A stretch of 33,470 nucleotides of DNA, from assembly GCF_000615445.1 (NCBI RefSeq), contig NZ_BALY01000020.1, positions 1-33,470 on the forward strand, read 5' to 3'. Source of the DNA: Lactobacillus hamsteri DSM 5661 = JCM 6256 (GTDB taxonomy: Bacteria > Bacillota > Bacilli > Lactobacillales > Lactobacillaceae). Made by a program: the position numbers and the translations under genes. The notes beneath the pieces are model-generated. The model searched no databases and had not been told where the DNA came from. It saw only the letters and a program-made list of their open reading frames with translations. Shown here one piece after another: positions 1-33,470 of the stretch (positions are counted from its first letter, which is position 1; every line of letters begins with the position of its first letter).

Positions 1-100
1 GAAAAAGAGCCTTAATATCGTTATATCTCAACTCAACTTTAAGTCTTCCCTTTCGACTCTAAACAACATTTTACTGAATAAAACATTCAAATAGACAAAA
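1..100. other. AT-rich flank, no gene seen
   Basis: I see no open frame, RNA gene or repeat in this stretch. It lies beyond the terminator at 101-138, and any gene it belongs to would be outside the window. Confidence 0.5.
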
Positions 101-138
101 AATACCAAATCGGTCATTTTTTGAGCCGATTTGGTATT
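101..138 (-). terminator. Rho-independent terminator after the small membrane protein
   Basis: Perfect 13-bp inverted repeat (101-113 with 126-138, 12-nt loop), followed on the minus strand by a short T run. It lies about 100 bp downstream of the membrane protein gene stop. Its arms and loop closely resemble the hairpin at 706-741, with a paired (compensatory) difference in the stem. Confidence 0.8.
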
Positions 139-239
139 CCATCCGACCAGTTCCCGTTAAAATGAACTTTTTTAACTTACAAAAACTCTGTTAATATTAT
201 GTTTTATTGCGGATTAAGAAAATGTTATTATATCTCTAC

Positions 240-635
240 TTAAGAAATGGAAATGATTAAAAAAACGATTATATTGACTAAGTAAAAATACCAATCAATT
301 TTCGAATGACAGAAATAATCTATACACAAGTTAAATACTAAGAAAATAACACAAATGCTAATTCCGATAAGTAAATGTTTCCGAAAATTATAATTTCTAT
401 CTCCCTTATATTTTTGCAAGCTAACTAATATGGCTGGAACAATACACAAACTGAAAGCGAAGCTTAGTGCAACTATAGCAATTACCTTCCAGCCTTTAAA
501 AAAGCTCAATGAAAGATCTGCATATATCCATGACAGAAATACAAAAAAAGCTGTTCCTATTGCTACACCAACGGAATACCTTTTTATAAAAGAATGATCA
601 TCTAGCACTCTATCATTTTTGGCTATCTTAATCAT
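240..635 (-). CDS. Small four-segment membrane protein, unknown function
   Basis: A 131-residue protein with about four hydrophobic segments (roughly residues 21-40, 47-72, 86-106 and 115-131) and a short polar N-terminus. I do not recognise a family. It lies directly downstream of an AgrC/AgrA-like two-component pair on the same strand but is separated from it by a strong terminator at 706-741, so it probably has its own promoter. Genes in this position next to HPK10 systems are often immunity or transport accessories, but nothing in the sequence proves that here. The start codon is only weakly supported: AAAGGG directly abuts the ATG, and a better spaced AGGATG lies further upstream. Confidence 0.65.
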   Translation of the reverse strand: MIKIAKNDRVLDDHSFIKRYSVGVAIGTAFFVFLSWIYADLSLSFFKGWKVIAIVALSFAFSLCIVPAILVSLQKYKGDRNYNFRKHLLIGISICVIFLVFNLCIDYFCHSKIDWYFYLVNIIVFLIISIS

Positions 636-705
636 CCCTTTCTATCCACATCCTAATACACTTTCTACTTTTATTATATATATTTTCCGTCTCAATAAAT
701 AAAAA

Positions 706-741
706 ATGCCAAATTGGTCGCTTTTTGGGCCAATTTGGTAT
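706..741 (-). terminator. Rho-independent terminator after the response regulator
   Basis: A 12-bp stem (706-717 with 730-741; one G-U pair) followed on the minus strand by a run of six T. It ends the kinase/regulator transcript a few bases after the regulator stop codon. Confidence 0.85.
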
Positions 742-743
742 TT

Positions 744-1553
744 CTATATGACTTTGATCGTTCCAATTTTATCAACAATCATTTTAATCGTATTCCTATA
801 TGAACGTGAATAATAAACCTCTTCATCATTCGGAAACTTTATTTTCTTAGTAGAAAAATCCACAGCAGATATATTATCCGGATTGACCAATGCCGACTGC
901 GATATTCTTATTAAAAAATCATTTTCTTCATCAAGATTGCTAATTGAATTCTTAAATTCACTTTCGCCCGTTGCCGTTACCAAACGCACTTTATGATGAT
1001 TGATACTGCTTTCAATAAAGTAAATTTCGGCCTGATCAATCTTTTGAATTCGGCGTCCTATCTTATAAGTAAAAGTTTTCCCAGCTAATTTCTGTTCTTT
1101 ATACAAATTGTCGAAGGCAGCTCGCAAAGTTTCCTGCAAACGAGCAATTATCTTTTCTCGCTCCTGCGACTTATTAATATAATCAATCGCACCGATACGG
1201 CGCCGATAAGTTAGGGGCGCGTATTTATCATAGGCTGTTACAAAAATGATCTGCGCATTAGCATCCTGCTTTTTAATATATTCCGCTAAATCAACCCCAT
1301 TTTTAGCTTCTGAATTTTGACTTAATTCAATATCTAAAAAGTAAATGCCGTTTTGCAGATTATTGCTTGTAATATATCTCGCAGCTTGCTCAAATGAATT
1401 TGCGACCAAGACGACTGAAGAATCAATATTATTATAATTTGAATTATCATCCATTATATTCTGCACTGCTACATTAATGCTTCGTGCTAGGCTTTGAGCT
1501 AATGTATTATCATCATCACAAATAACTATTGGATATTTCAAATTATTCATCAT
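744..1553 (-). CDS. LytTR-family response regulator (AgrA-like)
   Basis: A 269-residue cytoplasmic DNA-binding regulator. Residues 8-145 form a receiver domain with the acidic pocket at D13-D15, the phosphoacceptor D74 (in YFLDIEL), the conserved T at VTAYD and the K of YINKS. Residues about 160-262 form a LytTR DNA-binding domain of the AgrA/ComE type. The gene overlaps the end of the kinase gene by 11 bp, so the two are translationally coupled and surely form one pair. Targets are usually bacteriocin, quorum-sensing or cell-envelope genes. No obvious direct-repeat binding site or pheromone gene is visible in the window, so the output is unknown. Confidence 0.9.
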   Translation of the reverse strand: MMNNLKYPIVICDDDNTLAQSLARSINVAVQNIMDDNSNYNNIDSSVVLVANSFEQAARYITSNNLQNGIYFLDIELSQNSEAKNGVDLAEYIKKQDANAQIIFVTAYDKYAPLTYRRRIGAIDYINKSQEREKIIARLQETLRAAFDNLYKEQKLAGKTFTYKIGRRIQKIDQAEIYFIESSINHHKVRLVTATGESEFKNSISNLDEENDFLIRISQSALVNPDNISAVDFSTKKIKFPNDEEVYYSRSYRNTIKMIVDKIGTIKVI

Positions 1554-2874
1554 CCTCCGAATCTATTGTCATATAGAAGTCAAACCATCCATCTCTAATA
1601 TTGTAAGAAATTGACATATCAGGATACTTGTTTTCAATTGTTTTTATATTCGCTAAGCCAAATCCTTGGTGATTTTTCTTAGTAGTATAGCCTTGTTCTT
1701 GGATCTTTTTGATTGAAAGTTTTGAAGCACGCAGTTTATTGCAAATCTCATATTCGATTTCACCAGTTTCATCTGAATAAAACATAATCTGAACTTCGGG
1801 AGTTTCCCCTTTTTCTTGCATACTCTTGCTTTCTTCAATAGCGTTATCACAAGTAATACCAATAATTCTTACCAAATCAAGTTCATCAACGCCCTCAGGA
1901 AGCTGAGATATATCTTGCCTGCATTCAAGATTATAGGGTATTTTTTGATCATACAATTCCGTCAGCTTAGAAATAATAATACTCTTCAAAGATTTGATAT
2001 GAATATGATTGATATCTTTGTACTTTAATAAAGCTTGGGAATCTAAATTTGATTGCGTATATTTATCCAGTTTATCAATTACTTCTTGAACTTTTCCCTC
2101 TTGCGCACTAATTTTCAAAGAATTAAACATATTGCGATAGTCATGTCTAAATGCTCTAAGTTCATCTTCACTTTTTTCCAAATAACTGGCATATTCTTCA
2201 AGCTGCTTCTGTTGCTGGCGTTTTAACATCGTCTGTTCAATTTTACGATGCTCTTCTTGAGAATGAACAATAAGGATGTAAATCACAACGCTAAAAATCA
2301 TTTGCGCAATTAACATGCAGATAAAACCCAATGTTGAAGGAGTAATTTCATCCATAAATTCATCTATTAAATTTAAGATCAACAATGAAACATATAAATA
2401 GAAGAAAATACTCCAGAAGATTTTTCTATTTTGATCACATAGATAGCGATAAAATACGTTTTTATATCTATTAACCAGAAGAAAGGCAATAATGTAATAT
2501 GCAATAACTGTTTCAATTTCGAGCCTAAGTCCAGAATGACTAGCTACTGAATTAGTAATTACTAAGTAGCTGACTTGCCAGATATAGTCCACAAATACGG
2601 CTATAAATATTGAACCTGTTACAATGATTTTGTCTTTTTTTCTATAAAATAATAAAAATAGCAGAATCTCAACAATCGAAGTTAATTCCGCAAAAACCCC
2701 GCCCCAACTTCTAAGGATGAAAAGAAAGATAAAGGAACAGGTAAGAAAAAGATAATCCTTTATTCCCTGAACTTTTATTCTAGAAATTTTATAAAAAGAA
2801 AGAAAATCAAAAAGTACTGAAAGAACTGCGATAGTTACTGATTCAGTAATTAATAATATACGTATACTTAACAT
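1543..2874 (-). CDS. HPK10-family sensor histidine kinase (AgrC-like)
   Basis: A 443-residue membrane kinase. The first 205 residues contain six or so hydrophobic segments, followed by a coiled-coil linker (about 205-240). The H-box is FRHDYRN with the phosphorylated histidine at H244. The C-terminal ATPase domain has the N-box region (CDNAIEES) and the G-box near GFGLANIK. This is the AgrC/PlnB class that senses secreted peptides. No signal peptide gene is found beside it, which is unusual; the cognate peptide may be elsewhere or lost. A TTGACA at 2894-2899 lies upstream but lacks a well-spaced -10. The start codon has only a weak ribosome site (AGAG). Confidence 0.9.
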   Translation of the reverse strand: MLSIRILLITESVTIAVLSVLFDFLSFYKISRIKVQGIKDYLFLTCSFIFLFILRSWGGVFAELTSIVEILLFLLFYRKKDKIIVTGSIFIAVFVDYIWQVSYLVITNSVASHSGLRLEIETVIAYYIIAFLLVNRYKNVFYRYLCDQNRKIFWSIFFYLYVSLLILNLIDEFMDEITPSTLGFICMLIAQMIFSVVIYILIVHSQEEHRKIEQTMLKRQQQKQLEEYASYLEKSEDELRAFRHDYRNMFNSLKISAQEGKVQEVIDKLDKYTQSNLDSQALLKYKDINHIHIKSLKSIIISKLTELYDQKIPYNLECRQDISQLPEGVDELDLVRIIGITCDNAIEESKSMQEKGETPEVQIMFYSDETGEIEYEICNKLRASKLSIKKIQEQGYTTKKNHQGFGLANIKTIENKYPDMSISYNIRDGWFDFYMTIDSEDDE

Positions 2875-2966
2875 CTCTATATAAAATACTCTCTGTCAAC
2901 GCTAACACTATATATTCATCTACTATAGTCAATTTTATAATATATTCGGGGAAGGATTGCAAGAAT

Positions 2967-3002
2967 AAAAAGCAGGGTCTCCAAATTGAAGACTCTGCTT
3001 TT
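2967..3002 (-). terminator. Terminator of the malonate decarboxylase operon
   Basis: A 13-bp stem with one G-U pair (AAAAGCAG arm around 2967-2980, partner 2990-3002), followed by TTTTTATT on the minus strand. It overlaps the hydrolase stop codon by a couple of bases and closes the whole mdc transcript. Confidence 0.85.
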
Positions 3003-3801
3003 ACTTAGGCAAATATCGATTTTTCAACAAAAAATGTCGCAATAACTGATTAAATCGATCCGGAATTTCGGCCATTATATCATGACCACAATTCTCTAAA
3101 ACGACGCTTTCTATATTAGAATTGTTTTCTGCCATCCATCGCGCAAAATCCGAATTATAATATGGACTTTGACTTGCAGCAATCACGATTAACTTAGTTG
3201 AAATATTTTTAACTGTATCACGCCAATCGAGTCGTGAATGTTCTTGTAACAAATCCATATTCTCCTTACGACTAAAAGGGTAATCTGTTTTCACTTTACT
3301 CAAATTATTTAAAACTTCACCATCGATCCCATGCAATGTCTCACGTACCTGTGGAGTTCTTAAAGTTTCTGGCAAATAATTTTCTGGCGTGTAATTCATA
3401 AAACCATACGGCCAATCCGCAGTATTGAGCATATAAGGACTTTGATCAACTACAATACTCAATTTTATTAACTCTGGCTTAGTTTTATACAAATCATAAA
3501 GAATACTGCCGCCCATTGAATGACCAATAAAAACAGCGGAATTAATATTCAAGTAGTGCAAAAGTTCAATTAAATCATCAGTCAATCTCTGCAAAGTATG
3601 ACCTTTTTCTGTTCGCTCACTCTTGCCCATATTGCGATGATCATAAGTAAGAACCTGATAACCCATCTTCAACAAATAATTTACTTGATCCGTCCAAATT
3701 TCTTGATAACCACCGAAACCAGCAATCAATACAATCGGCTTGCCTGAGCCTTGCAAATTATAATTTATATTCACCATATCGCTAGTTTTAAACATACTCA
3801 T
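3001..3801 (-). CDS. Alpha/beta-fold hydrolase, last gene of the mdc operon
   Basis: A 266-residue alpha/beta hydrolase. The nucleophile elbow is GHSMGG with S95, the oxyanion region is AGFGG at 27-31, and the C-terminal catalytic histidine sits in NCGHDI at about 242. Start and mdcG stop overlap by 4 bp (ATGA type), so it belongs to the same operon. Its role in malonate breakdown is not obvious. It might hydrolyse stray acyl thioesters or charged carrier, or be unrelated cargo. It resembles the pimeloyl-ACP esterase/proline iminopeptidase-like group in general fold only. The family is certain and the substrate unknown. Confidence 0.85.
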   Translation of the reverse strand: MSMFKTSDMVNINYNLQGSGKPIVLIAGFGGYQEIWTDQVNYLLKMGYQVLTYDHRNMGKSERTEKGHTLQRLTDDLIELLHYLNINSAVFIGHSMGGSILYDLYKTKPELIKLSIVVDQSPYMLNTADWPYGFMNYTPENYLPETLRTPQVRETLHGIDGEVLNNLSKVKTDYPFSRKENMDLLQEHSRLDWRDTVKNISTKLIVIAASQSPYYNSDFARWMAENNSNIESVVLENCGHDIMAEIPDRFNQLLRHFLLKNRYLPK

Positions 3802-4463
3802 TCTATTTTTCCTTTAAAAAAGGCCCACGGATCTCTGCTTAAAATTGGTCCTGAAGCTGTTTTTACCAAAATTTGCCGATCACGATTTTGAGCATATTCT
3901 TCCAGTGAAAATCCTTTTTCACCATTTACCACTTGAAGATCAGCATGTGTTCCAAATTTATTCAGCTTTTCCAATAATTCATTAGCTTCGCTGTGACTCA
4001 GCTTACGCGTAGCCAACATGATCAAATCAAGATCACTACTATGTTCAGAAGTATGTTTTACCATTTTTACGCCTGTTGCCATTTCATATGCAAGCGAGCC
4101 ACTTATTCCCCAATCATAACCTTCAAGGATAGGCACAATTTTTTCTAATGCTTGAAAAGCAGGCAATTTTTGTCTATCTAAAGGTAAATTCTGCCATGAT
4201 CTATTCTTTATAAAATAACTCGGATGATAGACTTTTTTTACATTAGAAAATTTTAAAAAGCCTGCCAATCTTTGATTTCTTTCATATCCTCTTAAACCAA
4301 CAGGAATTAATCCATCTTTGATATTGCCCCGTCTAACTACGCCAATTTTTGCCTTAGACAAAGAATCCTTTGCCCATTCAGGTAAAGGATTCTCTTCAGA
4401 GATTAAGTCTTGATCATTAGCAAAAGTTAAGAGATCATGAGGCCAAATCTTTATTTGTTCCAT
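3798..4463 (-). CDS. mdcG: MdcG, phosphoribosyl-dephospho-CoA transferase (malonate decarboxylase holo-ACP synthase)
   Basis: A 221-residue nucleotidyltransferase that transfers 2'-(5''-triphosphoribosyl)-3'-dephospho-CoA to the serine of the acyl carrier subunit MdcC. The DxD catalytic pair is D144/D146 in SSDLDLIM, preceded by the GS motif SGSLAYE at about 121-127. Length is typical of the family. It overlaps the mdcDE reading frame by 13 bp and the hydrolase by 4 bp. The partner enzyme MdcB, which makes the prosthetic-group precursor, is not encoded in this window. A CitG from a citrate lyase cluster elsewhere could supply it, which is inference. Confidence 0.9.
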   Translation of the reverse strand: MEQIKIWPHDLLTFANDQDLISEENPLPEWAKDSLSKAKIGVVRRGNIKDGLIPVGLRGYERNQRLAGFLKFSNVKKVYHPSYFIKNRSWQNLPLDRQKLPAFQALEKIVPILEGYDWGISGSLAYEMATGVKMVKHTSEHSSDLDLIMLATRKLSHSEANELLEKLNKFGTHADLQVVNGEKGFSLEEYAQNRDRQILVKTASGPILSRDPWAFFKGKIE

Positions 4464-6118
4464 TGTTCAAATACCATTTTACGCATTTCATTAGTTGCTT
4501 TACGTCCACTTTCAACAGCAATTGGAGTTTCATATCTAAAGTGCAAATCTGTTGGCTTGCCCTTAGTGCTTTCAATTGCCTCATCAATAAGCTTTTGAAT
4601 TTCATTCACTGCATCATCATTAGCATCCCATGATGAAACGTCATGAACCAACTTATACAAAGCACCTAATTTTTCATAATTGAAAATATCATAAGCCATT
4701 GCAGGAACATGCTTAGTAGCTTCTTCAAGTTCCGCAATCGTTCTTTGCGTAATACGAGCTGCGGAAGCTTTAGACATAGCTTGGATAGTAATCGACTTAT
4801 CGGCTAAAGCAATTATACGGTTAGATTGCAAACCATGTGCCAAGAAACCACCTGATACGGCATCCCCAGGAATAAAGTCAATTACTGGATGTCCAGCTTG
4901 ACGAGCCTTAGCATAAGCAGCTGCCGCAGAAGCTAAACTAATATGGATTCCAATTAATTCTTCCTTGTAACCATAAGCTTGACTTGGAACATCAACAACT
5001 AGCACGATTGGACGTTTAACTTCTTTATCTTTGTCTTCCTCAATAATTTGGTTAACAATCTTAGAAACGACAAACCCTTCTTGAAGTCCAACCTCACCAT
5101 GACGAACGCGTGGAAATTTATTATTTTCATCTGGAACAATTGCAATATATTCTTTACCATCTTTTTCAGCATGAAGAACAGTTGGATACTCAGACTTAGC
5201 ATTCTCAATTCCAGTTAACTTTTCAAACCATAAACGGCCTCTACTCTTAGTACCCGGCTTGTCACTAGAAACCGCTTCAGGAACTTGATGTTCTTCAGTC
5301 TTGTTTTCAGCATAAAGCTTGCGATATTCTTCAGTATTCAATGGCTTATCAAAATCGATATGGTCAAGCAATGATAAATAGAAATCAGCTTTTTCAGTTC
5401 TATGAGCATCTTTCTTTTCATCAATAGCCTTACTAATAGCTTCTTTAATTGCTTTTATATCGTCATTGACTACTTCATCAGCAATACCTGTTGCTACTCT
5501 TTGACGAGTTCCTAATGTATCCCAAATTAAATCCTTATCGCTAGAATCAAATTCACGAACACCAGCTTCTTGTTCAATAACTTCTGGACCATTTAAGGCA
5601 ATTCTAGCTTTCTTTGTAGTAATTAAATATGAAAGAATTGCACTGGTTATTGACATACCGCCAAAACTGCCTACGCGACCAGGAACTAAACCGATTACTG
5701 GAACGTATTTCTTCAAAGCAATGACAACATTTTGGATTTCTGAAATCGAAAGCAAACCATAGTTGGCTTCCTGAAGACGAACACCACCTGTATCCAAGAT
5801 AATGATAGGATACTCTTTAATGCCTTTCTTGTTATCTTCTAAAGTCTTTTCCAATGCGGCTACAATTTTGGCGCCTGAAACTTCACCAATACCTCCACCT
5901 TGGAACTTTCCTTCAATAGAAATAACGACAACATTTTTGCCGTCAAGCTTGCCTTTAAGCAAAATTATTCCATCATCACTTTCAGGAACAATCTTTTGGG
6001 GCTCAAGGTGTGGAGAAATCATGTCATATTCAGGACCAACTAATTCTCTGCCTGTTCCTTCGTCAACCAAAGCAAAAGCACGTTGACGACCTTTCAATTC
6101 AACAAAACTATTCTTCAT
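4451..6118 (-). CDS. mdcDE: Fused malonate decarboxylase beta and gamma subunits (MdcD-MdcE)
   Basis: A single 555-residue chain covering two subunits that are separate proteins in the well-studied Klebsiella, Acinetobacter and Pseudomonas systems. Residues 1 to about 285 are MdcD-like (carboxyltransferase fold, with GGGIGEVSGAK and LDTGGVRLQEAN and the GRVGSFGGMS turn). Residues about 290-555 are MdcE-like (VVDVPSQAYGYKEE, then SGGFLAHGLQ and MSKASAARIT). Together they decarboxylate malonyl-S-ACP to acetyl-S-ACP. The junction is a charged, proline-containing linker around residues 265-300. The gene overlaps mdcC by 11 bp and mdcG by 13 bp. No sign of a frameshift: the reading frame is continuous and both halves keep their motifs. 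Confidence 0.9.
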   Translation of the reverse strand: MKNSFVELKGRQRAFALVDEGTGRELVGPEYDMISPHLEPQKIVPESDDGIILLKGKLDGKNVVVISIEGKFQGGGIGEVSGAKIVAALEKTLEDNKKGIKEYPIIILDTGGVRLQEANYGLLSISEIQNVVIALKKYVPVIGLVPGRVGSFGGMSITSAILSYLITTKKARIALNGPEVIEQEAGVREFDSSDKDLIWDTLGTRQRVATGIADEVVNDDIKAIKEAISKAIDEKKDAHRTEKADFYLSLLDHIDFDKPLNTEEYRKLYAENKTEEHQVPEAVSSDKPGTKSRGRLWFEKLTGIENAKSEYPTVLHAEKDGKEYIAIVPDENNKFPRVRHGEVGLQEGFVVSKIVNQIIEEDKDKEVKRPIVLVVDVPSQAYGYKEELIGIHISLASAAAAYAKARQAGHPVIDFIPGDAVSGGFLAHGLQSNRIIALADKSITIQAMSKASAARITQRTIAELEEATKHVPAMAYDIFNYEKLGALYKLVHDVSSWDANDDAVNEIQKLIDEAIESTKGKPTDLHFRYETPIAVESGRKATNEMRKMVFEQWNK

Positions 6119-6401
6119 CGTTTAATGCCTCCATTGCTTGAGTCAAACGTAAGTTAACAACACCTGGCGTTGCACCAAAATCATGAATAATAAATTTACC
6201 TTTTAATGAATATCTATCAAAGAAACGATTAAGAACATTCTTCCAAACTTCCTTAAAACCATCGCTGCCTGTTACGATATCCACCGTTGTTTCGTCAGCG
6301 GGATAAAGCAAAACTTCCAAATCACCGGAAGCCACAACGCCAACGTGAACAAACTTCTCAATTGTCTTTGTATTTTGATAAGTAAAATGAAGTTTTTCCA
6401 T
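6108..6401 (-). CDS. mdcC: MdcC, malonate decarboxylase acyl carrier protein
   Basis: A 97-residue carrier protein. The prosthetic group attaches to the serine of the VASGDLEVLL motif, S25 here, which is the same position as in described MdcC proteins. It carries acetyl and malonyl groups as thioesters between MdcA and MdcDE. It starts 18 bp after the mdcA stop behind a GGAAGGAA-type ribosome site and overlaps the fused mdcDE start by 11 bp. Confidence 0.93.
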   Translation of the reverse strand: MEKLHFTYQNTKTIEKFVHVGVVASGDLEVLLYPADETTVDIVTGSDGFKEVWKNVLNRFFDRYSLKGKFIIHDFGATPGVVNLRLTQAMEALNDEE

Positions 6402-6419
6402 AATAATTGTTCCTTCCTA

Positions 6420-8060
6420 TTAAGACCATGATCTGAATTTTGCAGGTGGATTGTATAAACCATGTGACCATTCAACAATATCATCCATAGTTTGAGCAGC
6501 TAAAAGTGAACGCTTGGCATTTTGACGGCGAACGCCTAAATCCTCTGGCAAAGCAACAATTCCTTTTTCACGAAGCTTCTTAACTTCCTTAGGATCTGAA
6601 CGTAAACCGACAGGAGTTACACCAGCAATTGCCTCAATAGCAGCTTTTCTTTCTTCCATACTGTCAGTCTTGTAAAGGTAAGCAATACCTTCTTCAGTAA
6701 CGATATGAGTTGTATCTTCGCTGTAAATCATAATTGGGACATTAGCAAGTTTTGCTTCTTTTCTTACTTCTTCAGCATCCAAATGATCAACAAAGACAGG
6801 CTTCTTATTTGAGCCAAAAGTTTGAACCATTTGCACAACTAGTTTTTGCCCCTTAGCAAGTGGATCATCGTCCGGCTTTAAACTTTGCCATGCTGGAGTT
6901 GAGTGACGACGTCCGGTTGGGTTTGAGCCCATATTTGGCGCACCGCCGAATCCAGATAAACGACCATGAGTAACAGTTGAAGAATTGCCCCATTGATCAA
7001 TTTGCAAAGTAGAGCCAACAAACATATCACAAGCATATTGACCAGCAACTTGACCTAAAGCACGGTTTGAACGCATCGTACCATCTTTACCAACAAAGAA
7101 AATGTCAGGACGAGCAGCAATATATTTTTCCATACCAACTTCGCCACCAAATGAGTGAATTGAGTCAACCCAACCACTTTCAATAGCAGGAATTAAAGTT
7201 GGGGTTGGATTTAATTCCCAATTACGGCAAATCTTGCCCTTTAATCCAAGTTGTTCACCATAAGTTGGTAAAAGAAGTTCAATAGCAGAAGTATTAAAAC
7301 CAACTCCATGATTCAAAGTTTGAACATGATGCTTTTCATAAATTCCGCGAATAGCCATCATCCCCATCAAAATTTGCAATTCAGTAATGGCTTGTGGATC
7401 ACGAGTAAACAAAGGTTCCAATTGATATGGCTTATCAGCAGGAATAACAACGTCCACCCAACCGCTAGGAATATCTATTCTTGGCAATTTATCGACAACT
7501 TCGTTAGCCTGAACAATAACGATTCCATCATGAAAAGCTGCAGCTTCAACGATAGTTGGCGTTTCTTCGGTGTTAAATCCTGTATATAGATTACCCTCAC
7601 GGTCAACTTTATCAGCAGCAACTAAGACAACATTTGGAATTAAGTCAATAAATAAGCGTCCAAACAATTCTAAGTAAGTATGAATGTCGCCCACTTTCAT
7701 AGTGCCGTCGGCAATCATTTGAGAAACACGCGTACTTTGTGGTCCAGCAAATGAAAAGTCCATCTTGGAGGCAACACCTAAATCGAAAATGTCCAAATGT
7801 TCTGGACGAGAAATACTTGACATAATCATGTGTAAATCATGAACTTTTTCTGGATCTACCTTGGTTAAAGCAGCAGATAAGAAGGAAGCCTGTTTTTGGT
7901 TATCTCCTTCAAGAACAACCTTATCTCCTGGCTTAATCAAAGTTTCCAAAACTTTAACAACATCTTTTGTTTTAGCAAATTTACCATCAAGTAATGATAA
8001 AGCACTGCTTAAACGTGCATTTTTAGCATCACGATGGGAATGCCAATTTCTTTCAGTCAT
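6420..8060 (-). CDS. mdcA: MdcA, malonate decarboxylase alpha subunit (acetyl-ACP:malonate transferase)
   Basis: A 546-residue CoA-transferase-like subunit that exchanges acetyl for malonyl on the carrier protein (acetyl-S-ACP + malonate to malonyl-S-ACP + acetate). Length is standard for the family. Recognisable blocks include the start MTERNWHSHRDAK, the SSISRPEHLDIFDLG region, NHGVGFNTSAIELLLPT and SGFGGAPNMGSNPTGRRH. It overlaps mdcH by 8 bp. This gene order (H-A-C-DE-G) differs from the enterobacterial A-B-C-D-E-F-G-R-H order. No mdcB and no mdcF transporter is found in the operon. Confidence 0.93.
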   Translation of the reverse strand: MTERNWHSHRDAKNARLSSALSLLDGKFAKTKDVVKVLETLIKPGDKVVLEGDNQKQASFLSAALTKVDPEKVHDLHMIMSSISRPEHLDIFDLGVASKMDFSFAGPQSTRVSQMIADGTMKVGDIHTYLELFGRLFIDLIPNVVLVAADKVDREGNLYTGFNTEETPTIVEAAAFHDGIVIVQANEVVDKLPRIDIPSGWVDVVIPADKPYQLEPLFTRDPQAITELQILMGMMAIRGIYEKHHVQTLNHGVGFNTSAIELLLPTYGEQLGLKGKICRNWELNPTPTLIPAIESGWVDSIHSFGGEVGMEKYIAARPDIFFVGKDGTMRSNRALGQVAGQYACDMFVGSTLQIDQWGNSSTVTHGRLSGFGGAPNMGSNPTGRRHSTPAWQSLKPDDDPLAKGQKLVVQMVQTFGSNKKPVFVDHLDAEEVRKEAKLANVPIMIYSEDTTHIVTEEGIAYLYKTDSMEERKAAIEAIAGVTPVGLRSDPKEVKKLREKGIVALPEDLGVRRQNAKRSLLAAQTMDDIVEWSHGLYNPPAKFRSWS

Positions 8061-8970
8061 TGTATTTTCCTTTCCATTTATTCAATAAATAATCAGCATC
8101 GTCAACTGACATATTTTGTAACGTAATAATTGATAATTGATCTGTTTTAGCTTTAAGAAGCTTGCTAAAAGCGGTCCCTGGCGCAAATTCAATGCTTACC
8201 TGAGGTTGATATTCTAATGCAACATTGATCATGGTTTCCCAGAAAACCGGATGAATAAGATTATTAGCTAAATCGTAACTTATATCATTAACATCTTTTA
8301 CGGGATGACCGTTATTGTTTGCCAAATAAATACACTGAGGTTGATGCAAAGCAATTGGACCAACTTCTTTTTCTAATCTAGCGGCCACCTTTTGCATTAA
8401 AGGTGAATGCGAAGGATTAGGAACACGAAGCAATTGGACCTTTGAAGCCCCATTTTCTTTAGCTAATTGCAAAGATTCTTTAATTGCGGAAATTTTCCCG
8501 GATAAAGTATTTTGTAATTCAGAGTTTTGATTTGATAAATAAACTGGTTCATCTTTGCTATGAACTTTAGCAACTATATCTGCAACTTCACTACGAGATA
8601 AACCTACAACTACGCCCATGCCGTAACCTGAAGGATAAGAATTCTGCATCAATTTAGCTCTTAAAGATACTAATTTAAAAACATCTTCTTTATCAATTAC
8701 ATCAGCGGCATAAGCTGCACCGAAAACTCCTAGTGAATGACCAGCTACTAAATCCGGCTTCCAACCTTTGCACTTTAACTTATCGATTTGATCAACTTGT
8801 AAAAGCAGAATACTTAATTGAATTTGCTGCGAATCTTGGTAGCCTTCTTCACTATCGAGAAGCTTAACGTTCGTCCAACTTTCAACTTGCTTTTTTAAAT
8901 CGGAATCAACTTCTTCCAGCATTCCCGAGTGTTGCCCACCTTGTCCGGGAAATAACCATAAACATTTCAC
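8053..8970 (-). CDS. mdcH: MdcH, malonyl-CoA:ACP malonyltransferase
   Basis: A 305-residue FabD-like acyltransferase, the first gene of the operon. The signature FPGQGGQHSG is at residues 7-16, the active-site serine is S79 in AGHSLG, and the histidine lies in the NPSHSPLM block near residue 190. In known systems MdcH primes the carrier by loading malonyl from malonyl-CoA before the decarboxylase cycle starts. A ribosome site (GAGGTGAT) lies just before the ATG. Expression is probably controlled by the divergent LysR regulator, from the operator region at 9016-9064. Confidence 0.92.
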   Translation of the reverse strand: MKCLWLFPGQGGQHSGMLEEVDSDLKKQVESWTNVKLLDSEEGYQDSQQIQLSILLLQVDQIDKLKCKGWKPDLVAGHSLGVFGAAYAADVIDKEDVFKLVSLRAKLMQNSYPSGYGMGVVVGLSRSEVADIVAKVHSKDEPVYLSNQNSELQNTLSGKISAIKESLQLAKENGASKVQLLRVPNPSHSPLMQKVAARLEKEVGPIALHQPQCIYLANNNGHPVKDVNDISYDLANNLIHPVFWETMINVALEYQPQVSIEFAPGTAFSKLLKAKTDQLSIITLQNMSVDDADYLLNKWKGKYND

Positions 8971-9013
8971 GATATCACCTCTTTGGATCTCACAAAAATA
9001 GTTTAACGCGATT

Positions 9014-9064
9014 TGATAACCATTTATAATAGATAATAGGAATTATAGTTAACCAAATGGTTAT
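9014..9064. promoter_or_regulatory. Divergent mdcH/lysR control region with inverted repeats
   Basis: The 109-bp gap between mdcH and lysR holds three copies of one half-site: TAACCA at 9017-9022 and 9050-9055, and its complement TGGTTA at 9058-9063. The last two form a perfect palindrome with a 2-bp centre. The first and last are part of 10-bp inverted arms (9016-9025 and 9055-9064). A TATAAT at 9026-9031 with TTTAAC 18 bp upstream could be the lysR promoter. This is the layout expected for a LysR recall site plus activation site. The factor assignment is inference. Confidence 0.65.
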
Positions 9065-9079
9065 TAATGGAGAACAAAA

Positions 9080-9955
9080 ATGAATTTAACCGGATTAAAA
9101 TATTTTGTTAGTGTTGCTAGTCTAGGTTCCGTTACTGAAGCCGCAAAAGCTGCATATGTTAGTGAATCAGCTATTAGTAAAACTATTAAACAATTAGAAA
9201 ATGAAATCGGAGTACAATTATTTGATCGTCAAGGTCGTACAATTAAATTGAATAAGCAGGGCAAGATTTTTTACTCTTATGTTTCTGATAGTCTAAAGCT
9301 TTTAAATAGTGGAATTACCGCAGTTCAAAGCGACAAAAATTTAGCTAATGAACAAATCAACGTCCTTTTCACAGTTGGATCGCCACTTATTTCATCAATC
9401 GCTCTAAAAATGCAAGATATATTGCCCAACGTCAGTTTAAATATTCGACAAAAAACCACTTTTGCAAAAGACTTTAAACAGTTTGATTTTATTATCTCTT
9501 CGAAAAAGATTGATCATTTTACAGCAATTCCACTTTTAAAAGAAGAATTATTAATCGGCTGGAAAAAGAATTTTTTGCATACTAAACATTTTTTGCAGGC
9601 ACAAGATTTAGAAAAATATACTTTTGTAGGTGAAAGCGATGAAACTGAATTACAAACGTTAGTTAATAATTTTCTTTTGCAAAACAATATTAAATTAAAT
9701 TTCAAATACCAATCTGATGAACCAGCCACCGTGCGTCAAATGATTGTCGCCGGGCTAGGTGCTGGTTTTATTCCTAAAGTCACTTGGGGCCGCAATTTCG
9801 CCAATTACGACTTAATTGATACCGCGCGCATCGTTCCTACCCCACCTTATCGAACGATTTATCTTAATACGCCACACAAAAAATTAAATGATAACCAGCG
9901 ACTCTTCAGCAACGAAATTGCTAACGTCTTTGTTCAAGCGCAAAAAAATAATTAA
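9080..9955 (+). CDS. LysR-family regulator, probable mdc operon activator
   Basis: A 291-residue LysR-type regulator. The N-terminal winged helix-turn-helix covers about residues 2-60 (GSVTEAAKAAYVSESAISKTIKQLE), followed by the linker helix and a periplasmic-binding-like effector domain (about 90-290). It is transcribed away from mdcH, the classic geometry for a LysR activator of the divergent operon, and the shared gap contains matching inverted repeats. The inducer is expected to be malonate or a malonyl derivative, as for MdcR/MdcY-type regulators, but this is inferred from position only. A GGAG ribosome site precedes the ATG. Confidence 0.9.
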   Translation: MNLTGLKYFVSVASLGSVTEAAKAAYVSESAISKTIKQLENEIGVQLFDRQGRTIKLNKQGKIFYSYVSDSLKLLNSGITAVQSDKNLANEQINVLFTVGSPLISSIALKMQDILPNVSLNIRQKTTFAKDFKQFDFIISSKKIDHFTAIPLLKEELLIGWKKNFLHTKHFLQAQDLEKYTFVGESDETELQTLVNNFLLQNNIKLNFKYQSDEPATVRQMIVAGLGAGFIPKVTWGRNFANYDLIDTARIVPTPPYRTIYLNTPHKKLNDNQRLFSNEIANVFVQAQKNN

Positions 9956-10045
9956 TTGCATCTTGCCTTTTTTCAAAAAAGTATTTATATTGAAGCTAAA
10001 CTTCTTAGGGATCTCACGTGTCTACTAAGAAAGGACTTAATTATT

Positions 10046-11164
10046 ATGGAAAAATATCCATATCCAACTTACAAAACCGCTGATATTGGCGATTATCTCA
10101 AGGTTTTCGCTTGTACGGCAGTTATGTCGCAGCCAATCATGGCAATGATCATGAATGTGGGACAACCGGCCCAAACACAGGATATCTTTGGTATTTTTTA
10201 CAACCTGGTCAAATATACGGCACCGGCCTTTATTTTTGGTATCTTGTACACTACGATCCGAAGCAATGATTTGAAAGGCAATTTCTCTTATAAAAATCAT
10301 ATGCGGGCCAATTGGTCAAATCTTTTCGTACCTACAATCTGGTGGACGCTGATTTATCTATTGGGGATGCCATGGCTTCAGCAAGTAAATAAATTTAATA
10401 GCTTTGGCTCCTTCTGCTGGCATTTTATCAATGGTAATGCAGCGCCTCATTTATGGTATAACACGATGATGCTTCAATTCATTATTCTTATGCCACTTTT
10501 TTGGGCACTCAGCCGTTTCGTTGATCAAAACGCTAAACGTGGTATTGCTGTCGCAGTCATTACTTTTGTGCTTTATTTTGCATGGCTATGGTTCTACGAC
10601 TATTATGTTTTTCATGGCGTTCACGAAAAGGATTGGTATCTGCTCGACCGCGTATTCATTTCATTTTTTATTTATGGCGTTTACGGCGTACTTGCTTGGA
10701 AATTTAGAGATTCTGTTAATCAATTTTTGAAAAAATATTGGTGGATGGTTGCCCTCATCTTTCTTGCTTGTTTCATTTGGACAAATATCGAACTTCGTCA
10801 GTTCGGCCATCCTGTTAACTTCAATAACGCGCCATATTACAAGCCTTCAATGACTTTATATTGTTTAGCCGTTATTGCGCTAATCGCCAGTTTTTGTCTT
10901 TATCAAATAAGAAAGAATTCTGAGCAAAGTTTATCCGCGTTTCATTTTTTGGCTACTTATGCTTATCGGGCATATCTTTCCAATGTCTTTTGGAATCAAT
11001 TAATTTGGCGCGGGCTCAACATGCAATATCATGCTAGTTATCATCCATTTTTAACCTTCTTTGGCACCTGGATTTTAACGTGGATTCTATCGTTTACCTC
11101 CGCATATTTCCTTCATGTTTGGTGGACGAAAATTAAAACAAGATTTGGATTATTTGGTTATTAA
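10046..11164 (+). CDS. Acyltransferase-3-like integral membrane protein
   Basis: About 372 residues with roughly ten hydrophobic segments and many aromatic residues at their edges, typical of the acyltransferase-3/OpgC-like superfamily that O-acylates surface sugars or peptidoglycan. I chose the ATG at 10046 (MEKYPYPTYK) because AAAGGAC lies 8 bases upstream. An in-frame extension back to 9956 starts directly after the lysR stop, has no ribosome site and adds a non-membrane tail. The substrate cannot be read from the sequence. It is an independent unit with its own terminator at 11172. Confidence 0.75.
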   Translation: MEKYPYPTYKTADIGDYLKVFACTAVMSQPIMAMIMNVGQPAQTQDIFGIFYNLVKYTAPAFIFGILYTTIRSNDLKGNFSYKNHMRANWSNLFVPTIWWTLIYLLGMPWLQQVNKFNSFGSFCWHFINGNAAPHLWYNTMMLQFIILMPLFWALSRFVDQNAKRGIAVAVITFVLYFAWLWFYDYYVFHGVHEKDWYLLDRVFISFFIYGVYGVLAWKFRDSVNQFLKKYWWMVALIFLACFIWTNIELRQFGHPVNFNNAPYYKPSMTLYCLAVIALIASFCLYQIRKNSEQSLSAFHFLATYAYRAYLSNVFWNQLIWRGLNMQYHASYHPFLTFFGTWILTWILSFTSAYFLHVWWTKIKTRFGLFGY

Positions 11165-11171
11165 AAATAAT

Positions 11172-11215
11172 AAGCTGGTCAAACCTTCTTCGGATTTGAC
11201 CGGCTTTTTTTGCGG
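11172..11215 (+). terminator. Terminator after the acyltransferase
   Basis: A 12-bp stem (AAGCTGGTCAAA with TTTGACCGGCTT; one G-U pair) followed by a run of seven T. Confidence 0.9.
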
Positions 11216-11427
11216 ACGAAATTAATATTTTGCTGTATTTTCATTGTGTTTTTATTTTATATATTGTTAATCAAAATGGAATATATGAATATAATTTCAT
11301 ACATATCTTTTTAACTTATTATACATTTTTATATTTTTATGCTTATAATTAATACAGATAGAGAGTAGATGTATTTCGCTAAAATTTGATTTGAAAAAGA
11401 TTAAAAATCGTTGCCTTAGTTGCAGAT
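11216..11427. other. AT-rich intergenic stretch
   Basis: No convincing open frame, RNA gene or repeat seen. It leads into the gntR promoter. Confidence 0.5.
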
Positions 11428-11480
11428 TTGCATAGCGTTCATAAACTGGTATACTAGTATCGTAATATAGTAATATACTA
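11428..11480 (+). promoter_or_regulatory. gntR promoter with two operator-like palindromes
   Basis: TTGCAT (11428-11433), a 16-bp gap and TATACT (11450-11455) make a good promoter. The perfect palindrome ATACTAGTAT (11451-11460) overlaps the -10. A second inverted repeat TAGTAATATACTA (11468-11480) lies just downstream of it. The second motif recurs as TAGTGATATACTA at 13154, suggesting autoregulation by the GntR protein. Confidence 0.65.
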
Positions 11481-11499
11481 ATAGTGAAAGGATATTCTC

Positions 11500-12165
11500 T
11501 TGACAAAAAATTTAACAGATCAGGCGTATAAACAAATATTAACTAAAATTATTGATCTTGATTACTACCCTGGTCAAAAAATTTCAGAAAAAAATATTGA
11601 AAAAGATTTAAACATAGGCCGTACTCCTGTACGTGAAGCACTTTTACGTTTAAAAGAACAAGGTTTGATTAATACCATTCCAAAATCCGGTACTTACGTC
11701 TCATTAATTGAAATGGATCGTGTAAGTGATGCACTTAATGTACGTCGAACCTTGGAACTATCAATTATGCAAGAAGCAAGCAATACTACGTTTTCAGATG
11801 ATGAAGTTACTCGTATGAAAACTTTGCTTAAAGAAGAAAACGAAGCAATTGCGGAAGATAATGTTTCAAAATTCTTTGACCTTTATGATGAATATCATAA
11901 GTTTTTCTATATTAACACTAAGCACATGATGATCTGGAATTGGCTTCAAAATGTCAATATTTATTTCTATCGTATTGTTGTTTTATGCTTAAGATCTGAC
12001 CAAGTTACTTGGAAACAAATTGTTGAATATGATAAAAAAATCTTAGACGCTGTTATGATGCAAAATAGCGAAAAGGTAGCTGAATACTTAAAGCAAGAAT
12101 TGTTGCTAAGTCCTGAACGCAAAGAAGGATTAATTGATACCTATTCTAAATATTTTGACTTGTAA
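11500..12165 (+). CDS. GntR-family (FadR/FCD) transcription regulator
   Basis: A 221-residue regulator. Residues 1-70 are a GntR winged helix-turn-helix (RTPVREALLRLKEQGLI is the hallmark), and residues about 80-210 are an all-helical FCD ligand domain of the type that often binds organic acids, with D and H residues in helices near DEYHKFF. Start is TTG at 11500, with AAAGGA seven bases upstream; no ATG fits. It is followed by its own terminator and then by a TauE/SafE transporter. A GntR plus TauE pair close to malonate genes suggests control of malonate or another organic anion's uptake, which is inference. Confidence 0.88.
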   Translation: MTKNLTDQAYKQILTKIIDLDYYPGQKISEKNIEKDLNIGRTPVREALLRLKEQGLINTIPKSGTYVSLIEMDRVSDALNVRRTLELSIMQEASNTTFSDDEVTRMKTLLKEENEAIAEDNVSKFFDLYDEYHKFFYINTKHMMIWNWLQNVNIYFYRIVVLCLRSDQVTWKQIVEYDKKILDAVMMQNSEKVAEYLKQELLLSPERKEGLIDTYSKYFDL

Positions 12166-12180
12166 AATAATGTCTTGATT

Positions 12181-12217
12181 AATCATCCCTAGCCTATATA
12201 GTTAGGATGATTTTTTA
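12181..12217 (+). terminator. Terminator after gntR
   Basis: AATCATCC (12181-12188) pairs with GGATGATT (12205-12212), followed by TTTTTATTT. Confidence 0.85.
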
Positions 12218-12314
12218 TTTAAGCAATTAAAATAGTTAAGCAAATTATTTACTTTCATAGTTTTTTCAAATTTTATTGTTAAACTCAGAATATCTAAAAT
12301 AAGGGAGTTTTTTG

Positions 12315-13091
12315 ATGACAATTTGGATAGTTATTGGAGCTATTTTTGTTGGTTTAATTACAGGAACGGTAACAAGCCTAATTGGCGCAAGCGGCGTTAG
12401 TGTGGTGGTCCCTGCCCTAACGCTTTTCTTTGGTTTAAATCCGCATATATCTATCGGAACAAGTTTGTTAGTTGACGTCATTACCAGTCTTGTTGTGGCA
12501 ATTTCATATTTCCGGCATGGTAATGTTCGGTTAAAAGAAAGTCTTTGGATTACGGTTGGTTCGATTCTAGGATCACAACTTGGCAGTCATTGGGCAGGAA
12601 TTATTTCCGATCAAGTCTTAAACAGCATATTCGCAATTGTGTTGATCCTATCAGGAATTGCCACCTTGCGTCGAAAAGAAAATTCATTTGATTCTTCCAA
12701 AGGCGTTCACTTTAAAAATGTATATTGGCAAACTTTAGCTCTTTTGCTTATAGGATTTATTATCGGTATCATCAGTGGTTTAGTTGGTGCTGGTGGTGGC
12801 GTGATGGTCCTCCTAACAATCATCTTTATCTTGCATTATCCAATGCATGAAGCAGTTGGTACGTCAACAGTAATTATGGCAATTACCGCTCTTTCCTCAT
12901 TAGTAGGCTATACCCGTCAAGGCAACGTTGACTGGAAAATTGGCTTAATGATTACAATTGGTGCCTTAGTAGCTGGAATTATTGGTTCTAAGTTTGCAAA
13001 TGAAGTTAGTGAAAAGAAACTAAATAAAATTGTGGCTATTATTTTCATTCTGCTTGGTATTTTAATGATTGCTATGAAATTTATGCATTAG
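12315..13091 (+). CDS. TauE/SafE-family membrane transporter
   Basis: A 258-residue anion transporter or exporter with about eight membrane segments in two homologous halves, each beginning with a glycine-rich motif (GLITGTVTSLIGASG near residue 14 and GIISGLVGAGGG near residue 155), characteristic of the family. I chose the ATG at 12315 (AGGGAG seven to eight bases upstream); a TTG directly before it is in frame. The substrate is unknown. Members of this family occur in malonate gene clusters of other bacteria, and this locus lacks mdcF, so malonate uptake is a reasonable guess. Sulfonate or sulfite is the alternative. Confidence 0.85.
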   Translation: MTIWIVIGAIFVGLITGTVTSLIGASGVSVVVPALTLFFGLNPHISIGTSLLVDVITSLVVAISYFRHGNVRLKESLWITVGSILGSQLGSHWAGIISDQVLNSIFAIVLILSGIATLRRKENSFDSSKGVHFKNVYWQTLALLLIGFIIGIISGLVGAGGGVMVLLTIIFILHYPMHEAVGTSTVIMAITALSSLVGYTRQGNVDWKIGLMITIGALVAGIIGSKFANEVSEKKLNKIVAIIFILLGILMIAMKFMH

Positions 13092-13153
13092 TAATTTATT
13101 AGCTATTTTAATGGGCTAAAAATCTACATAATTCCACTTTACTTGTATCGAGC

Positions 13154-13166
13154 TAGTGATATACTA
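13154..13166. promoter_or_regulatory. Second copy of the GntR operator-like motif
   Basis: TAGTGATATACTA differs from the motif before gntR (TAGTAATATACTA) at one base. Both copies are preceded by a TNGTATCG block. It lies 63 bp after the transporter stop with no plus-strand gene following, so its target is unclear. Confidence 0.5.
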
Positions 13167-13227
13167 GATTGCGTAACGTTATGATATAGATAAAGTAACG
13201 GTTATACATACGTATATTTTAGTCTTC

Positions 13228-13262
13228 AAAAAAAGAGATCTTCTTCGGAAGGTCTCTTTTTT
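13228..13262. terminator. Bidirectional terminator between the transporter and a membrane protein
   Basis: A long stem with arms around GAGATCTTC and GAAGGTCTC, a UUCG loop, an A run before and a T run after, so it can stop transcripts from both sides. Confidence 0.85.
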
Positions 13263-13265
13263 ACT

Positions 13266-13709
13266 TTATTCTTCTTGATATTTAAGTTTAAAATAGCCAC
13301 GCAAATCACTTACAAATTCAAACGCAATTACCATAAATACAGTTTTAATCCACGAATGAGATAGGATATACAAAATAAATATTCCACCAATTACCAAAGC
13401 AGCTATGAAAATTATGCCGGCAATTGTCATCCCTATTCCGAATTCATTAACGATTTCTTTGAAGGTAGTTGAATCTTCGGCGGCTTCTTCAAGCTCACGA
13501 TATTTTGCCTTGCTCATCATAATCCAGCCGGAAAAGAAAAAAGTGAAAATACCAGCAATCAAGAGAAGCGAGCCGATTATAAAAAGCGGTAAATTCGTGA
13601 ATTTACCAAAAGATAAAATTCCGCCGATCAACATCGCACTTTCTGCAACAATATATCGCAAGCTCTTTTTCTTTTTAAAATTTATAAGTTCTTCACTATT
13701 TACATTCAT
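13266..13709 (-). CDS. Small membrane protein, unknown function
   Basis: A 147-residue protein with four hydrophobic segments (about residues 18-36, 42-64, 93-118 and 120-136) and a short acidic stretch between the second and third (residues 73-88). The start at 13709 is supported by GAGGGA upstream. I do not recognise the family. It converges on the TauE/SafE gene and ends at the shared terminator. It looks like a normal, intact single gene. Confidence 0.7.
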   Translation of the reverse strand: MNVNSEELINFKKKKSLRYIVAESAMLIGGILSFGKFTNLPLFIIGSLLLIAGIFTFFFSGWIMMSKAKYRELEEAAEDSTTFKEIVNEFGIGMTIAGIIFIAALVIGGIFILYILSHSWIKTVFMVIAFEFVSDLRGYFKLKYQEE

Positions 13710-13740
13710 TTCTATCCCTCATCGTTTGTTTGGCTCTATT

Positions 13741-13873
13741 ATAGCGTAGATTTTCGAGGAAAAATAGAGAAAAAAACAGCACCCAAGCCCCAGTTGGGCA
13801 ATGAAGTACTGACCTGTTATATTTATTTTCTAAAATTATATACTATCGGTTTAAAAAATGCCATAAGTTTGTT
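13741..13873. other. Intergenic stretch after the DUF3990 module
   Basis: A weak hairpin (CCCAA with TTGGG, near 13775-13792) followed on the minus strand by seven T may terminate the DUF3990 module. Nothing else is seen. Confidence 0.4.
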
Positions 13874-14161
13874 TTACAAAAGTCCATGTAATTCTAGCCA
13901 AACTGATGGGATAGGTTTACCGTATTTTTGTTCATTATTCCATAAATCGTAGAAATAATCTCTACCTTCGTGATAATAAAGTTCTGGCTCTAATGCTAAT
14001 CCTTTTAGATAAGTTTTTGAATTTAAAAATGAATTAGTTGCTTCCTCAAATGTCATATTAGGATTATTTTCTAAAATTAATTTTATAGTTGTAGCTATTG
14101 TATTAGCTATATACTGCTTATTCTCTGTTTCTTTAGATTTCAACAATTTCTTCACCTTCAT
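13874..14161 (-). CDS. Small partner protein of the DUF3990 gene, putative antitoxin
   Basis: A 95-residue mostly helical protein. The N-terminal half is charged (KVKKLLKSKETENK) and the C-terminus is rich in aromatic residues (YYHEGRDYFYDLW). It overlaps the upstream DUF3990 frame by 29 bp in another phase, so it is translationally coupled, as is common in two-gene toxin-antitoxin modules. I do not recognise a named family. The antitoxin idea rests on the overlap, the size and the presence of an ADP-ribosyltransferase-like neighbour. Confidence 0.6.
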   Translation of the reverse strand: MKVKKLLKSKETENKQYIANTIATTIKLILENNPNMTFEEATNSFLNSKTYLKGLALEPELYYHEGRDYFYDLWNNEQKYGKPIPSVWLELHGLL

Positions 14162-14636
14162 AACTTAATAATTCTAGTGCACGTTCAGTCTTAAATGCAT
14201 ATTGATCAGTCAATTTAGTGACACGTAATCTTTTAATCGCAATATTCCAATTTATCCTTTTTTTACTATATTCCATTAAAACATTATCTGGATTAGCATC
14301 TGCTACAGGACCACAGATTATATCAAATTTTGTCTCTATACTTTCTAGAAGACGATTTTCTGTTACAAAATTTAACCAGTTTATATCTGGTGTAGAATAT
14401 TTTTTTACATTTAAAGAATTAAAACTTCTTTTACCAATATTATATATATTTATAACAGGTTTTGCATTTTTAAAATACGGTTCAAAAACTTTTCGTTTTA
14501 CAACTTTAATAGCCCATTCTCTTGCTTGATTTTTATCACTAGTTAAATAAAAACCATCACCAAAATCATGAGCCGTTTGAAATTTTAATAATTTTGGATT
14601 TCTTACGACTGTATAGCTACCATGATATAACAACAT
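14133..14636 (-). CDS. DUF3990 protein, ADP-ribosyltransferase-like fold
   Basis: A 167-residue protein that begins with LYHGSY and continues with DFGDGFYLTSDKNQAREWA, the hallmark of DUF3990. This domain is related to ADP-ribosyltransferases, whose NAD-binding motifs are an H or R in the first strand (here YHGS), a Y in the second (FGDGFYLT), and a later E or Q. A glutamate candidate is near the C-terminus (LLSYEGEEIVEI). It is the first gene of a two-gene unit and is preceded by a perfect 10-bp inverted repeat. It may be a toxin or a defence effector. Activity and target cannot be told from sequence. Confidence 0.7.
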   Translation of the reverse strand: MLLYHGSYTVVRNPKLLKFQTAHDFGDGFYLTSDKNQAREWAIKVVKRKVFEPYFKNAKPVINIYNIGKRSFNSLNVKKYSTPDINWLNFVTENRLLESIETKFDIICGPVADANPDNVLMEYSKKRINWNIAIKRLRVTKLTDQYAFKTERALELLSYEGEEIVEI

Positions 14637-14647
14637 ATTTTTCTCCT

Positions 14648-14679
14648 ACTTATTAATATTTACTTCTTCATTAATAAGT
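14648..14679. promoter_or_regulatory. Perfect inverted repeat in front of the DUF3990 gene
   Basis: ACTTATTAAT (14648-14657) and ATTAATAAGT (14670-14679) are perfect inverted arms separated by 12 bp, directly upstream of the ribosome site (GGAG). This could be an operator for autoregulation by the module, or an RNA hairpin in the leader. Confidence 0.6.
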
Positions 14680-14713
14680 ACGCAAAAAATACGAAATTTA
14701 CCGAAAAAAGTTT

Positions 14714-14752
14714 AAAAAAATAGAATCATCTATCCCTAGACGATTCTACTTA
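14714..14752 (-). terminator. Orphan minus-strand terminator
   Basis: TAGAATC (14721-14727) pairs with GATTCTA (14742-14748) and the stem continues inward. Seven T follow on the minus strand. No minus-strand gene lies upstream, since the next gene (lipoprotein) is on the plus strand. Confidence 0.6.
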
Positions 14753-14906
14753 AAATTTTTGTTTTCCAAACATTAGAAAGCATAACCACATCCTTATTCT
14801 ATTCTCTTTTTTGAACTATGTATATATATACGGCTTATTTTTGCTAATTTTCTTAATAAGCTCTTTAATGATAGAATATTGATATATTAAGATTTCGAGG
14901 AAACAT

Positions 14907-15596
14907 ATGAAAATTTCAAAAAGACTAATCAAAATTATTGGATCAATCACTATCTGCGCCGGTAGCATGTTCATGCTTTCCGGTTGTGGGGATGTACAAA
15001 ACTTTGCCCTCAACATGCGCCAATCTACCTTCGGCTTACCACTGACGATTGCCACCTACGATTTTGAAGGTCAAAAAATTGACCAAATCAAAACCAACAA
15101 GGCTTACATTCATACAGATGACAATATGAGTCAAAAGAGCTCCAATGGTGACGAACAAAGCAGCGTAATCGACATCGACTATGGCAAAAATCGCAGTATT
15201 CATGTTGGCTCAACCCTTCTAGCATGGGAAGGTATTAAAAACTATACTGATATTTACAACCATAACCATGTTAACGTGAATACAAAGAATGAAAACGATA
15301 AGTCGATTCCGTTCGTTAACCGTTTCTACAATAATTTCAAAAACTCTTGGGGCGGGAACGGCACAGTTGTCTTCATCAAATCACACAGCGGTGCGCCTAT
15401 CGGAGCATTTTACGGCAAACATGTTTCAATTCATAAAACAAAGGTTAAGAATGCCACTGATTTTGTAATCGATGGACACAGATTATTCTGTTACCGTTGC
15501 GATTACACGACCTACCCCGTTCATGTTTTGAAATCTATGGCACAAAATCAAAAGGTGGATACTCATAAGAGTGCGCCAAAGGTTTCTACAAAATAA
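14907..15596 (+). CDS. Secreted lipoprotein, DUF5052-like
   Basis: A 229-residue lipoprotein. Residues 1-26 are a signal peptide (KRLIKIIGSITICAGSMFML) with the lipobox LSGC and the lipidated cysteine C27. The mature part is soluble, with charged, asparagine-rich stretches and a lysine/serine tail. It resembles a family of lactobacillus lipoproteins of unknown role (DUF5052-like, from memory). The start follows GAGGAA by 6 bases. It shares a bidirectional terminator with rnhA on the opposite strand. Confidence 0.8.
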   Translation: MKISKRLIKIIGSITICAGSMFMLSGCGDVQNFALNMRQSTFGLPLTIATYDFEGQKIDQIKTNKAYIHTDDNMSQKSSNGDEQSSVIDIDYGKNRSIHVGSTLLAWEGIKNYTDIYNHNHVNVNTKNENDKSIPFVNRFYNNFKNSWGGNGTVVFIKSHSGAPIGAFYGKHVSIHKTKVKNATDFVIDGHRLFCYRCDYTTYPVHVLKSMAQNQKVDTHKSAPKVSTK

Positions 15597-15610
15597 TTAT
15601 TTCAATAAAA

Positions 15611-15645
15611 AATCCTCTCTAACTCTTGGTTTAGAGGGGATTTTT
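15611..15645. terminator. Bidirectional terminator between the lipoprotein and rnhA
   Basis: A 12-bp stem (15611-15622 with 15631-15642), with an A run before and a T run after. Confidence 0.85.
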
Positions 15646-15659
15646 ATATATTAATAAAC

Positions 15660-16334
15660 TTAAATTCCAACGCTATCTTTAGCTACTTGGTCAACTTCTT
15701 CGTTGTATTTCACACCTTTGTGAGCTGGAATTTTCACGAAATTGATCTCAATTTGCTGCTTTCTAGCTTGAATGTATTCCTTGTAATCTTTAGTAATTTT
15801 TTGGTTGGCTTGCCAGGTTTCGGTAGGCCAAGCAGAAACACCAAGATAATCGTGATAAATCGTTACTTTCTTATAACCGTTGTCAATTGCCCAGTCAACA
15901 GCATGCTTGGCTGCTTCAAGTTCACCGATAACATTGCGATCCTTGGTTAATTCGGCATCGGTGATCGGACCGTTCTTATGAATCTTCTTAATTTCGCCAT
16001 CTTCCTTGAAGAAAATCACATTTCCCCAGCCGGAAATTTCCGTACGCTTGTTGAAACTGCCATCAGTGAAGACGATTACGCTTGAATCATCCATGGCATT
16101 GATTGCTTCATCAGCTTTCTTGTTGATTTCGGCGATACTTTCATTTTTAGTAAAGGCCTTAGCAGATTTGGCGGCACCATTTTCAAAATAATTTTGCGCT
16201 TCTTCGCGGTCGGTGAAGCTCTTGTATTCAGCATTAGGATAGCCGCTGACCAACTTTTGCACTTCGCTCCAAGGCTTGGTGAAAATGCCTTCTTCTCTAC
16301 CCTTGCGCACAACGTAATACTTTTTCTTAGCCAT
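15660..16334 (-). CDS. rnhA: Ribonuclease H with N-terminal hybrid-binding domain
   Basis: A 224-residue ribonuclease H type 1 that cleaves the RNA strand of RNA-DNA hybrids. Residues 1-50 form the hybrid-binding (viroplasmin-like) domain (YYVVRKGREEGIFTKPWSE, then YKSFTDREEAQNYF). Residues about 84-224 form the nuclease, with the four catalytic acids at D91 (FTDGS), E138 (GELEAA), D162 (YHDY) and D215 (EEVDQVA). Both domains are intact. It converges with the lipoprotein gene. Confidence 0.92.
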   Translation of the reverse strand: MAKKKYYVVRKGREEGIFTKPWSEVQKLVSGYPNAEYKSFTDREEAQNYFENGAAKSAKAFTKNESIAEINKKADEAINAMDDSSVIVFTDGSFNKRTEISGWGNVIFFKEDGEIKKIHKNGPITDAELTKDRNVIGELEAAKHAVDWAIDNGYKKVTIYHDYLGVSAWPTETWQANQKITKDYKEYIQARKQQIEINFVKIPAHKGVKYNEEVDQVAKDSVGI

Positions 16335-16400
16335 TATATTACCTGATTTCTATGGAAAATTTGTCTAATAAACATTTTACTCGAATTGCGATAATTAAAA

Positions 16401-16425
16401 AAGCACCCCAGCTTGAGGGATGCTT
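16401..16425 (-). terminator. Orphan minus-strand terminator upstream of rnhA
   Basis: A 9-bp stem on the minus strand (one G-U pair; arms 16401-16409 and 16417-16425) followed by six T. No intact minus-strand gene lies directly upstream. It may be the old terminator of a gene displaced by hicAB. Confidence 0.6.
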
Positions 16426-16523
16426 CTTCGTGTTCTGAGTATTGTATCAGAAAAGGATTCGCCTAATTAGATTTTAGCACGATTATTTCTGAAATATTTT
16501 TCTAAAAAATTAACTTTTTTGCG

Positions 16524-16554
16524 TTTGCAATGCATATTATAGTATGTATAATAT
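16524..16554 (+). promoter_or_regulatory. hicAB promoter and inverted-repeat operator
   Basis: TTTGCA (16524-16529), 17 bp, then TATAAT (16547-16552). A perfect inverted repeat, ATATTATA (16534-16541) and TATAATAT (16547-16554) with a 5-bp centre, covers the -10. It is a good operator for the ribbon-helix-helix domain of HicB. Confidence 0.75.
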
Positions 16555-16577
16555 TAAATAATGAAAGGAGGTAAAAT

Positions 16578-16793
16578 ATGCCAATCAAACCTGAAAAGAT
16601 GATTAAATACCTTAAACAAATGGGTTTTGTTGAAGTGTCAAGACATATACATAAAGGTACTAGTCATATCTATTTTAAGAATTTTAAAACTGGTTTATCA
16701 ACCGAAGTTCCTATGCATAAAGGCAAAGAACTTCGAAAAGGTACTCAAAATAAAATTCTAAAAGAAGCAGGCTTGAAGCACGTCTTCAAATAG
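16578..16793 (+). CDS. hicA: HicA toxin (mRNA interferase)
   Basis: A 71-residue HicA/YcfA-family protein with a double-stranded-RNA-binding-like fold. The catalytic histidine is in the KGTSHIYF motif (H30 area; most HicA proteins have GSHH or GSH here). A perfect GGAGGT ribosome site precedes the ATG. HicA cleaves mRNA and is neutralised by HicB, encoded next. The gene appears intact. Its stop codon lies inside the hairpin at 16778-16799. Confidence 0.9.
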   Translation: MPIKPEKMIKYLKQMGFVEVSRHIHKGTSHIYFKNFKTGLSTEVPMHKGKELRKGTQNKILKEAGLKHVFK

Positions 16794-16799
16794 ACGCGC
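16778..16799 (+). promoter_or_regulatory. Hairpin across the hicA stop codon
   Basis: GCACGTCT (16778-16785) pairs with AGACGCGC (16792-16799) apart from one A-C mismatch, with a 6-nt loop and TTTT after it. The hairpin could attenuate transcription or influence translation between toxin and antitoxin. Confidence 0.55.
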
Positions 16800-16819
16800 T
16801 TTTGGCGTATTTATTTATC

Positions 16820-17215
16820 ATGAAAAAAACCACTTTTTATCCTATTATCATCGAAGAATGTAATGATGAAGACGGTCACTATTATGTAGCAACCTCACCA
16901 AATATTAAGGGAATGGTTACAGATGGAGAAACTTTTGAAGAAACGGCTCACAATGCTGAAGATGCCATTGAAACTGTTATCGACGGTGACCAAAAAATCC
17001 CTAAACCAGAAGATCCATCTAATTGGGAATTAAGTGACAGTCAACATGTTGTTTATATTCCTGTTGATCTAACAAACTATTTGAAAAAACATAGTAAGAT
17101 GGTTAGAAAAAGTATCACTGTACCAGAATATTTAGCTGACTGGGCAAAAGAAAACAAAATAAACGTCTCACGTGTCGCTTCCGATGCATTAAGAGGTCTA
17201 CAAGAAAAAGAATAA
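16820..17215 (+). CDS. hicB: HicB antitoxin
   Basis: A two-domain antitoxin of about 131 residues. The N-terminal partial RNase H-like domain (FYPIIIEECNDEDGHYYVATSPNIKGMVTDG) binds HicA, and the C-terminal ribbon-helix-helix (RKSITVPEYLADWAKENKINVSRVASDAL) binds DNA. I chose the ATG at 16820. An in-frame TTG at 16802 is possible, and neither has a clear ribosome site, so translation may depend on hicA. It ends before a strong terminator. Confidence 0.88.
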   Translation: MKKTTFYPIIIEECNDEDGHYYVATSPNIKGMVTDGETFEETAHNAEDAIETVIDGDQKIPKPEDPSNWELSDSQHVVYIPVDLTNYLKKHSKMVRKSITVPEYLADWAKENKINVSRVASDALRGLQEKE

Positions 17216-17220
17216 AAGAA

Positions 17221-17256
17221 AAAATACTTAGTTCTCTTACAAACTAAGTATTTTTT
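17221..17256. terminator. Terminator after hicAB
   Basis: A perfect 12-bp stem (17221-17232 with 17243-17254), flanked by A and T runs, so it can also act on the opposite strand. Confidence 0.9.
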
Positions 17257-17257
17257 C

Positions 17258-17407
17258 CTACATCATCGGAGTATTAGTAACAGTTACTGACTTAACGTTC
17301 GACCATGGGCCAACTAAATTACTGTGAAGTCCGCGGACCTTAACTTCATAAATCTTGCCTTTTACAAAATAAAGCGGATCAGTTTTGCGTTGTTGGCTTT
17401 TAGATTT
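17258..17407 (-). pseudogene. Relic C-terminus of a fibronectin type III-like surface protein
   Basis: The minus strand is open for about 49 codons between stops at 17408 and 17258 and has no start. It reads as the last strands of an FN3 domain: IYEVKVRGLHSN, then VGPWSNVKSVTVTNT. This is typical of repeat domains in large extracellular proteins of lactobacilli. The rest of the gene is gone; the hypothetical gene beyond is unrelated. It marks an old deletion or replacement at this spot. Confidence 0.65.
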
Positions 17408-17453
17408 TTAGTTATAGAGATTTAGTAACAATATATAAAGATCATATTTACAT

Positions 17454-17487
17454 AATAAAAAAATATTTCGCATTAATCGAAATATTT
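17454..17487 (-). terminator. Terminator overlapping the end of the hypothetical gene
   Basis: A perfect 10-bp stem (17461-17470 with 17478-17487) followed on the minus strand by seven T. The stop codon of the gene lies in the hairpin loop. Confidence 0.85.
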
Positions 17488-18243
17488 ATTTTTATACAAT
17501 TGTTGTGCACTATCAATCTTGGCTGGCATTTTCTTAACGATATCCGTATGCATTCGCAACTCTTTCAATTCATTGCCCATTCGAATTGCTTTTCTTCTAC
17601 CTAAAAGCTCCTTTTGATTTAATTCTTCAATTTTATGAACATAATCACGACACTGACGGTCATAAATCACCGCTAACGAGGCATAATAATTTTTCAAAAT
17701 CACGACCAATTTATCAGCAAGCTTAAGCATGCACTCAGCATCTTTTTTCATGTTAAGAAAATCTTCGTAGCTTTTAGACGGGTTTTCAGGATGTTCACGA
17801 TGTCGTTTTATCGCCTTGTTGCCCCATTCAATATTTCGAAGATAATTGCTGTACATAAATTCGACGCCTTCGTCAGCCATCATGCGCATTCCCAGTGAGC
17901 CTTCCAATAAGCAGTTGCCGTATTCATCAAAGTATAAAGTATCATCGGCACCTTTTACCACAAGCTTCTTGCTATGTAAGTTAGGCTCAGGAGCGCGAGC
18001 AGCCTTTTCTTCACTTTTCTTGATCACCTTGCGAATCCGCTTCAGAAGATCAGCATTGTACACATCGAAAATCTCACCAATGCTTGCATTCTCACCTACC
18101 CTGCCTAATTCCTTTAGGTATTGGCCAGCCTGCAAAATACGCTGCTTTTTGTCTTCTTCATCCTTGGCTTCACTTAAATGAAACATGATGTGGTCAACTT
18201 TTTCTCTCTTATCAAGCTCATCTTGACTCAGAACTTTATCCAT
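17473..18243 (-). CDS. Hypothetical charged helical protein
   Basis: About 256 residues, soluble, lysine- and glutamate-rich, mostly helical, with no signal peptide or membrane segment. A central piece (LYFDEYGNCLLEGSLGMRMMADEGVEFMY) may be a small globular part between helical regions. I do not recognise the family. Start ATG at 18243 is preferred, and an in-frame TTG at 18249 is possible; the ribosome site (AAAGAAG) is weak for both. It stands between the FN3 relic and the terminator of CRISPR array 1, on the same strand as the cas genes but separated from them by that terminator. Confidence 0.65.
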   Translation of the reverse strand: MDKVLSQDELDKREKVDHIMFHLSEAKDEEDKKQRILQAGQYLKELGRVGENASIGEIFDVYNADLLKRIRKVIKKSEEKAARAPEPNLHSKKLVVKGADDTLYFDEYGNCLLEGSLGMRMMADEGVEFMYSNYLRNIEWGNKAIKRHREHPENPSKSYEDFLNMKKDAECMLKLADKLVVILKNYYASLAVIYDRQCRDYVHKIEELNQKELLGRRKAIRMGNELKELRMHTDIVKKMPAKIDSAQQLYKNKYFD

Positions 18244-18304
18244 GGGCAATCGCTTCTTTCTATCCTCACTTGCAAAACGGCTTTTATTATAGCACTTTCC
18301 ATGG

Positions 18305-18340
18305 AATAAAAAAGAAGCTATCTATAAAGGCAGCTTCTTT
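18305..18340 (-). terminator. Terminator of the CRISPR array 1 transcript
   Basis: AAAGAAGCT (18311-18319) pairs with AGCTTCTTT (18332-18340); six or more T follow on the minus strand. It abuts the last, degenerate repeat and so ends the pre-crRNA. Confidence 0.85.
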
Positions 18341-20314
18341 GTTTCCACATGCGTGGAGAATACATCACAGCGTCATAAAGATGCAATTAATCAATAGGAT
18401 CACCTCCACACACGTGGAGAATACCGTTTTGCGGTCTGAAGCTAAATAAATCGATAAGGATCACCTCCACATGCGTGGAGAATACGTAGCGCCATCCTTG
18501 AGGATCCCCCTAATTTGGGATCACCTCCACATGCGTGGAGAATACGATCTGCGTTATTTTAGATCGTGACAATGATAAGGATCACCTCCACATGCGTGGA
18601 GAATACTTAATCATTTTCGCTTATACAGTATTTTATAAAGGATCACCTCCACATGCGTGGAGAATACACTTAAAACAAAGAAATATTGAATTGCAACAAA
18701 GGATCACCTCCACATGCGTGGAGAATACCAGATTTATTCCGCCAATTACTATTAATGATAAGGATCACCTCCACATGCGTGGAGAATACTATATTGGAAC
18801 AATTTCTGTAAAAAACCACCGAGGATCACCTCCACATGCGTGGAGAATACTGAAGGCACTAGAAGTCGTGTCAGTTCTTCAGGGGATCACCTCCACATGC
18901 GTGGAGAATACCTGGCTATCTGGTGAAACTGGCGATACATACGAGGATCACCTCCACATGCGTGGAGAATACCCACCGAGTCAGCAAACAAGGCTTTAGG
19001 TTTCAGGATCACCTCCACATGCGTGGAGAATACCAATATCGTTTGCATTCGTGAGAATCAGCAGTAGGATCACCTCCACATGCGTGGAGAATACCTAGTG
19101 GCTCAAAAGAAGCTCAAATGAAAGACGGGATCACCTCCACATGCGTGGAGAATACTAGATCTCCATCGTATGTTTCATTTGAAGTCAAGGATCACCTCCA
19201 CATGCGTGGAGAATACTTATCTAATGTTTGGTCTTCATATAGCATTACAGGATCACCTCCACATGCGTGGAGAATACAACCAATGATTCTAAAGTTTCGT
19301 GGTCTGCTTAGGATCACCTCCACATGCGTGGAGAATACTTTTTACCTCCCTCATTGACTTCACTTAGTATAGGATCACCTCCACATGCGTGGAGAATACT
19401 TATTTTCCTTTTTAGCCATTTCTTTCTCCCTAGGATCACCTCCACATGCGTGGAGAATACAGGAAAAGAATGGTATGACAAATACAATTATTAGGATCAC
19501 CTCCACATGCGTGGAGAATACCAGTAATTTAACTGTTGAAGTACGATAGCTTCAGGATCACCTCCACATGCGTGGAGAATACTATTTTATGATCTAAGGC
19601 ATAATTCATTAGCCAGGATCACCTCCACATGCGTGGAGAATACATCTGGTCAAAACTCCAGTTGGGGCAATCGAAAGGATCACCTCCACATGCGTGGAGA
19701 ATACAATTTGTAACTATTCAATCTGGTGCCATTACTAGGATCACCTCCACATGCGTGGAGAATACGCTTGGTGAAGTTCATTAATGTGGCTTTAAACAGG
19801 ATCACCTCCACATGCGTGGAGAATACTGCATGACGCACAAGAATGGCTAGACGGCATCAGGATCACCTCCACATGCGTGGAGAATACTTTACCAGATCTG
19901 CACTTGCAGGCATTAAATCAGGATCACCTCCACATGCGTGGAGAATACTTAAGATCAGTTTGAGTTTTACTGGTCAACTTAGGATCACCTCCACATGCGT
20001 GGAGAATACTTCTCGTTTTGATACTCCGGCTTCTTTTGCATGGGATCACCTCCACATGCGTGGAGAATACAGGGTGATACCAACTTGAATTTTGATCGCA
20101 ATAGGATCACCTCCACATGCGTGGAGAATACCTCGGTTCCTGTCGGAACTAGGGGGTAGTTCCAGGATCACCTCCACATGCGTGGAGAATACCCTCCTTA
20201 CACAATTTAACTAGGTTTCTATACAGGATCACCTCCACATGCGTGGAGAATACCAGAAATTGCTAAAGACGTACCAGCTGAAGATAGGATCACCTCCACA
20301 TGCGTGGAGAATAC
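18336..20314 (-). CRISPR. Type I-E CRISPR array 1 (33 repeats, 32 spacers)
   Basis: Twenty-eight-base repeats (on the plus strand GGATCACC, then the hairpin TCCACATGCGTGGA, then GAATAC) at a 61-base period, with 33-base spacers except one of 32 bases (18486-18517). The repeat is read as crRNA on the minus strand, where it ends in the handle GTGATCC. Leader-proximal repeats (right side) are identical. At the far left, the repeat at 18397 has a changed loop (ACAC), and the last, at 18336-18363, has lost its first eight bases, as expected for the trailer end. Several spacers, reversed, contain a Shine-Dalgarno sequence and start codon, as expected for phage genes. No spacer matches this window well. 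Confidence 0.98.
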
Positions 20315-20343
20315 ACTAAAAAAATCCCATAATACCAAGCTTT

Positions 20344-22169
<1,826 letters not shown>

Positions 22170-22826
22170 TTAATCCTTTATCGGAATAACTGTCAGCAAG
22201 CCCATACCAAATGCTTTTTCTCTACCAATTCCATGCACTAAACTGTTTTTAAATTTATCTAAATCAGTTATCTGCAATATTCCTTCAAAAGTTACTCGAC
22301 TTAACTTTACATTACGACCATTTTTCCGACGCAAAATTGGCCAGTCACGACTAGTAATTTTAAAATTAAGTTCACCCGTTTGATCTTGGACAATTCTAAA
22401 ACCATGCTTTTCTACACGTTCAGTTAACCATTTCATTTGTTGATCAACAGTGATATGCGGAACTACTCGTGATTTTCCTGTTTGTTTTGAATATATCTTA
22501 TAGGTAGGATTAGCAGTTAAACGAAAACGGAGTTTTTCTCCCATATTTAATCTATTTAAATATGAATCATAAGCTTTACTGTCGGCCGTGGTTTTTACGC
22601 CATTTTTTTCAAGTTTAGTTAAATCAGGCTTATCTTCGCTTAATAGCAACAAATATTTCTTGTTTCCAAGATCATCAATTCGCCATAAATGTCGTAAGCG
22701 TTGATGTGTCGCAATTTCTGTAGGAAAACTTTGCTCTACCCAATTATGGTAAGCTCCCAAATGTGTTAAATCTCTTATTTTTTGACGATTTTTTGTGTCA
22801 ATTTCAACTCGTGATAAATAATACAT
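22170..22826 (-). CDS. cas6e: Cas6e crRNA endoribonuclease
   Basis: A 218-residue Cas6e (Cse3) that cuts the repeat at the 3' base of its hairpin and stays bound to it. The glycine-rich C-terminal loop GIGREKAFGMGLLTV is clear. I chose the ATG at 22826 (MYYLSRVEID) because a perfect AGGAGG lies 5 bases upstream. A longer in-frame start at 22850 would lie inside cas5e and lacks a ribosome site. It would also be expected to process the crRNA-like element at 27039-27139. Confidence 0.93.
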   Translation of the reverse strand: MYYLSRVEIDTKNRQKIRDLTHLGAYHNWVEQSFPTEIATHQRLRHLWRIDDLGNKKYLLLLSEDKPDLTKLEKNGVKTTADSKAYDSYLNRLNMGEKLRFRLTANPTYKIYSKQTGKSRVVPHITVDQQMKWLTERVEKHGFRIVQDQTGELNFKITSRDWPILRRKNGRNVKLSRVTFEGILQITDLDKFKNSLVHGIGREKAFGMGLLTVIPIKD

Positions 22827-22834
22827 TTGTCCTC

Positions 22835-23548
22835 CTAAAGACAAGACCAAATATCATGATCTGTAAATGCGTCTTTAAATTCAGAATTTTCAAGCTCAAC
22901 TTGTTTACATGCAATCTGTCGATACATATAATATCTATCTTTTTCATCAAAAGAACCAATCACATCTTTAACTGACGAAGTGGGATTATCTGGCAACATA
23001 TCCGCATCAGCAACAATATCTGTAGCAAACTTATTTTTCTTATACCTTTTTTTAAACCATTCAGAAGCCTGCCAAGAAATTTTTTCTAAAACTTCTACAG
23101 GAGATGCATTTTCAAAAATTTTCATTTTTAAAACACCTGCTGGTGGATTAGATCTTCTTCCTAAATATAATTGAAATTTAGGTTTTCTTAGCGCTTCATA
23201 AATTTCATCAATCCATGTATCATTATCACTTCCAAGTGCAACCACAAATACTGCATCTTGCAAATATTGGCGATAGGTTAGTTTTCTTGCTGTTTTACTA
23301 GCAGATTTATGATATTCAACTGTTTGAAAATCTGTCATTTGCGTTCCGGTTTGATCAATACGAACTGCAAACTTCAAATTATTCAATTCAGAGATGCGCT
23401 TATCATCTCTTCTATATCCCAAGGCTGCCGCAATCATTCCCAAAACGGCACTTTTAGAAGGATACGCACCACTGGTTCTTTGGTTAAAAGTTGCTTGATT
23501 ACCGTATGATTGGAGTGGCGCTGTAAGCCTAATTGTTATTGTCTTCAT
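22835..23548 (-). CDS. cas5e: Cas5e Cascade subunit
   Basis: A 237-residue Cas5e (CasD), a RAMP protein that caps the crRNA 5' handle in Cascade. Typical features are the start ITIRLTAPLQSYG, the block YPSKSAVLGMIAAALGY and PAGVLKMKIF. It overlaps the cas7e end by 20 bp and stops 8 bp before the cas6e start, with the cas6e ribosome site next to its stop codon. Confidence 0.94.
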   Translation of the reverse strand: MKTITIRLTAPLQSYGNQATFNQRTSGAYPSKSAVLGMIAAALGYRRDDKRISELNNLKFAVRIDQTGTQMTDFQTVEYHKSASKTARKLTYRQYLQDAVFVVALGSDNDTWIDEIYEALRKPKFQLYLGRRSNPPAGVLKMKIFENASPVEVLEKISWQASEWFKKRYKKNKFATDIVADADMLPDNPTSSVKDVIGSFDEKDRYYMYRQIACKQVELENSEFKDAFTDHDIWSCL

Positions 23549-24629
23549 CAGCTAACCTCTGACTTACTACTTCAGAAATTTTACTCAACATATCTTTAAT
23601 ATTTTCGGCTTTATTAGAAATATCAGTGTCTTTATTAGTCAATACAATAGATAAAACAGGTTCATCAACAAAACCTTCTGCATCAGCATTTTCTTTTTCT
23701 AATCTTTTAATTGAAGTATCTACGTAACCATTTTCAGTATTAACAGGATTTTCAAATGCGGAAACAAGGTTAACAGGTGTATCTTCTCTTACATTTACTA
23801 ACACATATTGAGGTAAAGTCTTATTTGCAAAGGTGTTTTCCTTACCTGTTGGCATGGTCAAAATAAAATCTTTAATAAACAATTCCATACCTTTAAGCGT
23901 TAAATCCTTGCCTAAGTTATGTTCTAATTCATTCAAATTAATATTGGCATAACGATATAAAGTTGATGAGTTATATTCAATAGTTCCGATCATTGCTGAA
24001 CCAGCGTTGTCTTCTGAGCGGTTATCATCAACAGCAGTGTAGTAATCAAATTCTGGAATAATTTCATGAGTTGAGATTGAATGAGCCACTTGACAAGATG
24101 CATCAACATTTAATTCCGGATTATCAGCTACCATTCTTCCGAATAAAGCCAAATCTAATGATTGATCGCTCATCAAAAGATCCTTAATTGCCTTTTTAGC
24201 TTCTTTGTCAGTAACATCATTTTCTGTTGCATATTTTGCGATCTTTTCGATCTCACCACGACTAACTAAAAGCAATGCCCCAGTTAAGATTTCACCAGTT
24301 TTTTTGTCTTTTGTGGCTTTAATTCCTACAGCTTTAAGAATGCTTTGCGCCTTATCAATAGCTGCATCATCATCTAAAATGTCATCAAGCTTTTTCAATT
24401 CATCAGCAAGAAGATATACGACCTTTTTAGTTCTGTAACTATCAAGCCATTCTTCATCTTCTGATTTAAATGCTAATCTCACTGCACGTTTCCAACTTTG
24501 TGATGAAACTCGAGATCTAGTCACGCCACCATAAACTGCTGTTTTAGGGCTACCTGTATCATCACGGTTAATATTGGATGATGGTACTGTTTGCAAAACA
24601 TTGATATCTACGTACAAATTTTTCTTCAT
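23529..24629 (-). CDS. cas7e: Cas7e Cascade backbone subunit
   Basis: A 366-residue Cas7e (Cse4/CasC) that polymerises along the crRNA spacer. Hallmarks are the N-terminal VDINVLQTVPSSNINRDDTG, the block GGVTRSRVSSQSWKRAVR and LFGRMVADN in the middle. Length and motifs are typical. It lies 1 bp after the cse2 stop. The ribosome site (AGGAGAA) lies inside the end of cse2. Confidence 0.95.
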   Translation of the reverse strand: MKKNLYVDINVLQTVPSSNINRDDTGSPKTAVYGGVTRSRVSSQSWKRAVRLAFKSEDEEWLDSYRTKKVVYLLADELKKLDDILDDDAAIDKAQSILKAVGIKATKDKKTGEILTGALLLVSRGEIEKIAKYATENDVTDKEAKKAIKDLLMSDQSLDLALFGRMVADNPELNVDASCQVAHSISTHEIIPEFDYYTAVDDNRSEDNAGSAMIGTIEYNSSTLYRYANINLNELEHNLGKDLTLKGMELFIKDFILTMPTGKENTFANKTLPQYVLVNVREDTPVNLVSAFENPVNTENGYVDTSIKRLEKENADAEGFVDEPVLSIVLTNKDTDISNKAENIKDMLSKISEVVSQRLADEDNNN

Positions 24630-24630
24630 T

Positions 24631-25230
24631 TTATTTTTCTCCTTTATTTTCTAATGTGTAAACATTCCAGTAATAGTCGCGACCCCAATTTAATGCAACT
24701 TTTCTTGCACTTTCAGGATTTGATTGAAACCAGTATAAATCTTGTGCTAATTTTCCAAAATCAACTTGTAAATTTAATTTCTTACCTTTAAGTATTTGCA
24801 CAAGGTGAACCAATGAATTAATTACGGCCGCAGTATTTGTACTTGCAAGTATTGCACTAACTCGGCGATCAAGTGCTGCTTTAGCATCACTATCTTTATC
24901 ACCAATTTGTTTTAAAGCGTTAAAGAAAGTAACACCTTTTTGATTTTCTCCACTCGCAGCATAAACTAATTCTTCTGTTCCTTGTTGAAAAATCGCATAA
25001 CAATGCAAAGTTGTATAGATAGCCTTTTCAGCATGAGTTGGTTGACCATCCCTGCTTAATACTATGCTTTCATCAACACCATCGAAAAATAACGGCCAAA
25101 CTTTTTCAGCCCGTTTATCGGTAATATCGGTTGTTGATCTTAAAGCTGCTAAGGTAGCTTTATCTAAAGAGCCATTATTATATAGTCGCTTAATAATTTT
25201 GACAGTTGCTTTATTAATATTCGATACCAT
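24631..25230 (-). CDS. cse2: Cse2 (Cas11e) Cascade small subunit
   Basis: A 199-residue helical Cse2/CasB, present as two copies in Cascade, where it stabilises the displaced DNA strand. The family block ALRSTTD, then VWPLFF and a HCYAIFQQG stretch, is visible, followed by the WGRDYYW end. It starts 2 bp after the cas8e stop. Confidence 0.93.
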   Translation of the reverse strand: MVSNINKATVKIIKRLYNNGSLDKATLAALRSTTDITDKRAEKVWPLFFDGVDESIVLSRDGQPTHAEKAIYTTLHCYAIFQQGTEELVYAASGENQKGVTFFNALKQIGDKDSDAKAALDRRVSAILASTNTAAVINSLVHLVQILKGKKLNLQVDFGKLAQDLYWFQSNPESARKVALNWGRDYYWNVYTLENKGEK

Positions 25231-25232
25231 TG

Positions 25233-26942
25233 TTATTTTTTCTTAGCTCCTTTCCCATCTAACTTAATTGCTACATTTCGGCGGAATTTATTGTAAATCG
25301 TAAAAATATTGCTGGAATCTTTTCCACGAATTTCTAGTGAAGTTGCAGATCTGAAAGTATCCTGTGCTTGTCTAAATGCTATTTGATTTAAAACATCTTG
25401 CCATTGACTGATTTTCTCTCCGCTTTCATCTTGGTTGGTCAATCCAGCTAACCAATTATAAAAGGGACGATTAAGCGCATCATAAAATTGTTCTGTCAAT
25501 TTATTAGCGTAAGAATTATCTTTAATACTTCGCAATTCAGAAATTTCTTTTATAAACCAATAGTAATATGTACCGACTTGTTGAGTCGTTTCGATAACAC
25601 CCTCAATTATAGCGGGCCAACGTTGTGCTTCATCAGAATTACTATCAAAAAGAACTTCCGCATTAATTTTCATATTGTCTACAACTTCTGCATATGGAGA
25701 TTGAGATGTAGCATTACCATCACTAATTAAAGCAATTGAACATAGATTTACTTGCATTGTTTTAGAAATTGCTTCATTAACTTTTAAAAATTGAAGCCAA
25801 TCAACAATTCCAGGTTGATAATCATTATCTTCACTAACAGAAATATAATTACCAAAGTTACGCCACATTGCAACGGAGAGATTATTTTTAGATTTGGTAG
25901 CAGGTCTGATACCATCTTTATTTGCTCTCCATGTTGTCATCGGTTCAATATAATTAGCAGGCATATCTTCATATTCGAATTTTGGTAAACCAGCACTAAA
26001 GATTGTTGGCTGATCTTCTTGCCATTCAATATGAAGCATTCGTGACCAATCAGTGTATAATTCCGCTAAATTATCAGGGAAAATTCCTTTAACTCTATTT
26101 TTAAGAAACTCAGAAGTATCATCATATTCCCAAACTGGCTTTTGATTTTTATATTCAAAATCTTCACTATTTTGTGGAACTAAAACCAAATTAAGCATTA
26201 AAGTTTCAAAAAGATTTTTACCTTTAATAAAAACCGGATTCAATCCATATAGCCAACCTGATGAAACAGAAAACTTTTCTTTACTTAGATACTTGGTTTT
26301 ATCAGTCACCCCTGTGAAATTCTGATAAGTAATTAACCATCTTGCAAGCTCCGCATAATTAACTCTGTTTTTATATTCATCAGATTTTGGAGAAAACAAA
26401 GAAGGGGAATTGTTACTTTCACTGATAACTCTATTTATCTGCTTGACGGAAACCGTACCTTTTCCTTTTGCTACTCTCTTCTTTGCTTCAACATTTTCAT
26501 CATAAACTGACTGAGTAACTTGATAAAATGGCGTATCCCCGAAAAGATCAAAACGACTTTTATACTTTTCTAAATACTCAATTACGATTTTAGAAAAAGT
26601 CTTTTCTTGATAAAGATCTTTCCAAGTATTCAATAAATCATCTGCTATTTCATCTTGATCCTCATCCTCGTCAACTTCTTCAGACAATTGATAATTGTCA
26701 TCCAATTCTAACCAATCATACGGTTCATCTTGAGCATTAAATCTAGAATAAACAGTAGTCAAAATTGCTAACAAAAATCGCAAAATTGCTAAATCTTGTG
26801 CTTTCATATCTCCGGCTAAGCTTTCGTATTGCTGTGAATAATTAAACAACTCAACAAGCGAAACTGTTTTTTCCGTATGAGATTCATTGTCAAAAACTTT
26901 TAACCATGGATCAGTTACCAAATTAAAACTTTTTTCTTGCAT
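25233..26942 (-). CDS. cas8e: Cas8e (Cse1) PAM-recognising Cascade large subunit
   Basis: A 569-residue Cse1/CasA that reads the PAM and recruits Cas3. The start (FNLVTDPWLKV) and the internal FGDTPFYQV block are characteristic. A strong AGGAGG (26948-26953) sits five bases before the ATG. A promoter (TTGTAA, 17 bp, TATTAT) is at 26991-27019, so this gene begins a separate operon from cas3. The first transcribed bases match the pseudo-spacer of the crRNA-like RNA encoded just upstream, so it may be repressed by the very complex it encodes. Confidence 0.95.
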   Translation of the reverse strand: MQEKSFNLVTDPWLKVFDNESHTEKTVSLVELFNYSQQYESLAGDMKAQDLAILRFLLAILTTVYSRFNAQDEPYDWLELDDNYQLSEEVDEDEDQDEIADDLLNTWKDLYQEKTFSKIVIEYLEKYKSRFDLFGDTPFYQVTQSVYDENVEAKKRVAKGKGTVSVKQINRVISESNNSPSLFSPKSDEYKNRVNYAELARWLITYQNFTGVTDKTKYLSKEKFSVSSGWLYGLNPVFIKGKNLFETLMLNLVLVPQNSEDFEYKNQKPVWEYDDTSEFLKNRVKGIFPDNLAELYTDWSRMLHIEWQEDQPTIFSAGLPKFEYEDMPANYIEPMTTWRANKDGIRPATKSKNNLSVAMWRNFGNYISVSEDNDYQPGIVDWLQFLKVNEAISKTMQVNLCSIALISDGNATSQSPYAEVVDNMKINAEVLFDSNSDEAQRWPAIIEGVIETTQQVGTYYYWFIKEISELRSIKDNSYANKLTEQFYDALNRPFYNWLAGLTNQDESGEKISQWQDVLNQIAFRQAQDTFRSATSLEIRGKDSSNIFTIYNKFRRNVAIKLDGKGAKKK

Positions 26943-26959
26943 TCGATCCTCCTCGCTTT

Positions 26960-26981
26960 AATTTAATCATATTCTTTATAG
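26960..26981 (-). promoter_or_regulatory. Candidate target of the crRNA-like RNA at the cas8e start of transcription
   Basis: On the minus strand this 22-base site matches the pseudo-spacer at 27089-27110 at positions 2-11, 14-18, 20 and 21 (17 of 22); mismatches are at 1, 12, 13, 19 and 22. The three bases before it (26984-26982) are GAA, an AA-type PAM of the kind reported for streptococcal and lactobacillus I-E systems. It starts about 3 bases after the predicted transcription start. Confidence 0.65.
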
Positions 26982-26990
26982 TTCATATAA

Positions 26991-27019
26991 ATAATACTTC
27001 TAAAGAAACTAATTTACAA
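26991..27019 (-). promoter_or_regulatory. Promoter of the Cascade operon (cas8e onward)
   Basis: TTGTAA (27019-27014), a 17-base gap, and TATTAT (26996-26991). The start of transcription is expected near 26984, giving a leader of about 42 bases with the pseudo-spacer match inside it. Confidence 0.75.
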
Positions 27020-27038
27020 GAGTTATTCTTTAAAAATT

Positions 27039-27139
27039 AAAAAGGATGTCTGTTGACATCCTTTTCCCCCACATATTGTAGGGATTACTATATAATCTGA
27101 TTCTTTATATGGATCACCCTCATATACTATGAGGATTAC
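27039..27139 (-). ncRNA. CreR-like crRNA mini-array (pseudo-repeat, pseudo-spacer, pseudo-repeat, terminator)
   Basis: On the minus strand: pseudo-repeat 1 (27139-27111, 29 nt) has GTAAT, then the 7-bp hairpin CCTCATA/TATGAGG with a 3-nt loop, then GTGATCC, which is identical to the crRNA 5' handle of both arrays. A 22-nt pseudo-spacer (27110-27089) follows. Pseudo-repeat 2 (27088-27066) begins GTAATCC and keeps a 7-bp hairpin (CCCTACA/TGTGGGG, one G-U) but has lost the handle. A perfect terminator follows (GGATGTC/GACATCC, 27061-27044, then five T). Stems differ from the array repeats by paired changes, so structure is kept. The expected product is one Cas6e-processed guide with a short spacer aimed at the cas8e promoter region. 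This matches the architecture of cas-regulating RNAs (CreR, CreA) known from other type I systems. Not a normal array: only one spacer, too short, and not next to a leader. Confidence 0.72.
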
Positions 27140-27182
27140 TCAGTAATATAATACCTTAACTTTCTATTATTTCATAACTCAA
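27118..27182. repeat. 65-bp direct repeat, left copy (flank of the fic cassette)
   Basis: Identical at 64 of 65 positions to 28121-28185; the difference is at 27169 (A versus T). The copy carries the former last codons of cas3, the promoter of the crRNA-like RNA and most of pseudo-repeat 1. The similarity ends at the fic side. It looks like the scar of a cassette insertion that regenerated its target. Confidence 0.92.
27148..27177 (-). promoter_or_regulatory. Promoter of the crRNA-like RNA
   Basis: TTATGA (27177-27172), 18 bases, TATTAT (27153-27148). The start of transcription would fall at about 27141-27139, at the first base of pseudo-repeat 1. This promoter sequence is the duplicated 3' end of cas3. 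Confidence 0.6.
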
Positions 27183-27185
27183 CCT

Positions 27186-27219
27186 AAAAAAGATACTAAC
27201 ATCTTTTGAAATTAGTATC
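27186..27219 (-). terminator. Terminator overlapping the fic stop codon
   Basis: GATACTAA (27192-27199) pairs with TTAGTATC (27212-27219); six T follow on the minus strand. The fic stop codon (TAG) lies inside the stem. Confidence 0.85.
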
Positions 27220-27993
27220 CTTTTGGGCATCTTCCTTATTTTTTTCATTTAATTGTAAAATCTTTATACGATTTTCTAGTGTTTGCTCCATATATTCTCC
27301 AACTAAATTTTCAAATTTAGTTGGATCACCACTCTGTTGAGATTCTAATAAGACTTCCATATATTCATTTCGTGAATCTTTGTCTGGCATGATATTTATA
27401 ACGGGATATCCATTTTCAGTAAGAGCTAAACTCATTAACAACCTAGCTGTTCTACCGTTTCCATCTCTAAATGGATGAATAGTTACAAATTTATAATGCA
27501 AATCAGCAGCATACTTTACTGGGTGAAGTTTTTCTTGTGCTACTGTTGCCCATTTAACTAATTCATCCATTTCTGGTCGAATATCAAACGGTTCGGAATA
27601 AGGGTTGTAGTTTGTTTTTGCAGGATGAACTTCAAGCGTTCTGTATTCTCCTCCCCATTCGGGATGAGTTTTTGCTAAGGCCAATCTGTTTAAATCTCTA
27701 ATAACAGTTTGAGTCAATGGCTGTTTATGACTGGCCAAATCAAGCATATAATCATAAGCTTCATTTAAATCAATAGTAGATAGTACATCGCCTATTGATT
27801 CACCATGAATAGTTATTCCCTTATCAATTATTGCTTCTGTTTCAAATTTATCAATTTTGCTACCTTCAATGGCGTTTGAAGACCAGATATGTTCAATACG
27901 AATATTTTTGTTTAAAGCCCTAATTTGATCCTTATCTAAGGGGCGATATTTTTGCATTTCTGCCTTTAATTGATTTAATTTTTCAATATTCAT
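27196..27993 (-). CDS. fic: Fic-domain protein with N-terminal inhibitory motif (class II)
   Basis: A 265-residue Fic protein, which transfers AMP (or another nucleotide part) to a target protein. The catalytic motif is complete: IHPFRDGNGRTAR, with H173 and the anion-binding GNGR. An inhibitory helix motif SNAIEG (39-44, glutamate E43) fits the (S/T)xxxE(G/N) rule for class II Fic proteins that hold themselves in check. The C-terminus is a charged helix. It lies between cas3 and cas8e, which is not a normal place for fic, with its own promoter (28032-28062), ribosome site (AAGGAAG) and terminator, and flanked by direct repeats. Intact and probably functional. Its link to CRISPR is unknown; it may be cargo or a guard. 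Confidence 0.92.
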   Translation of the reverse strand: MNIEKLNQLKAEMQKYRPLDKDQIRALNKNIRIEHIWSSNAIEGSKIDKFETEAIIDKGITIHGESIGDVLSTIDLNEAYDYMLDLASHKQPLTQTVIRDLNRLALAKTHPEWGGEYRTLEVHPAKTNYNPYSEPFDIRPEMDELVKWATVAQEKLHPVKYAADLHYKFVTIHPFRDGNGRTARLLMSLALTENGYPVINIMPDKDSRNEYMEVLLESQQSGDPTKFENLVGEYMEQTLENRIKILQLNEKNKEDAQKDTNFKRC

Positions 27994-28031
27994 ATTTTTC
28001 TTCCTTTTAGCATAATAGCTCTATATAACCC

Positions 28032-28062
28032 ATTATAATTTAAAAATCTAATAAGTTTACAA
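28032..28062 (-). promoter_or_regulatory. Candidate fic promoter
   Basis: TTGTAA (28062-28057) and TATAAT (28037-28032), separated by 19 bases, slightly longer than ideal, about 40 bases before the fic start. Confidence 0.5.
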
Positions 28063-28120
28063 GTTCCGATACTTTTTTCATGACCGTCATACTATATCTC
28101 ATAAAAACATCTTCTACTTT

Positions 28121-28185
28121 CCTCATATACTATGAGGATTACTCAGTAATATAATACCTTAACTTTCTATTTTTTCATAACTCAA
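28121..28185. repeat. 65-bp direct repeat, right copy (true cas3 3' end)
   Basis: Partner of 27118-27182. It holds the real last codons and stop of cas3 (stop at 28159-28161), the same -10 (28151-28156), and a half pseudo-repeat whose hairpin is present but whose GTGATCC handle is missing. Confidence 0.92.
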
Positions 28186-30951
28186 TCCTAATTTTGATGA
28201 GTAATGCAAACGGTAACCATTAAAATCACAATTTAGTTTTTCATCTAATGGCAAAGCCAATGATCCTCTTAGCCAAACACTATTCGTCTGCCAATTAGGA
28301 TAATATTCACTAGTTATAGTTTCCAATTCTTTTATAGCTTGATCAATATCTTGAGTCACTGCATGCGGCAATCTTATCAATTGTTGAGCAATTATTTTAT
28401 CTCTTGAATCTTCTGAAAGGTCTCCAATATCTGTACCATCAAGCAAATAGTCATGATCATCAACATGCTTTAACAGAATAACTTCAATGCTTTCTTGTAT
28501 ATCTCTAACAGTAGCTTGTGCGCGATTTTCATCTTTATCTACATTAAGTTTGCCATTATCAAGCCAGCCATGGATATCTTTGAACTTATTTGGTCTAGCT
28601 GGAGGGGCAAGTTGAAATCCTTTTGCTTTAGCCTTTGCCTTTTTAGTATCAATTTCAAGAATATCTTTGGCATCCATAATATTTTCAACTTGATCATCAG
28701 TATCCGATGAATATACTTTTTGAACTAAATCAGAAATATCATCAGGCAAAACAATTGTCTCCGGTAAGAAGTGATCTGTTTTCATTAATAAATACTTTTG
28801 ATAAATATATTCATTTGCATCCCCATAATCACCATAGTCATTAATTCCCATCACATATAACCTTGGTGTTTTAAGGTTTTCTGGACGCTTAATCTTATGA
28901 CGATGCATCCGGCCGGCCCTTTGAAGAAGCAAGTCCATTGGTGCAATATCGGTATATAAAACATCAAAATCTATATCCAATGACTGTTCCAAAACCTGCG
29001 TACCAATTACGATCAGCTTTTCCGGTCTTTGACCATCTTTTCCAATCATACTTTGTAATTTTTCTTCAATCTTTGTTCTTTCATTAGCTAAAAATGCGGA
29101 ATGAAGAACCAAAATTCTCACATCAGAAGGCAAATTGGTACCGGCAATTCTTGCTAAAGCTTGTGCTCTTTTAACTGTATTGACGATTACACCAGCAACT
29201 CCACCGTCATTAATAGAAGAATTAATCCGATTTATTAGCTCTTCATTCTCAAAATTAATTCTTTTAACTTCTACTTTTGTGGTCTTCTGCTCAGTCTTAT
29301 CAAAATTATCAACCTGCTTTAAGTCATTGCCATCTAAAATACTTAGTAAAGGATAACTTTGCTTGTCTTTCCAGTCACCCGTCGCATTGAACTTCTTTTT
29401 GCCATATTTTCCCTTAGCATAAGCAGCTAAAAGTTCATTTCTTCTTTCAACAGGAAGCGTTGCGGATAAAGCAATAACAGGGACATGATAGGCACCAAGC
29501 CATTCAATTGCCTTTTTCAAATAGGAATTCATATAAACGTCGTAGGCATGAACTTCATCAATGACTACGATTTTTCCACTTAATCCTAAATGTCTTAAGG
29601 CTAAATGTTTCTGCTTGAGCGCCATGAACAGTAATTGATCGACTGTTCCAATGGTAAAATCGGTTAAGATTGATTTTTTACCAGAAAACCAACTATTAAC
29701 TACAACGGCACCGTCATCTTCATCGATAGCAACATTTTCAGCGTGAGGGATGCTCTCGTATTCTGAATTAAATTGAGCTTTGCCATGCATTAATTTAATA
29801 GGTAATTTTAATCCTTGATCTTTTGAAATATTACTTAACCATGTATCCACTCTGGAAAACATAGCATTAGCAGTAGCTTGTGTAGGTAAGCCGAAAAATA
29901 AACTATTTCTGCCCGTTTTAAAGGCTAATTGTTCTACTGCAGTTAAGGCAATTTCAGTCTTTCCAATACCCATTGGTGCTTCTACAATGATCATCCCTGG
30001 GTCATTCGCTTTATCAATAGTCTTTGTCATTTTTGCTTGAACCGCACGCGGACTGAAATGCCAACGTTTTTGATAATTTTGAGTACCATCAGTAATCAGA
30101 TCTGGTTCCCACTTATCGGTACTCTTCCAATTAATTATTGCATTTTCAAAACGTTGCTCAGAATTTACATCATTAGCACTCTGGCTCATCTTTATTAGCG
30201 GAAATAATGTTAACTTGCCATCATCTGTTTCAAGATATTCACTAGATGCTAACCAATCAGCCATAATTACTAAGCCTTCAATAATTACAGCTTGCGCTTG
30301 TGTAATTTTAGGCACATCCGACAAACTAGAAAAGTCACACAAATTTAAACCATAATCTATCAATTCGTCTTGCACATTATTCCAATTTTCTTGAGCTTTA
30401 GCTTTATAGTCAAGATTATTTTGAACATATTGAAGATAATTAAATTTCCAAACCGAATACTGTTTATCATAATCAAAGTTTTTCTTCACCGGCTTACCAT
30501 GGTGTCCACCAATAATTGCGCCAATACACTTATTAAGGCCACGCTTTTCTAGTATCACTTCACCAGCTATATTATGAGGCGATTCTTTGGCACTTACTGA
30601 AGCAAAATGGTCTAGATTATTAAAACCAGCTCTAATTAATCTTTCCAACAAATCCGTATCAAGATTTTCATCATGAATATAAGACCTTTTTGTTTGAAAA
30701 GCAGGAGTAGCCTTGCCAATATCATGAATATAACCCACGAATTTAACTAAGTTTTGAACTTCTTCTTCACTTTCAAAATTTTGACATAAGATATTGCGTT
30801 GTCCTTGATCTAGCCAGTGATTATAAAGCCAATTGATTACGTTTTTGGTATCGATAAGGTGAACGATTAGGGGCAACCATAGTTCTTCATGATCATCATT
30901 AATATTCTTTTTGCCCCAAAGATTTAATGCTTTTTCTGATAAATTGTACAT
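28159..30951 (-). CDS. cas3: Cas3 helicase-nuclease, type I-E
   Basis: A 930-residue Cas3 that degrades DNA marked by Cascade. The HD nuclease has FVGYIHDIGK (H76-D77) and a further metal-binding HH at 150-151. The superfamily 2 helicase has Walker A APMGIGKT (325-332), DEVH (465-468) and the later QRAGRMHRH motif VI. I chose the ATG at 30951 (MYNLSEKALN, ribosome site AAGGA). An in-frame extension to 31062 would start inside CRISPR array 2 and is not real. There is only a 37-bp gap to array 2 with no clear promoter or terminator, so cas3 may be read from the array 2 leader. The last 12 codons were duplicated by the fic insertion. Confidence 0.95.
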   Translation of the reverse strand: MYNLSEKALNLWGKKNINDDHEELWLPLIVHLIDTKNVINWLYNHWLDQGQRNILCQNFESEEEVQNLVKFVGYIHDIGKATPAFQTKRSYIHDENLDTDLLERLIRAGFNNLDHFASVSAKESPHNIAGEVILEKRGLNKCIGAIIGGHHGKPVKKNFDYDKQYSVWKFNYLQYVQNNLDYKAKAQENWNNVQDELIDYGLNLCDFSSLSDVPKITQAQAVIIEGLVIMADWLASSEYLETDDGKLTLFPLIKMSQSANDVNSEQRFENAIINWKSTDKWEPDLITDGTQNYQKRWHFSPRAVQAKMTKTIDKANDPGMIIVEAPMGIGKTEIALTAVEQLAFKTGRNSLFFGLPTQATANAMFSRVDTWLSNISKDQGLKLPIKLMHGKAQFNSEYESIPHAENVAIDEDDGAVVVNSWFSGKKSILTDFTIGTVDQLLFMALKQKHLALRHLGLSGKIVVIDEVHAYDVYMNSYLKKAIEWLGAYHVPVIALSATLPVERRNELLAAYAKGKYGKKKFNATGDWKDKQSYPLLSILDGNDLKQVDNFDKTEQKTTKVEVKRINFENEELINRINSSINDGGVAGVIVNTVKRAQALARIAGTNLPSDVRILVLHSAFLANERTKIEEKLQSMIGKDGQRPEKLIVIGTQVLEQSLDIDFDVLYTDIAPMDLLLQRAGRMHRHKIKRPENLKTPRLYVMGINDYGDYGDANEYIYQKYLLMKTDHFLPETIVLPDDISDLVQKVYSSDTDDQVENIMDAKDILEIDTKKAKAKAKGFQLAPPARPNKFKDIHGWLDNGKLNVDKDENRAQATVRDIQESIEVILLKHVDDHDYLLDGTDIGDLSEDSRDKIIAQQLIRLPHAVTQDIDQAIKELETITSEYYPNWQTNSVWLRGSLALPLDEKLNCDFNGYRLHYSSKLGLSYEKIES

Positions 30952-30988
30952 AATAATTCCTTTTTTAATGTAGAAAACTATATATAAA

Positions 30989-31693
30989 AATAAAGCTCCA
31001 CATGCGTGGAGAATACGTTGAATGAGCCTTTTTATAAGCTTCGGTGGCGGGATCACCTCCACTTGCGTGGAGAATACAAGCTTACTTACCAGTTTGGTGA
31101 TTTTGAAAGAGGATCACCTCCACTTGCGTGGAGAATACTTAGTGCTACTTTGTCTGCCACCACCAACATTAGGATCACCTCCACATCCGTGGAGAATACT
31201 TTTCATGGAATGACAGAACTTCATACCCACAAGGATCACCTCCACATCCGTGGAGAATACCAAGTTGGATTGATTATCACAAAGATGGATCAGGGATCAC
31301 CTCCACATCCGTGGAGAATACTCAATAGAAACTCCATTAAAACTCATATTACCTGGATCACCTCCACATCCGTGGAGAATACACATGTTCAAACCATTGT
31401 TTAAAAGCCAAATTAGGATCACCTCCACATCCGTGGAGAATACCAAAATTTATGACTTGTACTATCAAGCAGGCATGGATCACCTCCACATCCGTGGAGA
31501 ATACTTCGTCACGTTGATTGAGTTAAGCTTGCGCTTGCACTTGGGATCACCTCCACATCCGTGGAGAATACGACATCTAGCGCAATTCGTAGAGATACGA
31601 AGTTGGATCACCTCCACATCCGTGGAGAATACAGCCCTGGTACTATTGAAAATATTGCAAGTGCAGGATCACCTCCACATCCGTGGAGAATAC
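30989..31693 (-). CRISPR. Type I-E CRISPR array 2 (12 repeats, 11 spacers)
   Basis: Same 28-base repeat family as array 1. From the leader (right) nine repeats have the loop ATCC (CCACATCCGTGG), the next two have TTGC, and the final degenerate one (30989-31016) has ATGC and has lost its first eight bases. Only loop bases vary; stems and handle are constant. Spacers are 33 bases except 31505-31543, which is 39 and contains a tandem GCTTGC-GCTTGC. The transcript would run straight towards cas3. Confidence 0.97.
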
Positions 31694-31756
31694 ACTTAAC
31701 AAATCCTATTATACCAAGGTTCGTACTTTACGAAAATCACTTTTTCATTCAGTTTC
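31694..31756 (-). promoter_or_regulatory. Leader of array 2
   Basis: Sixty-three bases that align without gaps to the array 1 leader. A perfect TATAAT (minus strand, about 22 bases from the first repeat) sits in the shared GGTATAATAGGATT block. The far end shares GAAACTGAAT with the coding end of cas2. Confidence 0.75.
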
Positions 31757-32024
31757 ATCAAAAAAATATAGAGTAAATTTTACATATAATTAAAAATATA
31801 ATACCAACAATGATTCAAAGATTACCTCAGCCGAAACCAAAATCAATATTAATAAAAAGATAGAGAATTTTTCTTTAATTTCGGTCAACATATCGGCTAT
31901 TTTAGAAATTATAAACTTCAGTCCGGGGCATTGGGCGTTTATCCTCACTAAGTCTTATCAGTTGCTAGGTTCTGTTTCTTTTCATCTCTTTTAATAAAAT
32001 AATATGTTATTCTTAATGATATAC
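31757..32024. other. Intergenic stretch between array 2 leader and hicB
   Basis: AT-rich with a GC-rich patch around 31920-31955. I find no open frame, in particular no hicA or hicA relic, and no clear RNA gene. Confidence 0.45.
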
Positions 32025-32036
32025 AGGAGGAATTTT

Positions 32037-32438
32037 ATGATGACATCAATTGATAAGACCGTGGTTTTTCCTATAATTATTAGTAAAAACAATGAGGATG
32101 CTAAATACCCATACTTAGTAAATATTCCTGACTTAGATGGAACGACTGAAGGTAAAGATATTGCTGACGCTATTTTTATGGCACAAGATTACATCGGAAC
32201 TTATTCTCTAAAAGACGAGTTACCAAAGTCTAATACTAATATACCTAAGACTGGTAAAGACGAAATCGGAACTCTAGTAACTGTAAATATTTCAGAATAT
32301 AAGCGTAAAAACGATAATAAGGTAATTAAGAAAACTATCACTATTCCAAATTATTTGAACGAATTAGGAAAAGAAAATGGTATTAACTTCAGTGAAGTTA
32401 TGACTAACGCTCTTAAAAGAGAACTTTCAATTAAATAG
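32037..32438 (+). CDS. Solitary HicB-like antitoxin
   Basis: A 133-residue HicB-family protein. The N-terminal domain is VVFPIIISKNNEDAKYPYLVNIPDLDGTTEG, and the C-terminal ribbon-helix-helix is KKTITIPNYLNELGKENGINFSEVMTNAL. A perfect AGGAGG (32025-32030) supports the ATG at 32037. Unlike the hicAB pair at 16.6 kb, no hicA is found on either side. The two HicB proteins share their domain plan and C-terminal motif but are clearly different in sequence, so it is not a recent copy. It could act as a DNA-binding regulator or a decoy antitoxin. Confidence 0.85.
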   Translation: MMTSIDKTVVFPIIISKNNEDAKYPYLVNIPDLDGTTEGKDIADAIFMAQDYIGTYSLKDELPKSNTNIPKTGKDEIGTLVTVNISEYKRKNDNKVIKKTITIPNYLNELGKENGINFSEVMTNALKRELSIK

Positions 32439-32447
32439 CTTCTGTGT

Positions 32448-32468
32448 AGGGCTTTATGCCCTCTTTTT
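32448..32468 (+). terminator. Terminator after the solitary hicB
   Basis: AGGGC (32448-32452), 5-nt loop, GCCCT, then CTTTTTT. Confidence 0.75.
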
Positions 32469-32547
32469 TATATTTATTTTTCAAACTAAAAAGACACCAC
32501 TCCTTTGTAGTGAGCCGTAAAAGTTAGACACTTTTACGGCTTTTACT

Positions 32548-33040
32548 ATGTCTAAATTAAATAAAGAACAAAGACTTGAAATTTATAATGATTGGAAATT
32601 AAGAAATAAGACATTTAATCAGATTGCTCTTGAACGAAAAATGAATTTAAGTAGTTTAAGATATATGATTAGATTAATTGATTGATACGATATTGAAATC
32701 TTTGAACAGCCTAATGCCAGATTTACTAAAGAATTTAAAGAAGAAACAATTACTAAGGCCTTAACAAGAACCAAATCAATTTTTGATTTATCACTGGATC
32801 TAGGATTGAGAAGCAATGGTATCTTGTACAATTGGATTCGCGAATACAAGAAAAATGAGTATAATGTCGTTATCAAGAAGAAAGGACGACATCCTGCTCA
32901 TGAACCAGAACCCCAACCCATCACGCAAGGATTTAGAGAAGCGGATCAAGCAGCTAGAAGAAGAAAACTTGAAGCTGCGTATTGTGAATGCTTACGTAAA
33001 AAAACTAAGCGCCTTGGATCAGAAACATCACGAGAAATAG
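32548..33040 (+). pseudogene. IS3-family orfA, broken
   Basis: ATG at 32548 opens an OrfA (MSKLNKEQRLEIYNDWK, helix-turn-helix type) that is interrupted by TGA at 32683 within LID-stop-YDIEIFE and then continues in frame. A frameshift between about 32890 and 32925 moves the reading to the +1 frame (DLEKRIKQLEEENLKLR, leucine zipper), which ends at 33040. A run of seven A (around 33000) is the expected -1 slippage site for making OrfAB. With one stop and one extra shift, the element is unlikely to move by itself. Confidence 0.75.
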
Positions 33041-33470
33041 CTCAAGCAATCACTGAACTAAGGCAAGAATTTGGCGTAAGCTTGGATTATATCTTTGACA
33101 CTCTAGCACAAAAACAGGACTTGCCTTTGATTGCTCGCAGCACTTATTACAAAGTAATCAAATCTAAAGCCAAAACGGTTAAAAAGCCTAGATTCTTTGC
33201 CAGACTCAAAGAAATCTTTGACTATCATCAAAGACGCTATGGCTATCGTCGAGTAGCGCTGCAGCTTAGAAAAGAAGGATATCCAGTAACTGATCGGGCT
33301 GTCCGTTACTGGATGCATAAATTTGATCTTAAAGGCAGAAGACGCAATAAGCGTAGATACTCTAGCTACAAAGGAACAATTGGCAAAATCGCTCCTAATT
33401 TGATTCATCGTAAATTCTTCGCTCCTTTGCCTAATATGAAATGGTATACCGACATCACCGAATTTCACTT
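33037..33470 (+). CDS. IS3-family transposase OrfB, partial
   Basis: Open to the window edge, with a conserved OrfB N-terminus (LKEIFDYHQRRYGYRRVALQLRKEGYPV, then RAVRYWMHKFDLKGRRR) and the first part of the DDE catalytic core (MKWYTDITEFH, first D). It is read in the -1 frame relative to the end of orfA, as usual for this family. No stop codon in the visible part. Confidence 0.8.
   Translation, partial: MAQAITELRQEFGVSLDYIFDTLAQKQDLPLIARSTYYKVIKSKAKTVKKPRFFARLKEIFDYHQRRYGYRRVALQLRKEGYPVTDRAVRYWMHKFDLKGRRRNKRRYSSYKGTIGKIAPNLIHRKFFAPLPNMKWYTDITEFH

Follow-up and report, generated by a model that had tools for sequence, protein, structure and literature searches.

Between the cas3 and cas8e genes of a type I-E CRISPR-Cas locus, the 33,470-nt stretch of Lactobacillus DNA analysed here (the window) carries a minus-strand mini-array (27139-27039) in which two degenerate repeats flank a 22-nt pseudo-spacer, with a terminator after them. 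Its RNA is very likely loaded into Cascade and would direct that complex to a site upstream of cas8e, repressing the Cascade operon without cutting; we call the element CreR, after the cas-regulating RNAs (Liu et al. 2023, Cell Host Microbe 31:1481, cited in PMC12948488, PMC13131331 and PMC12737573). The first-pass annotation of this DNA had proposed a feedback switch on Cascade level, and guides of relatives that match their own targets, a six-base periodicity in these matches and co-variation of guide and target argue for this reading. Since such own-target guides occur in related species, the element is likely a thermostat by which the defence complex would turn down its own genes.

The mini-array and its cas locus

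The order on the minus strand is array 2, cas3, a Fic-domain gene, the mini-array, cas8e, cas11, cas7, cas5, cas6e, cas1, a cas2-exonuclease fusion and array 1. The first gene of the Cascade operon, cas8e (25233..26942, minus strand), matches Pfam CRISPR_Cse1 (3.5e-92) and is called Cas8e by PADLOC; cas11, cas7, cas5, cas6e, cas1 and the cas2-exonuclease fusion (20344..25230, minus strand) are all open frames; and cas3 (28159..30951, minus strand, its ATG start chosen by eye) has the Pfam Cas3 domains and is Cas3e in PADLOC. The Cascade genes linked to the mini-array are intact, in that cas8e, cas11, cas7, cas5, cas6e and cas3 are open and have family hits, and a cas8e search of the contigs of this genome found one locus. 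Array 1 (18344..20314) lies downstream of cas2 and array 2 (30996..31696) directly upstream of cas3, both on the minus strand and with approximate ends. A CreR was also sought upstream of the window's cas3; no ectopic handle is present there, and array 2 runs directly into cas3. The frame at 20344-21219 encodes a Cas2 protein fused to a DEDDh exonuclease domain.

The first repeat of the mini-array (PR1, 29 nt, 27111..27139, minus strand) has, by sequence and fold, a 7-bp stem and an intact handle, GTGATCC, at 27117-27111; its stem carries compensating changes relative to the array repeat at three of six pairs (compared by eye). It is followed by the 22-nt pseudo-spacer (27089..27110, minus strand), made up of one PAM-position base and a 21-nt guide, and by the second repeat (PR2, 27066..27088, minus strand), which has lost the handle and forms a 7-bp hairpin that includes one G-U pair. 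A predicted intrinsic terminator (27039..27066, minus strand), with a 12-pair stem and a T run, separates CreR from the cas8e promoter region. The first-pass annotation had described all of these parts and its account holds: its coordinates for the element are exact, as is the handle that it read in PR1, and the handle-less hairpin of PR2, the paired changes that set the stems apart from those of the array repeats (in PR1) and the terminator behind the mini-array are all seen. The promoter that it placed before the mini-array is also found, as ATGAAA-16-TATTAT (27148..27175, minus strand; 9/12 in a consensus scan), but it is weak, and promoter-like sites are no commoner in this region than in shuffled sequence (six in 26900-28260 by the same kind of scan, against a shuffle mean of 7.7); the predicted promoters of both CreR and cas8e are weak consensus matches. 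When the full CreR transcript is folded, the minimum-energy structure opens the PR1 stem and the centroid structure retains it.

CreR shares with an ordinary type I-E mini-array a handle and a stem of the kind used by Cas6e, but its repeats are unequal, its second handle is lost and its spacer is 22 rather than 33 nt long. The near-identical repeats and 33-nt spacers of an ordinary array (39 of the 40 spacers in the window arrays have that length) are not what is found between cas3 and cas8e; the element lies outside the arrays as a mini-CRISPR whose repeats are degenerate, as is described for CreRs.

The target upstream of cas8e

Where the guide begins can be read from the ordinary arrays. 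The first base of an array spacer is T or C in 949 of 983 cases in the set of loci (T 583, C 366) and in 37 of 40 in the window arrays (18344-20314 and 30996-31696), so this base is most simply derived from the PAM, which reads AAY, and guide position 1 is the base after it. The array period is 28+33 here; that of E. coli is 29+32. One array spacer (19400-19432) is identical to Lactobacillus phage CV244 over 33/33 nt, adjoining AAT, and phage phiMH1 (two records) has a weaker spacer match (28/31 aligned), adjoining GAT; this search covered most of array 1 and gave four records (CV244, phiMH1 twice, and R26.14), the PAM being read for CV244 and phiMH1. A cell-free test with the L. salivarius type I-E Cascade is described in which targeting AAT sites repressed a reporter, and the same paper also mentions AAY (PMC11288051).

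Numbered in this way, guide positions 1-21 match 17 of 21 bases at 26960..26980 on the minus strand; positions 1-10 are unbroken, and the mismatches are at 11, 12, 18 and 21. The site is preceded by AAC (26981..26983, minus strand), which fits the AAY PAM of the array spacers and the AAT beside the phage protospacer. The earlier reading of 17/22 at 26981-26960 after GAA is thereby corrected to 17/21 at 26980-26960 after AAC, while its 17 matching bases, its ten in a row and its AA-type PAM stand. The doubt it raised over a mismatch at position 1 falls away, because that base is PAM position 0 and pairing begins at the next base, with ten matches running. The cas8e ATG is 38 nt downstream of the target start. 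The predicted cas8e promoter, TTGTAA-17-TATTAT (26991..27019, minus strand, from the consensus scan), has a -10 hexamer that starts 16 nt ahead of the target, and identical hexamers with the same spacing are found upstream of cas8e in the related locus L151. The spacer thus partly matches, next to a PAM, the promoter region of its linked cas operon, this cas8e promoter being itself a prediction.

We scored matches over guide positions 1-17 without 6 and 12 (15 positions) and required a preceding AA; the masking of 6 and 12 was picked after a few loci had been read by eye, and the search and its controls were repeated without it (below). The window guide scores 14/15. Dinucleotide-shuffled guides equalled this in 2 of 20,000 trials when the 130 nt before cas8e were searched and in 1 of 20,000 when the search covered the whole gap, so that the shuffling test called for by the first-pass annotation places the match beyond chance; without the PAM rule the numbers are 3 of 3000 and 6 of 3000, respectively. 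The pattern AANTATAAAGAAT (AA, any base, and the ten-base seed) occurs twice in the 1.83-Mb genome, once at the target site, and a reversed control pattern is found three times. The window guide scores no higher than 11 in any of 32 regions from other loci, and among 38 other guides compared with the window gap two score 12 and none more. The 40 window spacers, compared with the window itself, gave four weak self-matches (15/18), none with the AA motif.

Guides and targets in related loci

cas8e is present in 75 of 397 genomes of the family, 24 of 75 of the genus, 4 of 26 in the genus of G347 and 1 of 16 in that of G156, and 94 cas8e loci were analysed (G312 is represented by L013; the short loci G054:C67 and G002:C55, in which cas3 and cas8e are coupled, were left out of the handle scan, and a cas8e piece on G476:C3 was also left out). 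The cas regions contain 41 ectopic handles, distributed over 33 of the 94 loci. Of the 41, 20 score at least 12/15 in their own region and 19 at least 13/15; the controls reach these scores in 14 and 2 of 1312 swapped combinations and in 6 and 0 of 1000 array-spacer tests, respectively. Some of the 21 of 41 handles without a target at 12 or more are chance handle-like sequences. With neither PAM rule nor masking, and at least 13/17 matches required, 22 of 41 guides have a hit in their own region; the swapped combinations give 93 hits in 1312 and the array spacers 26 in 1000. AAT or AAC precedes 18 of these 22 own hits, and AA precedes 15 of the 93 swapped ones. The 22 include two self-matches of a 65-nt duplication in the window (discussed below) and two hits without AA (L074 and L162), and for both of the latter loci the masked, PAM-required search finds an AA-preceded target. 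Matches of 17/17 are also seen in the unmasked controls, with four swapped pairs and two array spacers. The element could in principle be a decayed array remnant whose match upstream of cas8e arose by chance in AT-rich DNA; its repeats are indeed degenerate and its guide and target AT-rich, but the shuffle, swap and array-spacer controls, together with the PAM, the six-base periodicity and the co-variation in relatives, make this very improbable.

The mismatches of the 22 unmasked own hits are placed in a distinctive way, with 10 at position 6, 13 at position 12 and none at positions 1-5, 7, 8 and 13; in swapped hits of at least 12 they are even (92-154 per position) and show no 6/12 pattern. 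Among the 18 hits preceded by AA, every one matches at positions 1-5, 7, 8 and 13, nine match at position 6 and five at position 12; the similarity sets in with the base next to the PAM position and is lost beyond about position 17. Cascade is described as leaving every sixth base unpaired (PMC13122317); in E. coli it leaves positions 6 and 12 unpaired. Judging from these natural sequences, Cascade seems not to read positions 6 and 12, and regulatory pairing seems to weaken beyond about position 17. The window itself lacks the clean 6/12 pattern: its mismatches lie at 11, 12, 18 and 21, and position 11 should pair.

Within five clades, 25 of 28 differences between guides at readable positions have a counterpart in the target, as against only one of nine at positions 6 and 12, a count drawn from rows already selected for matching. 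The comparison of this gap across relatives that the first-pass annotation had suggested thus turns out in its favour: different guides match their own cas upstream regions next to AAY, and they differ in step with them. A single bacterial family provides some 20 natural pairs of guide and target, the guides keeping up with changes in their targets. The likeness of pseudo-spacer and cas8e upstream region might instead reflect copying, with no Cascade function, and local duplication is known in this locus (the 65-nt repeat); but similarity that in the relatives starts just after the PAM position and ends near position 17, mismatches at 6 and 12, and sister loci that alter guide and target jointly are hard to reconcile with copying, and we regard it as highly unlikely. 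Least credible of all is plain riboregulation, in which the RNA would pair with cas8e mRNA without Cascade: a small structured RNA made beside its target would suit it, but guide and cas8e mRNA run in the same sense, so the RNA cannot pair with that transcript, and 17 of the 18 AA-preceded hits are on the cas coding strand.

In 85 of the 94 loci cas3 and cas8e are coupled, with no more than 60 nt between them; four (the window, L113, L117 and L151) have a wider gap, and in five no cas3 was found on that strand. In each of the four with a wider gap, that gap contains both a mini-array and its target, which suggests that the thermostat follows the Cascade genes. Three of the four have a terminator-like hairpin between mini-array and cas8e (it is absent in L113). 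The cas8e tree, built by a quick method, joins the window and L151 as sisters (SH-aLRT 99), so these are not four independent events. L151 has the same order of genes and elements, the same predicted TTGTAA-17-TATTAT promoter, and a different guide that matches its own target 17/17; it differs from the window guide at six of the first 15 positions, and all six differences are mirrored in the target. Beyond its own two places in the window genome, a 296-nt region here has only short, weak matches, in 10 of 149 other genomes; the element is kept as a layout only, not as a sequence.

Some loci depart from this picture. In L057, where cas3 is divergent, a mini-array lies upstream of cas8e and its best AA-preceded match is 10/15, below the threshold, and the same is true of the best matches in L100 and L106. 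In L100, about 160 nt upstream of cas3, the best guide match (10 of the first 11 positions) is on the opposite strand, upstream of the locus's own mini-array, possibly a case of self-control. L113 has, besides the mini-array before cas8e, a second one upstream of cas3 (2986), with no clear seed target by eye. In L066, roughly 600-450 nt upstream of cas3, the guide has its match not beside cas3 but in front of a small reading frame whose product, judged by eye, resembles a helix-turn-helix protein; this is possibly an indirect layer of control.

The spacers of the 18 AA-preceded hits fall into two length groups, 19-23 nt (11 hits) and 32-34 nt (seven), with none between (the value for L117, 33, was read by eye, as its PR2 is too degenerate and the automatic value was wrong). 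We entertain, tentatively and with some doubt, the idea that lactobacilli keep a dedicated short-guide Cascade for self-control: the two guide lengths differ by some 11 nt, which is nearly two Cas7 steps, and the short class, which includes the window, might build a smaller Cascade that binds promoters and could not call Cas3, in which case the whole set would be a natural record of the positions that Cascade reads.

Proposed autorepression, known systems and the Fic gene

CreR would be transcribed from its weak predicted promoter (27175-27148), Cas6e would cut the RNA after the PR1 stem, and the product would be assembled into a Cascade that sits over the predicted cas8e start site, at about +5 to +25. 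With positions 6, 12 and 18 excluded, 16 of 18 readable positions of guide and target match, and 16 paired positions would presumably be enough for binding and too short to call Cas3. In E. coli, Cascade binding is reported with as few as 5 bp, and interference and priming are said to need more than 18 bp (PMC5904413); the window's pairing fits binding without cutting by these thresholds. The same source reports local gene expression unaffected by off-target Cascade binding, which counts against repression, and in a type I-B system shortened guides are reported to convert cutting to repression (PMC10551041). Were Cascade titrated away by crRNAs or anti-CRISPRs, cas8e would be released from repression.

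According to PMC13131331, CreRs mediate autorepression in types I-B, I-E and V-A via a partial promoter match, and PMC12737573 describes them for type I and V-A and as generally uncoupled from toxin genes. As type I-E is already among these, the proposed mechanism is not new in kind. The window element agrees with CreR, as described in the citing papers through which we compare it, in being an ectopic mini-CRISPR with a partial match to a cas promoter; it differs in lying between cas3 and cas8e and not before the whole operon, in its 21-nt guide, and in its place beside a Fic insertion. A literature search found no report of CreR in lactobacilli, which does not prove its absence. We file the element as a CreR by its layout and target, its processing and its repression of cas8e being predicted. 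Racr, a phage RNA anti-CRISPR, is likewise a solitary repeat mimic (PMC10651486), but it is described there as virus-borne and as an inhibitor of CRISPR-Cas, whereas the window element is in a host cas locus and has its target upstream of a cas gene. Lactobacillar type I-E systems have been used for genome editing, and control of their expression would matter for such uses.

The Fic-domain gene between cas3 and CreR (27196..27993, minus strand; Pfam Fic 2.7e-22) is also the PADLOC candidate PDC-S04 (1.6e-28), and in its product we take HPFRDGNGR to be the Fic motif and SSNAIEG to resemble an inhibitory motif. A 65-nt duplication, which the first-pass annotation of the element does not mention, flanks it: one copy (27118..27182, minus strand) takes in the CreR promoter and the greater part of PR1, and the other (28121..28185, minus strand), with one mismatch to the first, comprises the 3' end of cas3 as well as the CreR promoter and a PR1 stem lacking its handle. 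The Fic gene is thus bracketed by copies of these three elements (cas3 end, promoter and stem), and, as the copy before fic has no handle, no guide is expected from it.

Such an arrangement resembles CreTA/CrePA, which are described as having two degenerate repeats, a pseudo-spacer and Cascade as promoter repressor (PMC9458426), the repression being a prediction in our case. The mini-array RNA might accordingly be a CreA-type antitoxin that holds down the neighbouring Fic gene, with the cas8e match secondary. The Fic gene is directly upstream, its 5' side repeats the CreR promoter together with most of the PR1 stem, and Fic genes in G219 lie between CRISPR arrays behind degenerate repeats. On the other hand, the guide of a CreTA/CrePA system targets the linked toxin promoter, and here the guide, which matches the cas upstream region, has a best match of only 10/17 in the fic upstream region; none of 47 handle-derived window guides reaches 12/15 there (two reach 11), and L151 shares the CreR layout with no gene, Fic or other, between cas3 and CreR. 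We tried this candidate and found it unsupported, and we consider an antitoxin role quite improbable. For CreR as a regulator of Cascade the Fic gene is not needed; the guide leaves the upstream region of this adjoining gene unmatched.

G219 offers a second link between Fic genes and CRISPR repeats: at L185:2461-8722 two Fic relatives, one of them in two pieces, lie between blocks of CRISPR array, each behind degenerate repeats.
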